Assembly: GCA_016795035.1 (NCBI GenBank)
Contig: JAEUIT010000068.1
Location: forward strand, 1-64,000
Reading direction: 5' to 3'
DNA: 64,000 nt
Source of the DNA: Phycisphaerae bacterium
GTDB taxonomy: Bacteria > Planctomycetota > Phycisphaerae > Phycisphaerales > SM1A02
Position numbers and translations under genes: made by a program. Below are positions 1-64,000 of the stretch, one piece after another. The notes under the pieces are model-generated. The model searched no databases, was not told the origin of the DNA, and saw nothing but the letters and a program-made list of their open reading frames with translations. Every line of letters starts with the position of its first letter. The stretch's first letter is position 1.

Positions 1-374
1 CGAGATCTGTAAGCAGAGATCGAGACGAGAAGGCGAAAGCAGAGTCTAGAAGAAAGCCGAGACGGAGACGGAGACAGAGGGCCGCGCACTCGCTCCGCGT
101 TGCGGGCGCGATCTTGCATCCTCCCCCACGCTCGCGTGGGGGAGGTGTCGGCGCAGCCGACGGAGGGGGCCTGCGCGTCTCTACTCTCGCCTCCGCTCAC
201 TGGTCTCGTCTCGATTTCGGCGCGCTGATCTCTCACCTCGGCCGGCGGACGTGGAGAGAGTCGAAGTGAGCGGAGACCGAGACGAGAAGGCGAAAAGAGA
301 GTCCAGAAGAAAGCCGAGACGGAGACGGAGACAGAGGGGTGCGCACGCGCTCCGCGTTGTGGGCGAGGACTCCC
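1..374. repeat. Composite intergenic repeat element, copy 1
   Basis: No gene is visible. An 87-bp unit rich in GAGAC/GGAGAC occurs twice as an ungapped, roughly 90% identical direct repeat at 22-108 and 279-365. Between the copies lie a double hairpin (121-169) and a stretch (about 177-220) imperfectly complementary to about 256-300, both rich in GTCTC or GAGAC. The same order of parts recurs at 8161-8493. The reading frames that cross it consist mostly of Arg/Ser/Ala and are not credible genes. Confidence 0.75.
120..169. repeat. Double hairpin (extragenic palindromic element)
   Basis: Hairpin 1 is a perfect 10-bp stem (121-130 with 135-144) closed by the tetraloop CTCG. Hairpin 2 is GTCGGC, loop GCA, GCCGAC (147-161). 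GGAGGGGG at 162-169 could alternatively pair with CCTCCCCC at 120-127, which would exclude hairpin 1. A second copy at 8419-8467 keeps both stems with different loops and one compensatory base-pair change. Confidence 0.7.
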
Positions 375-866
375 TCACCCCACATGCAGCAAGTGCCGCT
401 GCGCCGCATCCGCCAATTCGTCGCAGAGGTCGCCCGGAAGCTCGCACGTGTCAGCGGCGGCGCGCTTGAGCGCCGTCCGCACGCGCCGCGCGGCGTCGGC
501 CGCGCGGCCCGCGCGACTCAGCGCCGCGGCGAGCGCGAGGTCGACGCGAATGGACTCCTCGGCGAGATCGGCGTGCGCGAAGAGAAGATCCGCCTCGACG
601 AGCGCCGCGATCGCCTTCTCGAGATTCGGGTCTCGCGGCGAATTCGCGAGCGACGCATACGCATCGCCAAGCAGTTTCCACAACCGCGCCTGTTCGCGCG
701 GCTCGCAGCCTTCCGTCGCAAGTTCGTGGAGGAGACCGATCACGCCGTCGGCGACGCCGAAGGTCTCGGCGACGAACTCCTCCGTCCGGCCGCACGCGCG
801 AAGCTCAACCGCCCGTAGCGATCGCTCAATGAGCGAGTCTCGACGCCGGCGTTGCATGTCGTTCAT
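375..866 (-). CDS. Hypothetical helical protein, weakly TPR-like
   Basis: A 163-residue cytoplasmic-looking protein with no signal peptide and no family I recognise. The sequence is Ala/Leu/Glu/Arg-rich and strongly helical. Two stretches, LWKLLGDAYASLA and AADAARRVRTALKRAAAD, have the helix-turn-helix spacing of tetratricopeptide units, so a protein-interaction role is possible but unproven. The ATG at 866 was chosen because a G-rich AGGGGG lies just upstream; an in-frame start at 962 would add only an Arg-rich stretch. The gene ends about 10 bp from the upstream composite repeat and is separated from the next gene on the same strand by 174 bp with no clear feature. Confidence 0.55.
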   Translation of the reverse strand: MNDMQRRRRDSLIERSLRAVELRACGRTEEFVAETFGVADGVIGLLHELATEGCEPREQARLWKLLGDAYASLANSPRDPNLEKAIAALVEADLLFAHADLAEESIRVDLALAAALSRAGRAADAARRVRTALKRAAADTCELPGDLCDELADAAQRHLLHVG

Positions 867-1040
867 GGCTAGACCCCCTCGCAACGGGAGGCGCCAGCGA
901 CCCCGGCATGAGCGCCGTCGGCGTCGCCACCCCCACCTAACTATCGCGTTGCCTAACACCACGGTATCGCCGGTCGATCAGGGTGCAAGCCCCGACTGCC
1001 AGGTTCGTGAACTCTCCATTCCTGCGGTCGCCCGCCCCCG

Positions 1041-2066
1041 CTACCGCGGCTCCGCCGTCTTCAGCAACTCCTCCAGCCGGTCTCCGGGATGCGCCTTTAG
1101 CGGCTCCTTCAGCCGCAGCTCGCGCTTCTGGTAGACGATGTCGCGCGACCCGACGGTGAACTCGAGGTCGAGCTTCCTGTCCTGCACCACTGTCCCGTCG
1201 GCGACCGGCGGGGGCGCGGGAACGTCGGCGGGGATAATGGCGACCTTGGAGATCGTCGTGCGCTGGATCTGCACGCCGCGCGTCGGAAACTCCTTGGTCG
1301 CCGGAAGCGTCACTTCGCGCCGGACGACCCGAGCGATCGGACGTCCGTCGAACTGCTGCCACTCCTCGACCACGAAGCGATCGGTGCGCGGCTGCTTGAG
1401 ATCGCCGATCCGCGGCAGGTCCACCGCGATCTCAAGCACGCGCGGCGGGTCGTCCATGTCGACGACGACCGTGCGGTGGCTGTGCATCGCGTTCGGGTTC
1501 TTCTCGCGCGTTCGCGCGAACGCCTCGACCTCCGCTGCCACGTCGTACACGTACGTCCATCGAGATCCATCGACCGCGAGCGAGAGGGGAATGCTCGTGC
1601 GAATGACGTCCGCCGCAGCGTTTCCCCCTCCAAGCGGTCCAAAGGCGTCCACCTGCAACGCGAGGGCCACGCCGGAGACGTACGGATCGAACCCGGTGCT
1701 CCTGTCGGCAAAGGCCGTCCATTCGGATGTCGCGACCGAGTAGTGATAGTCGTCGGACTGCACGTGCGCGTACCCCTCTTTGGCTTGGATGGTGCGTTGG
1801 GGCCCGAACATCCGGAAGACAAACGAGTCCGGATAGAGCGGAGGATCCTTGGCGACGTCCGGTGCCGGTTTCCCCGCTTCGTGATTCCACCGCGCGAGAT
1901 CAACCCGACACTCCACGCGCCGATCCGCCGGCAACGCCTTCGCCACCGCATCGGCGAGCGCCGCGACTTTCTCCGGCGCGACCGCCGGAGGTTGCGGCTT
2001 GTCGTCAGCGCCATGCGCAGGTGGCGCAACGAGAAGGAGAGCTGCAACGACGAGTGCACCGTGCAT
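1041..2066 (-). CDS. Secreted protein of unknown function
   Basis: A 341-residue protein with a clear signal peptide: a short start, the hydrophobic run LVVAALLLVA, and a probable cleavage after AHG near residue 20. The mature part is hydrophilic with alternating beta-like stretches, in places reminiscent of periplasmic lipoprotein-carrier folds, but I cannot assign a family. The ATG at 2066 is preceded by AAGGAGTG at good spacing. That ribosome site lies across the end of the upstream gene, which stops 5 bp before this ATG, so the two are probably co-transcribed and coupled. A copy of the dispersed octamer sits inside the signal-peptide codons. Neither neighbour suggests a function. Confidence 0.6.
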   Translation of the reverse strand: MHGALVVAALLLVAPPAHGADDKPQPPAVAPEKVAALADAVAKALPADRRVECRVDLARWNHEAGKPAPDVAKDPPLYPDSFVFRMFGPQRTIQAKEGYAHVQSDDYHYSVATSEWTAFADRSTGFDPYVSGVALALQVDAFGPLGGGNAAADVIRTSIPLSLAVDGSRWTYVYDVAAEVEAFARTREKNPNAMHSHRTVVVDMDDPPRVLEIAVDLPRIGDLKQPRTDRFVVEEWQQFDGRPIARVVRREVTLPATKEFPTRGVQIQRTTISKVAIIPADVPAPPPVADGTVVQDRKLDLEFTVGSRDIVYQKRELRLKEPLKAHPGDRLEELLKTAEPR

Positions 2067-2071
2067 GCGAA

Positions 2072-3433
2072 TCACTCCTTGTCCTCTTCGACAGGGTCTA
2101 TGGAGTCGGGAACCGCGTTCGACGCCGCGGCCACAGACGCGGCCCGTCTCGCTTCGGCGAACGCGCGCCACAAGACCTCGCCGTCACTTCCCGACTGCAG
2201 CTCCGCGACCGAGTCGCGCACCAACGCCGACTGCACGCATGCAAGGAGCCGCTTTCGAAGCGACTCGTCGAAGGCCATGCGTCGGTCGTCGGCGTCGATG
2301 AGCGCCGCGGGCGGATCGGTCAACGCTCGCGGCCTGCCCTCCGCCTCGGCATCGCGTTCCCACTGTCGATAGGCGCGAATGACCGCCTCGCGTCGGGCAA
2401 ACCGAGCGGCTCTCGTCTCGTCCAGAATCTGGTGCATCGACTTCTTCTCGGCATCCGACACGCCGAGCGTCTCGGCTCGCGCCACCATCATCGTCGGCAG
2501 GTCTCCGCGCGGCACGATCGCCGACGCGGTCTCGTCGAGGTATCGCGACTTCCACGTTGCAGCCGCGATCTCGCCGCCGCCGACCGTGACGAACGCCGTG
2601 ACCGCGTCGGCCAGGCGATCGTTGGCGTCGCGCCATCGCGCATTGGAGCGCCGATCCTCGTTGCGGCGTTCGTCGGCCTTCGCGCTTCGTTCGGTCATCG
2701 CGCCGGGCGTGCCGGCGCTGCGGGCGGCCCACTCCATGCGCGCGATCGCGGCGGTCGCCAGCCGCTTCACTTCGGCGAAGTACGCGCGCTCGGCGGCCCG
2801 ATAGGCGTCGAGCGCCGCCGAGTCCGCACTCGCCTTAACTCGAGCCTCGCGCACGATCGGGCTCTCCGCGCACGTCGCCTCAAAGAGCCGCGCCGCATCG
2901 GGCGGCGAGGATCCGCGGGCGTTGAAGGCGTCGGCGAACGTCATCGAGGCGATGGGCAGGTAGACCCGCGCCGCGACGTCGTCGGCCGAGAGCCCCTTCT
3001 CCACGCCTGCAACGGAGAGATCCTTGGCAAGCTCCTCGGTCGCCTCCTGCAACGCACTCGCCAGCCGTTCCGCGGCGGCAGCGACCTCGCCCGGCGACGC
3101 CGTCGCGTGACGAATCGCGCCCGTGGGTTCCGTCACGAAGGCGAGGGCGACGAAGGACTGTTCGAGCGGGCCAACACGCTCGGCGTAGTCGTGAAACGCC
3201 GCGTCGATCGCCGCTCGCGCGACCTCCGGATCGGTCGCGCGGAGCGCCGCCTCCAGTCGGTCGCGCCGAAGCGTCACGGCGGCCATGGTCCGCGCGAACC
3301 ACTCGCGACACTCCTTGGCCGTGGGCTCCTCCGGCGCGTGCACGATCACGATCCCCGGGACCGCCGGCGGATCGTCCGTCGCGATCGGCCCCACGATGCC
3401 CATCGATGCCGCGAGTGCAAGGGCGCTCCACAT
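2072..3433 (-). CDS. Probable exported protein of unknown function
   Basis: A 453-residue protein starting at the ATG at 3433 (MWSALALAAS). Its N-terminus is hydrophobic and compatible with a short signal peptide. The rest is rich in Ala, Arg, Glu and Asp with long predicted helices, possibly coiled coil in the middle (around residues 190-330), and ends in an acidic tail VEEDKE. No catalytic motif was recognised. An upstream in-frame start at 3643 exists but would overlap the divergent pullulanase and add a low-complexity Arg/Gly stretch, so it was rejected. It is the first gene of a two-gene leftward unit with the secreted protein that follows and shares an 81-bp divergent promoter region with pulA. 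Three octamer copies lie within it. Confidence 0.55.
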   Translation of the reverse strand: MWSALALAASMGIVGPIATDDPPAVPGIVIVHAPEEPTAKECREWFARTMAAVTLRRDRLEAALRATDPEVARAAIDAAFHDYAERVGPLEQSFVALAFVTEPTGAIRHATASPGEVAAAAERLASALQEATEELAKDLSVAGVEKGLSADDVAARVYLPIASMTFADAFNARGSSPPDAARLFEATCAESPIVREARVKASADSAALDAYRAAERAYFAEVKRLATAAIARMEWAARSAGTPGAMTERSAKADERRNEDRRSNARWRDANDRLADAVTAFVTVGGGEIAAATWKSRYLDETASAIVPRGDLPTMMVARAETLGVSDAEKKSMHQILDETRAARFARREAVIRAYRQWERDAEAEGRPRALTDPPAALIDADDRRMAFDESLRKRLLACVQSALVRDSVAELQSGSDGEVLWRAFAEARRAASVAAASNAVPDSIDPVEEDKE

Positions 3434-3514
3434 GCCGACGTCGTACCACCCGCCCGAGAGCGCGGCAAGGAGTTTCCCGAAGGAGTCGAGAGGTGCCGCC
3501 TGTAGACTCGCGGC

Positions 3515-6094
3515 ATGCCGCCCACCCGGTCCTTCGTCGCCCGCCTCGCACTCCTCGTTGCAGCCTTCGCGCTCGTCGTTGCTGCCGCGCCTTCCGAAGG
3601 CGTCACGACCGCCGCGGCGGACGACGCCCAGACGGCTCGCCACGCGGAGTCGCGACTACTCGTCCATTACCACCGACCGGACGGCCAGTACGGGGACCAG
3701 GTCGGGGGCTGGAACCTCTGGGTGTGGCCCGAAGGTGGCGAGGGACAGGCGTTCCCCTTCGACGGCCGCGACGACTTCGGCGTCATCGCCGAAGTGCCGT
3801 TCACTGTCACCCCCCCGCGCATCGGCTTTCTCGTCCGCAAGGGCAACTGGGAAGCAAAGGACGTCGACCAGAATCGCTTCGTCGCGCTGACGAAGGGAAC
3901 GACCACGGAGATCTGGCTCGTCTCCGGCGAGGACGCGATCCGCACCGATCCGAAGGGGATAGACCTCTCGCTCAAGATCCTTGGCGCGTTTCTCGACTCC
4001 CCGACCTCGATCACCCTTGCGACGACCGCGCCGCTCGGGCCCGCCGAACGAAAGGCGATTCACGTCTTCGACGTGCGCGAGCCGTCGAAGCGTCTCCGCG
4101 TTGCAGCCGTGCGCGACGCGGCGCCGAGCGGCGGGAAGCCGATCGTCGAACTCGAGCTCGCGAAGCCTGTCGATCCCGAAGACGTCGCCTCGCTCGCGCT
4201 TCGCTTTCCGAAACCCTTCGACGGGCTCGCCGATCAGCGCGTGTACGCACGCGACGTCCTGAACGGCCCCGCGTTCACGCCGCTCGACGCGCGGCTCGGC
4301 GTCGAGGTCTCGCGCGAGCGTTCCGTCTTCACGACGTGGTCGCCGGTCGCAACCGACGTCGAACTCCTGCTCTATCCGTCGCTCGACGCCCCCGCCCCCG
4401 ACCGCACCATCGCGCTCAGGCGCGGCGCCCAAGGGCTCTGGACCACGACCGTCCCCGGCGATCTCCACGGCACCGCGTATCGCTATCGCTTCACGGCCTA
4501 CGGCGTCGCCCGCGAGGTGCCCGACGTGCATGGCGTCGCCGCGACCGCCGACAGCGCGCGGACCGTCGTCGCCGATCTCGCGCGCCTTGCGCCCGAGGGC
4601 TGGAACGACGCGGCGAATCCGCCACGGGCGCACCCCACCGACGAGGTCCTCTACGAGATCCACGTGCGCGACTTCTCGATCCGCGATCCGCGCACCCCCA
4701 ACCGCGAGCGCGGCACGTATCTGGGCCTCGCGCGCCGCAACGCGGAGACGGACACGAAGGCCGCGAGCGGCCTCGCGCATCTTGAGGAGCTCGGCGTGAG
4801 CGCCGTGCATCTCCTGCCGATCCACGACTTCACCGCGAAGGTCGACGAGTACAACTGGGGCTACTGGACGACGCTCTTCAACGTCCCCGAGTCGAACTAC
4901 TCCACGGATCCAGGCGATCCCTTCGCCGCGATCCGCGAGCTCCGCGCCGCGATCTCCGCGTTGCACCAGGCGGGAATTCGCGTCATTCTCGACGTCGTCT
5001 ACAACCACACGTCCGACGCCGGTCCCGATTCGCCGTTCGGCGCCGCGGTGCCCTACTACTACTTTCGCACGACGCGCGACGGCCGACTCGTGAACGACAC
5101 CGGCGTCGGCAATACGTTCGCCGACGAGCGACCGATGGCGCGGAAGTACATCCTCGACAGCCTCGAGCATTGGCTGCGCGACTACGACGTCGACGGCTTC
5201 CGCTTCGATCTCCTCGGCTGCCACGAGCCCGACACCGTGCGCGCGATCGCGTCGCGGCTCCTTCCGCTGCGCCCCGATCTCACGCTCTACGGCGAACCCT
5301 GGACGGGCGGCGGCCGCATCCGCTTCGGCAAGGGCGCGCAGAAGGGCCTTCCCGTCGCCGTCTTCAACGACCACCTCCGTAACGCGATCCGCGGCGACCT
5401 CGACGGCACCGCGATCGGCATCGCGACGGGGCCGGGCGGCGACATCTCCGCGTTGCAGGCGGGAATCAAGGGCGCGATCGACGACTTCGCCAGGGAGCCG
5501 ACGGAGAGCGTCAACTACGCCTCGGCGCACGACAACCTCACGTTGTGGGACAAGATCACGAAGACGCAGCCGAGCGCGAGCGACGCCGAGAGGCGCGCGA
5601 TGCAGAAGATCGCGCTCGGCATCGTCCTCACGAGCCAGGGCGTCGCGTTCCTGCATGGCGGCTGCGACTTCGCCCGCACGAAGGGCGGCAACCACAACTC
5701 GTTCAACGCGGGCGACGACGTCAATCTCTTCGACTGGGAGCGGAAGCGCGCCTACGACGACGTGTTCGACTTCGTCGCCGGGCTCGTCGCGCTGCGCCGG
5801 GCGCATCCGGCCTTCCGCATGGCCGACGACGCCGACGTGCGCCGGGCGATCGCGTTCCTTCCGTCCGAGCGTCCGATCGCGTTCACGATCGACGGCGGCG
5901 TCGCGAAGGACACGTGGTCGCGCATCCTCGTCGCCTACAACGACGAGCCGTCCGAGGCGACGTTCGACCTCCCGCGCGGGCAGTGGAACGTCGTCGTCGA
6001 CGCGACGAAGGCAGGCACCGCGACCCTCCGAACCGTCGACGGCCGCGTCACGCTGCCGCCGTATTCGATGCTCGTCGCGTGGCAAGGCCGCTGA
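3515..6094 (+). CDS. pulA: Secreted type I pullulanase (GH13)
   Basis: An 859-residue enzyme expected to hydrolyse alpha-1,6 branch points of pullulan, amylopectin or glycogen outside the cytoplasm. It has a signal peptide in the first ~25 residues, then a pullulanase-associated carbohydrate-binding region (VHYHRPDGQYGDQVGGWNLW), then an early-set beta domain, then the catalytic barrel. The pullulanase signature YNWGYW begins near residue 446. The three GH13 carboxylates are visible: Asp565 in GFRFDLLG, Glu594 in YGEPW and Asp673 in SAHDNL. The region VILDVVYNHT is the usual conserved segment I. Length and order fit bacterial type I pullulanases. No strong ribosome site precedes the ATG. It is divergent from the gene on its left and carries octamer copies in the signal-peptide codons and elsewhere. 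Confidence 0.9.
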   Translation: MPPTRSFVARLALLVAAFALVVAAAPSEGVTTAAADDAQTARHAESRLLVHYHRPDGQYGDQVGGWNLWVWPEGGEGQAFPFDGRDDFGVIAEVPFTVTPPRIGFLVRKGNWEAKDVDQNRFVALTKGTTTEIWLVSGEDAIRTDPKGIDLSLKILGAFLDSPTSITLATTAPLGPAERKAIHVFDVREPSKRLRVAAVRDAAPSGGKPIVELELAKPVDPEDVASLALRFPKPFDGLADQRVYARDVLNGPAFTPLDARLGVEVSRERSVFTTWSPVATDVELLLYPSLDAPAPDRTIALRRGAQGLWTTTVPGDLHGTAYRYRFTAYGVAREVPDVHGVAATADSARTVVADLARLAPEGWNDAANPPRAHPTDEVLYEIHVRDFSIRDPRTPNRERGTYLGLARRNAETDTKAASGLAHLEELGVSAVHLLPIHDFTAKVDEYNWGYWTTLFNVPESNYSTDPGDPFAAIRELRAAISALHQAGIRVILDVVYNHTSDAGPDSPFGAAVPYYYFRTTRDGRLVNDTGVGNTFADERPMARKYILDSLEHWLRDYDVDGFRFDLLGCHEPDTVRAIASRLLPLRPDLTLYGEPWTGGGRIRFGKGAQKGLPVAVFNDHLRNAIRGDLDGTAIGIATGPGGDISALQAGIKGAIDDFAREPTESVNYASAHDNLTLWDKITKTQPSASDAERRAMQKIALGIVLTSQGVAFLHGGCDFARTKGGNHNSFNAGDDVNLFDWERKRAYDDVFDFVAGLVALRRAHPAFRMADDADVRRAIAFLPSERPIAFTIDGGVAKDTWSRILVAYNDEPSEATFDLPRGQWNVVVDATKAGTATLRTVDGRVTLPPYSMLVAWQGR

Positions 6095-6192
6095 CGAATG
6101 GAGATTCTCGACGATTCCATCGGGCGCTCCATCCGGCAAGTGCGCTAGTGCGAGGCCGGCTGCCCCCGCATTGCGGCTGGCTTGGAGCCCCC

Positions 6193-8160
6193 ATGCCTCG
6201 TCGCCTCACCCCTCGCTTCGGCTCGTCGCTCGCCCCTCTCGCCGCGCTCCTCGTTGCTGCCCCCGCCTTGGGCGGCCAGGTGTGCCCCTGCCTCGGGGAC
6301 ATCGACGCGAACGGCACCGTCGACGGCGCCGATCTCGCCTTCGTGCTCGGCGCCTGGGGCCCCTGTGCGAATTGCCCCGCCGATCTTTCGGAGAACGGAA
6401 CGGTCGACGGTCTCGACCTCGGGATCCTGCTCGGCGCCTGGGGACCGTGCTCGCCGATTCCGGCGAATGACACGTGCGGCGACGCGAAAGAGATCACGAG
6501 CTTCACGGGGAGCGCGAACCCGTTCTGCACCTTCGGCGCGAACACCGACGGTCCCGCGGTCAGCGGCTGCAACGAGCCGGCCTTCACGACGATCGAAGGC
6601 GACGTGTGGTTCCGCGTCGACGCGCCGATCACCTGCACGTTGCAGGTCGGCGTCTGCGCCGACTTCGACGTGCGCATCGCCGCGTACACGAGCCTCTTCA
6701 CCGGCGCCTGCACGTGCCCTGGCGGGCCCTTCGGCGGCTTCCTGATCGAGTGCGCTTCCACGTTGCAGTATCCAAGTTGCGAGAAGGGCGCGGCGATGCT
6801 CATTCCGGTCGACGCCGGCGACTGCATCCTCCTCCGCGTCGGCGGGGCTCCCGGCCAGCGCGGCAGCGGCAACGTGGACATCAACATCTACCTGCCGCCG
6901 TGCACGATCACGTCGTCGACGACGCTCGCCGCGTCGGGTCTTGAAGCGAACACGGAGTTCGGCCTGAACTGCGACATGGACGGTGACGTGGCCGTCGTCG
7001 GGGCGATCTTCGACGACCTTCTTTTCGGCGGAAGTAACGCCGGCTCCGCACGGGTGTACCGCTACGACGGCGTCGTGTGGAACCCTGAGGCGACGCTCAC
7101 CGGCCCGACACCCTTCGCCGGCCAGCGATTCGGCGTCAACACCGCCGTGGACGGAGATCGCATCATCGTGGGCGCGGGCGACGTCGACGCGGACTGCAGC
7201 GCCACGCCCGGCTGCGACACCGGCGCGGCTTTCGTCTTCGAGTACGACGGCTCCGCGTGGCAGCTGATCGACGAGCTGCTGCCAAGCGGCGGCAATCCGG
7301 ACGACCAGTTCGGTGCGCGCGTCGACATCGATGGCTCGCGGGCGATCGTGAGCGCTTGGGACGACGACGAGAACGGCACGATCTCCGGCGCGGCGTACGT
7401 CTACGAGCGCATCCTCTTCTTCGGCAACCCGCTCTGGTTCCTCTCGAAGAAGCTGATCGCCTCGGACGGCGACTTCGCCGACGGCTTCGGCAGCGACGTC
7501 GCGCTGAGCGGCACGCTCGCGCTCGTCGGCGCCGACAACGACGAAGGCGGCGGCGCGGCGTATCTCTTCGAAGACACCGGCAGCACTTGGGTGCAGATCG
7601 CGAAGCTGAAGCCCGCAGGATTGGCCGCGAGCGCGGACTTCGGGTACGCCGTCGCGATCGACGGCGACATGCTGGCGGTCGGCGCGCCCGACTTCAACGC
7701 GGGCACGGGCAAGGTCTATGTGTACGAGCATTTCGATTCGCTCGGCTGGCTTCTCACCGCAACGTTGACCGGCAGCGACACGACGAACGGCGCGGCGTTC
7801 GGCACGAGTCTCTCGATCAAGGGCGGCGAGCTCCTCGTGGGCGCGACGAATGGCGGCGGATTGGCCGGCAGCGCGTATCTCTTCTGGCGCGTAAGCGGCG
7901 GTTGGATCGAGCGCGCGAAGCTCGTGGGCAGCGCGGCCGTCGCAAGCGACAGCTTCGGCGGCTCCGTGGCGATCGACGACGGCCGCGGGTTCGTCGGCGC
8001 CTACTTCGATGACGTCGGACTCTCGATCGACCGCGGGAGCGTCTACCGCTTCAACGGCCTCGGCGAGTGCACCGGCAACGGCGTGCCCGACGCGTGCGAC
8101 ATCGCGAATGGCACCCCCGACGCCGACGGCGACGGCGTGCCGAACGCGTGCGAGCCGTGA
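6193..8160 (+). CDS. Secreted FG-GAP repeat protein with N-terminal dockerin-like pair
   Basis: A 655-residue secreted protein. After the signal peptide (cleavage near ALGG) come two calcium-loop repeats, GDIDANGTVDGADLAF and ADLSENGTVDGLDLGI, each followed by LLGAWG or VLGAWG. This is a dockerin-like pair placed unusually at the N-terminus. Next is a Cys-containing domain with PANDTCGDA, seen in other secreted planctomycete proteins, then about seven FG-GAP-type blades (for example DGDVAVVGA, DGDRIIVGAG, DGDMLAVGAP) forming a likely beta-propeller. A thrombospondin type 3-like calcium loop, DADGDGVPNACEP, ends the protein. The ATG at 6193 has GGAG 6 bp upstream. The function is probably adhesive or structural; no catalytic site is visible. 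Confidence 0.75.
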   Translation: MPRRLTPRFGSSLAPLAALLVAAPALGGQVCPCLGDIDANGTVDGADLAFVLGAWGPCANCPADLSENGTVDGLDLGILLGAWGPCSPIPANDTCGDAKEITSFTGSANPFCTFGANTDGPAVSGCNEPAFTTIEGDVWFRVDAPITCTLQVGVCADFDVRIAAYTSLFTGACTCPGGPFGGFLIECASTLQYPSCEKGAAMLIPVDAGDCILLRVGGAPGQRGSGNVDINIYLPPCTITSSTTLAASGLEANTEFGLNCDMDGDVAVVGAIFDDLLFGGSNAGSARVYRYDGVVWNPEATLTGPTPFAGQRFGVNTAVDGDRIIVGAGDVDADCSATPGCDTGAAFVFEYDGSAWQLIDELLPSGGNPDDQFGARVDIDGSRAIVSAWDDDENGTISGAAYVYERILFFGNPLWFLSKKLIASDGDFADGFGSDVALSGTLALVGADNDEGGGAAYLFEDTGSTWVQIAKLKPAGLAASADFGYAVAIDGDMLAVGAPDFNAGTGKVYVYEHFDSLGWLLTATLTGSDTTNGAAFGTSLSIKGGELLVGATNGGGLAGSAYLFWRVSGGWIERAKLVGSAAVASDSFGGSVAIDDGRGFVGAYFDDVGLSIDRGSVYRFNGLGECTGNGVPDACDIANGTPDADGDGVPNACEP

Positions 8161-8493
8161 GACCGTACGGGGTGAGAATCGCTCCGTATCTGTCTCCGTC
8201 TCTGTCTCCGTCTCTGTCTGGGCTCACTTCTTGACTCGGCTCCCTGATCTCGTCTCGGTCTCTGCGGTCTGGCCGCTCTTCTCCTCATGCAGACGTGTCG
8301 CGAGACGAGTGAGCAGACACCGAGACGCATCAAGAGAGCGGAAACCAGGAGAGAGCCGAGACGGAGACAGAGACAGAAGCGCAGACGCTTCCCTCACACG
8401 CGGAGCGCCTCCGCATTCTTCCCCCACGTGTGCGTGGGGGAGGTGCCGGCACAGCCGGCGGAGGGGGCCGGCCTCGCACCTGCAACACAGAGC
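8161..8493. repeat. Composite intergenic repeat element, copy 2
   Basis: There is no gene in this 333-bp gap between convergent genes. GTCTCCGTCTCTG tracts at about 8186-8272 are imperfectly complementary to GAGACGGAGACAGAG tracts at about 8299-8380, giving a long purine/pyrimidine-strand hairpin. The right arm matches the 87-bp unit of the element at 1-374. It is followed, as there, by the double hairpin (8419-8467). Finding the parts in the same order twice argues for one dispersed element. Confidence 0.7.
8419..8467. repeat. Double hairpin, second copy
   Basis: Stem CCCCCACG with CGTGGGGG (8421-8428 and 8433-8440) closes loop TGTG. The second stem is GCCGGC, loop ACA, GCCGGC (8445-8459), followed by GGAGGGGG. 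Relative to the copy at 120-169, one stem pair has changed from T-A to C-G on both sides, preserving pairing. Confidence 0.7.
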
Positions 8494-10134
8494 TCACTCC
8501 GATTGCCACCGATACTCGATTGCCTCACCGTTAGTCCGGTCCATGCGTAGGAGCGTGAACTCCAGCGCGGCCTTCCACGTCGAGTCGACCGCACGTGCGT
8601 TGGCCCACAACAATCGAGCGTTCGGGTCGCCGAGAATCGCATCAGGCGGGGTGGGCAGGCGATCGGATGCGCCCTCGACCGGATCGAAGCGCACGGTCAA
8701 CTGGTCCGGCCAACCGCCGCGGGGCGCCGCGAGAAGAACTCCAAATCGACGCCGAGAGAGCACCGTCGTCGCATATCCAAGGTCGCACCATGCATCGTCG
8801 ATCATCACGGTCCAGCGGCCTCGTATCTGCGTTGACGCGTTGTTCGTCAACAGGAGGTGCACAGCGTCTCTCTCGCCACATTCAGCTACAAGGAGGGAGA
8901 GGTTCGAGATTGGCGCACTCACCTGCTCGCGCGGGGACACGCTCAGATCAGGCAAGACTTCCAGACCTGCAACGACGTCATATCGCAACGTCTCTCGCCG
9001 CCTTTGGTCCGAGATACGAATTGATCCAGAGTCCGCGGAGTCGTCGACCGTCCAGGCGAACGCAGGTCCCTCCCACTCCACGACGACCTCATCGCTTCCG
9101 AGTTCATCCGATGCGAGAAAGAGACCGAACGGCGGACGGTATCTCCCGTAGTTCGATGGCAACGACAGTCCCACGTCCTCGGTTCGACGCGTGATCGACA
9201 CGATCCGGCAAAGCGATGCCCTCGTGCCGAAGCGGTCAACCACACGAACGCCCAAGACAGTTCCCGGATTTACTTGCGGAGCGATGACGACCCGCAGCGA
9301 TTCGTTCGTGGTTCGAGTGGCCTCCTGCATCCACTGCGCATCGACGTAGCCGAGCTCGAAAAGAAGCTGGGCCAGGATCACAGCCCCCTGAGGCGATCGA
9401 ATGGACGGTCGATAGTCGAATTTCCCCTGAAGCATCTCGCGGCTGAGCTGGCGAAGAAGCTCGATCTCCGTCTCCGTCACGTGCGCGTCGGGACGCTCGG
9501 TCTTGAGCGATTCGAGAATCGCGTCAAACATCACGTCCGCCGCGACGACACTGTTACGAAAGGCGGCTATCCGAACCGACATCGACGGCGGCGTCATGTG
9601 CGGGCTGCCAACCCCCGGCACGCGGCCGATGTTGCGGATATCGCGGGGCGGCGCCAGCGCGTCTGCGACTTCGATCTCGGCGCTCTCTCGATCCACGTGC
9701 GACGCCGGCTGAAAGAGGTGCCAACGTCGCATGGTGTCGTGCCCGACGCGCATGACTTCGAGCGCCATCCAGATCGCCAGCAACCCGCCGCCGAAGAGCA
9801 CGACCGGGGCCGTGATCGCCGTCGTGAAGCCCTGTCGGCGAAACCGGAGCCAGCGCACCGCGTTGCGTCGGACGAGTCCGTAGCCGCACTCCGGACAGAC
9901 GTCGGGAATCGAATGACCGCTGCTGCGAAGGTTTGTCCGACAACGTCGACAGTGTGGCGCGACCAAGGTTGGGCGTCCGCGCAGCGCCCAGAATCCGCCG
10001 AGCATGAAGGCGACGGCCAACGCACCAGCGAGAATGCCTGCGATGAGCGCCGACCATTCCCCGACGATGAACGAGGTCATCATGTGGACCGTGTCGACGA
10101 CACTCGTCGGAATCGGAATCTCGAAGAAGGTCAT
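8494..10134 (-). CDS. Membrane protein with zinc ribbon, unknown function
   Basis: A 546-residue protein. A first membrane segment (about residues 25-50, ALIAGILAGALAVAFMLGG) is followed by a treble-clef-like zinc ribbon, CRRCRTNLRSSGHSIPDVC and then PECG (four Cys, roughly residues 62-85). A second membrane segment comes next (ITAPVVLFGGGLLAIWMAL, about residues 107-130), then a large soluble domain of about 400 residues without a motif I recognise. This cytoplasmic ribbon between helices is common in planctomycete membrane proteins. Its ATG overlaps the stop codon of the upstream gene in ATGA, so the two are translationally coupled. Both genes share the ribbon-plus-membrane plan, suggesting a related function. 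Confidence 0.65.
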   Translation of the reverse strand: MTFFEIPIPTSVVDTVHMMTSFIVGEWSALIAGILAGALAVAFMLGGFWALRGRPTLVAPHCRRCRTNLRSSGHSIPDVCPECGYGLVRRNAVRWLRFRRQGFTTAITAPVVLFGGGLLAIWMALEVMRVGHDTMRRWHLFQPASHVDRESAEIEVADALAPPRDIRNIGRVPGVGSPHMTPPSMSVRIAAFRNSVVAADVMFDAILESLKTERPDAHVTETEIELLRQLSREMLQGKFDYRPSIRSPQGAVILAQLLFELGYVDAQWMQEATRTTNESLRVVIAPQVNPGTVLGVRVVDRFGTRASLCRIVSITRRTEDVGLSLPSNYGRYRPPFGLFLASDELGSDEVVVEWEGPAFAWTVDDSADSGSIRISDQRRRETLRYDVVAGLEVLPDLSVSPREQVSAPISNLSLLVAECGERDAVHLLLTNNASTQIRGRWTVMIDDAWCDLGYATTVLSRRRFGVLLAAPRGGWPDQLTVRFDPVEGASDRLPTPPDAILGDPNARLLWANARAVDSTWKAALEFTLLRMDRTNGEAIEYRWQSE

Positions 10135-11129
10135 GGCGCCGCGTCCCCCGCTGCGCTGCCTGCCGTCGTACCGCGGGGGAAGTGTGCTTCATGCCTCACC
10201 GGAATCGCGATCGCGTCGATCCCCCACTCTTCCGGAGGCGCGGCCGAGTCCACGCGCGGATCTGCGACCGCCGCCAGACCAGCGCGAGTACACACCAAGT
10301 AGCCCTCGACGACAACGCAGAGATCGGGTGTCGAGCCGTCGGTTTGCGGCACCGTCACGCGCGCGGCGGGACTGTGGGGGAGGATGATCCGCGACGGCTC
10401 TCCTTCGAACACCTCCGATTGCACCGGCACCTCGATGGAATCGACGGTGACGCTCGTGAGACGGAAGAACCACATTCGATTTCCGAATTGCGATTGCGCC
10501 ATTCGCGGCTGGATGAGCACCGTGTCCCCCGGAGACGCTCCCAGCGACTCTTTCGCAAGCGTGACGAACACGTCGAAGTTCAACATCGGATTCGCGAGTC
10601 GAGCCGCCTCGAAGGGACTCTCTGTCCATTCCGATCGCACGCCATCCACGAAGAGCTGGTGCTCCTCCGAGTATGGGAGCGCCGCGGCGTAGGCCGCCAA
10701 GAAGGCGTCGGCGTAGGCCGCGTCGTCAAGCTCTCCCCGCGATCGACGACTGTCGACCGCGCGGTGCGCCCACGAGTACTGCCCACGCAACCCCGCGTTC
10801 ACCACGGCCATTGGCACGAGGTCCCACCACGTCCGCCCGGTGTCGTCCATCCACCGCGAGAGACCGGCGAGGCCCGCAGCCAATCCGACGACGAGGACGC
10901 CCACGACCGCCACCCGCGGCCGTCGAATCCGCCCGCGCGTGCGCACCGCGCCCGCGCGGTCGAGCCGCGCGCCGCAGGCGCAGACGGGCGGCGAGTCCCA
11001 TGCCGCAGGCCGCGCGTCCGCGTTGCAGGCGCTGCAGGTCGGCCGGCTCTGATCCGGGCGGCCGAAGAGGCCGAGACCGAGAAGAGTCACGCCGACGAAG
11101 GCGAGAGCTGCAACGACGAAGAGCGTCAC
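10131..11129 (-). CDS. Membrane protein with zinc-ribbon-like Cys cluster, unknown function
   Basis: A 332-residue protein starting at a GTG (11129); an ATG 5 bp upstream is followed at once by a stop. The N-terminal hydrophobic segment FVVAALAFVGVTLLGLGLFG is followed by Cys pairs CSAC and CACG (about residues 32-51), a probable zinc ribbon, then a second membrane segment VAVVGVLVVGLAAGLAGL (about residues 73-92). The remaining ~230 residues are soluble with no recognised motif. The stop overlaps the ATG of the next gene. An octamer copy is in the first membrane-segment codons. About 80 bp with a small hairpin (GGGCGA, loop, TCGCCC) separates it from the protease gene upstream on the same strand. 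Confidence 0.6.
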   Translation of the reverse strand: MTLFVVAALAFVGVTLLGLGLFGRPDQSRPTCSACNADARPAAWDSPPVCACGARLDRAGAVRTRGRIRRPRVAVVGVLVVGLAAGLAGLSRWMDDTGRTWWDLVPMAVVNAGLRGQYSWAHRAVDSRRSRGELDDAAYADAFLAAYAAALPYSEEHQLFVDGVRSEWTESPFEAARLANPMLNFDVFVTLAKESLGASPGDTVLIQPRMAQSQFGNRMWFFRLTSVTVDSIEVPVQSEVFEGEPSRIILPHSPAARVTVPQTDGSTPDLCVVVEGYLVCTRAGLAAVADPRVDSAAPPEEWGIDAIAIPVRHEAHFPRGTTAGSAAGDAAP

Positions 11130-11213
11130 GGCATGAGCGTACCTGTCATCGGCGCGCGTGCAACGGGGAGTTGGGCGAGATTCGCCCGAGCGCGGCGAAC
11201 CCGGCGCCGTCCG

Positions 11214-13679
11214 TCACCGCCGCATCCAGAGGATCGAGTGACGGATACCCCAACGGCTGATCTTCGCCGCGTCGTCGAAGTCGCGCATCGGCTCGGCGTC
11301 GATGCCCCAGCCGTTGTGCGCGGTCTGCACCATGTTCACCTTCACCTCGCCGTGGTCGCCGGGGTCCCAGCGATACGCGTAGATCGCTCCCTGCGGCCCG
11401 TCGACGAACGCGACGCCCACACGGGTGAGCGTCCACACGTCGTAGAGGAGGCACGTGAGCCAGCCGTCGTCGAGCGCCGCGTTGCCGACGCGCTTGGTGC
11501 GCCACGCGGTCGTGAGTCCGTTCGCGTCGAGCCAGCCGGTGTGGAAGATGTTGAGCTCGTTCCCGTCCGCCATCGCGCGGAAGGCGACGACCGGCCGCGT
11601 CGTGCAATGATTCACGTTTGACTCGCCGCGCGTCCAGCGCGACTCGTCGATGCGTATGGCGTCGCCGTCGACCGAACACCACGTTGCACGCAGGCACCAG
11701 GCGTGACCCGCGGGATTCGTCGCGCTCGTGGCCATGACCAGGCGCGACGTCCCGGGCTCGACCGCAAGCCCGGGCGGCACGCGCGACGTGAGGTCGAGCG
11801 CGACGAACGGGGTGAGCCGCGACCCTCCATCGGCGGGTGCGGGACGGAACCACGCGGTGGCGAGGCGATCGTCGTCGTCGCGGGTCACGAGCAGGATGCG
11901 GCCGTCGATCGCGACGGCGCTCAGGTCGCGCGTCGAGAGTTCGGGCAGTTCGATCGGCGGATCCATGGACGCGGCCGTGAAGCGGGACACGCACCACGCG
12001 CGCTGCGTGCGGAAGAAGACGAACCCGGCTTCGGCGTTGCCGACGAGAACCGGGTCGTCGCGCGTCGAGCTTGCGGGCACCACGCGCGGCGCCGACCAGC
12101 GGCCGTCGGCTTCGCAGTGCCGTAGCGTCACCGCCGAGGTCTTCGGGTCGACCAAGGCGAGCCAGGTGTCGCCGGCTGCAACGACGAGCGCCGGCGCCGA
12201 GGCCGACAGCTCGACGATGCGGCGAATGCCCGCGTGCGTCGAGCCGCCGTAGTTGATGTCGGCCGCGACAAGGCCCTCGTCGAAATGGCCGTCGTGGTCC
12301 CAGTCGATCTTTGTCGTGCCGTCGCCGGCGTCTTCGAGCGTGAACCGGAACGGCGGCGCCGCGAGGTACTTCACCGTCTCGAAGGGAAACGGAAGCCGCT
12401 CCTCGAGCGCCGTCTCGCGCAACTCCACGTTGCGGAATCGCCCTGGCGAGAACCCGATCGCCTCGGGGTCGCCACCCAGCGAGTAGTTGAACGCGTAGTT
12501 CATGAAGGACGGATAGAGCGGACACCACGCCGGAATCGAGTCGCCCTCGTGCGAGAGCGAGAGTTGGTGCCCGAGCTCGTGCGCAAACGCCGCCCAATGT
12601 GCGCCGCTCCCGCCCATGTCGCCCGTCTGCTGCGCCTGTCCGCCGCCGCCGGGCGTGATCTGCATCCAATGCGCGATGCCGCGCTCGCGCGACGGGAAGC
12701 GGCGGTTGCCGACCTCCCACCATGACCAGCTGCCCTGCGCATCCTTCGGCACCGGCTCGTCCCAGCGGACGTGCATCGTGATGCCGGTCGAGCCGTCTGG
12801 GTTTTGGTTCGTCAGTCGCGCGTAGATCCCCTTCGCCTTCTCGACTTCGCGTTTCGCCACGGCCTCGTCGAGCTGTTCGTAGCGGGTGACGGCCACGAGG
12901 ACGTCCTGGCGCCGCGGATCGAGCGTGCCGTCGAAGCCCGTCATCCCCCGCGGCAAGCCGTTGATCTCCCAGCCGTCGAGAAGCCCGTCGTCGTCGGTGT
13001 CGCGATCGCGCGGATCGCTGCCGAGGTCGCGTTCGCGCGCGTCGGGCACGCCGTCGCCGTCGGCGTCGCCCGAGTCTCCCGAGTCGCGAAGCGCGACGGC
13101 AACGCGGAGAACGCGATGCGGCGAGGGCGTCGTCGCGTCGAACACCGTCGCGCGGTCGATGCGGCCGTCGCCGTCGAGGTCGCCCGCGATCGTCGCAATG
13201 GCTCGCGCCGACGGTTCATACGGCGGCGGATCGACGGGCTCGAGCGTCGCGTGCGCCGGCGGCGCCGGCACGTCGCGCTCCTGCGTGAAGCGCCCCTTCT
13301 CGCGCAGGCCGTACGCGATCCATCGGTCGCCGATCCGCACCGCCACCTCGTTGCCTTCCCACTCCGCGATGACGTCTCCGACGAGAAGGCCGGTCTCGCC
13401 CGCTGGCACGCCGTCGCGAAGGACCTCCCACCCGCTCGCCTTCCACAGCGTGCCGTCGCCTGCAACGCTGAACGCAACGCAGAGCGAGCGCGGTCCGTTG
13501 ACCGTGACCACGTCGCCGATGCCGTCTCCGTCGATGTCGCCGATCGCGAACTGCGTGCAGTCCGGGCCGGTCGTCACCCAGTCGTCGGCGCGAGCGAACG
13601 CCGGCGGTGATCCGTCGTCGGCCACCGCGACCCCAACGAACGCCCCAACGAGCACACCGGCGATGAACGGGCAGCGCAT
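11214..13679 (-). CDS. Secreted zinc metalloprotease-like protein (metzincin motif) with FG-GAP and TSP3 units
   Basis: An 821-residue protein with a signal peptide (MRCPFIAGVLVGAFVGVAVA). The N-terminal region has FG-GAP/VCBS-like calcium loops (GDIDGDGIGDVV, GDLDGDGRIDRA). A thrombospondin type 3-like segment follows (DADGDGVPDARERDLGSDP to DDDGLLDGWE). The sequence HELGHQLSLSHEG (His367, Glu368, His371, His377) is the HExxHxxxxxH zinc site of metzincin proteases, preceded by an Ala/Phe-rich active helix. The C-terminal half is beta-rich, with repeated WC and AW strands suggesting a second propeller. The start was set at the ATG at 13679 because it opens a clean signal peptide; the open frame extends further upstream without one. 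Activity is inferred from the motif only; substrate unknown. Confidence 0.75.
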   Translation of the reverse strand: MRCPFIAGVLVGAFVGVAVADDGSPPAFARADDWVTTGPDCTQFAIGDIDGDGIGDVVTVNGPRSLCVAFSVAGDGTLWKASGWEVLRDGVPAGETGLLVGDVIAEWEGNEVAVRIGDRWIAYGLREKGRFTQERDVPAPPAHATLEPVDPPPYEPSARAIATIAGDLDGDGRIDRATVFDATTPSPHRVLRVAVALRDSGDSGDADGDGVPDARERDLGSDPRDRDTDDDGLLDGWEINGLPRGMTGFDGTLDPRRQDVLVAVTRYEQLDEAVAKREVEKAKGIYARLTNQNPDGSTGITMHVRWDEPVPKDAQGSWSWWEVGNRRFPSRERGIAHWMQITPGGGGQAQQTGDMGGSGAHWAAFAHELGHQLSLSHEGDSIPAWCPLYPSFMNYAFNYSLGGDPEAIGFSPGRFRNVELRETALEERLPFPFETVKYLAAPPFRFTLEDAGDGTTKIDWDHDGHFDEGLVAADINYGGSTHAGIRRIVELSASAPALVVAAGDTWLALVDPKTSAVTLRHCEADGRWSAPRVVPASSTRDDPVLVGNAEAGFVFFRTQRAWCVSRFTAASMDPPIELPELSTRDLSAVAIDGRILLVTRDDDDRLATAWFRPAPADGGSRLTPFVALDLTSRVPPGLAVEPGTSRLVMATSATNPAGHAWCLRATWCSVDGDAIRIDESRWTRGESNVNHCTTRPVVAFRAMADGNELNIFHTGWLDANGLTTAWRTKRVGNAALDDGWLTCLLYDVWTLTRVGVAFVDGPQGAIYAYRWDPGDHGEVKVNMVQTAHNGWGIDAEPMRDFDDAAKISRWGIRHSILWMRR

Positions 13680-13957
13680 GCGGCGAAGCGTAGCGAACCT
13701 CGCGTTATTCTCGGCCCACCCGGCACGACCCGCATGGGCGGCGCACGCCGCGCGACCCCTCTCCGCCAGACGACCGGCGGCGGCGCTCCACCAGACGGCG
13801 CGGGCGGAGCGACCGGCGCGACCGCGAGACTCTGAGCAGCCGTCGCGGGCCGCGCGATGCGCGCGACACGCGCACGCGTCACGACTCCGAGCGCCGCGCG
13901 CGATTCCGTCAGACGCGACGACCGCGACGGACGCGGCAGTCCGATCGAGTCGCAACG

Positions 13958-15520
13958 ATGGGAGAACGACGACAACCGCTACAGGTCGCGGCATCGGCGC
14001 AGGCGCCGCATGCGACATGCGTCCCCGCACGTTCGGGCTCCGGAACGGTCTGCGCCGATCCCACGATCCTCGTCGGCGCGGGCGACGGCGCGCGAGCGCG
14101 CGCCGCGCTTGCGGATAACGCGAACGGCGGTCCGGTCGCGGTCCTTGTCCTCGACGAGCCTGCGTTCATGACGAGCGTCGCCCGCGGCGAATGGTCCGAT
14201 CTCCTCGACCATCCTCGGCTTCTCGTGGGCGTCGGGCGCGACGCCGTCGAGGCCTTCGGCGACGCCTTCGCACACGACGACTCCGCGTTGCCGACGCTCG
14301 AGAGGGTGGCCATCGGCGATCCCGCGCTCGACGGCCTTCGCGGCAACGCGGAGATCGCGGCGCTCGGCGCGCATCAGCGCGCGCTTCTCCACGCCCTCGA
14401 CACCCGCCGACTGTCCGCGTCGCCGTCGCGGCCACCTCACCTCTTCACCAGCGTCGACCGATCGACGACCGCCCTCCGCCACCTCGCGCGCGACATGACC
14501 GCGGCGCTCGGCCGCCTCGGCGTCGACGCCACGTTCCATGAGACCGACCTCGCCGGCGACCCGTTCCGCGCGGTGCGGCGACTCGCGGCGTTCGTCGATG
14601 CGGAACCGACGCACGTCCTCTCGTTCGTGAACGCCGCCGCCCGCGAATACGGGCCGCTGGCCGGAGAGCTCGTGGGCATCTCCTATTGGTCGAGCGATCC
14701 CGAGCGCTATGCCCTCGATCGCCTCCGATTCGGGCCGGGCGAACTGGCGTTCGTGTCGGACCGCCGCTGGCTTGCGAGCTTCGCGAAGCGCGGAATCTCC
14801 GCGTTGCACCTCCCGCTCGCGAGCGGACTTCGCTCGTCGCTCGACGCCGCGACGCTCGCGGCGCCCGGCGATCCGCGGGTGGCGATCGTCGGCAATCTGC
14901 CGCGCGCGGAGGATGTCCTCACCCCCGAACTCCGCCTGCGCGCCGACGATTGCCGGCGACTCGCGTCGTCCGGCGCGCCCCTCGATGCGCTCGATCCCGC
15001 GCTTCGCCGTGCGGTCGAGTTCGAGCGCACGCATCTCGAGCGGCGCGACGCGGCAATCGAGCTCGCCCGCGCCGGCATCCCGATCGTCGTCTATGGCGAC
15101 GCGCGCTGGCGCGACGCGCTCGCCGGTACCCCTGCCGACGGCGCCTGGGCCGGTTCGCTCGGGAGCCGTCGCGAATCCGCGAGAGCGTTCCGGCAGGCTG
15201 CCCTTGTCGTCAACGTCGTGAGCCGGAACTCAGAGGACGCCGTCAACATGCGGGCGTTCGACGTGACCGCGTGCGGGGGTCTGCTCGTCTCGAGCCGTCG
15301 ACAGGGGTTGACCGACGCGTTTCGCATCGGCGCCGAGTGCGAGGACTTCGACACCGCTGAGGAGTTAGTTGCCGTCGTGCGCCGACTGCTGGGCGATCCC
15401 GACAGCGCCACGCGCATGCGCGCCGCCGGCGAGGCACGCGCGCTTCGCGATCACACGTGGGACGCACGTTGGCGGACCGTGTTCGACGCCCTCGCGCGTC
15501 GCGCGAGGGCCGCCGCGTAG
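13958..15520 (+). CDS. CgeB-like glycosyltransferase
   Basis: A 520-residue cytoplasmic protein. The C-terminal third resembles the CgeB/DUF3880-type GT-B glycosyltransferases: AALVVNVVSRNSEDAVNMR, then AFDVTACGGLLVSSRR, then ECEDFDTAEELVAVVRRLL. This is the usual nucleotide-sugar-binding block of proteins that decorate spores or surfaces. The N-terminal half (VDATFHETDL, VLSFVNAAAREYGPLAGE) fits the acceptor-side Rossmann domain. The donor and acceptor are unknown. The first ATG of the frame is used; no strong ribosome site precedes it. It is divergent from the protease gene across 278 bp of GC-rich DNA with no clear motif. It converges on the PEP-CTERM gene with a single base between the stops; a 10-bp-stem inverted repeat lies in the last codons. 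Confidence 0.7.
   Translation: MGERRQPLQVAASAQAPHATCVPARSGSGTVCADPTILVGAGDGARARAALADNANGGPVAVLVLDEPAFMTSVARGEWSDLLDHPRLLVGVGRDAVEAFGDAFAHDDSALPTLERVAIGDPALDGLRGNAEIAALGAHQRALLHALDTRRLSASPSRPPHLFTSVDRSTTALRHLARDMTAALGRLGVDATFHETDLAGDPFRAVRRLAAFVDAEPTHVLSFVNAAAREYGPLAGELVGISYWSSDPERYALDRLRFGPGELAFVSDRRWLASFAKRGISALHLPLASGLRSSLDAATLAAPGDPRVAIVGNLPRAEDVLTPELRLRADDCRRLASSGAPLDALDPALRRAVEFERTHLERRDAAIELARAGIPIVVYGDARWRDALAGTPADGAWAGSLGSRRESARAFRQAALVVNVVSRNSEDAVNMRAFDVTACGGLLVSSRRQGLTDAFRIGAECEDFDTAEELVAVVRRLLGDPDSATRMRAAGEARALRDHTWDARWRTVFDALARRARAAA
15489..15509. terminator. Inverted repeat at a convergent gene end
   Basis: CCCTCGCGCG and CGCGCGAGGG are separated by a single T: a perfect 10-bp dyad inside the last codons of the glycosyltransferase, 13 bp before the stop of the convergent gene. 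No U-tract follows, so it may work as a pause, a Rho-type site or a cruciform rather than a classical terminator. Confidence 0.4.
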
Positions 15521-15521
15521 G

Positions 15522-16268
15522 TCACTTCGAGCGACGACGACGCCAGGCGGCAACGCCGAAGAGGCCGGCGGCGGCCATCGCGAGCGGCGCCGGAATCGGA
15601 ACGACGAGGAGCTGATCCTGCGCCGTCGAGTGCGTCAGGCCGACGAGTCCGCCGCCGATGCCGCGGAAGCCGTCGTCGGTGCCGAGCGCCGCGATGAGCG
15701 ACATCGCGAGGTTGCCGACCGTCATCGTCGCGTTGTGCGTCTTGTCGGCGCTCATCGCGCCGACGAAGACGTCGAGCTGCGCCTTGGCGCCGTTGGCGTC
15801 CGCCGCGGTGAGGTTCTCGTGCGAGATCTCCCAGATCGCGAGCTGAAACGCGGAGTGCAGGTTTGCGTTGGCGCTCGACTTCACGGTCGAGTAGAAGCGG
15901 CGATAGAGGTCGCCGATGAGCTGCGCCTTGATCGCGCCCATCGCGCCGGGGGCCGGATCCGGAACGTTCGCGACGGACGTGAGCGTGTAGTTCACGGTCT
16001 GGCCGTTCGAGATGGTTTCCTTGATCTGGGTGCAGTACGTGGTGAGGTTGCGACCGTACTGGTCGACCCACTGCATGCGGCCCGCGGCGTAGTTGGTCCA
16101 GCCGCCGGCGTTGCCCTGATTGAAGGAACGGCCGCCGTTGAAGTTGGCCTTGATGGTCTTGTTGGGGCCGAGGCCGGTGAACGTCATGGAGAGCGACGCG
16201 GCGTGGGCGGCGCTCCCGAGCATGACCGCGGCGAGCGTGGCGGCGATGGCGAACGTGCGAGTCTTCAT
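15522..16268 (-). CDS. Thioester-domain surface protein with PEP-CTERM-like anchor
   Basis: A 248-residue exported protein. The signal peptide is residues 1-23 (cleavage after AHA). Cys79 in TTYCTQ and Gln142 in AFQLAIWEIS match the two residues that form the internal Cys-Gln thioester of TED-type adhesin domains (the YC and Q-x-A-I-W motifs). The C-terminus has the PEP-CTERM plan: a VPIPAP motif (residues 223-228), a hydrophobic helix (LAMAAAGLFGVAAW) and a basic tail RRRRSK, which would be processed by an exosortase. The start is well supported by AGAAGGA upstream. The family is known for covalent attachment to host or matrix amines; here that is inference. No exosortase gene is present in the window. 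Confidence 0.75.
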   Translation of the reverse strand: MKTRTFAIAATLAAVMLGSAAHAASLSMTFTGLGPNKTIKANFNGGRSFNQGNAGGWTNYAAGRMQWVDQYGRNLTTYCTQIKETISNGQTVNYTLTSVANVPDPAPGAMGAIKAQLIGDLYRRFYSTVKSSANANLHSAFQLAIWEISHENLTAADANGAKAQLDVFVGAMSADKTHNATMTVGNLAMSLIAALGTDDGFRGIGGGLVGLTHSTAQDQLLVVPIPAPLAMAAAGLFGVAAWRRRRSK

Positions 16269-16544
16269 GACGAGATCCTTCTCCGACTTCCGCGCGGGCA
16301 GCCCTCCCAGGCATGCCCGCAGCCCTCTTCCCTCGACGCCGACCCGACGGTCCGCGTCGCTCCGCCCCGCAGGTGGAGACGGCGCACAAGCTCAAGCCCG
16401 ATCGCGGGCGGCGCACGCGCGTCGCTCGATCGTCCTCTCTGAAGCGGCCTGAGCCCGGTGCCACACAATCCTCCCGTGGGGGAGGTTCACGTGAGCAGCG
16501 ACCATACTCGATACCCAGCCTAAGGCCAGCGATTTGAAAGACTT
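16269..16544. other. Intergenic region, probable promoter of the thioester protein
   Basis: Non-coding. It contains a short stem CCTCCC, GTGG, GGGAGG near 16470-16485 that resembles a decayed copy of the first hairpin of the composite repeat. No convincing -35/-10 pair was identified by eye. Confidence 0.4.
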
Positions 16545-16587
16545 GCGGCCCGATCCGCCTTCTCGGACGAGAGGCGGATCGGGCCGC
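16545..16587 (-). terminator. Strong hairpin downstream of the aldolase gene
   Basis: GCGGCCCGATCCGCCT (16545-16560) is exactly complementary to 16572-16587, and four further pairs extend into the loop past one bulged T. The ~20-bp stem lies 65 bp after the stop of the leftward aldolase gene and before the next leftward gene, as expected for a terminator. No U-tract is evident. Confidence 0.65.
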
Positions 16588-16610
16588 GATCGATTAGCGA
16601 TGGAGTGTGG

Positions 16611-16669
16611 CCCCCCGTCGCGTTAGGCGACGGTGACGTCCCCCCGTCGCGTTATGCGACGGTGACGTC
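16611..16669 (-). repeat. Tandem duplication of the aldolase 3' end including its stop codon
   Basis: Two near-identical units of about 30 bp (16611-16640 and 16641-16669) each contain the codons for DVTVA, a TAA stop, and a C-rich tract on the + strand. Each unit contains CCGTCGC and GCGACGG, a 7-bp stem around the stop. They differ at one base in the loop plus one C in the C-run. The duplication places a second stop-hairpin just after the true stop at 16652. Confidence 0.7.
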
Positions 16670-17755
16670 GCGGTTGAGGTAGACGTCCTGGATCGAGTGC
16701 AGGAGCTTGACGCCCTCCGCCATCGGCCGCTGGAACGCCTTGCGGCCGGAGATCAGGCCCATGCCGCCGGCGCGCTTATTGATGACAGCCGTCTTCACGG
16801 CTTCGGCGAAATCGTTCTCGCCGCTCGCGCCGCCCGAGTTGATGAGGCCCGCCCGGCCGCAGTAGCAGTTGAGCACCTGGTACCGGCAGAGATCGATCGG
16901 GTGATCGGTCGCGAGGTCGGTGTACATGCGCTTGTCGAGCTTGCCGTACGACGAGTTGCCGGTGTTGAGCGCGGTGTAGCCGCCATTCAGTTCCGGCAGC
17001 TTCTGCTTGATGATGTCGGCCTGGATCGTCACGCCGAGATGATTGGCCTGGCCCGTCAGGTCGGCGGCGACGTGATAGTCCTTGCCGTCCTTCTTGAACG
17101 CGCTATTGCGGAGATAGCACCAGAGTACGGTCGCCATGCCGAGCGAGTGCGCCTCCTCGAACTTCTCGGCGATCTCGACGATCTCGCGGCCGGCGTCGTC
17201 CGAGCCGAAGTAGATCGTCGCGCCGACGGCGGCGGCGCCCAAGTTCCACGCTTCCCGCACGGTGCCGAACATGATCTGCTTCGCCTGGTTCGGATAGGTG
17301 AGCAGCTCGTTGTGGTTCACCTTCACGAGGAAGGGAATCCGGTGCGCGTACTTGCGGCTGACCGAGCCGAGCACGCCGAAGGTGGTCGCGACCGCGTTGC
17401 AGCCACCCTCGATCGCGAGCTTGACGATGTTCTCGCCGTCGAAGTAGATCGGGTTCTTCGCGAACGACGCCCCTGCCGAGTGCTCGATGCCCTGATCGAC
17501 CGGGAGGATCGAGAGGTAGCCGGTGTTCGCGAGGCGGCCGGTGCCGAACATCCACTGGAGATTGCGGAGCACCTGCGGGTTGCGGTCGGTCGGAGCGAAG
17601 ATCCGCTCCACGAAGTCGGGCCCCGGGAGATGCAGAAGCTTGCGATCGACCTTCGCGACATGCGAGAGGAGGCTCTTGGCATCGGCGCCGAGCAGTTGTT
17701 CGATCGCGGAAGTGGTGGCGGCGGACGAGGGAATCGCGGTCGCAGTAGCGGACAT
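16652..17755 (-). CDS. fbaB: Class I fructose-bisphosphate aldolase (DhnA/FbaB type)
   Basis: A 367-residue glycolytic/gluconeogenic enzyme expected to cleave fructose 1,6-bisphosphate into the two triose phosphates through a lysine Schiff base. Recognisable segments of the DhnA/DeoC barrel are [71 protein letters not shown] and [14 protein letters not shown]. The N-terminal ~25 residues are Ala/Ser/Thr-rich and probably disordered. A GGAGAG ribosome site precedes the ATG. The gene stands alone between the PPK2 gene, 108 bp upstream on the same strand, and a strong terminator. Its last codons and stop are tandemly duplicated. Confidence 0.88.
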
Positions 17756-17863
17756 GCATCTCTCCGGAAGCGGATTCGGGGAACGGACGGCGGCGCTTTG
17801 GCGCCGACCGCCGGAGTCGCATCATACGAGAGCCTTCACGCTCGGAAAGCCGCCGTAGATACC

Positions 17864-18766
17864 TCACTCCGCGAGGAGCGACGCGCGTGCTTTCGCAAGC
17901 TCCGCCCGCTGCGCGTCGCTCACGATCGGATAGTGCAGTTTCAGGGAGTCCATCGCGTCGATGATGGCCGCCGCGACGACGAGCCGCGTGAACCACTTGT
18001 TGTCGGCCGGAACCACGTACCACGGCGCCTCCTCCGTGGCGGTCGCGCGGATTGCCTGCTCGTAGGCGTGCATGTACTCCTTCCAATGGCCGCGCTCGCG
18101 GACGTCGGCCGCCGAGAACTTCCAGTTCTTCTCGGGATTCTCGAGGCGCTCGAGGAATCGCCGTTTCTGCTCGTCCTTCGAGACGTGCAGGAAGAACTTC
18201 CGCACCACGGTGCCGTTTCGGCTCAGGTACTTCTCGTAGCGCCGGATGTCCTTGCAGCGCTCGTCGAAGATGTCGTCGGTCACGAGCTCCTTGGGGAGCC
18301 GCTGCTTCTCGAGGATCTCCGGGTGCACCCGAACGACTAACACCTCCTCGTAATAGGAGCGGTTGAAGATCCCGATGCGGCCGCGTTCGGGCAGCGCCGC
18401 GTTGCAGCGCCAGAGGAAGTCGTGATCGAGTTCCTGCGGCCCGGGCTGCTTGAACGACGTCACCTGGCATCCTTGCGGGTTCACGCCGGACATGACGTGC
18501 TTGATCGCGCCGTCCTTGCCCGCGGCGTCCATCGCCTGAAAGACGAGGAGGAGCGACCAGCGGTCCTGCGCGTAGAGCATGTCCTGATAGTCGGCGAGGA
18601 GCTCGACCCCCGCCTGGAGCATCTCCTTCGCCTCGGGCTTGCGCTCGCCATCGATCCCTCCGGTGTCGCCGGGATCGATGTCCTTCAGGCGGAACTTCTC
18701 GCCGTCCGTCACGCGAAAGGGCTTGATGAATCGACGCGCCCGCTCGACGAGATCGTTGCTTGCCAT
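17864..18766 (-). CDS. ppk2: Polyphosphate kinase 2 (PPK2 family)
   Basis: A 300-residue cytoplasmic enzyme that transfers phosphate between polyphosphate and nucleotides. Walker A is FQAMDAAGKDGAIKH (residues 76-90) and the Walker B/lid region is GIFNRSYYEEVLVVRVHPE; both are diagnostic for PPK2. Other family segments are CQVTSFKQPGPQELDHDFLW, RFLERLENPEKNWKFS and APWYVVPADNKWFTR. The length is that of a single-domain PPK2 (class I or III); which class, and the preferred nucleotide, cannot be told by eye. The ATG at 18766 gives the usual N-terminus; a longer frame upstream runs across the divergent gene and was rejected. Confidence 0.9.
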   Translation of the reverse strand: MASNDLVERARRFIKPFRVTDGEKFRLKDIDPGDTGGIDGERKPEAKEMLQAGVELLADYQDMLYAQDRWSLLLVFQAMDAAGKDGAIKHVMSGVNPQGCQVTSFKQPGPQELDHDFLWRCNAALPERGRIGIFNRSYYEEVLVVRVHPEILEKQRLPKELVTDDIFDERCKDIRRYEKYLSRNGTVVRKFFLHVSKDEQKRRFLERLENPEKNWKFSAADVRERGHWKEYMHAYEQAIRATATEEAPWYVVPADNKWFTRLVVAAAIIDAMDSLKLHYPIVSDAQRAELAKARASLLAE

Positions 18767-18848
18767 GCGACGAGTGTCGCGACACGCGCGCCGAAAGTCC
18801 ACCATGCACCGGCCCGCAACGCGGAGCGTTCTCGCGCACAATGGCCGC

Positions 18849-20135
18849 ATGCGCCCGTCCCTCGCATTGCACTCGGTCCTCGCGACCCTCTCCGCCGGCC
18901 TCCTTGTCGCCGCATTCGGCTGTGCCAGCAAGGCGAAGCCGCCGACGCTCGAGGAGCTGGAAGCCGCCGAATTGCCGTATCTCAATCGAATCATCGACGA
19001 AGCGGCGGTGACCCGCGACCGCATCTTCGCGCGGCTCGAGCGCGACTACGCGGACGCCGTCGCGGCCGGCCGGGCGAACGACTACGCGTTCGACGTGCTC
19101 GTCCTCTCGGGCGGCGGCGCGAAGGGGGCGTTCGGCGCCGGATTCCTCGTCGGATGGGGCGAGATCACCGATCCCGCGTGGAAGCGGCCGCAGTTCGATC
19201 TCGTCACCGGCGTGAGCACCGGCAGCCTCATCGCGCCGATGGCGTTCGTCGGAACCGACGCCGCGTACCGGGTCGCGAACGAGACGTACCGCAATCCGTC
19301 CCCCGACTGGGTGAAGTCGCGCGGCCTTCTCAACGTCCTCTTCAACGAGCAGTCCTTCTACACCAACGACGGCCTCTTCGACACGATCTGTTCGACGATC
19401 GGGCCGCAGATCCCCGCCATCGCCGAAGGCGCGAAGGAGGAGCGCACGCTCCTCGTTGCAGCCGTCAACGTGAACCAGGGACAGACGAAGGTCTGGGACA
19501 TGTCGCAGCTCGCAGGCGACGTGCAACGCGGAGCCCTGAGCCCGCGCGACTACTGCCAGCGCTTCCTCGCGTCGGCGTCGATACCGCTCGTCTTCCCGCC
19601 GCAGGTGATCGACAACAACCTCTACGTCGACGGATCGACGACCTCGGACATCCTCATCTCGCTCGACACGGTGCGCAACGCGCCGTCGCTGCTCGACCGA
19701 TGGACGAAGGCGCATCCCGGCGTGCCCTTCCCGACGCTCCGACTCTGGGTGATCGCGAACACGCCGCTCTTCGTACGGCCGGTGCCGCTCGACACCTCCG
19801 ACCTCGTCATCCTCGGCCGCTCGCTCGACCTCTCGGTGCAGGCGGCGCTTCTCTCGCAACTGAAGATTCTCCAGCTCTTCGGCGAGGTGCTGCGGCACGA
19901 AGGGCTCGACGTGCAGTTCCGGTTCGTCGCGATGCCCGACGGCTACACGCAGAGCTCCGACGAGATGTTCAACAAGGGCGACATGGACGCGATGTCGGCG
20001 CTGGGCGTGGAGATGGGCCGCAATCCGGCGAGTTGGCGCACGCAGGTGCCGAGCCCGCTCGTCCCGACCGAACGACGCAACTCGCTCGAGGCGCACATGA
20101 AGTCGACGTCGACCGCTGTGGAGTCGACGCGATGA
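18849..20135 (+). CDS. Patatin-like phospholipase lipoprotein
   Basis: A 428-residue protein with a lipoprotein-type signal peptide (LLVAAFGC, lipidated Cys25). Patatin motifs are complete: GGGAKG oxyanion loop (residues 88-93), the GVSTGS nucleophile elbow with Ser123, and the dyad Asp261 in YVDGSTT. It should be a membrane-attached lipid acyl hydrolase in the periplasm or on the cell surface. The ATG at 18849 was picked because it opens the lipoprotein signal; the frame extends upstream without one. Its stop overlaps the ATG of the DUF4105 gene (ATGA), so the two are coupled and may act together in envelope lipid turnover. Confidence 0.82.
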   Translation: MRPSLALHSVLATLSAGLLVAAFGCASKAKPPTLEELEAAELPYLNRIIDEAAVTRDRIFARLERDYADAVAAGRANDYAFDVLVLSGGGAKGAFGAGFLVGWGEITDPAWKRPQFDLVTGVSTGSLIAPMAFVGTDAAYRVANETYRNPSPDWVKSRGLLNVLFNEQSFYTNDGLFDTICSTIGPQIPAIAEGAKEERTLLVAAVNVNQGQTKVWDMSQLAGDVQRGALSPRDYCQRFLASASIPLVFPPQVIDNNLYVDGSTTSDILISLDTVRNAPSLLDRWTKAHPGVPFPTLRLWVIANTPLFVRPVPLDTSDLVILGRSLDLSVQAALLSQLKILQLFGEVLRHEGLDVQFRFVAMPDGYTQSSDEMFNKGDMDAMSALGVEMGRNPASWRTQVPSPLVPTERRNSLEAHMKSTSTAVESTR

Positions 20136-21205
20136 CCGATCGTCCGCGCCGCCGTTGGTGGCGGCTCCTCGCGCTCGCGCCGGTCGTGGTCGTCGCCTTC
20201 GTCGCATACCTCTGGGCCTGCGGTGCGATCTGGTGGTCGCCGCTGGGCCCGCCATGGGTGCGCGGTCTCGCGCTCGGCGCGTTCCTCGTTGCAGCCGTCG
20301 TCGCGATCGTGCGCCTGCGCGGCGTGCGTCGCGCGGGCGCGCTCGCGGGGCTCTGGCTCGTTCCGTTCGCCTGGTTCTGGTTCGCCCCGGCGACCAACGA
20401 CGCCGATTGGCAAGTGCCGACGAGCCGGGCCACGTCGATCGCGGTGAACGGCGACATCATCACCGTCGAGAACGTCCGCAACTTCCACTGGCGCTCCGAC
20501 ACCGACTTCGACGCCCGTTGGGAGGCTCGCACCTACGACCTTTCGAAGATCCGCACGCTCGACCTCTTCTTCAGCTATTGGGGGCCGAAGCTGATCTGCC
20601 ACAACTTCGTGAGTTTCGGCTTTGACGACGGCCGGTACCTCATCGTGTCGGTCGAGGTGCGCCGGAAGAAGGGCGAGGTCTACTCGACGATCCCCAGCCT
20701 CTTCCGCGAGTTCGAACTGATCTACATCTTCGCCGACGAACTCGACGTTGCATACCTGCGCACGAACGTCTGGAAGGAGGACGTGCACCTCTTCCGGATC
20801 GACGCGTCGCAGAAGGCGATCCGCGGACTGCTCGTCGAATACGTCAACCGCGCGAACCTCATGGCCAAAGACCCAGAGTGGTACAACGCGGTGTCGAATA
20901 GCTGCGGCGTCAACGTGATGCAGAACGCGTGGGCCGAAGGCGCGAAGACGCCGGTCTCGTGGCGCCTCCTCTTCAACGGCCAGTGGCCGCGCTACGCCTA
21001 CGACAAGGGGCTGCTGAGCCCGGGCGATTCGTTCGAGGATGTCTTCGCACGCAGCTCGATCGACGCGCGGGCGCAGGCGATCGGCTACTCGCCCGAGTAC
21101 TCGACCGCGATCCGAACCGGCGGCATCGAGCGCTACACGTTGCCGAAACGCAACGCGCCGCTGGCACCGCCGTCCGATCCGACGGCGACGGGAACGGCGA
21201 AGTAG
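20132..21205 (+). CDS. DUF4105 (Lnb N-terminal periplasmic domain-like) membrane protein
   Basis: A 357-residue protein with two or three N-terminal membrane segments (LLALAPVVVVAFVAYLWAC, ALGAFLVAAVVAIVRL, AGLWLVPFAWFWFA), then a periplasmic domain of the DUF4105 type. Recognisable segments are VENVRNFHWRSDTDFDARW, SYWGPKLICHNFVSFGFDDG, VEVRRKKGE and the NSCGVN motif with its Cys. Relatives are described as acyl-amidase/lipoprotein-modifying or esterase-like, but the reaction here is not known. The ATG overlaps the stop of the patatin lipoprotein gene. It converges on mnmA with a stem-loop between them. Confidence 0.75.
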   Translation: MTDRPRRRWWRLLALAPVVVVAFVAYLWACGAIWWSPLGPPWVRGLALGAFLVAAVVAIVRLRGVRRAGALAGLWLVPFAWFWFAPATNDADWQVPTSRATSIAVNGDIITVENVRNFHWRSDTDFDARWEARTYDLSKIRTLDLFFSYWGPKLICHNFVSFGFDDGRYLIVSVEVRRKKGEVYSTIPSLFREFELIYIFADELDVAYLRTNVWKEDVHLFRIDASQKAIRGLLVEYVNRANLMAKDPEWYNAVSNSCGVNVMQNAWAEGAKTPVSWRLLFNGQWPRYAYDKGLLSPGDSFEDVFARSSIDARAQAIGYSPEYSTAIRTGGIERYTLPKRNAPLAPPSDPTATGTAK

Positions 21206-21278
21206 GCGATCCACCGCCTCGCGCGACCTTTCCCGCGATCCGGCTTGGCCTCTTATCCGCGTTCACCCGTGTTCATCT

Positions 21279-21325
21279 GTGGTTCCTTCCTCCCCGTTGC
21301 AGCCAGCAAGTGGAAGAGGAACCAC
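21279..21325. terminator. Inverted repeat between convergent genes
   Basis: GTGGTTCCTTCC (21279-21290) pairs with GGAAGAGGAACCAC (21312-21325), with a two-base bulge. The loop carries a non-coding copy of the dispersed octamer. On the minus strand the flank reads AACCACAGATGAACACGGG, a type of intergenic sequence common in planctomycete-like genomes. It is a likely bidirectional terminator. Confidence 0.5.
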
Positions 21326-21337
21326 CAATGCGAAGGC

Positions 21338-22477
21338 TCACATGGCGCCGCCGCGCTCGATCCAGCCGCCGCCCAGGACGCGCTCGCCGTCGTAGACGAC
21401 CGCGGCCTGGCCCGGCGCGACCGCGAACTGAGGCTCGGCGAAGCGCACCTCGAAGCGCGCGGCGTCGATCGCGCGGACGTCGGCGGGCACGGCGTCGGCG
21501 TTGTAGCGCACGGCGACTTCGCACCGTTGCCACGACGCGGGCGGATCGACGAGCCAGTTCGCGTCGCCCGCGACGCAGCCCGTCGATGCGAGCGCCTCGC
21601 GCTCGCCCACGATCACCGCGTTGCGGCTCGGGTCCTTCGCGACGACGTAAAGGGGCCGCGCCGACGCAATGCCCAAGCCGCGCCGCTGGCCGACCGTGAA
21701 GTGCTGATGCCCCGGGTGCTCGCCTAACACCTCGCCGGATACGGCTTCGATCGGGCCCGGGCGGATCGCGTCGGGGCTTCGCCGCGCGAGGAGTCCGGCA
21801 TAGTCGTTGTCGGGGACGAAGCAGATCTCCTGCGAGTCAGGCTTGTCGAAGACCGGCAGTTCCGCCTCGCGCGCGATCGCCCGCACGTCGGGCTTGCGCA
21901 TGCCGCCGATCGGGAGGAGCATGCGGGCGAGCCGCTCGCGTTTCGCGCCGAAGAGGACATAGCTCTGGTCCTTGTCGTGGTCGATGCCCTTCTCGAGCGT
22001 CGGCGCGCCTTGGGCATCGCGGCCGATGCGGGCGTAGTGGCCGCTCGCGACGAAGTCGGCGTCGATCGACGCGGCGTACTCGTGCAGCTTTCCGAATTTC
22101 AGCCAGTCGTTGCAGCGCACGCAGGGATTCGGCGTGCGACCGGCGTGATACTCGGCCTCGAAGTACTCGACGATTCGGCCGAAGTCCTTCTTGAAGTTGC
22201 AGACGTAGAACGGGATGCCGAGCTTCGCCGCGACGAGGCGCGCGTCGGCGGCGTCGTTGATCGAGCAGCACCCCTGATGGCCGATTCGAAGGCTGACCTT
22301 CGCATCGCCCCGCGCGACGCGACATGCGACGTCGGGATCGACAAGCCCTTCGAGCTCTTCCCCGGGCGACCCGAGCCGCATGAAGGCGCCGACCACGTCA
22401 TAGCCCGCCCGTTGGAGGAGGACTGCGGCGACCGAGGAATCGACGCCGCCGGACATGGCGAGGAGGACTTTGGGCAT
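21338..22477 (-). CDS. mnmA: tRNA-specific 2-thiouridylase
   Basis: A 379-residue enzyme that thiolates U34 of tRNAs for Lys, Glu and Gln. The ATP-pyrophosphatase P-loop SGGVDSS is at residues 9-15. The catalytic cysteines are Cys122 in NPCVRCNDWLKF and Cys219 in SQEICFVPD. Family blocks VASGHYAR, KDQSYVLFG and GQRRGLGI are present. Length and order are normal for MnmA. The ATG at 22477 begins MPKVLLAMSGG; the upstream in-frame extension runs through the GATCAAGG repeat and is not coding. The gene is divergent from the RNase HII-like gene. Confidence 0.92.
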   Translation of the reverse strand: MPKVLLAMSGGVDSSVAAVLLQRAGYDVVGAFMRLGSPGEELEGLVDPDVACRVARGDAKVSLRIGHQGCCSINDAADARLVAAKLGIPFYVCNFKKDFGRIVEYFEAEYHAGRTPNPCVRCNDWLKFGKLHEYAASIDADFVASGHYARIGRDAQGAPTLEKGIDHDKDQSYVLFGAKRERLARMLLPIGGMRKPDVRAIAREAELPVFDKPDSQEICFVPDNDYAGLLARRSPDAIRPGPIEAVSGEVLGEHPGHQHFTVGQRRGLGIASARPLYVVAKDPSRNAVIVGEREALASTGCVAGDANWLVDPPASWQRCEVAVRYNADAVPADVRAIDAARFEVRFAEPQFAVAPGQAAVVYDGERVLGGGWIERGGAM

Positions 22478-22487
22478 TGCGGGCACG

Positions 22488-22592
22488 AGAGGATCGAGGA
22501 TCAAGGATAGAGGATCAAGGGTGGAGAAGGCCCGCCGCGGCGTTCGCGCCCCGTCGCCCCTTGATCCTTCCTCCCCGATCCTTGATCCTTCC
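22488..22592. repeat. GATCAAGG inverted repeat between divergent genes
   Basis: The left arm (22488-22521) repeats GAGGATC, GAGGATCAAGG and GAGGATCAAGGG. The right arm (22557-22592) repeats CCTTGATCCTTCC and GATCCTTGATCCTTCC. The arms are imperfectly complementary over about 33 bp and enclose a GC-rich loop. It belongs to the class of purine-strand intergenic inverted repeats seen elsewhere in the window, but here it sits between divergent genes. Confidence 0.6.
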
Positions 22593-22596
22593 GCAC

Positions 22597-23574
22597 ATGC
22601 TCTACTGCGGCCTCGACGAAGCCGGCTACGGACCGCTCCTCGGACCACTCTGCGTGGCCGCGGTCGTCTTCGACGTGGCCGACGCCGACGAGGACGCCGA
22701 CCACCGCAAGGCGCCGGATCTTTGGCGGCGGCTCAAGCACGTCGTCAGCGACTCGCCGTCGGAGCGAACGAAGATCGCGATCGCCGACAGCAAGCGGCTG
22801 AAGGGCGCGAAGGACGGCAAGGCGCATCCGTTGCGTCACCTCGAAAAGGGTGTCCTCACGATGCTGGCGTCGAGCGCGGGCCTCTGCCCCGCGACCGACG
22901 ACGACCTCTTCGCCCACGTGGGCGCCGCGGCGCCGCGCGACGGCACCGCGTGGTACGCGGAGTCGATCCCGTTGCCGATCGCGAACGACCGCGACCTCCT
23001 CGCCATCGCGGCGAATCGCCTGCGTCTCGCGATGCAGGATGCGGGCGTGCGGCTCGTGTCGCTCGCCTGCGACGCGCTCGACGGCGCCGCGTTCAACGCG
23101 ATGGCGAAGCGCACGCAGAAGAGCGACATCAACTTCTATCTCGCGATGCGCCACGTGGATCGCATCTGGCGCTCGCACGGCGAGGCGCACCCGCGCGTCG
23201 TGATCGATCGCCATGGCGGACGGACGCACTACCGCGAGGAGTTGCAGCTTGCGTTTCCCGACGCGTCGATCACGATCGTCGGTGAAACGGAGAGCGTGAG
23301 CCGGTATCGCCTCGTACGCGACGGCGCGCCGATCACGCTGTCGTTCGAGGTCGAGAGCGAATCGCGCCATGTGCCGACGGCACTCGCGTCGATGACCGCA
23401 AAGTACGTGCGCGAGCTTTATATGGAGCGCATGAATCGCTTCTTCTGCGCGCACCTGCCCGAGTTGAAGCCGACCGCCGGCTATGTGGAGGACGGACGGC
23501 GATACCTGAAGGACATTCGTCCGGTGCTTCAGCGCCTCGCGATCGCCGACGAGGCCATCGTTCGGGTGAGGTGA
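22597..23574 (+). CDS. RNase HII-like protein, enlarged
   Basis: A 325-residue protein. The N-terminus GLDEAGYGPLLGPLCVAA matches the RNase H type 2 opening motif, with acidic pair Asp7-Glu8. IADSKRL is the second conserved block, an Asp is found in VVIDRHGG, and ASMTAKYVRELYM corresponds to the C-terminal ASxxAKxxRD block. These support ribonuclease activity on RNA/DNA hybrids. It is about 120 residues longer than ordinary RNase HII, with an insertion after the DSK block (about residues 85-170), so it may be a separate subfamily rather than the main cellular enzyme. The start at 22597 was chosen because the DEAG motif follows immediately. Confidence 0.7.
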   Translation: MLYCGLDEAGYGPLLGPLCVAAVVFDVADADEDADHRKAPDLWRRLKHVVSDSPSERTKIAIADSKRLKGAKDGKAHPLRHLEKGVLTMLASSAGLCPATDDDLFAHVGAAAPRDGTAWYAESIPLPIANDRDLLAIAANRLRLAMQDAGVRLVSLACDALDGAAFNAMAKRTQKSDINFYLAMRHVDRIWRSHGEAHPRVVIDRHGGRTHYREELQLAFPDASITIVGETESVSRYRLVRDGAPITLSFEVESESRHVPTALASMTAKYVRELYMERMNRFFCAHLPELKPTAGYVEDGRRYLKDIRPVLQRLAIADEAIVRVR

Positions 23575-23576
23575 GG

Positions 23577-23743
23577 GGAGAAGAGAGAAAGGAACATAGA
23601 GAGAGGAGAGTGGAGAGGAAGACCCCCACCACCGTCGCGCACGCGACGGTCCCACTCGCCCAAACGAGGTGTGGGGGAGGATCTCAACGTTTCAGCCTCT
23701 CCATTTTCCTCTCTCTATTCTCCTCTCTCTATTTTCTTCCCGC
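23577..23743. repeat. Nested inverted repeat between convergent genes
   Basis: The outer arms are AGAGAGGAGAGTGGAGAGG (near 23600-23620) and CCTCTCCATTTTCCTCTCTC (near 23695-23714), with further GAGAGA/TCTCTC extension, about 28 bp imperfect. Within lie CCCCCACC and GGTGTGGGGG, and inside those a perfect 8-bp hairpin ACCGTCGC, GCAC, GCGACGGT. The right arm runs to the stop codon of the leftward S41 protease. It is the same family as the element at 36474-36535 and a probable bidirectional terminator. Confidence 0.65.
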
Positions 23744-25309
23744 CCCCTTCGCTGCCCGCATCTCCGCGTCCACGCCCTTCCGTATGTCGTCGACGGACGG
23801 CGTCACCACAAGGTCCGGGACGATGCCCGCGTCGGGCTCTTCGGGTCGGCCGTCGTTCGGCAGGAAGTAGGCATAGATCGGAAGATCGAGCTCGATCTTC
23901 GAGTTCGGCAAGCGCAGGAAGAAGAAGGCGCCGCCGTTGATGCCTCGACGGTTGCCGCCGGTCGGCTGTCCGACGAGCGTGCCGAGCCCCGCCTTCTTCA
24001 CCGACTGCGCGAACTGAAACGTCGCCGAGCTATTCGCCGCATCGACGAGGACGACCACGCGTCCCGTGTATCGCTCGCCGCGCGGCGCGATCGTGCGATT
24101 CGCGCCGCCGCCTTCGCGCGGCACGAACACGTAGCCCTCGCGGGTGCGGCCGTTCGCGGCGTCGAGCGCGTCCTTCGAGAGATCGCGGAAGGAATCGTCC
24201 CACGTGTCGAGATAGGGATGGAGGTCGGCGGGCACCGTGCGGTATCGCGCCCAACGCTCGTACGCGTCGAGCGTCACCTCCCGATCGACGAGGCGCGCGA
24301 GGAGCGCGTCGCCGCAATCGAGTCCGCCTTCGTTTCCGCGGAGGTCGACGACGAGAAGCGGAATCCTCTTCGCGATGAGCTCGTCGATCGAGCGGTCGAG
24401 GAATCCTTTCCAGTCCCACGCGCTGTTGTAGAGCGCCCATGTCGGCATGCGCAGGACGGCCGCGTCGGCTGCAACGTCGAGTGTCCACGCCGGCGCATCC
24501 TTCGACGGCAGCGAATCGGCCATGCCCGCGGCCGCCTTCGCATGCTCGCGTTCGTCGTGCGTCATGAGCGGGACGTCGACGCGGCGCTCGCCGTCGGCGC
24601 CTCGCACCATGAGCGCGAGACGCTCGCGCGGCGCGCCCGCGGCATCGCGCACGATCGCGGGAAAGACGAGCGGCATGAAGATGTCGAACGCTTCCCAGCG
24701 GTCTTCGCCGGTGACCTCGAACTGCCGCACGCGCTTCGCGTCGTTCGACCCGTCGGCGCGGGCGTAGGGCATCAGGCCCGCAAGGAGATCACGCACCGAC
24801 AGGCCGCCCATCGTCACGATCTCGTCTCCCGCGGCGAGCGGGATCGACGCGTCGAACGTGCCGGTCACGATCATCCGTCCGTCGATCCACCGGAAGCGAA
24901 ACGGCACGCGCGTGCGGCCAAGGAAGAGCGCGTCGACCACGGCCTTCGGCTGGTTGTAGAAGTTCGTGTGCGTGTGGCCGCAGCGGATCGTCGACGCGAA
25001 CCTCGAAAGCGCGAGATACGCGTCGGCGAGCGTGCGCTCGGTCGCGAACTCGGAGGCGAGGGCGTCGAATCGCGCGGCGATCTCCTCGCGCGACGCATAG
25101 CGGTAGAGGCCCGGGTGAATCGTCTCGTACGCCTTTCGCAGGACTGCGAGATCTTCCGCCAACTCCGCAGGCGAGAGCGTGCGCATCGGGGCCGTCACGG
25201 CCGGCGGCGACGTCGTGGGTCCCTGCGCCGCCGCGACGTTTGGCTGCAACGTGGACATGATGACGGCTGCAACGCCGAGAGCGATGCGAAGCGAGGTGTC
25301 TGGGCCCAT
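23729..25309 (-). CDS. Secreted S41 (C-terminal processing type) peptidase
   Basis: A 526-residue exported protein with a signal peptide ending near VAAAQG. A helical N-terminal domain (LAVLRKAYETIHPGLYRYAS) precedes a PDZ-like segment (AAGDEIVTMGGLSVRDLL) and the S41 core. LLVVDLRGNEGG is the first core strand, VLVDAANSSATFQFAQ holds the probable nucleophile Ser, and KKAGLGTLVGQPTGG follows with the expected Lys region. This is the tricorn/CTP fold, likely acting on proteins in the periplasm or outside. Two octamer copies lie in the signal-peptide codons. No clear ribosome site precedes the ATG. The 170 bp upstream show nothing recognisable. Confidence 0.8.
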   Translation of the reverse strand: MGPDTSLRIALGVAAVIMSTLQPNVAAAQGPTTSPPAVTAPMRTLSPAELAEDLAVLRKAYETIHPGLYRYASREEIAARFDALASEFATERTLADAYLALSRFASTIRCGHTHTNFYNQPKAVVDALFLGRTRVPFRFRWIDGRMIVTGTFDASIPLAAGDEIVTMGGLSVRDLLAGLMPYARADGSNDAKRVRQFEVTGEDRWEAFDIFMPLVFPAIVRDAAGAPRERLALMVRGADGERRVDVPLMTHDEREHAKAAAGMADSLPSKDAPAWTLDVAADAAVLRMPTWALYNSAWDWKGFLDRSIDELIAKRIPLLVVDLRGNEGGLDCGDALLARLVDREVTLDAYERWARYRTVPADLHPYLDTWDDSFRDLSKDALDAANGRTREGYVFVPREGGGANRTIAPRGERYTGRVVVLVDAANSSATFQFAQSVKKAGLGTLVGQPTGGNRRGINGGAFFFLRLPNSKIELDLPIYAYFLPNDGRPEEPDAGIVPDLVVTPSVDDIRKGVDAEMRAAKGAGRK

Positions 25310-25479
25310 GATGCGATGCTACGTCACGCGTCCGCGACGACCTCATCGCACGTGCACCACGGCGCCAGCGCCGTCGTCGACGTCGAGGCGGCGGTCGCGG
25401 GGGCGAGCCGTCGGTTGTCGTCAGCCCCTCGTCCGATCGGCCGGGCGGTCCGCGACGTCGGCCGGTGCAGGCGTCGCTC

Positions 25480-26169
25480 TCACGGCTCGACCGAGGCGTC
25501 GAGTCGCCGTTTGGCTCGCTCGTCGGATGGCTCGCCGGGGGTCTCGGGGGGCGGCTCGTCGCGCGTCACGATGGAGATGGACCCGTCGCGCTCGAGGACG
25601 GCGAGGCGGATGCGCTCGAGGCCCTGCACCCCCTGCTCGCGCCGGGCGGACTCGAGAATGTCGTCGAGCGACACGCGAAGCCGCCGCATGCGTCGCGTCA
25701 GCGGACGTCCGTCATGCACGAGTAGGGCCGGCACGCCGTCGACGAAGCGATCGAGCACCTTCGAGCGACTCGTGATCCGGAGCGCGGCCACGTCGATGAA
25801 GGCGAGCGTGGCCACGACCACGGTGGCTCCGGAGATGGTCTTGTCGTCACCGATGAGGGCTTGCTGCGTCGCTTCGCTCACGATGAGGACGAGGACAAGG
25901 TCGAAGGTGTTCATCTCCGCGAACGTGCGGCGGCCCGAGATCCGGAAGACGAGCCAGACCATTGCGTAGACGAGGGCGGCCCGCGCCACGAGGTTGAGGC
26001 CCGCGTGCGCTCCCGTGTCACCGAGGAGGCCCAGCGCTCCCGCCCCCACGATGAGCGGGAGGACGAAGACCCCCGCGCGCTGGAAGAAGAGGTCGGTGCC
26101 GAGCGGCTCGCGAAGCGACGCGGGAATGGCGGGGCGGCGCGGCGTCCGACGGGGTCGGCTGGTGGTCAT
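25480..26169 (-). CDS. DUF421 (YetF-type) membrane protein
   Basis: A 229-residue integral membrane protein with three helices (about residues 33-50, 57-78 and 92-125). The diagnostic DUF421 segment is FRISGRRTFAEMNTFDLVLV, then LIVSEATQQALIGDD. The cytoplasmic C-terminal half (DGVPALLVHDGRPLTRRMRR, VSLDDILESARREQGVQ, IRLAVLERDGSISI) is the beta/alpha domain of this family. Relatives occur in spore and cell-envelope contexts, but the molecular role is unknown. The last ~25 residues are charged and Pro-rich. The ATG lies at the edge of the long repeat-bearing intergenic region shared with fusA. Confidence 0.85.
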   Translation of the reverse strand: MTTSRPRRTPRRPAIPASLREPLGTDLFFQRAGVFVLPLIVGAGALGLLGDTGAHAGLNLVARAALVYAMVWLVFRISGRRTFAEMNTFDLVLVLIVSEATQQALIGDDKTISGATVVVATLAFIDVAALRITSRSKVLDRFVDGVPALLVHDGRPLTRRMRRLRVSLDDILESARREQGVQGLERIRLAVLERDGSISIVTRDEPPPETPGEPSDERAKRRLDASVEP

Positions 26170-27085
26170 CCCGTCGAGCGTGTGAGCGAGGTCAGCCCGC
26201 GGCTAGTGGCGACTTGCCTCAGTTTGGCGTGCGGGGGCGGTGGCCAGACCACTGCGCGATGGGCGTGACGCCTGCTTGGCGCGGGGGTCGGGCTCGGCCT
26301 TCGGCGCACTGGCCAGACCAGTGCGCACGGAGTCCGCGCACTGGACAGACCACTGCGCAGGACGTCGCTCGAAGGCCATCGGTGCCGTCGGGGAACGTGA
26401 GGAAACCCTACCGAACGCAACAGGAAGCCCGCAGAAGGCGGACAAAGTCTGGGACTTCGACGTGCAGTCCGGGCAGCATGCTGCCGCCGTCGCGCACTGG
26501 ACAGACCACTGCGCACTGGCCCGCGCACCTTGGCCAGACCACTGCGCCCTCTCCGGCCGCGCACTGGCCACACCACTGCGCCCTTGGGCTGGCACGGCTC
26601 CGCCCCCTAGCCCCCTGCGCCCCCCGCACCCTGGCCAGACCACTGCGCCCGTCTCCTGGCCAGACCACTGCGCCCGACTCCCCCCCAACCACGCCCAGCC
26701 CTTGCATCACCCCCGGCACTTCCGATACCTTTCCCGATTCGCTTCGGGAGGCCCATGAACCACATGGGCGCTCGGCGCGATCGATCAACACTCACCAATG
26801 CCTGGCGACGACGACGACCCTGACCCAAACACGCAACCACCGGAGCTCGCGCTTCGGTGGTCCATGCGTCTGGTCTGACGCGGGCTCACGAACGCCCGAT
26901 CACCTCGTCCGCCAATTCGCTTCGCCTCGCTCGCCGTTCCATCGCACCTCGTGCGAGATCGCGGAGCAGAGAGACACCGGTCTTTCCCGGTGCCGCCTCG
27001 ATCCTTCCCCGCTCTCGCATCACTTGAGCAACCTCTAAACCCGTTCGCACCGCGCCCCTACGGCGCCACAACCACCCTCGACGCC
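26170..27085. other. 916-bp intergenic region before fusA
   Basis: No gene is credible here. Open frames exist on both strands but are Arg/Pro/Trp-rich, change frame between repeat copies and lack starts with ribosome sites. The left half holds the eight 17-bp repeats. The right half (26700-27085) is C-rich with no obvious structure and must contain the fusA promoter; I cannot place it with confidence. The region between divergent DUF421 and fusA genes is unusually long for this window. Confidence 0.6.
26241..26673. repeat. Cluster of eight 17-bp repeats (TGGCCAGACCACTGCGC)
   Basis: Copies begin at 26241, 26310, 26342, 26498, 26531, 26565, 26632 and 26657, each differing from the consensus by at most one base. 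Several are preceded by GCGCAC. The copy at 26310 is part of a perfect dyad, GCGCACTGG (26304-26312), CCAGA, CCAGTGCGC (26318-26326). Start-to-start distances are 69, 32, 156, 33, 34, 67 and 25, several near multiples of 33 bp. They fall in different frames, so the conservation is at DNA or RNA level. Confidence 0.8.
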
Positions 27086-29200
27086 ATGGCCACCGACCTT
27101 TCAAAAGTCCGCAACATCGGAATCTGCGCCCACATCGACGCCGGCAAGACGACCGTCACCGAGCGCATCCTGTACTACACGGGCAAGACCTACAAGATGG
27201 GCGAAGTCCACGAAGGCACGGCCACTATGGACTTCCTCCAGGACGAACAGGAACGTGGCATCACGATCCAGTCGGCTGCAACGACGTGTCCGTGGGAACG
27301 TGACGGCGTCGAATACAAGATCAACCTGATCGACACCCCGGGCCACGTCGACTTCACCATCGAAGTCGAGCGTTCGCTCCGCGTCCTCGACGGCGCGGTC
27401 GCGGTGTTCGACGGCAAGGAAGGCGTCGAAGCGCAGTCGGAAACGGTGTGGCGTCAGGCCGACCGCTACGGCGTTCCGCGTCTTTGCCTCATCAACAAGA
27501 TGGACAAGCTCGGCGCCGACTTCGAGTTCAGCTTCAACTCGATCCGTCAGCGCCTCGGCGCGAATGCGATCGCGGTGCAGATCCCGATCGGCAAGGGCGA
27601 CAAGTTCAAGGGCCTCATCGATCTCCTCACGATGCGCGCCTTCTACTTCGACTCGAGCGACCTCGGCGCGAAGATCGAAGAACGCGACATTCCGGACGAC
27701 CTCCAGGAGATGGCCGAGCTCTGGCGCCACGAGCTGATCGAGAAGGCCGCCGAGCTCGACGACGCCCTCACCGAGAAGTTCATCATCGACGAGAAGTCGA
27801 TCACCCCCGAAGAGATCCGCGTGGCGCTTCGTAAGGGCACGATCGCCCAGAAGTGCTTCCCGGTCTTCTGCGGCTCGGCGCTCAAGTACGTCGGCGTGCA
27901 GCGCGTCCTCGACGGCGTCATCGACTACCTGCCGAATCCGACCGAGCGTCCCGACGTCCAGGGCACGGATCCGAAGGACAAGACCGTCCACCTGTCGCGC
28001 CCGCACGACGACAAGGCGCCCTTCTCGGCGCTCGTCTTCAAGGTCGTGAACGACACCCACGGCGACCTCACCTACATCCGCGTCTACTCGGGCACCCTCT
28101 CGAAGGGCTCGCGCGTCATCAACCCGAATAACGGCAAGCGCGAGAACGTCAGCCGCATCTTCGAGATGCACGCCCGCGAGCGCGAGGCGCTCGAGGCGAT
28201 CGGCGCCGGCCAGATCGTCGCGGTCGTCGGCCTTAAGAACTCCTACACCGGCGACACGCTGTGCGACCAGGACGACCCGATCGTCCTCGAGCGCATGGTG
28301 TTCCCCGAGCCCGTCATCTCGATGGCCATCGAGCCGATCACGGCCGACGACCGCAAGAAGCTCGGCGAAGCGCTGGTCACGATCCGTCGTGAGGACCCGT
28401 CGTTCCGTTCGACCTACAACGAAGAGACCGGCGAGACGATCATCGCGGGCATGGGTGAGCTTCACCTCGACATCATCAAGACGCGCCTCGTGCGCGACAT
28501 GAAGATCGGCGTGAACGTCGGCCGTCCGCGCGTGTCGTATCGCGAGACGATCACCGGCACCGCCGACAAGGTCCGCGGCCTCTTCAAGAAGCAGACCGGC
28601 GGTCGCGGCCAGTACGGCGACGCGGTCGTCAACATCGCCCCGATCACGAAGGAAGAGGCGGAAGCCCAGGGCCTCGAGATGATCGACGGCGTCGTCTTCG
28701 TCGACAAGGTCACCGGCGGCGTCATCCCGCGCGAGTTCATCCCGAGCGTCGAGTACGGCATCCGCCAGGCCGCGTCGAGCGGCGTCATCGGCGGCTTCCC
28801 CGTCATCAACGTCAAGATCGAACTCGTCTTCGGTTCGTACCACGACGTCGACTCGAGCCAGGTCGCGTTCGAACAGGCCGGCTCGCTCGCCTTCAAGGAA
28901 GCGGCCCGCGCCGCGGGCGTCGGTCTCCTCGAGCCGATCATGAAGCTCGTCGTCACGACGCCGGACGAGTTCTTCGGCAACGTGTCGGGCGACATCGCCA
29001 GCCGTCGCGGTCACATCATCGACAGCGAACTGCGTGGCGTGGTCCGCATGATCACGGCCGAAGTGCCGCTCGCCGAACTCTTCGGCTACACAACGTCGCT
29101 TCGCTCGATGACGCAAGGTCGCGCCACGTCCACGATGGAACCGGCCGAGTACCGCCTCATGCCGGATCGCCTCAAGGACGAAGTCCTCAAGAAGGGCTGA
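27086..29200 (+). CDS. fusA: Translation elongation factor G
   Basis: A 704-residue ribosomal translocase GTPase. G1 AHIDAGKTT, the switch region DEQERGITIQSAATT, G3 DTPGHVDF and G4 NKMDKLGADF are intact. Domains II-V follow in normal order: GELHLDI, RVSYRET and a domain IV loop with GGRGQYGDAVV. Length is typical. Codon use is strongly biased, as expected for a highly expressed gene. The ATG at 27086 (MATDLSKVRNIG) fits the family N-terminus; no purine-rich ribosome site lies in the ~25 bases before it, and the upstream frame to 26951 is not conserved-looking. It stands alone with a palindrome just after the stop. One octamer copy lies in the switch I-side codons (27276). Confidence 0.96.
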   Translation: MATDLSKVRNIGICAHIDAGKTTVTERILYYTGKTYKMGEVHEGTATMDFLQDEQERGITIQSAATTCPWERDGVEYKINLIDTPGHVDFTIEVERSLRVLDGAVAVFDGKEGVEAQSETVWRQADRYGVPRLCLINKMDKLGADFEFSFNSIRQRLGANAIAVQIPIGKGDKFKGLIDLLTMRAFYFDSSDLGAKIEERDIPDDLQEMAELWRHELIEKAAELDDALTEKFIIDEKSITPEEIRVALRKGTIAQKCFPVFCGSALKYVGVQRVLDGVIDYLPNPTERPDVQGTDPKDKTVHLSRPHDDKAPFSALVFKVVNDTHGDLTYIRVYSGTLSKGSRVINPNNGKRENVSRIFEMHAREREALEAIGAGQIVAVVGLKNSYTGDTLCDQDDPIVLERMVFPEPVISMAIEPITADDRKKLGEALVTIRREDPSFRSTYNEETGETIIAGMGELHLDIIKTRLVRDMKIGVNVGRPRVSYRETITGTADKVRGLFKKQTGGRGQYGDAVVNIAPITKEEAEAQGLEMIDGVVFVDKVTGGVIPREFIPSVEYGIRQAASSGVIGGFPVINVKIELVFGSYHDVDSSQVAFEQAGSLAFKEAARAAGVGLLEPIMKLVVTTPDEFFGNVSGDIASRRGHIIDSELRGVVRMITAEVPLAELFGYTTSLRSMTQGRATSTMEPAEYRLMPDRLKDEVLKKG

Positions 29201-29210
29201 TGCACGGCAC

Positions 29211-29228
29211 CGGCGCCGCGCGGCGCCG
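29211..29228. terminator. GC palindrome after fusA
   Basis: CGGCGCCGCGCGGCGCCG is a perfect 18-bp palindrome starting 11 bp after the fusA stop. It can form a stem of up to 7 bp with a small loop. No U-tract follows. Confidence 0.5.
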
Positions 29229-29357
29229 ATGTCCGTCGCTCAGATTGATGGTCACGGAGGTCGCCGAGAGCGGACGTTTGCGAATGAGAATCGCCAACAT
29301 CCGCACTCGCGGCCTCCGTGGCCTTTCCACACACGCCTCTCGCAGGGACGCGACGCC

Positions 29358-30821
29358 GTGACCGCCGAAGCCCCCGACTTTCCGGAAGGCGACCGCTACC
29401 GCGGTGAATACGAGATCGAGCTCGAGCGCTGGTTTCGCCGGCGCTTCGGGTGGCTCTGCGTCGCCTTCCTGATCTGGCAGGCGCTCGCGGCGATTCTCCT
29501 CGCGCTCTCGCTCGTCGTGCGCCCCGAGGACATCGCGACGGGCGACGGACAGGGCCCGATGTTCGCGCGGGCGATGGCCGCGGTGTCGACGGTGTCGGTC
29601 CTCGTGGTCGTCCTCTGGTTCTGGCGCTCGGTGCGGCCGAAGATCGAGACCCGGGCCGAAGCAGTCCAGGCTGCAACGCGGATGATCCTGACGCTCGGAG
29701 CGATGACGTTCCTCTTCGAGCTCGCGATCCTCATCGCGCATCCGGGCGCGCCGATGGTGCCGCTCGCGTCGATCGCGTTCTGGCACCTGATGGCATCGCT
29801 CTTCCTTCCGTGGTCGCCGCGCGAGTCGCTGACGCCGATCGCACCGCTCCTCCTCGCGTGGGCCGTGTGGTACGGCGTGCGCGGCGGCTTGCAGGGCGAG
29901 TGGGTCTCAACGCCGATCCACGTCCTTCTCGCGCCGCTCGTTCTCGTTCCCGGCCTCGCCGTGAGCCAATGGCGATTGACCCGCCATCGCCGGCAATTCC
30001 GCACGAAGGTGCGCAAGCGGCTCTTCGCCTCGATGCGCCGCGAGCTGCAGCAGGCGCGCATCATCCATGAGAGCCTCTTCCCGAAGCCCTTCGACGACGG
30101 CGACGTGCGCTTCGACTATCGCTATCGCCCGGCGCACGAGATCGGCGGCGACTTCGTGCACCTCTGGACCGACCATGTCGGCGTGATGCATCTCACGGTG
30201 CTCGACGTGACCGGCCACGGACTCGCGAGCGCGATGACGGTCCACCGCCTCTACGGCGAGATCGAGCGCCTGCGCTTCGAGCATCCGTATCTGCGGCCCG
30301 GCAGCGTGCTGTCGCTCCTGAATCGCTACGTGACGCTCACGCTCGCGCAGCACAAGATCTTCGCGACCGCGCTCCTCGTCCGCTTCGATCCGCGCGACGG
30401 CAGCTGCATGTACGCGAACGCGGGCCACCCGCCGGTCTTCCTTCGAGCACGCAACGCGGCGATCCGCGAACTCGACAGCACCGCGCCGATGCTCGGCGTG
30501 CTTCAGCCCCAGGACTTCGGAGTCGAGGATCTCACGTTCACGCTGGAGCCGGGCGACACGCTTATCGCCTACACCGACGGCGCGTTCGAGCCGCGGAATC
30601 GCAAGGGCCAGAAGCTCGGCATCGCCGGCCTGCAGGCGTCGCTCAAGCGCAATCCCGCGCCTCCGTCGTGGGCCGACTTCCTGCTGTCGCTCGTCGAAAG
30701 CCACTCGGGCGGCGCGCTCGACGACGACATCCTGATCGCGAGCCTGACGTTCCATCGACGCCGCGATCCGAACCGGATCGACGTCCTCTCCGAGGCAGAC
30801 ACCGCGGTGGTGTCGCTGTGA
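29358..30821 (+). CDS. RsbU-type PP2C (SpoIIE) phosphatase, membrane-anchored
   Basis: A 487-residue protein with about six N-terminal membrane helices (residues ~25-190), then a linker helix, then a SpoIIE/RsbU serine phosphatase domain. Domain segments are QQARIIHESLFPKPFDDG, YRYRPAHEIGGDFV, LTVLDVTGHGLASAM (metal-binding Asp in DVTGHG), NAGHPPVFLR, LEPGDTLIAYTDGAFE and GGALDDDILIA (metal-binding Asp). Such enzymes dephosphorylate anti-anti-sigma proteins in partner-switching stress pathways. A GTG start at 29358 after AGGGA is preferred; an upstream frame start at 29229 adds a non-homologous stretch. Its stop overlaps the GTG of ribD. No partner anti-sigma gene is nearby. Confidence 0.82.
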   Translation: MTAEAPDFPEGDRYRGEYEIELERWFRRRFGWLCVAFLIWQALAAILLALSLVVRPEDIATGDGQGPMFARAMAAVSTVSVLVVVLWFWRSVRPKIETRAEAVQAATRMILTLGAMTFLFELAILIAHPGAPMVPLASIAFWHLMASLFLPWSPRESLTPIAPLLLAWAVWYGVRGGLQGEWVSTPIHVLLAPLVLVPGLAVSQWRLTRHRRQFRTKVRKRLFASMRRELQQARIIHESLFPKPFDDGDVRFDYRYRPAHEIGGDFVHLWTDHVGVMHLTVLDVTGHGLASAMTVHRLYGEIERLRFEHPYLRPGSVLSLLNRYVTLTLAQHKIFATALLVRFDPRDGSCMYANAGHPPVFLRARNAAIRELDSTAPMLGVLQPQDFGVEDLTFTLEPGDTLIAYTDGAFEPRNRKGQKLGIAGLQASLKRNPAPPSWADFLLSLVESHSGGALDDDILIASLTFHRRRDPNRIDVLSEADTAVVSL

Positions 30822-31933
30822 CGGACGGCGTCCGCGACCGCGCGTATCTGCGGCGCGCCGTGCGCCTCGCCGTCCGCGGTCATGGCGGCGCCGAGCCGAA
30901 CCCGATGGTCGGCTGTCTCCTCGTTGCAGCCGACGGGACGGTCGTCGCCGAGGGCTATCACCGCCGCTGCGGCGAGGGCCACGCCGAGGCGAACGCGCTT
31001 GCCCGCGCCGGCGGCCGCGCCCGCGGCGCGACGGCCTACGTGACGCTCGAACCCTGCGCGCACCACGGCCGCACGCCGCCCTGCGCCGATGCGCTCGTCA
31101 CGGCCGGCGTCGCGCGAGTCGTCTACGCCACGCCCGATCCGAATCCGATCGCCCGCGGCGGCGCGGAGCGGCTTCGTTCGGCCGGCATCGCCGCCGTTCA
31201 CGTCCCCTGCCCCGAAGCCGACGCCCTCAACGCGCCGTTCCTCCATCGCGTGCGCACCGGACTTCCGTGGGTGACCGCGAAGTGGGCGCAGTCGCTCGAC
31301 GGCAAGATCGCGACACGCACCGGGCAGAGCGCATGGATCTCCTCCGAGCGCAGCCGCCGCATGGTGCATCGCGAGCGCGGCCGCGTCGACGCGATCATGG
31401 TCGGCTTTCAGACGGCGCGCCACGACGATCCGCGGCTCACCGCGCGCAACGTGCGCCGTCGGCGAACCGCGGCGCGGGTGGTCGTCGATCCGCACGGCGA
31501 ACTGCCGCGAACGCTGCACGTCTTCGACGACGCCGCACCCACGATCGTCATCGCCAAGCCGGACGTCGCCCTTCGCCTGCGCGGCGAAGGACGTCTCGCC
31601 GTCGCGCTCGGCGCCGACGGCTCGTACCGCCCCGCGCTCGCGGCGCTCGCCCGGGACCACGGCATCTCCACGTTGCTCGTCGAAGGCGGCGGCGGGCTCC
31701 TCGGCTCGCTCGTCCGCGAGCATCTCGTGAACGAGGCGTTCGTCTTCGTCGCGCCGATCGTCCTCGGCGACGAGGACGCGATCGACCCCGTCCGCGGACT
31801 CACCCCGCTCTCGATCGCCGACGCGACGCGTTTCGTGCCGAGTCCGCCGCGGCAACGCGGAGTCGACACGCTGTTGCAGGTGAGGAAGGCAGAGGGGTCC
31901 GGGTTCGGGGTTCGGGGTAAAGACAGGCCGTGA
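30818..31933 (+). CDS. ribD: Bifunctional riboflavin biosynthesis deaminase/reductase
   Basis: A 371-residue protein catalysing the second and third steps of riboflavin synthesis. The deaminase zinc site is His55 and Glu57 in GEGHAEAN, with Cys80 and Cys89 in EPCAHHGRTPPC. The reductase half follows: PWVTAKWAQSLDGKIATRTG, WISSERSRRMVHRERGRVDA, TLLVEGGGGLLGSLV. The start is GTG 30818, overlapping the stop of the phosphatase gene (GTGA), so the genes are co-translated. No FMN riboswitch is visible upstream. The last ~17 codons (AEGSGFGVRGKDRP) are encoded by a GGGTTCGGGG-type tract that is also the left arm of an inverted repeat, so the native C-terminus appears to run into a repeat. Confidence 0.9.
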   Translation: MTDGVRDRAYLRRAVRLAVRGHGGAEPNPMVGCLLVAADGTVVAEGYHRRCGEGHAEANALARAGGRARGATAYVTLEPCAHHGRTPPCADALVTAGVARVVYATPDPNPIARGGAERLRSAGIAAVHVPCPEADALNAPFLHRVRTGLPWVTAKWAQSLDGKIATRTGQSAWISSERSRRMVHRERGRVDAIMVGFQTARHDDPRLTARNVRRRRTAARVVVDPHGELPRTLHVFDDAAPTIVIAKPDVALRLRGEGRLAVALGADGSYRPALAALARDHGISTLLVEGGGGLLGSLVREHLVNEAFVFVAPIVLGDEDAIDPVRGLTPLSIADATRFVPSPPRQRGVDTLLQVRKAEGSGFGVRGKDRP

Positions 31934-31964
31934 TCATTGAATCGCATGTCTTCACCCTGAATCC
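31908..31964. terminator. Inverted repeat between convergent ribD and sigma-54 activator genes
   Basis: GGGTTCGGGGTAAAGACA (31908-31925) is largely complementary to TGTCTTCACCCTGAATCC (31947-31964), with about four mismatches and a 21-base loop. The left arm codes for the last residues of RibD; the right arm ends a few bases before the stop of the leftward gene. Confidence 0.55.
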
Positions 31965-31972
31965 TTTCTCAC

Positions 31973-33526
31973 TCACCCGCCCACCTTCCCGCGCACCGTC
32001 CTCCGATCGAGGTCGAGCACGCGCCCGGTCTCTTCGAGGCTCCCGAGCTTCCGGTACGCGATCGCGCAGTAGCGGCGAAGGAGCGCGTCGGCGGTGATCG
32101 AGCAGTCGCGCATCGCCGCCGCGAGCGATCCGGCCTCGTCACTCTCCGTTGCAGCCGGCACGGGCCGGTAGGAGCCGCGCACGAGGACGTTGCGCACGAC
32201 CTGCTCCAACTCGCGCACGTTGCCCGGCCAGGCATAGTCGAGGCCGAGCCGCTCGCGGACGAAGCGGAGAGTCTCGTCGGCGACCTCGGCGGCAAGCGCG
32301 CCGTCGACGCCGGGAAGGAGGCGCCCGGCCACGAAGCGCACAAGCGTCTCGAGCTCCTGCGGATCGTCGGCCACGCGCGACGCGAGCGAGGGCGCCTCGA
32401 TCATGTCCGCGCAGAGCCGGTAGTAGAAGTCCTCGCGAAGTTCGCCGTCGCGCATCGCCCGCACCAGGTCGCGATTCGTCGCGGCGACGAGCTTGCCGCG
32501 GAAGCGCCGCTCGCGCGACTCGCCGATCCGCTGGAACGTGCGCGACTGAAGCACGCGCAGCAGCTTCACCTGGATCGCGGGATCGAGCTCGCCGATCTCG
32601 TCAAGGAAGATCGTGCCGAGCGCGGGGCACTCCTCGAACCACCCGGCGCGGTCCGCGATCGCGCCGGTGAACGCGCCGCGGCGATGGCCGAAGAGCTCCG
32701 ACTCGATGAGCGTGGGCGAGAGCGCGGAGAGGTTGAGCGGATAGAAGGAGTCGGCGACGTCGACGCCGCCCGGCTCGTCGAACGCGCCGGTCGAACGGTC
32801 GAGCGGGATGTAGCGTGAGAGGCCGATCGCCCGCGCCGCGAGCTCCTTGCCGCTGCCGCTCGGTCCGGTGACGAGCGTGACGATGTCGCTCATCGAGCGA
32901 TAGAGGGACGTGCGATAGCGACGGAGGTCGCGCGTGAAGATAGACTCCCACACCTCCGCGCGGAACCGCGCGGTCGGCCGCGACACGCCGATGATGCAGC
33001 GGAAGATCGAGCGGAACGCGCGATTCACCTGGTAGAAGCACGCGAGGAGGTGCGCGGCCGTCTCGATGACGTCGATCGAGGCGTCGTCGCCGACAACCTC
33101 CGGGCCAAGGTAGGACGCCAGATACGCCTCGAACTCGGCCGCGAGCTTGTGACGCCGTCGCGACGATCGCGCCCGGCGCGCGACGTCGTCAGGGTCGAAC
33201 TCGAAGCGCTCGCGCCAGTCGTAGTACGAGAGGAAGACGACGAGGTCCTCGTAGATCGACCGCTCGCGCTCGTCGCCGCGGCGCCCGGCGCGGAGCGCGG
33301 CCCGCGCGGCGTCGACGATGGCGCGACCCTTCGCGACGAGCCGCACGATGTTCGGGTGGTCGTCGATCAGTTCGCCGCGCTGGTTCCATGGCGGCACGCG
33401 CCCGTCGTAGTCGGCGCCGAGGGCGGCGTGCTCAAGCTCGATGCGGCGTTCCCGGAACGGGTTGCTGTACGTGAGTTCGGCGATCGCCTCGGCGGCTCGC
33501 CGATCGCGCGACGGAAAGAGGGCCAT
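31973..33526 (-). CDS. Sigma-54-dependent transcriptional activator
   Basis: A 517-residue bacterial enhancer-binding protein. Residues 1-210 form a helical N-terminal region I do not recognise, not a receiver, GAF or PAS domain. The AAA+ domain follows: Walker A GPSGSGKE (221-228), the sigma-54 contact loop GAFTGA (284-289), Walker [10 protein letters not shown], and the arginine-finger region. The C-terminal Fis-type helix-turn-helix is [20 protein letters not shown]. It is divergent from the VIT-VWA gene, with 214 bp between that contain direct and inverted repeats, so that operon is the natural target candidate. No convincing -24/-12 promoter was found there by eye. It converges on ribD. 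Confidence 0.85.
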
Positions 33527-33553
33527 GGGCGCAGCCTACATAGGGTCCGGCCG

Positions 33554-33607
33554 TTTCTTGTCAGGGTCTTGGACATTTCTTGTAGGGCACTTTGGCCTGG
33601 GGGCCAA
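33554..33607. promoter_or_regulatory. Candidate operator: direct repeats and an inverted repeat between divergent genes
   Basis: TTTCTTGTCAGGG (33554-33566) and TTTCTTGTAGGG (33576-33587) are direct repeats whose starts are 22 bp apart, about two helical turns. Just downstream TTGGCC (33592-33597) and GGCCAA (33602-33607) form an inverted repeat. Position between the sigma-54 activator and the VIT-VWA gene suggests a binding site for the activator or another regulator. Confidence 0.45.
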
Positions 33608-33740
33608 CCCGCCGCCAGCGTCTACGGCTGCAACGCCGTGTCTCGCCGCAACTTGTGCCGCGCGTGCGGTCGTGGCGCGCCGTTCGCCAAGGCGGACCGC
33701 CCGCATGCGTCGTCACGCATCGGGCCCCAAGGAGTCATCC

Positions 33741-35840
33741 ATGTCACTCGACCGAGTCTGTCGTCGCGCCCGCGTCGGCCCGACCGCCGTCCTCTCCGCG
33801 CTCACGCTCGCCGCAAGTCTCCTCGTTGCAGCCGACGCCGAGGCCGCCGGCACCCTCACCCCCGTCGGATCGCCCGATGCGCCCATCGCGATCCGCGAGC
33901 ACCACGTGTCCGTCGTCATCAACAACGGCTTCGCTCGCACCGAAGTCGAACAGGTCTTCATCAACCCCGGCGCCGCGCCGATCGAGGCCATCTATGCGTT
34001 TCCCGTTCCGAAGAGCGCGTCGCTCTCCGAGGTGTCGATCCAGTCCGGCGAATACACGCTCGAAGGCGAAGTCATCGCGAAGACCGACGCCGAGCGCGTC
34101 TACCAGGAGGAAAAGGCGGCGGGCAACGAGGCCGGCCTTGCGACCAAGAACTCGTACCAGACGTTTGAGTTCCGCGTCTCCCGCGTGATGCCGCAGACGG
34201 AGACTCGCATGCGGTTCGTCTACTACCAGCCGCTCGAGATCGACACCGGCATCGGGCGCTACGTCTACCCGCTCGAGGACGGCGGCACCGACGACGTCGC
34301 GGCCGCGAGCTTCTGGACGCGCAACGAGAAGGTCGACGGCGCGTTTTCGATCACCGTCGACCTCCGCACGTCCGTTCCCATCGAGGATCTTCGCGCTCCC
34401 GGCTACGAGGCCGCCGCGGTCATCACGAAGGTCGCCGAGGATCACCACAACGTGCGCGTCGAGGCGACGGACGCGACGCTCAACCGCGACTTCGTCCTCT
34501 ACTACCGACTGCCCGCGAATCTCCCGGGCCGCGTCGACGTCCTCCCCTACCGCGCCGATCCGAAGGGCCCCGGCACGTTCATGGCGGTCGTGACCCCCGG
34601 CATCGACCTGCAGCCGCTGTCGCACGGCGCCGACTGGTGCTTCGTTCTCGACGTTTCAGGCAGCATGCAGGGCAAGATCGCCACGCTCGCGAACGGCGTG
34701 GCGGGCGCGCTCGGCCAGCTGCGCGCCGAGGACCGCTTCCGCGTCATCACGTTCAACGACGGCGCCCGCGAGCTGCTGCCGTGGCAACCGGCGACGCAGG
34801 AGAACGTCGCCTCCGCGTTGCAGCGCGTGCGGACGCTCACGCCGGGCGGCGGAACGAACCTCTACGACGGCATCAAGACGTCGCTCACGAAGCTCGACGA
34901 CGATCGCGCGACGAGCGTCATCCTCGTCACCGACGGCGTCACGAACACCGGCATCGTCGACGGCAAGGCGTTCCGCGAGCTCCTCGAGAAGCAGGACATC
35001 CGCTTCTTCGGCTTCCTCATGGGGAACGGCGCGAACTGGCCCCTGATGCGGACGATCTGCGACGCGAGCGGCGGCTTCTACGCCGGGGTCTCCAATCAGG
35101 ACGACATCGTCGGTCAGATCCTTCTCGCCAAGTCGAAGGTGACGCACGAGTGCCTGCACGATGCAACGCTGAAGATCAGCGGCGTGCCCACGCGCGACTG
35201 CACCGACGAACTCCTCGGCAAGGTGTATCGCGGGCAACAGCTCGTCGTCTTCGGCACCTACGAGAAGCCCGGCCGCGCGACCATCACGCTGAGCGCCCGT
35301 CTCACCGGCGAGGACAAGACGTACACGACGACCTTCGACTTCCCCGAGGTCGACACCGAGTATCCCGAGATCGAGCGGCTCGCGGCGCTCCACCGCATCG
35401 AGGCGATCGAGGTGAAGGAGCAGTCGGGCCAGATTCCGTCGAGCGAGGCCGGATCGATGATCGCGCAGCTCGGCGTCGACTATCAGCTCGTGACCGACCA
35501 CACGTCGATGGTCGTCCTCTCGGAGGAGGCGTTCACGCGGCACGGCATCGGCCGCGCGAACCGTGACCGCGTGGCGATCGAGCGGCAGGCAAAGGCGCAG
35601 CGCGAGAGTCGGCCGGTCGTGAGCCGACGCGTCGACGCGGCGCAACCGATGTTCGACCATGCGGCGCCCACGCTCTCCGGGGGCGGCGGCGGCTCCGGCG
35701 GCGGCGCGCTCGACCCGGGCATGGCCACGCTGGCCCTCCTCGTTGCAGCCTGCGTCTACTTCCTGTCCCGCAACGCACGCCGCAACGACGAGCGCCGCGA
35801 AGCGACGAACCCGTCGAAGGACGCCGAACCGTGGGGCTGA
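33741..35840 (+). CDS. VIT and von Willebrand A domain surface protein with GlyGly-CTERM-like tail
   Basis: A 699-residue exported protein. It has a signal peptide (cleavage near residue 36), then a VIT domain (about residues 40-180: VSVVINNGFARTEVEQVFIN, AIYAFPVP), a linker, and a VWA domain with the MIDAS motif DVSGSM (Asp304, Ser306, Ser308). The C-terminus has GGGGGSGGG, a hydrophobic helix (MATLALLVAACVYFL) and a basic stretch SRNARR, followed by a 20-residue hydrophilic tail. This is the layout of a GlyGly-CTERM sorting signal. AAGGAG lies 6-7 bp before the ATG. Its end overlaps the start of a rhombosortase-like gene by 10 bp, so processing by that enzyme is the obvious inference. VIT-VWA proteins elsewhere are often clients of a dedicated sortase. 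Confidence 0.85.
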   Translation: MSLDRVCRRARVGPTAVLSALTLAASLLVAADAEAAGTLTPVGSPDAPIAIREHHVSVVINNGFARTEVEQVFINPGAAPIEAIYAFPVPKSASLSEVSIQSGEYTLEGEVIAKTDAERVYQEEKAAGNEAGLATKNSYQTFEFRVSRVMPQTETRMRFVYYQPLEIDTGIGRYVYPLEDGGTDDVAAASFWTRNEKVDGAFSITVDLRTSVPIEDLRAPGYEAAAVITKVAEDHHNVRVEATDATLNRDFVLYYRLPANLPGRVDVLPYRADPKGPGTFMAVVTPGIDLQPLSHGADWCFVLDVSGSMQGKIATLANGVAGALGQLRAEDRFRVITFNDGARELLPWQPATQENVASALQRVRTLTPGGGTNLYDGIKTSLTKLDDDRATSVILVTDGVTNTGIVDGKAFRELLEKQDIRFFGFLMGNGANWPLMRTICDASGGFYAGVSNQDDIVGQILLAKSKVTHECLHDATLKISGVPTRDCTDELLGKVYRGQQLVVFGTYEKPGRATITLSARLTGEDKTYTTTFDFPEVDTEYPEIERLAALHRIEAIEVKEQSGQIPSSEAGSMIAQLGVDYQLVTDHTSMVVLSEEAFTRHGIGRANRDRVAIERQAKAQRESRPVVSRRVDAAQPMFDHAAPTLSGGGGGSGGGALDPGMATLALLVAACVYFLSRNARRNDERREATNPSKDAEPWG

Positions 35841-36473
35841 CGTCCGCACGCCTCCCTTCTCGTTTCCCCTTTGGCACCGCCTTCCTGTCGGCGGCCTCGC
35901 TCGTCGTCGCGTGCACGGCGAGCGAGGCCGCGCTCGAACTCTCGCGCGACGTCGCCGCGTCGGAGCCCTGGCGTCTCGTGACCGGCCACTTCGCGCACTT
36001 CGGCGGGAATCACCTCGCCTGGGATCTCGTCGTCTTCGCCGGCCTCGGAGCGATCGTCGAATGCCGCTCCCGGACCGCGTTTCTCGTCGTCACGCTCGGC
36101 TCCGCATGTGCGATCGCGGTCGCGATCCTCGCAGCGATGCCCGAGATCGACCGGTATCGCGGTCTCTCGGGAATCGACTCGGCGCTCGCCGTTTACCTCG
36201 CCGCACATTTCCTCGTTGCAGCCGAGAACCGGCCCCGTGCGGCTCGCGTAGTCGCGGCCGTCGCGCTCGGCGGCTTCTTCCTGAAGACGGCCTGGGAGGC
36301 CGCCACCGGCGCGACGCTCTTTGTGGATCACACGAGTGCGGGATTCGTCCCGCTTCCTCTCGCCCACCTCGTCGGGGGCGCGGTCGGTGGCGCCGTAGCA
36401 CTGGCGTGCGCCCTGACCCGCCTCCGGCGGGGGAGGAGGAGTGAAGCCGAGAATGGAGAGAGGAGAATCGAAA

Positions 36474-36534
36474 GAGAACATGGAGAGAGGAACATGGAGA
36501 GGTCCTCTCCAATTTCCTCTCTCTATTTTCCTCT

Positions 36535-36535
<1 letters not shown>
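36474..36535. repeat. GAGAGG inverted repeat between convergent genes
   Basis: The left arm 36474-36502 (ending GGAACATGGAGAGG) and right arm 36503-36535 (starting TCCTCTCCAATTTCC) form a hairpin of about 28 bp with almost no loop. Its right edge touches the fhs stop codon and its left arm lies within the extended 3' end of the rhombosortase gene. It is closely related in sequence to the arms at 23577-23743. Confidence 0.7.
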
Positions 36536-38463
<1,928 letters not shown>

Positions 38464-38506
38464 GGACGGGCGGACAGCGTACGACATCGCGCCGCGCCGA
38501 CCTCGG

Positions 38507-41491
38507 TCACGGCGCCGGTGCGCCGGCCGCCCGCCACCACTCGTCCGCCTTCTCGTCGTACCCCCGCCCGGGCTCGGCCCGATCCCAGGCTTCGTATAGC
38601 TCCGCGAGGCTCTTCGCGCAGCCGAGCGTGTCCAGGTGGGTCGGGCCCCGCGCCGCCGCGAGCAGCCCGTGGGCCTCGCGAAGGTCGGCCTCCGCGAGCG
38701 CGAATCGATCGACGTCGAAGCCGAGATCGACCCGCGAGCGCCCGAGCGCGAGCAGCAACGTGGTGAGCGGCGTGACGTTGCCGCCGGCGACGCTCCGGCG
38801 CGTCGACTCCTCGATCGCGGCCAGCGTCTCGACCGCCTCGGCGTGCTTACTCTGCGCGCGAAGGAGGCCACCGAGCTTGATGACGTAGATCAGCGCGTCC
38901 GGATGCTCCGGGCCGAGCGTCCGTCGGCTCGTCTCGACGGCTTCGCGGTAGTACGGCTCGGCGTCGCCGAGCTTGCCGAGCGAGCGCAGGAGCGAGCCGA
39001 GATTGCTCACCGACATGAGCGTGTCGCGGTGTTCCGCGCCGAGCACGCGGCGGCGCCGCTCGAGGGCCTCGCGGTAGTACGGCTCCGCCTCGGCGAACTG
39101 CCCGAGCGTCTGCTTCAGGAAGCCCATGTTGTTGAGCGAGACGAGCGTCTCCGGATGGTCGTCGCCGAGCGTGCGACGCCGCGACTCGAGCGCCTCGAGG
39201 TAGTGGCGCTCGGCCTCATCGAACTTCTTCTCCGCCTGCAACAGAAAGCCCATGTTGCTGACGGCGGTCAGCGTGTCCTGGTGCTCGTCGCCGTACACGC
39301 GGCGGAATCGCTCGAGCGCCTCGCGCAGGAGCGGCTCGGCCGCCGCAAGGTCGCCTCGGGATTGCAGCAGGTATCCGAGGTTGTTGATCGAGATGATGGT
39401 GTCGCGGTGGTCGTCGCCCAAGGTCTCGCGTCGGCGCTTGAGCGCCTCGCGGTAGTAGCGCTCCGCCTCCACCGGCTTCCCGAGATCGACGAGCACGAAG
39501 CCCATGTTCGCAAGCGACGAGAGCGTGTCGCGGTGTCCGTAGCCGAGCACCTGCGCGCGGCGATCGAGCGCCTCGCGGTAATACGGCTCGGCGGCGGCGG
39601 ACATCCCTTTCGCCTGGAGGAGCGTGGCCATGTTGTTGATGGCCCGCAACGTGGAGGGATGGTCGTCGCCAAGGACGTGGCGGAAACCCTCGAGCGCCGC
39701 CCGCGTGAACGGCTCCGCCTCTTCGGGCTTGCCCTGCTTCTGGAGGAGGACGCCCAGGCTGTCCATCGACTCGAGCGTGAGCGGATGCTCCTCGCCGAGG
39801 AGGCGAAGGCGAATGGTGAGCGCCTCATGCTGCAACGGCGACGCGGCGTCGTAGAGGCCGATCGTGCGATAGAGATCGGCGAGCGCCTGTCGAAGCGACG
39901 CGTCGACCCGCGGCTGCTCCTTGAAGGCGGCGTCGATCGTCGCCACCGCGGGCTGCAGGATCGTGCGGTCGATCATCGCGGCGGCGGCATCGGTCGCGTT
40001 CACCCGCGAGAGGTCGGCGGCGAAGCGCACGCGCATCGCCTCCCGTTCGTCGGCCGGAATGCCCCCTTTCTCCGTTGCAGCCAGGAAGCGGCCGCGGACG
40101 TCGGCCATGAGCGCGGCGCCCGAGCTTGCAACGTCGATTTGCCCGAGCATCTCCGATTGAAACGCGCTCACCTTCGCGAGTTCGTCGGCCCGCTCCTTCT
40201 CGGCCCGCTGCGCCGCCTCCGTCGCCGAGAGCTGCACGCGCAGGTCCGCCTCCGCGCGCAGTGCCCGGGCGAGCGCCAGCCCTGTCGCGACCGTGCCGAC
40301 GACGAGAGCCGACGCCGCGAGCGCCGCGAACGCGACCGGCGCGCGGTGACGACGCACGAAGAGCGCGAGCTGTCGCCACGCCGTCGGCGGGCGCGCCTCG
40401 ATCGGCCGGCGCTCGAGCCAGTGCCGGACGTCGCGCCCGAGCGCCTCGGCGCTCGCATAGCGCGCGTCGCGGTCCTTCGCGAGCGCCGTCGCGACGATCG
40501 CCGCGAGGTCGCGGTCGAGGCCGTCGATCGGCGGCGCCGGCGCCTCGCAGATCGTCCGCACCGCCTGCGCCAGCGGCTCCCGCGAGACGTCGAACGGCGG
40601 CCGATCGGCCAGGAGCTCGTAGAGGATCGTGCCGAGGCCATAGACGTCGGCGCGGACGTCGAGGTCGAGATCGCCGCCCGAGCATTGCTCCGGGCTCATC
40701 GAGTTCAGCGTGCCGACGAATTCGCCGGCGAGCGTCGCCGAGCGCACGCGGTCGGTGAGGAGCGCGACGCCGAAGTCGATGACCTTCACCACGCCTGCAA
40801 CGTCGACCAGGACGTTCGCCGGCTTCAGATCGCGGTGGATGACGCCGCGGCCGTGCGCGTGCTGCACCGCCGCGACGGCGTCGAGGAAGCGCCCGAGCCG
40901 CGCCTCGCGCGGGAGCCGATCCTCGCGGGCCGCCTGCACGATCGTGCGGGCGCCGTCGACCCACTCGAGCGCGACGAAGGGAACGTCGAGCTCGCCGACG
41001 CGCGTCACGCCGCTCGCGTGGACCTGCGCGACGTTCGGGTGTTGCAGACGTCCGAGTGCCTCGGTCTCGATCGCGAAGCGCTCCTGCGCGCGGCGCGCGC
41101 CCGCGTCGTCGGCGCGGCGCACCGCGCGGCGCACGACCTTGAGCGCCACCACGCGATGCGGCGAATCCTGCTCGGCGCGGTAGACATCGCCCATGCCGCC
41201 GCTTGCCGCATGGGCAATGACCGTGAAGCCGCCAAGCCGCGTCCCTTCGCCGATCGTCGAACGCCCGCCGGACGGCGGCGCGAGCGTCGCGTCGCTCGGA
41301 GTCCACGCCGGCGACTCGAGGAACTCCCCCGCCATCGCGGCCGCCTCGAGGAGCCGAAGCGCGCAGGCGCGAAGCTCGGGATCGCCGTCCGTCCTCGATT
41401 CGACGAACGCTCGACGGGCTGCAACGTCGAGATCGAGCGCCTCGCGGAGGATCGCATGCCCACGTCGTGCCAGTTCGTCGGGCGCGGTCAT
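38507..41491 (-). CDS. Ser/Thr protein kinase with C-terminal tetratricopeptide repeats
   Basis: A 994-residue kinase. After about 80 residues comes the kinase domain: glycine loop [18 protein letters not shown] lysine, [14 protein letters not shown] catalytic loop, DFGVA magnesium loop and [10 protein letters not shown] activation segment. One membrane helix follows ([20 protein letters not shown], about residues 400-420), then a helical linker. At least eight 42-residue kinesin-light-chain-type TPRs follow, of pattern [18 protein letters not shown] then [12 protein letters not shown]. The ATG overlaps the stop of the ECF sigma factor gene (ATGA). Such sigma/kinase pairs are a hallmark of planctomycetes, where the kinase probably controls its cognate sigma factor; the extracytoplasmic TPR array is the likely sensor. 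Confidence 0.9.
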
Positions 41492-42045
41492 GCCGAAGGT
41501 CCGTCGCCGGTTCGAAGGGCGTCGAAGAGCCACGCCTTCGCGCAGGACCACTCGCGGTCGGCGCTTCGCGAGGGAAGCCCGAGCACGAGGGCGGCCTCGT
41601 CGAGCGTGAGCCCGCCGAAGAAGCGGAGCTCGACGAGCGTCGCCTGCAACTCGGAGATGTCGCGCAGGCGCCCGAGCGCCTCGTCGAGCTCGAGGACGTC
41701 GAGCGGTGCCGCCGGCGCCTCGACCGTCGCCAAGTCGACGCCGGCCCGGCCCCGCATGCCTCCGCGTTTCACCGCGCCGCGCGTGCGGGCGTGGTCCACC
41801 AGCACGTGGCGCATGATGCGCGCGGCGGTCGCGACGAACCGCTCGTGCGACATGGACGCGTCGCGCGCCTGATCGCCCAGCCGGCACCATGCCTCATGCA
41901 CGAGCGCCGTCGGCTGCAACGTGTGGCCGGCGCGCTCGCCACGGAGGAAGGCCGACGCGAGCCGCCGCAACTCCGCGTACGTCGCCGCGAGAAGCTCGTG
42001 GTCGTCGGGTGTTCCGTCTCGGTCGGTGGGCCGCGGATCGGTCAC
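41488..42045 (-). CDS. ECF sigma factor of the kinase-associated type
   Basis: A 185-residue sigma-70 family protein. The region 2-like block is TYAELRRLASAFLRGERAGH then TLQPTALVHEAWCRLGDQ, followed by HERFVATAARIMRHVLVDHA and the region 4 helix-turn-helix LRFFGGLTLDEAALVLGL. The pattern LQPTALVHEAWLRL with RIMRHVLVDHAR is typical of the TIGR02999-like ECF group found next to Ser/Thr kinases. It uses a GTG start (VTDPRPTDRDG); longer frames upstream run inside the sirtuin gene. It lies 10 bp after the sirtuin stop and overlaps the kinase start by 4 bp. No anti-sigma factor gene is present, so the kinase is the likely regulator. Confidence 0.9.
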   Translation of the reverse strand: MTDPRPTDRDGTPDDHELLAATYAELRRLASAFLRGERAGHTLQPTALVHEAWCRLGDQARDASMSHERFVATAARIMRHVLVDHARTRGAVKRGGMRGRAGVDLATVEAPAAPLDVLELDEALGRLRDISELQATLVELRFFGGLTLDEAALVLGLPSRSADREWSCAKAWLFDALRTGDGPSA

Positions 42046-42055
42046 GGCCCCATTG

Positions 42056-42853
42056 TCATCCGCCGACGGCCGCGGCGCGCCGGGCGATGTCGCACGCGGC
42101 GCGGAAATCTTCGGGAGACCCGCCCTCGGCGAGCGCGGCGACGAATGCGGGCAGCGTCCGCCCGGCCGGCCCTTCGACGCAATCGTCGAACCACGCCGAG
42201 ATTTCCGTGGCGCGGAGATTGAACTCGATGCATGCCGCAGCGCAGCGTTCGCGGGCCTCGCGCACGAATCCCGCCGCGGGCCAGACGGCCCCTTGGGTGC
42301 CGATCGAGAGGAAGAGCCCGCAGTCGGCGAGCCACTCGTCGATCGTCTCGGTGCCGAGGATCGCCTCGCCGAACCAGACGATGTGCGGGCGCAGCGTGCC
42401 GCACTCGCCGGTCTCGGGATCGATCGACGTCTCGTCGCACGCGCCCGACCATGGATGCACGCGACCCGTGCGAAGGCTGCGCACGCGCCGCAGCTCGCCG
42501 TGCATGTGAAGGAGTTCGCCCGCGCCTGCAACGCCGAGTCCGGCGCGCTCGTGCAGGTCGTCGACATTCTGCGTGATCACCCGAACCGGCGCGGGCCAGC
42601 GCCGCGCGAGGTCGACGAGCGCGCGGTGCGCCGCGTTCGGCTCGATCCGCGGGTCGTCGAGCTTCTGCCGCCTCTCCGAGTAGAAGCGATGGACGAGCGC
42701 GGGGTTTCGCCGAAATCCCTCGGGCGACGCGACGTCCTCGATGCGGTGCCCTTCCCACAGCCCGTCGGCTCCGCGAAACGTGGGGATGCCGCTCTCGGCG
42801 CTGATGCCGGCGCCGGTGAGGACGACGATGGGGCGACAGCGTCGAATGGTCAT
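42056..42853 (-). CDS. Sir2 family NAD-dependent protein deacylase
   Basis: A 265-residue sirtuin expected to remove acyl groups from protein lysines using NAD. Motifs are GAGISAESGIPTFRG (NAD loop), RVITQNVDDLHERAG and the catalytic His in HMHGELR. RPHIVWFGEAI aligns with the CobB-type substrate loop. The zinc-ribbon region holds only two cysteines (GACDETS and GECG) in place of the usual four, so the structural zinc may be absent or bound differently. The start at 42853 (MTIRRCRPIVVLTG) overlaps the upstream gene stop by 4 bp (ATGA), showing translational coupling. Association with a sigma/kinase module is suggestive of signalling but unproven. Confidence 0.88.
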   Translation of the reverse strand: MTIRRCRPIVVLTGAGISAESGIPTFRGADGLWEGHRIEDVASPEGFRRNPALVHRFYSERRQKLDDPRIEPNAAHRALVDLARRWPAPVRVITQNVDDLHERAGLGVAGAGELLHMHGELRRVRSLRTGRVHPWSGACDETSIDPETGECGTLRPHIVWFGEAILGTETIDEWLADCGLFLSIGTQGAVWPAAGFVREARERCAAACIEFNLRATEISAWFDDCVEGPAGRTLPAFVAALAEGGSPEDFRAACDIARRAAAVGG

Positions 42854-43644
42854 CGGCCCTTTCGTTGCATGAGCTCGGCACGGATTGCGGCAGCGAGCCA
42901 CCGCATCCGTTTCCCGGGTAGCGCGGAGCCGAAGCGGATCGGCCGGTCGGCTTCGACGTGGATCAATGGATTCGAGTTGCCGTTCTGCTGGTACTTCGTC
43001 TCGCCGACGCTCACGCGCGTGACGTCCTTCGCCGAGAAGCGTTGCTTCCTGCCAATGCTCCCGATGCCTGCGAAACTCTCGCAGGCATCACCGCGAATCG
43101 TCAACCGAACGCGACCGAACGCAACGTGGAGTGCGTTAAGGAACAGCAGCACTCCGATCGTCATGAATGGCGTGAGGAAGAGCCAGATGAACGCCGCGAG
43201 GCCGAGACTCGGAGGCCCCTTGCTGTTCATTCGGAGCGGCTCAAGCCACTCCGGCACGGATCCGCCGAGTGCTGCGATGGTCTGTCCGAGATTCCCGATG
43301 ACGAACACCGAAACGATGCCGTTCCAGAAGGCGCACGAGAACAGCCCTATGAGAATCCCTCGGACGGTGAACGCCCTGGCCGAAAGGACCGTCTCGCGGG
43401 CGCTGCGGCGGATGGAACAGCCCGGCACGCGCTCGCGCGGATCGATCGCGGCGAGATCCTGGCCGTCGGTGAGTTCGCCGAGGCGAAAGAGCCTGCCGCA
43501 CGCCCGACAGAGGGCCACTCCTTCCGTCACGTTGATGTCCGCGACGGGAATCGCGCGATGGCAGGCGGTGCAGTGGATTTCCGAGGGCGCATCCACGAGA
43601 TTCGATGGTACCGAGATCCGCCTGCAACGCGGACGTCCGGGCAC
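42850..43644 (-). CDS. Zinc-ribbon membrane protein, unknown function
   Basis: A 264-residue protein with N-terminal Cys pairs CTAC and CRAC (roughly residues 25-48), a probable zinc ribbon, then two membrane segments (about residues 92-118 and 148-170) and a C-terminal beta-rich domain ending ELMQRKGR. The layout resembles other planctomycete ribbon/membrane proteins of unknown role, including the pair at 8494-11129. The given GTG start lacks a clear ribosome site; a GTG at codon 17 is a possible alternative. It heads the leftward sirtuin-sigma-kinase-fhs run and is divergent from a large secreted protein gene, 84 bp away. Confidence 0.6.
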   Translation of the reverse strand: MPGRPRCRRISVPSNLVDAPSEIHCTACHRAIPVADINVTEGVALCRACGRLFRLGELTDGQDLAAIDPRERVPGCSIRRSARETVLSARAFTVRGILIGLFSCAFWNGIVSVFVIGNLGQTIAALGGSVPEWLEPLRMNSKGPPSLGLAAFIWLFLTPFMTIGVLLFLNALHVAFGRVRLTIRGDACESFAGIGSIGRKQRFSAKDVTRVSVGETKYQQNGNSNPLIHVEADRPIRFGSALPGKRMRWLAAAIRAELMQRKGR

Positions 43645-43728
43645 AAGGGAAGGAAACCCCGAGATTCATGCTTCCCCGCCGCAGCGCAACGGGTAGTCTT
43701 TCCGTCGGACGCGGGATACGGAGGTCTG

Positions 43729-46700
43729 ATGAGTAGCCATCGTTCGATCGGGCGCGGGAGCCCGACGACTGCGTCCAGGTTCGTCGTCCTCTTTTCGGTC
43801 GGCGTTGCAGCCACCGTCCGCGCTTCCGACACGCTCTGGCTCGCGCCCGTCTCCGGGAACTTCGGCGATCCCGCGCGCTGGTCGAACGGCGTACCGAGCG
43901 GGTCGTCATACGTGCGCTTCGGCGTCGCGCCGTCGGCGGGCGTCCTCTTCGACATCACCCTCGACGAGCCGCGCTCGTCGCAGTCGTTCGAAGTGACGAA
44001 CCAGTCGCTCTCGCTCGACCTCGCCGGTCTCGCGAATCCGCTCGGCTTCGCCTACGTCACCGGCCTTCTCCGCGTTGCAGGCGATCCGAAGGTCGGCGCC
44101 TCGCTCACCGTGCACGACGGCGACGTGCTCGCGATCTCGACGATCGTCGGCGGCGTGCCGCCCTCGAACGAGACGGGCACGCTCATCGTCGAAGGCGGAG
44201 AGTTCCGGTCGGATCTCGTCTCGGTTCTCGGTGGCTCGCTCACGCTTGACGGCGTCGAGGGAGCAAAGGTCACGAGTCTCGCGCCCTTCTGGCGCGTCGG
44301 CTATGGCGAGAGCTCATTTGGCGAGCTCGACGTTGACAACGGGTCCTTCATCACCTCGCCGGGCCTTGTGGTCGGAGGGCTCGGGGGCACGGGTACCGTG
44401 TCGGTCACGGGAGGCTCGACCCTGGCCATCCAGTCGTCAGGGACGCTCTACGAGATCGTCATCGGAGGCGGGGACGTGTCGTCCGGGCTCACGCCTTCCG
44501 GCGGCACGGGCCTTCTTCACGTTGCAGCTTCAACCGTGTCGGTGATCGGCTCCCCGCGTCCGATCCGATTGGGCTACGGAGGAACGGGAACGCTCGACCT
44601 TGCGGACGGCGCGCTCGTCTGCGCTTCGATCGAGATCAGCGAATGCGGCACCCTGCGCTGCGACGGCTCGGTGCAGATCGCCGGCGACGTGACGTCGAGC
44701 GACGCCACCGCGACCTCCCTGCAACTGGCGGCGGACTCGCGTCTCGTCGTAGGGCAGTTGACGCTCGCAGGGAGTACCGGCGCCATCGACGTCGAGATCG
44801 GCGCATCCATCGAGGCAACCGACCTCACGTGCTCGTCGGGCGTCGTGTCGACCGTCGAACGTGCAGCCGTCGCCAAGACACCGGCGGTGACCGCGACACG
44901 ATGCGCGCTCCATGGACCGATTCGCCTGCGACTCGTCGGAGCGAAGCGCGAGCGAGCCGGTCTCGCAATTCCGGTCGTCACCGCCGCATCCGTCGAGTGC
45001 GGGCGTGTCACACTCGAGTCCGATCTCTCCGTTGCAGCCTACGTCGCCCTGAGTGAGTCGTCGGTGACCCTTCGGACGGCGACGAGCGTCGACGTCGGCG
45101 AGGTCGCACTTCCGAAGACGCTCGCGCTGGGATACGCGTACGCAGCAGCACTGCTGTCCATCGTCGACGGAGTCGATATGGACGTGCGCCGATTCGCAGC
45201 GTGGTCTTCGGACAATCCGGACGTCGTGTCCGTGGAGGAACAGGGCGTGCTTCGGGCAGTCGCGCCGGGCCGCGCGACGGTGACGGCCCTCTACGGCGGC
45301 GAGTCGAGGCAACAGTCCGTCGAAGTCGCAGACTCCGCGATTCCTCCGGTTCTACTCGCAAGCCCCGCGCTACAAGGCGCGGCGAACGGACACGCTGGCA
45401 TCGAACCTCCCGGCGCGTATTCCAAGGTCGCGCGTTGCGTGTCGGCAGACGGCAACGTGATCGCCTTCACAAGCGATGCGGACAATCTCGTGCCGGGGGA
45501 CGACAACGGAAATGCCGACGTCTTCGTCTTCGACCGAACCTCGGGACAGCTCGAGCGCATGAGCGAGCCGACCGGCGGCCTTGTCGCGACGTTCGGTTGC
45601 GACAGTCCGTGCGTCAGCCCGTCAGGTCGTTTCGTGGCGTTCACGGCGCGCACGCAACCCGTGGGCGGGTTCTTCCTCGGGCCGAAGGGAGAAGTCGTCG
45701 TTCGCGATCGGCTCTTGCAGATCAGCGAGATCATCACGGTCACTGCGGCGGGCGTTCCTTCAGGAGGCACGGCGCAGCCGATGGGGTTCTCTGTCGACGA
45801 AAGCAAAGTGCTGCTCTCGTATTCCGGCGCCGATCTCGGCGGTGGCGAATTCAACGTCACCGGTGCGTTCATTCGCGACCGAACGCGCGGCGTCACCACG
45901 CTCGTCTCCACGTTTCCCGACGGCGTCGAGATGTTCGGTGCATCGGCATTCGACATGTCCCTCGATGCGTCTCGCGCGGTCCTGCAATATGACGCGTGGG
46001 CGTTCAACTCAGGACTCGTCCTCTATCCGACGGTCGTGAAAGACCTCTCGACTGGTTCGCTGACGTCGCTCAACGAATTGCTGGGAGCGCCCGCGCTTCC
46101 GCACTCCGCGTCGATCTCAGGCGACGGCCGCTTCGTGGCGTTCGGCGCGATTGGCTGGGGTTTGCCCGGACCACCTCCGCCTCCGGGCAACGTCGGCCAA
46201 GTCTTCGTACGCGATCTTGAGACCGGCGAGCTCTCCGCGCTCACCCGCCGCGACGACGGCATATGGGGCAATGGCGACTGCTATGGCATCAACATCTCGT
46301 CGAACGGTCGCTACGTCACCTTCGTGTCGGAAGCGACGAATCTCCTCCCGCCCGGCGTGCCTGTGACGGGACATCCGCAAGTGATTCGCGTCGATCGCGT
46401 GACCGGCGAGCGCACGCTCGTGTCGGACGGCGCGTTCGGGCCCAACACCGGCACGATGGGGGCATGGACCGGTGTCAGCGCCGACGGCCGCTCGATCACC
46501 TTCGCGACCGACGATCCGCAGTTCGTGTCGAGCGCCGCCGCCGACCCGGCGAATCCCGTGCGCCACGTCGTCGTGCGCACGCTCGGACCTCGCACGCCGA
46601 GCGACCTCGACGACGACGGCACCGTCGGCGGGCGCGATCTCGGTCTTCTCCTCGCCGCGTGGAATACGACCGACGCGCACGCCGACGTGAACGGCGACGG

Positions 46701-46752
46701 GACTGTCGACGCGCTCGACCTCGGGATCCTGCTCGGTGCCTGGGGCTCGTGA
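43729..46752 (+). CDS. Large secreted beta-rich protein with Ig-like 2 domain and dockerin-like C-terminus
   Basis: A 1007-residue exported protein. A signal peptide (cleavage near VRAS) is followed by about 450 residues of autotransporter-like, Gly/Ser/Thr-rich repeats resembling a right-handed beta-helix (GTLIVEGG, GTGTVSVTGGS, GTGTLDLADGA). A bacterial Ig-like 2 unit follows (WSSDNPDVVSVEEQGVLRA, then APGRATVTA), then a TolB-like propeller with repeated VSADGNVIAFTSDADNL, VSPSGRFVAFTA and SSNGRYVTFVSEATNL. The C-terminus has two dockerin-like loops (DLDDDGTVGGRDLGLLLAAW and VNGDGTVDALDLGILLGAWG). GGAGG lies about 5 bp before the ATG. It is probably a cell-surface or matrix protein; no enzyme site was recognised. 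Confidence 0.75.
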   Translation: MSSHRSIGRGSPTTASRFVVLFSVGVAATVRASDTLWLAPVSGNFGDPARWSNGVPSGSSYVRFGVAPSAGVLFDITLDEPRSSQSFEVTNQSLSLDLAGLANPLGFAYVTGLLRVAGDPKVGASLTVHDGDVLAISTIVGGVPPSNETGTLIVEGGEFRSDLVSVLGGSLTLDGVEGAKVTSLAPFWRVGYGESSFGELDVDNGSFITSPGLVVGGLGGTGTVSVTGGSTLAIQSSGTLYEIVIGGGDVSSGLTPSGGTGLLHVAASTVSVIGSPRPIRLGYGGTGTLDLADGALVCASIEISECGTLRCDGSVQIAGDVTSSDATATSLQLAADSRLVVGQLTLAGSTGAIDVEIGASIEATDLTCSSGVVSTVERAAVAKTPAVTATRCALHGPIRLRLVGAKRERAGLAIPVVTAASVECGRVTLESDLSVAAYVALSESSVTLRTATSVDVGEVALPKTLALGYAYAAALLSIVDGVDMDVRRFAAWSSDNPDVVSVEEQGVLRAVAPGRATVTALYGGESRQQSVEVADSAIPPVLLASPALQGAANGHAGIEPPGAYSKVARCVSADGNVIAFTSDADNLVPGDDNGNADVFVFDRTSGQLERMSEPTGGLVATFGCDSPCVSPSGRFVAFTARTQPVGGFFLGPKGEVVVRDRLLQISEIITVTAAGVPSGGTAQPMGFSVDESKVLLSYSGADLGGGEFNVTGAFIRDRTRGVTTLVSTFPDGVEMFGASAFDMSLDASRAVLQYDAWAFNSGLVLYPTVVKDLSTGSLTSLNELLGAPALPHSASISGDGRFVAFGAIGWGLPGPPPPPGNVGQVFVRDLETGELSALTRRDDGIWGNGDCYGINISSNGRYVTFVSEATNLLPPGVPVTGHPQVIRVDRVTGERTLVSDGAFGPNTGTMGAWTGVSADGRSITFATDDPQFVSSAAADPANPVRHVVVRTLGPRTPSDLDDDGTVGGRDLGLLLAAWNTTDAHADVNGDGTVDALDLGILLGAWGS

Positions 46753-46780
46753 GCGTCGGTCACGTCTCGCTCCGCGACCC

Positions 46781-48703
46781 CTACTTCGCCGCTTCGCCTT
46801 GGCGGATCGTCGTCAGCTTGCCGACCGGGATCTTCGCGCCGTCGATGATCTCCTCGTTGCCGTCGGGCCAGCGGACGCGCACCTTGTCGACCCGCGCCGC
46901 CATGCCGAGGCCGAACGTGAGGGGGAGTTCGCACGCCGAGAGATAGCTCCGCGAGGGCATCACGTGCTTGCGCTGCATCGCGTCGCCGGCGAAGAGGTCG
47001 ACCTCCGCGCCGATCGCGGACGTGTTCTTTCCGTTGCCGACGAGCTTCAATCGCACCCAGCCATTGCGCGTCTCGAGCTCGTTGCGCAGGACGACCGGCT
47101 GCCCCTTTGGCTGCGTGCAGACGAGATCGAGATCGCCGTCCGAGTCGAGGTCGGCGTACGCGGCGCCGCGGCCGACGATCGGCGTCGCGACGTCTCCGAT
47201 CATGCCCGCCGGAAGCTCGACGAACGCCGGCCCGTGCGGCTCGATGCCGACCACGTTGCGGAAGAGGAGCCCGGGCTGAAGGTACTGCTGGCTGCGGTAG
47301 ACGCGGTTGATGTCGTTCTCGAGATGGCCGTTGATCTGGAGGAAGTCCTCCCAGCCGTCGAGGTCGGCGTCGAAGAAGAGCGTGCCGAAGGACAGCACTT
47401 TCCGCGTTGCAGGTCCGATGCCCTCGGGGATCGCGTCGTCGGCGAAGCGCGGCGCAGTGCCCTTCTTGGGCTCGGTCACGTAGAGCGAACTCATCTCGTT
47501 CGCGAAGTTGCCGATCGCGACGGCGATGCGCTCGTCGTTGCGGAACCACGACGCGTCGATGCCCATGGCCGCCGTGGCGGTGCCGTTCCGGTCGTACGCG
47601 AATCCGCTCGGCGCGGCGATCTGCTCGAACGTGCCGTCGCCCTTGTTGCGGAAGGCGAAGTTCATCACCTTGTCGTTCGCGACAAGGATGTCGAGGAAGC
47701 CGTCGCGGTCGACGTCGACGAACGTCACGCCGAGCGCCTTGCCGACCGGCTTTCCGGTCGCGGGGTTCTTCACCATGATGCCCGCGGGCTCGGTCACGTC
47801 CTTGAACGTGCCGTCTCCCTCGTTGCGGTAGAGCGTGCAGTCGACGCCCGCGAAGCCGTCGGGCGGGCCGTACGCGCGGCCGAGGCCGGTGAGTTGGTAG
47901 CCAACCTTGCGGTCGATGTCGGGGTTCCACTCGACGTAGTTGCACACGAAGAGATCAAGGTCGCCGTCGCGGTCGTAGTCGAGGAAGCCCGCGCTCGTGC
48001 CCCACTGGTTCTCCGTTGCAGGCAGGCCCGCCTTGTCGGTGACGTCCTCGAAGCGGAAGACCGGCGACTTCTCGGTGACGTTGCGGAAAAGGCGGTTCTT
48101 GCCGGTCGGCCCGTCGCCGACGGCGGTGATGAAGATGTCGGTGCGCCCGTCGCCGTCGTAGTCGCCGACCGCGACGCCCATGCCCTGCAACGGGATGTCG
48201 AGGCCGCTCTGGTTCGTGACCTCGACGAAGTTGCCGCCGCCGGTGTTGTGGAAGAGCTGCGACGTCGGAAGGTGCGCCGGCTGATCCTCGACCCACGGCC
48301 ACGGAATGCCGTTGATGAGAAGGACCTCGGGCTTGTCGTCGCCGTCGAAGTCGGCGAGCGCCACGCCGCCGCCCATCGTCTCAGGCAGCATCTTCTCGCC
48401 GAGCGCGCCGTTCTGGCGGTCGAAGAGGATGCCCGAGACCGGGCCACACGACGTGAAGGGAATCTTGACGAGCGCGCCCTTCGGGGGCTCCTTCGCCGCG
48501 CTCGGTCCGACGACCGGCGGAGGCGCCTTCTCCTCGCTCGCGCGCGGTCGCGTGACGAGCCACACGACGCCCGCGACGACGGCCGCGATGCCGACGATCG
48601 CGATCGAGAATCCCACCGCCTTCCCGACGAGCTGATCCGCGCGTCGCGCCTCCTCGGCGCTCGATTGCGTTTCGGGAATGACGTCTTCGTGTTCGTTCGT
48701 CAT
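46781..48703 (-). CDS. CRTAC1/ASPIC-UnbV family protein with membrane anchor
   Basis: A 640-residue protein with a single N-terminal membrane helix (VGFSIAIVGIAAVVAGVVWLV, about residues 27-48) and a long outside domain. Repeated FG-GAP/VCBS calcium loops (ADFDGDDKPEVLLIN, GDYDGDGRTDIFITA, DYDRDGDLDLFVCN, DVDRDGFLDILVAN, DLDSDGDLDLVCT) form a propeller. The C-terminal ~90 residues (VRLKLVGNGKNTSAIGAEV, RVRWPDGNEEIIDGA) match the ASPIC/UnbV domain. The gene begins 17 bp after the multihaem cytochrome gene and is surely in its operon. It converges on the preceding gene with a 28-bp gap. The exact role of CRTAC1 proteins in bacteria is not established. Confidence 0.85.
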   Translation of the reverse strand: MTNEHEDVIPETQSSAEEARRADQLVGKAVGFSIAIVGIAAVVAGVVWLVTRPRASEEKAPPPVVGPSAAKEPPKGALVKIPFTSCGPVSGILFDRQNGALGEKMLPETMGGGVALADFDGDDKPEVLLINGIPWPWVEDQPAHLPTSQLFHNTGGGNFVEVTNQSGLDIPLQGMGVAVGDYDGDGRTDIFITAVGDGPTGKNRLFRNVTEKSPVFRFEDVTDKAGLPATENQWGTSAGFLDYDRDGDLDLFVCNYVEWNPDIDRKVGYQLTGLGRAYGPPDGFAGVDCTLYRNEGDGTFKDVTEPAGIMVKNPATGKPVGKALGVTFVDVDRDGFLDILVANDKVMNFAFRNKGDGTFEQIAAPSGFAYDRNGTATAAMGIDASWFRNDERIAVAIGNFANEMSSLYVTEPKKGTAPRFADDAIPEGIGPATRKVLSFGTLFFDADLDGWEDFLQINGHLENDINRVYRSQQYLQPGLLFRNVVGIEPHGPAFVELPAGMIGDVATPIVGRGAAYADLDSDGDLDLVCTQPKGQPVVLRNELETRNGWVRLKLVGNGKNTSAIGAEVDLFAGDAMQRKHVMPSRSYLSACELPLTFGLGMAARVDKVRVRWPDGNEEIIDGAKIPVGKLTTIRQGEAAK

Positions 48704-48720
48704 GCGTGTGCCGGTGGTGG

Positions 48721-51618
48721 TCAGCGCGAGTTCGTCGCGGACGATACGGACTTCGGCGCCTCGAGGCCATACGCGCCCGCCCGTTGCAGGTCGAAGAGGA
48801 CGACCGCTTCGGCCGCCTTGTTCGCCGCCGGATACTTGATGCGGGCGAGGTTGATCGCACGGTCGCGGGCGTTGTCGTCGGCCTTGTAGCGGGCGTGCTT
48901 CTTGAGGTACGGCTCGGCGGCGGTCGGGTCGCCGAGCTCGGTCAAGACTTGGGCCATGAGGTAGTTCGCCGTCGCCTGCTCCGGATCTTCGACGAGCGCC
49001 GCTTCGAGGTGGCGCTTGGCCTCCTCGAGGAAGCCCTGGCGGCGCTCGCGCGCCGCGTCGCCGCGCTCGACGCGCGACTGCTCGAGGAGCGTCTCCGCGA
49101 GTTCGACGCGCACGCGGTCGTCGCGCGAGAAGTCGAAGCCGCGCTCCTTCGCGACCGCCCAGTCGCTGTCGATGACCTGACGGAAGAGGCCGATCGCCTC
49201 CTCGAGGTTGCCCTGCTGTTTCGCGACGAGTCCGCTGAACCACGCGACCGACCACGGATACGCCGGGGGCTCGTGCTTCGCCGCGGCACGGAGCGCCTCG
49301 GCGGCTTCCTCGAGGCGCCCTTCGCGGACGTAGACGCGGGCTCGGCCGAGGACGCCCTCGGCGCGTCCGAGCTTCTCGGCTTCGGCGAACGCCTCTTCGG
49401 CCTGACGGAGAAGACCCTTGCCGCCGCCGCGGTCCGCCGTGCGGAAGAGTCCGATGCCGTAGTCGTACCAGCGTTGCCACGGATCGATCGGCGAGGTCTG
49501 GGTCGCGATCGCCGAGACGTCGCCGCCGACGCCTGCAACGGGGAGCGTGATGCGGTCGGTCGCGAGCGTGAGGATCGGAAGATCGTTCATGCGCTCCTCG
49601 CCGAAGATGTAGCGCACGTAGGTCGTGTCGAACTTGCGGTACTTGAGCGCGACCTCGATCGTGATCGGCGCCGTGAGGTCGGTCGGCACGTCGAGCATGT
49701 ATTGCGTGATGTCGGCGGCGCCCGGCGGAATCTGGTTGTTGTAGAGCGGCGTGAAGATGTCCTGCGGGTTACGGCGGTCGATGCGGTTGCCCTCGCGGTC
49801 GAGCATGAAGACGTTCAGGAACTTCGACCACGGGTCGACTTCGTTGCCTTGGCTCGGCGCGGTTCCCATGCCGCCCGAGCGGCCGATGATCCGGTCGCCC
49901 GACTTCACGGTCACGTCGAGCCACACCTCGTTGCTGTCGGCGGTGCCCTGCGTGAACTCATGGCCCATCTTCACGGTGCGCGTGACCACGTCGATCAGGT
50001 ACTTCTCGCCCGGCTTGAGCGCGGGCAGCACCGGACGAAGCGGCGCGTACAGCGTGCCGTCGACCTCGCCGCCTTCGCGCACGCCGACGATGTCGACGCG
50101 CATCACGCCCTTATTCAGCTTCTCGATCGCCGCCATCATCGCGTCCTTCTCGGGAAGGTTGAGCTCGTGCGGGATCGCGGTGTTGGCCGAGAGGAAGTCG
50201 TGGCTCAGGATCGCGAGCTGGCGCTCGCCATCGACCTCGCGCACCTTCGCGCCGAAGTCCTCGCTCGCGATCTTCGCCATGTGGCAGCCGTTGCAGTCGG
50301 CGTCGGACTTCGGCGGGTAGTACCACGAGAGCGCGCCGTGGCCGGAGACGCCCGAGAGGCGGAACGAGTCGTAGTGGTTCTGGCCGCGGAGCCACTTGTA
50401 GCCGTTGAGCTTCTCGGGCAAGTGGACCTTGTGGCACGTCGAGCAGAACTCCGCGTTGCGGTGGACGTCGGGCTTGAGGAACGTGTGCTTGTGGAAGCCG
50501 GGCTTCGCCTTGATGAGCTGGCGGTTCACCCACTTCAGGAACGGCGACTCGCTGAACGTGAAGGGATACTGCGGGCTCTCCTCGATGGTGAAGTCCGCGT
50601 TGCCGCGCGGACTGCCCACGTGCGTGACCGAGTGGCACACGGTGCAGCTGATCGACGCCTTGCCGAGCGGGTCGTTCGCGATGTCGTACGCGGGGTCGTC
50701 CCACTTCGGAAGCTCGAACGAGCCGGTGAGGAACGGCACCGGATCGTGGCAGCCGGCGCACCAGCGGGCCCCGTGCACGTTGCCGTCGCGCTCGTGCATG
50801 ACGCGGCGCGTCTCGCGCACCGAGAACGCGTAGAACGGGTTGTTGAACGAGCTGAACGCATGCATCGAGTGCGTCCAGGAGTTGTAGGTGTCCTCGTGGC
50901 ACTCGAGGCAGTACTCGTTCATCATGAGCGTGCGCTCGGGGATGAAGTTGCCGGTCGCGGTGCGGACAAGCGACGGCTCGAAATACTGCTCGCCCGCCGC
51001 AGGGCCAGGCTGCGACGGGTCGCGCGGATCGATCGAGTGCAGCGCCGCCATGCCGATCGCGAACACCGCGGCGACCGCGCCCCAGATGGCGCCCGTCTTC
51101 CACTTGATGCGGCGCCCGGCGAGCCGGTGCATCACGAAGAGCCAGATCGCGACGACCGGCGCGATGACGTGGGCCCAGTAGATGAGATCGCGCTTCGTCG
51201 GATCCTTGATCGCGATCGTGACGCCGCCGAGATCGAGGCGCGTGAGGAGGAATCCGGTGACGAGGATGACGATCGCGATGAGGAAGAGCGCCCACCCGAC
51301 ACGCTTCGCCCATTGGTTCGGGCGGTTGTGCGCGTTCCGCGCATGGATGACCCCGAAGAGGATCACCGGCACCGTGATGACGATGCCGAGCGCGAGATGC
51401 GCGAGGAACATCCAGAGGCAGAAGTAGTTCTGAAGGCTCAGCCCGCTGCGCCACTCGAGGAACGTGATCGCCGCGAGGTACGTGCTATTCACGCAGAGAA
51501 GCGCGAAGAGCCCGAACACGATGCCGAGCACGATCTTGAGTTTCGGGCCGACGACCGGCACGAACTTCTTCTTGGCTGGCGGTGCGGACTGCGGAGGAGT
51601 CGTTGGCACTGGATCCAT
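48721..51618 (-). CDS. Membrane multihaem cytochrome c with C-terminal TPRs
   Basis: A 965-residue protein. Residues 25-195 contain five membrane helices with His74, His92, His150 and His164; the last two are spaced H-x13-H as in b-type cytochromes. Five CxxCH c-haem sites follow: CLECH (237-241), CAGCH (287-291), CTVCH (325-329), CSTCH (392-396) and CNGCH (442-446), with many His as possible distal ligands. A beta-rich region (about 470-690) and a TPR-rich region (about 700-950) complete it. It probably moves electrons across or outside the membrane. It is preceded by 251 bp without a clear signal and followed at once by the CRTAC1 gene. The fusion of haem-b-like, haem-c and TPR parts is unusual. 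Confidence 0.8.
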   Translation of the reverse strand: MDPVPTTPPQSAPPAKKKFVPVVGPKLKIVLGIVFGLFALLCVNSTYLAAITFLEWRSGLSLQNYFCLWMFLAHLALGIVITVPVILFGVIHARNAHNRPNQWAKRVGWALFLIAIVILVTGFLLTRLDLGGVTIAIKDPTKRDLIYWAHVIAPVVAIWLFVMHRLAGRRIKWKTGAIWGAVAAVFAIGMAALHSIDPRDPSQPGPAAGEQYFEPSLVRTATGNFIPERTLMMNEYCLECHEDTYNSWTHSMHAFSSFNNPFYAFSVRETRRVMHERDGNVHGARWCAGCHDPVPFLTGSFELPKWDDPAYDIANDPLGKASISCTVCHSVTHVGSPRGNADFTIEESPQYPFTFSESPFLKWVNRQLIKAKPGFHKHTFLKPDVHRNAEFCSTCHKVHLPEKLNGYKWLRGQNHYDSFRLSGVSGHGALSWYYPPKSDADCNGCHMAKIASEDFGAKVREVDGERQLAILSHDFLSANTAIPHELNLPEKDAMMAAIEKLNKGVMRVDIVGVREGGEVDGTLYAPLRPVLPALKPGEKYLIDVVTRTVKMGHEFTQGTADSNEVWLDVTVKSGDRIIGRSGGMGTAPSQGNEVDPWSKFLNVFMLDREGNRIDRRNPQDIFTPLYNNQIPPGAADITQYMLDVPTDLTAPITIEVALKYRKFDTTYVRYIFGEERMNDLPILTLATDRITLPVAGVGGDVSAIATQTSPIDPWQRWYDYGIGLFRTADRGGGKGLLRQAEEAFAEAEKLGRAEGVLGRARVYVREGRLEEAAEALRAAAKHEPPAYPWSVAWFSGLVAKQQGNLEEAIGLFRQVIDSDWAVAKERGFDFSRDDRVRVELAETLLEQSRVERGDAARERRQGFLEEAKRHLEAALVEDPEQATANYLMAQVLTELGDPTAAEPYLKKHARYKADDNARDRAINLARIKYPAANKAAEAVVLFDLQRAGAYGLEAPKSVSSATNSR

Positions 51619-51869
51619 GGGCGTTGTCTGCGAAAGTCGGTGTTAGGCGTCGATCGGGGGGCAAGTCGCACGATCGACGCCGTGCATATTCGCGGGAACA
51701 TACACGACCGGGGTGGATTCCCACCCGTACATCTCGACATTTGCCGCGAGAGGCCTTGAGCCTTCGTCGGCCGGCGCCGCAGGTGCCAACCGGCACTTGC
51801 GAGCCGCCCTCCACGAGTGACCGAGCGCCGGACGCGCGACCGGGCCCGGTCGGCGAACGGCGATGACGC

Positions 51870-54800
51870 TCAGTGCCCGCTCCGCCATCGCGTGTGCGAC
51901 GCGCGGTGAGCCGCGTCGCGAGCGGGGTTCGAGGGAGGCGAGCCCGAGCGCGTCGGCAGCGGGCCCACCGTCTCGCCGTCCCCAGTGAAGAGGTCCATGT
52001 CCTTGCACCAACCGTCGGTCTCAAGGACGTATCGCCGCGTCCATCCTTCGGGCAGCGGAGGGGGCGGCATGAAGCGAACGCGAATCTCTTCGCCAGGTCC
52101 GATGACCGCGACGCCGTCGTCGGTCGCCGCGAGCAGCGCATCGACCGGACCGAACGCCGAATAGAGCCCGTGCTGGTGACGCGTCGACCAGAACGGCGCA
52201 CGCACCGCGTAGTTGTAGTCGGGACGCTTCTGTGGTTGCGGCACGCGCTCGGGGAATCCGATCTCGGCCGCCGTGGCGTCGACGAGGCGAAGCGGATGCG
52301 CCACGAGCTCGGCGTCGCGCGCGTCCACCGCGACCGCGAACGAATCCCAGTAGATCTCCTGCGTCGACGTCATGCGAAGCGCCGTCGTTCCCGGAGGCAC
52401 GGCATCGAGCGGAAGGCTCATCTCCCGCGGCATGCCCGCGGGATAGCCCCACGGCCCGAGCACGCGCGACCAGGTGCCGTCGGCGCCGCGCGCCTCGAGA
52501 TCGGGCGCGACATACGCGCGCCCGGCCTGCCACGCCGCGAAGTTCGTCTGGCAGTACGGATACTCGACCCAGCCGTGCGCGACGAGCCGTTGCCCCGCGC
52601 CGCCGATCGGCTCGGCGAACTCGAGCGTGAGCGTGCGCGGCGTGCGCAGAAGCCCGATGAAGCGCGGATCGACGTCGCCCGGATCGGCTGCAACGTGGTC
52701 ATGCGCGGCGAGCGACGCGGTGACGTCGAGCCCGTCGCCGGCCTCGGCACGCCTGAGCGGAATCGTGCGCGCCACCGCGACCACGTTGCCGCTCGGCTGC
52801 GGATCGGCGATCGCCATCCGCTCGTCGACCGTGAGTTCGAGGCCCGGCGGAACGTCGTAGGCGACGAGCCGCACGGCGTCGAGGTAGAGCGCTTCCTCCA
52901 TCGGCTCGCCGAGCCGAAGCTCAAGCGCGCCGTCGCGCGGCTCGAGCTTCAACGTTGCAGGCAGGAGCACGCGTTCCCACGGCCGCGGCGGCGCGTACTC
53001 GGGCGCGAGGCGGCCGTCGGCCGACGCCGAGACGCCGACGAGGTAGCCGATGCCGCCGACGCCGAGGCAGTCGGTGACGAACTCGAAGCGCTCGCCGTTC
53101 CACGCGAAGATCACCGGACACGACGAGATCTGCCGTTGCGTCTCGACGATCGTCGTCGGCGCGCCGGCTGCAACGGCGAGTTCCGTCTGAAGGACGCCGT
53201 CCGACCACTCGACCGCGACGAAGTCGGCGCTCGGCCGCGCGCCCACGCCGATCGCGATCGGCTGCAGCGACTGCCCAGGCCCGCTCGTCGGCCGCACGCC
53301 GTCGACGGACGTCCAGACGTCGTCGCGGCGCACGCGGATCCGCGCGCCGATGCCGCCCGCGTTCGAGCGCATCGCCTGGCTCGGGTCGATGCGCCCGCGA
53401 AGGTCGAAGGTCACGAAGTTGCCGCGCGTCGCGCTCGGCGCGAGCAGCCCCAACCCCTCGTCGGACAAGACGAGGATCGACGGCCCTTGGCCATCGCGCA
53501 CCATCGGCGTCCACGCGCGGATCGCGGTGCCGACCGGAGGATTCGGCGTGTCGTCGAACGGGCGTCCGTCGTGGCCGATCGACGCGAAGCTCGTCGCCTG
53601 GCGCAGCACCAGCGAGATCTCGCCGTCGCCGCGCACGTCGAGCGCGGCCACGCCGCCCCCCTTCGCGCGCCCGATCGCTCCGAGTTCCCACGGCGTGTGC
53701 GCCTTCCACGTGGCGGCGCCGTCCACGCGCGCGGGCACGAACGGCACGACGTTGCCGTCGGGCAGCGACGCGAGCAATTCCGGACGACCGTCGACATCGC
53801 GATCGACGGCGACGACGGCATCCACCGCGGCGGTCGCGAACGCGCCGGCATTCGCCGGCGAGAAGCGCCAGAGCCGGTCGTTGAGGAGGATCTCGTGCGG
53901 AGGTTCGGCGTGGACGAGGACGAGGTCCGTGTCGCGGTCGGCGTCGAGGTCGGTTACGACGACTTGCGTCGCGGGGCGGCCGTCGCCGCGGGCGCCCGAC
54001 GATTCGCCGATCGACGTGAAGGTCCCGTCGGACCGGTTCGCCAAGAGATCGCACGGACCGTCAGCGTTGACGAGATAGAGGTCGAGGTCGCCGTCGTGGT
54101 CGAGGTCGGCGAGCGCGCCGTCGACGGTGTCGCGATCGCCGCCGCCGGTGCCGCTCGCGGCCGTCGCGTCGCTCCACGTTGCAGGTGAGGTCTGAAGAAG
54201 GAGCCTGTTCTCCCCCTTGCGGCAGATGTAGGCGTCGACGCGGCCGTCGTTGTCGACGTCGCCGAACAGGACAGCGCGGGCGTCGCTCACGTTCGCGAGC
54301 GGATGGTCGGGCACGTGCCGGAAGTTCGCGGGGACGTCATCGGCCGCGCCGTCGCCGAGGAAGACCGAGGTCGCGCCTTCCTTCACGGCGCCGATGGCCA
54401 CGATGTCGAGGAGACCGTCGCCGTTCACGTCGGCGACCGCGAGCGATGCCGGCCCCGTCGCGCACCATGTCGTCGTTGCAGCCCCGGGGCTCTCGATCGC
54501 GACCGGGAGCGCGTCGAAGAAGGGCGGCTCGGGCGCGGGCCCGGCGACCGGTGCGGCCCACGACGGCACGACCACTTCCGACAACGGCCCCATGCGCGAG
54601 TACTTGAACTCGGCGAGCCGTGCCCGCGGGTTCCCCTCGAGCGCCTCGAACGCCGCGAGCGCCTTCGCGGCCTCGTCGGCGCGGCCAAGGTTGTCGAGCG
54701 CCTGTTGCAGGCGCAACTGCGCCGAGCGCAGGTACGGGTCGAGCTCCGTGGCGCGGCGGTACGGCACGAGCGCCTCCTCGCGCTTGCCGGCGTACTCCCG

Positions 54801-55301
54801 GCAAAGACCGACGTAGTACGCGGCATATGCGTCGTCGGGCCGGGCGGCGGCGGCCGTCTCGAAGAGCGGCAACGCGGTCTCGTACTGGCCGAGGAAGAGC
54901 GCGGCGAGGCCCCCGGCGTACGCCGCGCGGATGTCGTCGGGCCGGGCCTTCAGGAGCGCGCGAAACTCCTCGAGCGCCCGCTCCTGCGCGCCGTCGGCGG
55001 TCTGGTTCATCTCGGCGATCGCGCGATTGCGCCGCACGTCGGGGTCGTCGGGAACGAGCGTGAGCAGTTCGCGGAAGGTCGCCTCGGCCTTCTCGAACTC
55101 GAACTGCCCCATCTCGCCGGCGCCGCGATTCAGGAGCCTGATCGAGGCGTCGTCGGCGGGCCGAGCGGATGTCGTCGTTGCAGGCGCCGTCGCTGGTGCC
55201 GGCGACGGCGCGGGCGGCTTGGGATCGCTGCAGCCGACGAACCCGGCGGCCGCAACGACGACGGCTGCAACGGGGAGATACGTGGCCTCAGCGCGGCGCA
55301 T
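51870..55301 (-). CDS. Lipoprotein with TPRs, FG-GAP propeller and ASPIC/UnbV-like domain
   Basis: A 1143-residue exported protein with a lipoprotein-type signal (VAAAGFVGC, Cys24) and an Ala/Pro-rich linker. Residues ~50-235 hold about five TPRs (EFEKAEATFRELLTLVPDDP, YETALPLFETAAAARPDDA). Residues ~280-660 have FG-GAP/VCBS loops (DVNGDGLLDIVAIG, DVDNDGRVDAYICR, DLDHDGDLDLYLVN). An ASPIC/UnbV-like segment follows (GGIGARIRVRRDDVWTSVDG, FVAVEWSDGVLQTE), then a ~400-residue beta-rich domain of unknown type with a Cys-containing VIFAWNGERFEFVTDCLG segment. The start overlaps the end of the nitrilase gene by 14 bp. Partner of the cytochrome and CRTAC1 genes downstream by position. Confidence 0.8.
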   Translation of the reverse strand: MRRAEATYLPVAAVVVAAAGFVGCSDPKPPAPSPAPATAPATTTSARPADDASIRLLNRGAGEMGQFEFEKAEATFRELLTLVPDDPDVRRNRAIAEMNQTADGAQERALEEFRALLKARPDDIRAAYAGGLAALFLGQYETALPLFETAAAARPDDAYAAYYVGLCREYAGKREEALVPYRRATELDPYLRSAQLRLQQALDNLGRADEAAKALAAFEALEGNPRARLAEFKYSRMGPLSEVVVPSWAAPVAGPAPEPPFFDALPVAIESPGAATTTWCATGPASLAVADVNGDGLLDIVAIGAVKEGATSVFLGDGAADDVPANFRHVPDHPLANVSDARAVLFGDVDNDGRVDAYICRKGENRLLLQTSPATWSDATAASGTGGGDRDTVDGALADLDHDGDLDLYLVNADGPCDLLANRSDGTFTSIGESSGARGDGRPATQVVVTDLDADRDTDLVLVHAEPPHEILLNDRLWRFSPANAGAFATAAVDAVVAVDRDVDGRPELLASLPDGNVVPFVPARVDGAATWKAHTPWELGAIGRAKGGGVAALDVRGDGEISLVLRQATSFASIGHDGRPFDDTPNPPVGTAIRAWTPMVRDGQGPSILVLSDEGLGLLAPSATRGNFVTFDLRGRIDPSQAMRSNAGGIGARIRVRRDDVWTSVDGVRPTSGPGQSLQPIAIGVGARPSADFVAVEWSDGVLQTELAVAAGAPTTIVETQRQISSCPVIFAWNGERFEFVTDCLGVGGIGYLVGVSASADGRLAPEYAPPRPWERVLLPATLKLEPRDGALELRLGEPMEEALYLDAVRLVAYDVPPGLELTVDERMAIADPQPSGNVVAVARTIPLRRAEAGDGLDVTASLAAHDHVAADPGDVDPRFIGLLRTPRTLTLEFAEPIGGAGQRLVAHGWVEYPYCQTNFAAWQAGRAYVAPDLEARGADGTWSRVLGPWGYPAGMPREMSLPLDAVPPGTTALRMTSTQEIYWDSFAVAVDARDAELVAHPLRLVDATAAEIGFPERVPQPQKRPDYNYAVRAPFWSTRHQHGLYSAFGPVDALLAATDDGVAVIGPGEEIRVRFMPPPPLPEGWTRRYVLETDGWCKDMDLFTGDGETVGPLPTRSGSPPSNPARDAAHRASHTRWRSGH

Positions 55302-56292
55302 CGAATGCCTCCCGTCCCTTCATGATTCGGTCGCGCAGCGATTCGATCGAGATCGCGCCGTCGGCGCGCGGGAAGATCGGACGCTTCAGGTACGGATACA
55401 TCTCGGTGCGCAGATGCGCCCGCATGTCGTGTCCGATGCGCCGCTCCCGCTCGGCCCTTAGCGCCGCCACGTCGATCGGCGCGACGACCACCTTCTCGCC
55501 CGGGCCCGCGTCGGCCTGCGCGAGGATTCGTCCGTCATAGTCGACGACCATGCTGCCGCCCGGCCAACTGAAGGGCGGGTAACCCTCGAGCGTGGCGCCC
55601 TGGTTGGCTGCAACGACGAACATCGTGTTCTCCGCGGCGCGGGCGCGATTGAAGAGCGTCCACCAGTCCATCGGCGGCGTCGCGCCCCACGGATCCATGT
55701 AGGCCGAGACGCGAATCGCGATCTCGCAGCCGTTGAAGGCGAGTTGCCGCAGCGTTTCGGGAAAGAGCCAGTCGTAGCAGATCGCCGTGCCGATGCGCCC
55801 GATCTCGGTGTCGGCGACCGGGAACGCGTCGTCCACGAGCCCGGGCACGTCATGCGGGCTCGCGTGCACTTCCCACGGAATCCACGGATTCACCTTGCGG
55901 TACGTCGACACGATGCCGCTCGAATCGCCGTCCGGCCCGATGAGGCACGTCGTGTTGAACACGCGACCCGGCGCGCGCGGATGGCGCTCGATGAAGGAAC
56001 CCGTCTGAATCCAGATGCCGTGCTTCTTCGCGAGGCGTGCGTAGCGATCGGTGTGTTCGTTCGGAATCTCGACGGCGAGGTGACGGTCAAGCTCCGCCTC
56101 GGTGAGATACACCGGGGCCGCGTGCGCGAACTCGGGAAACGCGAAGAGACGCACGTCGAAGAACGGCTCGTAGCCCGCGAGCGTCGCTTCCACCATGGCA
56201 CTCATGCGCGTCACGCGCTCGCCGATCTCGTCGCGCCGTTGCGGGCATGCGAACGATGTCTGGCACGCCGCCGCGTAATAGCGATCAGGCAT
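55288..56292 (-). CDS. Carbon-nitrogen hydrolase (nitrilase superfamily)
   Basis: A 334-residue cytoplasmic amidase or nitrilase-like enzyme. The catalytic triad is Glu54 in FPEFAH, Lys133 in YRKVNPW and Cys172 in ICYDWLFPET. The flanking VFNTTCLIGPDG and NTMFVVAANQGA are typical. The substrate (an amide, a nitrile or a carbamoyl compound) cannot be told. The length is normal for the superfamily. It is the first gene of a leftward cluster and overlaps the start of the TPR/FG-GAP lipoprotein by 14 bp. Why an amidase is coupled to a set of exported redox-type proteins is not obvious. Confidence 0.85.
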   Translation of the reverse strand: MPDRYYAAACQTSFACPQRRDEIGERVTRMSAMVEATLAGYEPFFDVRLFAFPEFAHAAPVYLTEAELDRHLAVEIPNEHTDRYARLAKKHGIWIQTGSFIERHPRAPGRVFNTTCLIGPDGDSSGIVSTYRKVNPWIPWEVHASPHDVPGLVDDAFPVADTEIGRIGTAICYDWLFPETLRQLAFNGCEIAIRVSAYMDPWGATPPMDWWTLFNRARAAENTMFVVAANQGATLEGYPPFSWPGGSMVVDYDGRILAQADAGPGEKVVVAPIDVAALRAERERRIGHDMRAHLRTEMYPYLKRPIFPRADGAISIESLRDRIMKGREAFDAPR

Positions 56293-56835
56293 GTCCGCAT
56301 GCTATGGGAAGTGGATGCGCGAGCCGCGTGCGCGGTGCGATGCGGTGCGGAGGCGTCAGCGCGTCCGCAGACGAATCGAACGAGCCGCACGCTCGAGGAT
56401 CATCAGATCCGCCGGGTGCACGCTTCGCGCCCGCAATGGCGCCCCCGAGACCGACACTGACACCGACTCGTCCGCCGCGCGACGATCGTGCTCGCGCGTC
56501 GCGTCGCGGGCGCTGTCGCTTCGGCCGCTGGCGGGGCGCACGCGAAGCACGCCCTCGGCAAAGCCGGAGGCGCGGTTGGTGTCAGAGGCGGAGGCGGGCG
56601 AGCTGGAGCGCGGACTCATAGAGAGGACCGATCGACACGCTTCGCAGAAGCGATCGACGAACCGACGAACACATGTTCGGCAGCCCCTCGCCACGCGACG
56701 CAGATTCTCGTGCGATTTGTCACGAAATACCAAACAAACACCTGACAAACAGAAGATCGCCAGTACGATCGGCCCTTCTCGGTCCACGCAGCCTGACGAC
56801 TCCGCTGTCCGGACCCGCTGCCCGATCCTGTGCCG
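56293..56835. other. 543-bp intergenic region before uvrA
   Basis: No convincing gene. A leftward frame (56356-56787) is Arg/Ser-rich with no ribosome site and is probably chance. The stretch 56700-56770 is clearly less GC-rich than its surroundings and likely holds the uvrA promoter. TTTGTCA (56716-56722) and TGACAAA (56743-56749) form a spaced inverted repeat there. An SOS-box-like palindrome lies at 56666-56679. Confidence 0.5.
56666..56679. promoter_or_regulatory. SOS-box-like LexA operator upstream of uvrA
   Basis: CGAACACATGTTCG has perfect 6-bp arms (CGAACA and TGTTCG) around CA. It fits the Firmicute/Actinobacterial LexA box CGAACRNRYGTTCG at every position. It lies 157 bp before the uvrA ATG, consistent with DNA-damage control of uvrA. 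No lexA gene is in the window. Confidence 0.6.
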
Positions 56836-59800
56836 ATGTCGCCCCGCTCGCCTTCATCCGCCACGCCCCCGTCCGCCTCGCGCCCGCGTCGCGGCCGCGC
56901 CGTCAGCGCCGAACATCCGAGCGACGCCGACCGCACGCAGACCCCGCCCGCCGCCCCTGCGGACTGGCTCCGCGACTGGCAGAAGAAGGCGATTCGCGTG
57001 CGCGGGGCCCGTGAACACAACCTGAAAGATGTCGCACTCGACATCCCCCGCGATCGACTCGTGGTGATGACGGGCGTCTCGGGGAGCGGTAAGAGCTCGC
57101 TCGCCTTCGACACGATCTTTGCGGAGGGACAGCGGAAGTACATGGAGTCGCTCTCCGCGTACGCCCGCCAGTTCCTCGATCAGATGCAGAAGCCCGACGT
57201 CGAGTCGGTCGAAGGGCTTCCGCCGACGATCGCGATCGAGCAACGCACCGGCGGTCACACCCCGCGCTCGACCGTCGCCACCACGACCGAGATCTACGAC
57301 TACCTGCGTCTCCTCTTCGCCCGCTGCGGGCAGCCGACCTGCTGGCACGTCTCGGGCGAGGGCGCGAATCGCAAGGTCTGCGGAAAGCCGATCTCGGCGA
57401 CGAGCGCGTCGCAGATCGTCGCGACGCTCGTCGAGCACTTCCGCGATCGTCGCGCGATCCTCTGTGCCCCGATGGTGCGCGGCAAGAAGGGCTTTCACCG
57501 CGACGCGCTCGAAGCGATCCAGCGCCAGGGCTTCGTTCGTGCGCGCGTCGACGGGCAGCTCATCGACCTGCGCGACGCGCTCAAATCGCCCGGTGAGAAT
57601 CCGCTCAAGCTCGGCCGCTACGAAACGCACGACGTCGACGCCGTCATCGACCGCATCCAGATCTCGGCGGAGACGCGCCAGCGCCTCGCCGAGAGCGTCG
57701 AGACCGCGCTCAAGCTCGCCGATGGCAACGTCACGGTGTTGCTCGAGACGAAGGGCGACGCCAAGAGCGATGCCTCGGCCGCAGGGGCGTGGGACGAGCG
57801 CCGCTACAGCGAGAAGTTCGCCTGTGCGGATCACCCGGAGTGCTCGCTCGAAGAGCTCGAGCCGCGCCTCTTCTCGTTCAACTCGCCGCATGGCGCGTGT
57901 CCCTCGTGCGCGGGTCTCGGGCGCATCGCGGAGTTCGACGAGCGCCTCGTGATTCCCGACCCGCAGCGATCGCTGATGGACGGAGCGATCGAGCCGTGGC
58001 GGAAGAACGGGCCGCGGATGAACATCTGGTACAAGCGGCTCATTCGCGCCTTCTGCAAGTCGTTCGGCGCCGATGGCGCCGTCCCCTTTGCGAAACTTCC
58101 CGCGAAGACGCGGCGCATCCTTCTGCAAGGCACGACGCCCGACGAAGAAGAGAAGCTCGGCGTGTCGTGGGAGGGCGTGCTGCCCGGACTCAAGCGCCGC
58201 TACCAGGAGACGGAAAGCGAGATCGTCAAGGAACGGCTCGTCGAGTACATGAGCGACGCTCCGTGCCCTGCCTGCGACGGCAAGCGTCTCAAGCCCGCGG
58301 CGCTCGCGGTGCGGCTGCGCTCCGGTGCGCTTTTCCTCAACATCGCCGACGTCTGCGCCCTCAACGTCGAGAAGGCGACGGCGTTCTTCTCGACGCTCGA
58401 ACTGTCGAGGGAGGCGACGTCGATCGCGGCGCCGATCCTCAAGGAGATCCAGTCGCGTCTCGGCTTCCTCTCGAGCGTCGGCCTCGGCTACCTCTCGCTT
58501 GATCGCACGAGTTCGACGCTCTCGGGCGGCGAAGCGCAGCGCATCCGTCTGGCGACGCAAGTCGGCTCCGGCCTCGTCGGCGTCTGTTACGTCCTCGACG
58601 AACCCACGATCGGCCTGCACCAGCGCGACAACGATCGATTGGTCGCAACGCTGCGGCGCCTCTCCGACATCGGCAACACCGTGCTGGTCGTCGAACACGA
58701 CGAGGACATGATCCGGGCGAGCGACTGGGTCGTCGACGTCGGTCCTGGGCCAGGGCGCCACGGCGGCACAATCGTGGCGGAAGGAACGCCGACGATGGTG
58801 GCGTCGCATCCGACCTCCTTGACCGGCGCGTATCTCTCCGGGCGCCGCGAGATCTCGGTGCCGGAGAAACGGCGCCCGCTCGACCCCTCGAGGGCGATCG
58901 TGGTCAAGGGCGCGCGGGCGAACAACCTCCGCTCGATCGACGTCGCGTTCCCGCTCGGCGGACTCGTGTGCGTCACCGGCGTCTCGGGCTCGGGCAAGTC
59001 GACGCTCGTGAACGAGATCCTCCTGAAGTCCGCGCTCGTTGCCGTGAACGACGCGCGCATCGTGCCGGCGGCGCACGACAAGATCGTGGGCCTCGATCGC
59101 CTCACCCGTGTCGTCGAAGTCGATCAGTCGCCGATCGGCCGCACGCCGCGCTCAAATCCAGCGACCTACACCGGCATCTTCGACGAGATCCGCAAGCTCT
59201 TCGCGCTCACCACCGAGTCGAAGATCCGCGGCTATGAGCCAGGGCGCTTCTCGTTCAACGTGAAAGGCGGCCGCTGCGAGGACTGCCAAGGGCAAGGCGT
59301 GCGCCGCATCGAGATGCACTTCCTTCCCGACGTCTTCGTGACCTGCGACACCTGCAAGGGCGCCCGCTACAACCGCGAGACGCTCGAGGTGCGCTTCAAG
59401 CACAAGACGATCGCCGAAGTGCTCGACCTCACGATCGATGACGCCCTCCCCTTCTTCGAATCGCATCCCCGCATCCATCGCATGCTCGAGTGCCTGCGCG
59501 ACGTCGGCCTCGGCTACATGCAGCTTGGCCAAGCGTCGACGACGCTCTCGGGCGGCGAGGCGCAGCGCGTGAAGCTCGCCACCGAGCTCGGCATGACGAC
59601 GGCCAATCCGGTGCCGGGAACGAGCGCGCACACGCTCTACGTCCTCGACGAACCGACGACCGGCCTCCACTTCGACGACGTGCGCAAGCTGATCGGCGTC
59701 CTGCAGAAGCTCGCGGACGGCGGCCACACGCTCGTCGTGATCGAGCACAACCTCGACGTCATCAAGTGCGCCGACTGGATCATCGACCTCGGGCCGGAAG

Positions 59801-59913
59801 GCGGCGATCGCGGGGGCACGTTGCTCGCGACCGGAACGCCGGAGGCACTGGCGAAACATCCCACGAGCTTTACCGGCGCGTATCTCAAGCCGATGCTCGC
59901 CCGGAAGCGGTAA
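56836..59913 (+). CDS. uvrA: Excinuclease ABC subunit A
   Basis: A 1025-residue DNA-damage recognition ATPase of nucleotide excision repair. The two ABC modules are seen: Walker A GVSGSGKSSLAFDT and signature TLSGGEAQRIRLATQVGSGL for the first, GVSGSGKSTLVNEI and TLSGGEAQRVKLATELG for the second. Zinc sites are CADHPECS to GACPSCAGLG and GGRCEDCQGQG to CDTCKGARYN. The C-terminus and order are standard. The N-terminus carries ~45 extra Pro/Ser/Arg-rich residues before IRVRGAREHNLKDV, so translation may start later than the ATG at 56836 (a GTG two codons upstream is also possible). It is the longest octamer-free gene in the window. Confidence 0.95.
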   Translation: MSPRSPSSATPPSASRPRRGRAVSAEHPSDADRTQTPPAAPADWLRDWQKKAIRVRGAREHNLKDVALDIPRDRLVVMTGVSGSGKSSLAFDTIFAEGQRKYMESLSAYARQFLDQMQKPDVESVEGLPPTIAIEQRTGGHTPRSTVATTTEIYDYLRLLFARCGQPTCWHVSGEGANRKVCGKPISATSASQIVATLVEHFRDRRAILCAPMVRGKKGFHRDALEAIQRQGFVRARVDGQLIDLRDALKSPGENPLKLGRYETHDVDAVIDRIQISAETRQRLAESVETALKLADGNVTVLLETKGDAKSDASAAGAWDERRYSEKFACADHPECSLEELEPRLFSFNSPHGACPSCAGLGRIAEFDERLVIPDPQRSLMDGAIEPWRKNGPRMNIWYKRLIRAFCKSFGADGAVPFAKLPAKTRRILLQGTTPDEEEKLGVSWEGVLPGLKRRYQETESEIVKERLVEYMSDAPCPACDGKRLKPAALAVRLRSGALFLNIADVCALNVEKATAFFSTLELSREATSIAAPILKEIQSRLGFLSSVGLGYLSLDRTSSTLSGGEAQRIRLATQVGSGLVGVCYVLDEPTIGLHQRDNDRLVATLRRLSDIGNTVLVVEHDEDMIRASDWVVDVGPGPGRHGGTIVAEGTPTMVASHPTSLTGAYLSGRREISVPEKRRPLDPSRAIVVKGARANNLRSIDVAFPLGGLVCVTGVSGSGKSTLVNEILLKSALVAVNDARIVPAAHDKIVGLDRLTRVVEVDQSPIGRTPRSNPATYTGIFDEIRKLFALTTESKIRGYEPGRFSFNVKGGRCEDCQGQGVRRIEMHFLPDVFVTCDTCKGARYNRETLEVRFKHKTIAEVLDLTIDDALPFFESHPRIHRMLECLRDVGLGYMQLGQASTTLSGGEAQRVKLATELGMTTANPVPGTSAHTLYVLDEPTTGLHFDDVRKLIGVLQKLADGGHTLVVIEHNLDVIKCADWIIDLGPEGGDRGGTLLATGTPEALAKHPTSFTGAYLKPMLARKR

Positions 59914-59976
59914 GGACGATTCGGCCGAGGGAAGGAAACGCGGCGCGAACGAACGCCGATTCGATGGGAGGGACCG

Positions 59977-60732
59977 ATGGAGGATGCTCACAACGGTGTG
60001 GCGGGCCGCAACGCGCCGAGTTCGCCTCTGCAACCACTCTGCGTTGCAGCCGCACTTGTGATCGCCGTCACGGGCGCTCACGCCCATGCGGGGATGCTCG
60101 AGGTGAAGATCGGGGAGACGCTCGTCGGGGATCTGTGCGTGGTCGACGTCTACGTCACCGTGCCACACGCGGGCGGCCACATCATCAGCGTCTTCAACGC
60201 CTCCGTATCGATGGGCGGCGGGTTCGACACGCTCGTCCACAACGACTCGCTCGGCGGAACGTGGCTGCCGCAATACGCAACGGATGGCGCGATAGACACC
60301 TTCATCACCGTCGGCGGTGAGCCCGTGCCATCGAACGACACGTCGATCGACCCAACGTGGATGCCCGAGGGGGCCACGCAGCCAGGCATTTCGGACGGCG
60401 CGGGATGGTTCAACTCGAATCCCACGTCCTTCCAAGGTGCGCCGTCGCCGGTCGACCTGCATACGTTGGACGGCCGCGAGACGTACGTAGGCTTTGCCAC
60501 GCATGTCGCGCGATTCGTGTTCGCGCAGGATCCGGGCGGGCGCAGCCTGTCCTTGGCCGGCGGCGTCGCCTGGCAGGTCGCGCACGCCCCCACCGTCTTC
60601 GATTCGATCGAGTACGCAGGCGTCGTCGGCAACGTGCCCGGCCCGGCAGGCGCCGCGGCTTTCGTCGTCGGCCTCGCGTCACGGCCGTGCCGCGGCCGGG
60701 ACCGCCACTCACACGCACGCGCCACGGCGTGA
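59977..60732 (+). CDS. Small secreted protein, possibly PEP-CTERM-like
   Basis: A 251-residue exported protein with a signal peptide (LCVAAALVIAVTGAHA). The mature part is beta-rich (HIISVFNASVSMGGGFDTL, GRETYVGFATHVARFVFA) and resembles the small secreted domains of planctomycetes with no assigned function. Near the C-terminus, NVPGPAGAAAFVVGLASR resembles a PEP-CTERM motif plus membrane helix. The tail after it (PCRGRDRHSHARATA) is longer and less basic than usual, so the signal may be degenerate or the 3' end frameshifted. GGGAGGGACC lies just before the ATG. It follows uvrA by 63 bp on the same strand but is probably separately expressed. Confidence 0.6.
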   Translation: MEDAHNGVAGRNAPSSPLQPLCVAAALVIAVTGAHAHAGMLEVKIGETLVGDLCVVDVYVTVPHAGGHIISVFNASVSMGGGFDTLVHNDSLGGTWLPQYATDGAIDTFITVGGEPVPSNDTSIDPTWMPEGATQPGISDGAGWFNSNPTSFQGAPSPVDLHTLDGRETYVGFATHVARFVFAQDPGGRSLSLAGGVAWQVAHAPTVFDSIEYAGVVGNVPGPAGAAAFVVGLASRPCRGRDRHSHARATA

Positions 60733-61045
60733 AACGGGTGCATTCGCGACCGCGTCCGTTGACCACTTTTCGCTTGGTTATGGAGCTTCTCGTGGCAGAA
60801 TGGGGGGACCAGTGCGGATGCGCGGCGTCAGGCCACTCGCGACGTCCCCGCATCCCTCATCTCGCTTTGGACCATTGGGTGAATTGAGGCAGGCTCTCCT
60901 GCCCTCGTCTGTCGCGACGCGACCGCTGCGTGCGTTCGTTGCCGGTCGCGATGGTGAGCATGTCGGGCGTCGCCATCGGCCCCCACGTTGACTCGCCCCT
61001 GAGGTCCGCCTCCCGTCCGTCCCGTCGTCTTGCTTGGAGCCCTTC
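60733..61045. other. 313-bp intergenic region
   Basis: No gene seen. It contains an inverted repeat CGCGACCG (60918-60925) and CGGTCGCG (60943-60950). It ends in TGGAGCCCTTC, which supplies the ribosome site of the next gene. TTGACC at 60759 could be a -35 element but no fitting -10 was seen. Confidence 0.4.
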
Positions 61046-64000
61046 GTGAAAGACATGCGTTCGTCGTTGGTGGGACTCTCGATCGCGATCGCGTTCGGGA
61101 TGGTTGCGTCGTCGTCCATGGCGCAATGGCAGACTGCGTTCGTGAATTCGACATCGACGCGCCTCGTCATGAGTCCGTCGCTCCAGAACGACAACCTCGA
61201 GAAGGACTTCGGCTGGGGCGACTTCGACAACGACGGCGACGTCGACCTCATCTGCGTGCGCAAGTTCCCCGGCTCGGTGCAGGGCGGCTTCCCCGACATT
61301 CTTCTGATGAATGAAGGCGGCGTGCTCGTCGACCGCACGCAGGAGTACGGCACGGCGTCGCTCACGCCCGGCGACCTCGCGCTCAAGGCTAGCGTCAACG
61401 ATCGCGACGTGAAGGCGGTCGACATCAACCTCGACGGTTGGCTCGATCTCGTCACCGTCACGACGATGTCCGACCAAGTGAACGCGACGCTCGGTCAGCC
61501 GCGCGTCTACATGAACCTTGGCAACAACGGCAGCGGCCAGTGGCAGGGCTTCCGCTTCGAGGATGCGCGCATCCCGGAACTCTTCGCGAAGAACGGATCC
61601 GCCGCGAACCCGCGCGCGTGCGACTCGATCGTCGTCGACCTCACCGGCGACGGCTACCCCGACATCTTCTTCGTCGACTACGACACGCCGGAAACGAGCG
61701 GCACCGTCTGCATCGATTTGAACGGCGACGGCGACACCGGCGACGCGAACGAGTGCCAACAGTCCCCCGCCGAGACGACGACGAAGGACTACGACAACAA
61801 GTTCCTCGTGAACCAGGGAGCCGCGAACCCCGGCTTCTTCACCGACTCGACGACGACGCGCTTCACCTCGACGCAGCTCGCGTCCGCGTTCGGCAACGCG
61901 GTGAATGCCGGCGACTACAACGGCGACGGGTACCTCGACATCGCCCGCATCAATACGCTCACGTCGGGCCAGAACGTGAGCATCCTCTACGCGAAGGCTC
62001 CGCCGGCGCTTGGACTCTCGTTCAACGGCCCCGACAACATCTACGCGAACGCGCCGTACAACATCGCCACGGGCGACCTCAACAACGACGGCAAGCTCGA
62101 CCTCGTCGTCGTCGACGACAGCCAGGACCGCATCCTCATCAATAACGGCAACGGTGCCGACACGTTCGCCAACTTCACTTCGTACACGATCTCCGACAGC
62201 CTCGCGGAGTTCGGCAACTCGGTGCAGCTTGCCGATCTCGACAACGACGGCAAGCTCGACTGCCTCATCGCCGACGTCGACGCCGACCTTCCCTCCTTCT
62301 GCCCGACGACCGGTCGCCGCGCGCACATCTATCGCAACACTGGTGTCGTCGGCGGAACGCTCCTCGACGAGATCGGCGAGATCATTCCGAACGCCAGCCT
62401 CGGCGCCACGTTCGACTTCGCGCCGATCGACATCAACGGTGACGGGTGGAAGGACGTCGTCACGGGCCGCTGCTCGGGCATCGACGTCTGGATGAACAAT
62501 CCGCCGATCGGTCTTGCCTTCAGCTTCCCGCAAGGCGCGCCGCTGACCGTGAGCCCGACGTCGACGACCGCCTTCAACGTGACGCCGACGATCATCGGCG
62601 GCGGTCCGATCGTGAACGGCTCGCTCAAGCTGCACTACAGCATCAACGGCGGCGCGTGGGTCGAGACTGCGCTCACGGGTGGCCCCGTCACCTACAGCGC
62701 GACTCTGCCCGCCGTCGCGTGCGGCGGCCTCGTCGACTACTACCTGAGCGGCAAAATCGCCGCGAGTAACGCCACCTACACCGAGCCTCCGACCGCACCC
62801 GCCGACTTCTACACGGCATCTCCCGGGAGCGGCGAAGTGGTCGTCTATACGACCGAGTTCGAGAACGGCGTGGACGGCTGGACGACCTCGATCGTCGGCG
62901 CGAACGTCGGCGGCGCATGGGAACTCGGCGATCCCGTCGGCACCAACGTGACCGGCATTCCCGCCAACCCCGAGAACGACAATACGGCCGCTCCTGGCGT
63001 CAGCTGCTGGGTCACCGACAACGGCGCCGTCGGCGCCTCTGCGGCGACCAACGACCTCGACAACGGCCCGGTCATCCTGACGTCACCGACCTTCACGGTC
63101 GTGCCGGGATCGGTGATCGAGCTCAATTACTCGGCATGGGCGTACTGCAACGACGCCGCGCTGCCGGCGGAGGCGGACTTCCTCCTGGTCCAGTACTCCT
63201 ACGACGGCATCACCTGGACGACCGCTCGGTCGATCGGAACGACCGGCAGTACGTGGCAGACCTTCACCGACAGCTTCGGGCCGGTCACCTCGTCGACGCT
63301 GAGTATCCGCTTCAGCGCCGCCGATCCCGCCAACAACAGCACGACCGACTTCGGCGTCGACAGTCTCACGGTCTCGCGCACCACATGCTCGACCGGCCCC
63401 ACCTGCAACGGTGACTTGAATAACGACGGCTCGATCACCTGCGCCGATTTCCCGCTCCTCCTCGCGGCCGTCAATAACGGCGCGAACTACTGCGCCGATC
63501 TCAACAACGACGGCCTCGTCACGAACGCCGACATCACCACGTTCTACACGCTCCTCGGAAGCGGCGACTCGGACGGCGACCAGTGGCCGGATCTCTGCGA
63601 CAACTGTCCCGCCAGCGCGAACGCATCGCAGCTCGATACCGACGGCGACGGCGTCGGCAACTCCTGCGACGGCTGCCCCAACGATCCACTCAAGATCGCG
63701 CCCGGCGCCTGCGGCTGCGGCGTAGCCGACACGGACAGCGACGGCGACGGCGTCGCGAACTGCAACGACGGGTGCCCCAACGATCCGTTGAAGTCCTCTC
63801 CCGGAACCTGCGGCTGCGGGGTTGCGGACACCGACAGTGACGGCGACGGCGCCCCCAACTGCGTCGACGGCTGCCCCAACGATCCGGGCAAGACGGCGCC
63901 TGGTGCGTGCGGCTGCGGCTTCCCCGACACCGACAGCGACGGCGACGGTGTCGCGAACTGCGCAGACGGCTGTCCGAACGATCCGCTCAAGACGTCGCCC
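61046..64000 (+). CDS. Secreted FG-GAP protein with dockerin-like and Cys-rich calcium repeats (truncated by window end)
   Basis: At least 985 codons, open at the right edge. Translated directly from the GTG at 61046, which has GGAG about 6 bp upstream; an ATG three codons later is an alternative. Signal peptide: SIAIAFGMVASSSMAQ. FG-GAP loops follow (GDFDNDGDVDLICV, DINLDGWLDLVTV, DLTGDGYPDIFFV, GDYNGDGYLDIARIN, GDLNNDGKLDLVVVD, DLDNDGKLDCLIAD), then a beta-sandwich region (about 500-780) resembling carbohydrate- or surface-binding modules. Next are two dockerin-like loops (GDLNNDGSITCADFPLLLAA, ADLNNDGLVTNADITTFY). From about residue 850 a 33-residue Cys-rich unit repeats, CPNDPLKxxPGxCGCG then DTDSDGDGVANC, at least three times. 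Likely a surface or matrix protein. Confidence 0.75.
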   Translation, partial: MKDMRSSLVGLSIAIAFGMVASSSMAQWQTAFVNSTSTRLVMSPSLQNDNLEKDFGWGDFDNDGDVDLICVRKFPGSVQGGFPDILLMNEGGVLVDRTQEYGTASLTPGDLALKASVNDRDVKAVDINLDGWLDLVTVTTMSDQVNATLGQPRVYMNLGNNGSGQWQGFRFEDARIPELFAKNGSAANPRACDSIVVDLTGDGYPDIFFVDYDTPETSGTVCIDLNGDGDTGDANECQQSPAETTTKDYDNKFLVNQGAANPGFFTDSTTTRFTSTQLASAFGNAVNAGDYNGDGYLDIARINTLTSGQNVSILYAKAPPALGLSFNGPDNIYANAPYNIATGDLNNDGKLDLVVVDDSQDRILINNGNGADTFANFTSYTISDSLAEFGNSVQLADLDNDGKLDCLIADVDADLPSFCPTTGRRAHIYRNTGVVGGTLLDEIGEIIPNASLGATFDFAPIDINGDGWKDVVTGRCSGIDVWMNNPPIGLAFSFPQGAPLTVSPTSTTAFNVTPTIIGGGPIVNGSLKLHYSINGGAWVETALTGGPVTYSATLPAVACGGLVDYYLSGKIAASNATYTEPPTAPADFYTASPGSGEVVVYTTEFENGVDGWTTSIVGANVGGAWELGDPVGTNVTGIPANPENDNTAAPGVSCWVTDNGAVGASAATNDLDNGPVILTSPTFTVVPGSVIELNYSAWAYCNDAALPAEADFLLVQYSYDGITWTTARSIGTTGSTWQTFTDSFGPVTSSTLSIRFSAADPANNSTTDFGVDSLTVSRTTCSTGPTCNGDLNNDGSITCADFPLLLAAVNNGANYCADLNNDGLVTNADITTFYTLLGSGDSDGDQWPDLCDNCPASANASQLDTDGDGVGNSCDGCPNDPLKIAPGACGCGVADTDSDGDGVANCNDGCPNDPLKSSPGTCGCGVADTDSDGDGAPNCVDGCPNDPGKTAPGACGCGFPDTDSDGDGVANCADGCPNDPLKTSP

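Follow-up and report, generated by a model that had tools for sequence, protein, structure and literature searches.

The locus examined here places a nitrilase gene, a gene for a TPR/FG-GAP lipoprotein, a multihaem cytochrome gene and a CRTAC1 gene one after the other, which raises the question of whether their products work together in the cell envelope and, if so, which of the four belong to a common core. An earlier note on the window (i.e., the whole stretch of 64,000 nucleotides that was analysed) had proposed that these genes specify an undescribed envelope redox or scavenging system.

Organization of the locus

The open reading frames and their translations, free of internal stops, confirmed the leftward run of four genes, together with the spacing reported for it: the nitrilase gene shares 14 bp (55288-55301) with the TPR/FG-GAP gene, 251 bp precede the cytochrome gene, and 17 bp (48704-48720) separate it from the CRTAC1 gene. 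The domain content assigned at first reading was recovered with Pfam (CN_hydrolase; FG-GAP_3 and TPR; Cytochrome_C554; FG-GAP_3 and UnbV_ASPIC), and exactly five CXXCH motifs occur in the cytochrome, which had been called pentahaem. Furthermore, the description of three of the proteins as exported agrees with a lipobox-type signal in the TPR/FG-GAP protein, five membrane helices in the cytochrome and one N-terminal membrane anchor in CRTAC1. Two features of the cytochrome had escaped that description, namely a membrane domain with four invariant His residues and a C-terminal TPR domain. The coordinates are collected in Table 1.

TABLE 1 Features of the four-gene locus, with positions in the window
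Feature	Positions	Strand	Evidence or remarks
Nitrilase-superfamily C-N hydrolase, 334 aa, formamidase/aliphatic-amidase-like	55288..56292	-	Pfam, NCBIfam, alignment
Putative lipoprotein, 1143 aa: TPR, FG-GAP propeller, degenerate ASPIC and conserved C-terminal domain	51870..55301	-	Pfam, alignment
251-bp gap between the TPR/FG-GAP and cytochrome genes	51619-51869	none	Also the split point in most rearranged relatives
Membrane b/c-type multihaem cytochrome with TPR tail, 965 aa	48721..51618	-	ORF, Pfam, alignment, model
Five predicted membrane helices, residues 25-194	51037..51546	-	Invariant His74 and His92 (helix 2), His150 and His164 (helix 4)
Pentahaem c554-type domain, residues 237-446	50281..50910	-	Five CXXCH; haem-binding His241, 291, 329, 396, 446
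Beta domain, residues 506-692	49543..50103	-	Invariant His553 in GHxFxxGTxDSN
TPR domain of the cytochrome, residues 713-936	48811..49482	-	Pfam, model
CRTAC1 partner, 640 aa: N-terminal membrane anchor, FG-GAP propeller, ASPIC/UnbV domain	46781..48703	-	Pfam, homologues, tree

Near the cassette, the window also encodes another FG-GAP-like protein downstream of uvrA (61034-64000, plus strand, possibly running past the window end), and similar proteins occur upstream of the block in some relatives. On the other side, a TPR-rich protein kinase adjoins an ECF sigma factor gene (38507-42567, minus strand).

The cytochrome and its predicted haem sites

Besides TPR matches, Pfam assigned the cytochrome to Cytochrome_C554 (PF13435) with 26.5 bits against a cut-off of 20.8; since PF13435 gave no match at the family threshold when the entire genome was scanned in six frames, we regard the protein as a borderline member of the c554 family. 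In an alignment of 32 sequences, in which the others are 27 to 56% identical to that of the window, 13 His residues are invariant: the four of the membrane domain, the five of the CXXCH motifs, His253 and His376 inside the pentahaem domain, and His473 and His553 downstream of it. The AlphaFold2 model (pLDDT 88, pTM 0.84) presents five long helices over residues 25 to 194, followed by the haem region, the beta domain and the TPR domain.

Stretches rich in Lys and Arg are found at the N terminus and in the loops that follow helices 2 and 4, which, by the positive-inside rule, suggests that the N terminus is inside; His74 and His150 would therefore lie towards the periplasmic side of the membrane, and His92 and His164 towards its cytoplasmic side. 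Two-haem membrane cytochromes b of the b561/FdnI type carry two His residues on each of two membrane helices, and in their usual layout the His pairs lie near the periplasmic and cytoplasmic faces. The cytochrome has two such residues on each of two helices, and by this His pattern its membrane part would be of the two-haem b type, with haem b as the putative ligand. The Pfam b561 family (PF01292) gave a weak match in 2 of 13 members of the cytochrome family (best 1.9e-4), and a search for a solved relative of the membrane domain returned none, nor any convincing sequence match.

Adding the two-haem pattern to the five c haems leads to a prediction of about seven haems, spanning the membrane and the periplasm; a cytochrome c assembly protein is encoded in the genome. 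Since only four further invariant His residues are available for the five c haems, one c haem would be left without an invariant His partner, a hint that it may provide an open site.

Association of the cytochrome with a CRTAC1 protein

Homologues of the cytochrome (E <= 1e-10) were found in 61 of 199 genomes of the phylum, that of the window included, and in most of the phylum loci fetched the gene is directly followed by CRTAC1, a divergent branch of about 30% identity included. Named genomes were scanned as well and yielded more than 580 further loci, the best 80 of which were used; these 80 are labelled as Planctomycetota, Acidobacteriota, Verrucomicrobiota, Gemmatimonadota, Latescibacterota and a few others, the labels being those of the records, many of them metagenome bins that are possibly mis-binned.

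Conservation of the neighbours across relatives had been set beforehand as the test on which the proposal could fail, and the neighbours proved to be kept together. Among 107 loci, 84 had room for the comparison, a number that depends on the distance limits chosen, and in 76 of these a CRTAC1 gene of the same orientation lies within 3.5 kb downstream, in nearly every case immediately after the cytochrome gene; in eight it is not next to the cytochrome. The two genes lie apart in G024 and G087, with a CRTAC1 at 48% identity elsewhere in the genome. Pairwise distances of cytochromes and CRTAC1 proteins are correlated (r = 0.89; Mantel test, 0 of 2000; 20 loci), as shared inheritance alone can also bring about. 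Among named strains, Rhodopirellula maiorica SM1 (L144) has the pair. As a separate observation, remote homologues of the cytochrome (27 to 29% identity) in G407 (C70) and at locus L224 also precede a CRTAC1 gene, so that such pairs may extend beyond the family described here.

The CRTAC1 gene of the window begins at an ATG, a longer GTG-started frame being unsupported by homologues. Its product, with FG-GAP repeats (FG-GAP_3, 7.9e-32) and an ASPIC domain over the cut-off (UnbV_ASPIC, 4.6e-17), belongs to the CRTAC1/UnbV-ASPIC family, which accounts for 11 UnbV_ASPIC matches in the genome overall. In a tree of 44 CRTAC1 proteins, all 28 linked to the cytochrome form one clade (support 100/98), outside which fall nine other ASPIC proteins of the same genome and the paralogues found upstream of the block in relatives. 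Read by eye, main-branch linked proteins have one N-terminal membrane anchor, in most of them after a DDxxIGxA motif, and several of the divergent branch are lipoprotein-like instead of anchored. The upstream paralogues, outside the linked clade and on the opposite strand, were seen at L193, L194, L199, L206, L207, L210 and L211, in some family members accompanied by a gene for a TPR-type lipoprotein-like protein.

Proteins of the CRTAC1/ASPIC type are numerous in such genomes, and the literature searched yielded no function for those of bacteria. One well-defined branch is now tied to a specific redox partner, and the occurrence of both in several phyla, the named strain included, makes a function testable.

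The nitrilase module and the four-gene block

The nitrilase has a CN_hydrolase match of 3.7e-40 (PF00795) and the Glu-Lys-Cys triad that define its superfamily; Glu54, Lys133, Glu141 and Cys172 are invariant in 15 orthologues. With 104 of the 406 bits required for formamidase and 80 of the 427 required for aliphatic amidase, it scores far below the NCBIfam equivalog cut-offs of AmiF and AmiE and represents a branch separate from both. No signal peptide was seen in it, and it is probably cytoplasmic. The TPR/FG-GAP protein matches FG-GAP_3 (1.2e-22) and TPR and, below the cut-off, UnbV_ASPIC (21.2 against 23.4 bits). Its C-terminal domain ends with GWCKDMDLFT.DGETV.PLP, and orthologues keep the GWCKDMDL motif as well as Cys728.

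The full block, in the same order and strand, was found in 18 of the 70 loci with upstream room, the window included, a denominator likewise set by the distance limits; its best-conserved member is the nitrilase, 63 to 75% identical among full-block loci. Of 20 nitrilase loci in the window's own family, 13 have the full run (in one of them a contig end falls within CRTAC1), three more are truncated by contig ends and the other four are rearranged. The rearrangements consist of one extra gene between TPR/FG-GAP and cytochrome (one case), a nitrilase-TPR/FG-GAP pair apart from the cytochrome (two cases) and a lone nitrilase (one case); in two of the rearranged genomes (G393 and G402), the cytochrome and CRTAC1 genes remain neighbours on a different contig. 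Because the breaks fall mostly at the site of the 251-bp gap, the block can be regarded as two modules. Order and strand are thus conserved in the cluster of the earlier note, but the cluster is not indivisible, two two-gene modules being joined in some lineages.

A close cytochrome is present in 25 of 29 family relatives and the nitrilase in 23, all of which have the cytochrome; the four without a close cytochrome (G360, G368, G399 and G407, the last with a remote homologue only) are also without the nitrilase. Sampled genomes of other families of the same order lack close forms of both, which indicates that the cassette was either lost there or gained in the window's family. In loci from other families, the TPR/FG-GAP gene lies beside or near the nitrilase in 9 of 20, in several orientations: co-directional at L218, L220, L221, L224 and L225, on the opposite strand at L212, L219 and L226, and in reversed order at L231.

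Of the 199 genomes sampled, 24 had the nitrilase and 27 a close cytochrome, both occurring together in 14 against 3.3 expected (p 2e-8, phylogeny ignored). Counting any cytochrome homologue, the joint occurrences are 21 against 7.3 expected, again with phylogeny ignored, and three nitrilase genomes have no homologue at all. These three genomes, and the nitrilase-TPR/FG-GAP pairs without a linked cytochrome, suggest that the two modules can work apart. That sample showed no full block, and the idea drawn from it that nitrilase and TPR/FG-GAP are not conserved with the cytochrome was overturned by the wider scan and the nitrilase search.

Proposed function

For the cytochrome and CRTAC1, the proposal of an undescribed redox system in the envelope finds good support in their conserved adjacency, the dedicated CRTAC1 clade, their joint absence from members of the family and the lack of a published description of the cassette in the literature searched, most subscription journals being outside its reach. 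We consider it probable that the two proteins form a quinone-linked membrane redox complex with CRTAC1 as a dedicated subunit, and that nitrilase and TPR/FG-GAP protein are partners in the same pathway.

In this two-subunit core, the cytochrome would sit in the inner membrane, with its N terminus inside. Two b-type haems, held by His74/His150 on the periplasmic side and His92/His164 on the cytoplasmic side, would move electrons through the membrane, towards the quinone pool or away from it, and the periplasmic part would act as a five-haem wire of the c554/NrfA type, in which the c haem without an invariant second His could bind a small substrate or a redox partner. The membrane-anchored CRTAC1 propeller would most likely dock on the cytochrome and either hold it, shape its active face or bind a partner. 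The amidase and lipoprotein module, joined to the core in the window's family, would probably serve the same pathway: the lipoprotein would have its place at the envelope, and the amidase would process a small amide or a related C-N compound that is produced or imported there. Complex formation, topology, haem b binding, the open haem site and quinone coupling are all predictions; as to direction, we lean slightly towards quinol oxidation, with the c domain as a reductase or an electron outlet.

It is also possible to hypothesize that the cytochrome is an electron wire only, without a catalytic haem, which relays the electrons of quinol to other carriers, periplasmic or outer, while CRTAC1 and the TPR/FG-GAP protein play structural or adhesive roles. 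TPR and FG-GAP are typical protein-interaction folds, and the weak NCBIfam matches of the haem domain include the electron-transfer families NrfB/NrfH, DmsE and OmcA/MtrC; however, none of the four genes encodes a porin or an outer-membrane conduit, and the finding of four rather than five extra invariant His residues suggests one haem without a bis-His pair, so that we hold this explanation to be unlikely, if worth keeping in mind. A bolder extension of the redox complex, unlikely in our judgement, is a quinone-coupled multihaem oxidoreductase of a new kind that uses a small nitrogen compound, with CRTAC1 as an essential subunit, one catalytic c haem and an amidase dedicated to the product or substrate; if true, part of the bacterial ASPIC/CRTAC1 family would thereby gain its first function.

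The nitrilase is tied to the redox part by gene order and co-occurrence only, and the block could represent nothing but inherited gene order, nitrilase and TPR/FG-GAP protein being functionally untied to the cytochrome. Such an origin would agree with the many genomes in which the nitrilase lies elsewhere or alone and with the frequent occurrence of the cytochrome-CRTAC1 pair by itself. Yet the block recurs in the family and at scattered loci outside it, nitrilase genomes have the cytochrome far above expectation even when the two are unlinked, the two are jointly absent within the family, and the nitrilase stays beside TPR/FG-GAP in several different orientations; we thus give inherited order little credence. 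No neighbour recurrent enough to reveal the amidase substrate, and no additional neighbour shared by the blocks, was found, except for the separate upstream CRTAC1 paralogues of some family members. The scavenging role put forward for the locus found no support: three proteins are indeed located at the envelope, but an uptake system for nutrients or metals is very improbable, with none of the four genes encoding a transporter, a TonB receptor or a binding protein and with haem and amidase residues as the conserved elements.

An abundant short repeat in the genome

The sequence CTGCAACGNNGA, with GGCTGCAACGNNGAG as its wider consensus, occurs in 2448 copies genome-wide (1249 and 1199 on the two strands) and at 47 sites in the window, for example at 2042, 11108, 24469 and 49533 on the plus strand and at 2551, 30918, 47401 and 54470 on the minus strand. 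The reversed-pattern control gave 42 copies, a genome of the same genus 42, and three other family members 11 to 17; the core 8-mer is about 20 times over the order-2 expectation. The repeat has sharp edges, and its one-base variants are few except for CGGCAACG and CCGCAACG. The DNA uptake sequences of Neisseria and Haemophilus are dense and non-palindromic, and CTGCAACGNNGA resembles them in both respects. The genome encodes ComEC, which is common in bacteria. The literature searched contained no paper combining "DNA uptake sequence" and Planctomycetota.

Comparison with known systems

The sequence of the c domain comes nearest to that of the pentahaem cytochrome c552 5ze8 (profile match, E 3e-8), followed by weaker matches (0.003 to 0.05) to c554 (1bvb), NrfA (1oah) and MccSep/ExtKL (9wt8). 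All of them share with the cytochrome the broad c554/NrfA-type signature C..CH...W..S.H; they match only part of the five-haem domain, and no match of theirs to the membrane domain or the TPR tail was seen. We rejected two specific identities. An NrfA nitrite reductase would have the Lys-ligated CXXCK active-site haem, which is missing here, all five motifs being CXXCH and the NrfA match weak, and the score for the ExtKL multihaem (seleno)protein family (NF040886) reached 19 to 21 of the 250 bits required. The two-haem cytochromes b of the b561/FdnI type resemble the membrane part in the placement of two His residues on each of two helices, a likeness of pattern and not a structural match; different from them, the membrane part is here fused to a pentahaem c domain, and no convincing sequence match connects the two. 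The closest solved relatives of the nitrilase are the formamidase AmiF and the aliphatic amidase AmiE, whose Glu-Lys-Glu-Cys residues it keeps.

Among the literature searched on CRTAC1, ASPIC/UnbV, FG-GAP and nitrilase with cytochrome, the one relevant report, from 2025, describes in non-anammox bacteria a CRTAC1-family gene flanked by genes like those of the HZS alpha and beta-gamma subunits, with c554 domains on the beta-gamma protein (PMC12758564). These clusters resemble the cassette in having a CRTAC1 FG-GAP gene next to those of multihaem, c554-domain proteins, and for that reason the cassette could be taken for a relative of them. We find this hardly credible, since no HZS-type domain was matched in the four proteins with Pfam or NCBIfam, and the gene order, the domain plan and the membrane part of the cytochrome differ. 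The hydrazine synthase-like clusters are a separate precedent for the association of CRTAC1 with multihaem proteins.
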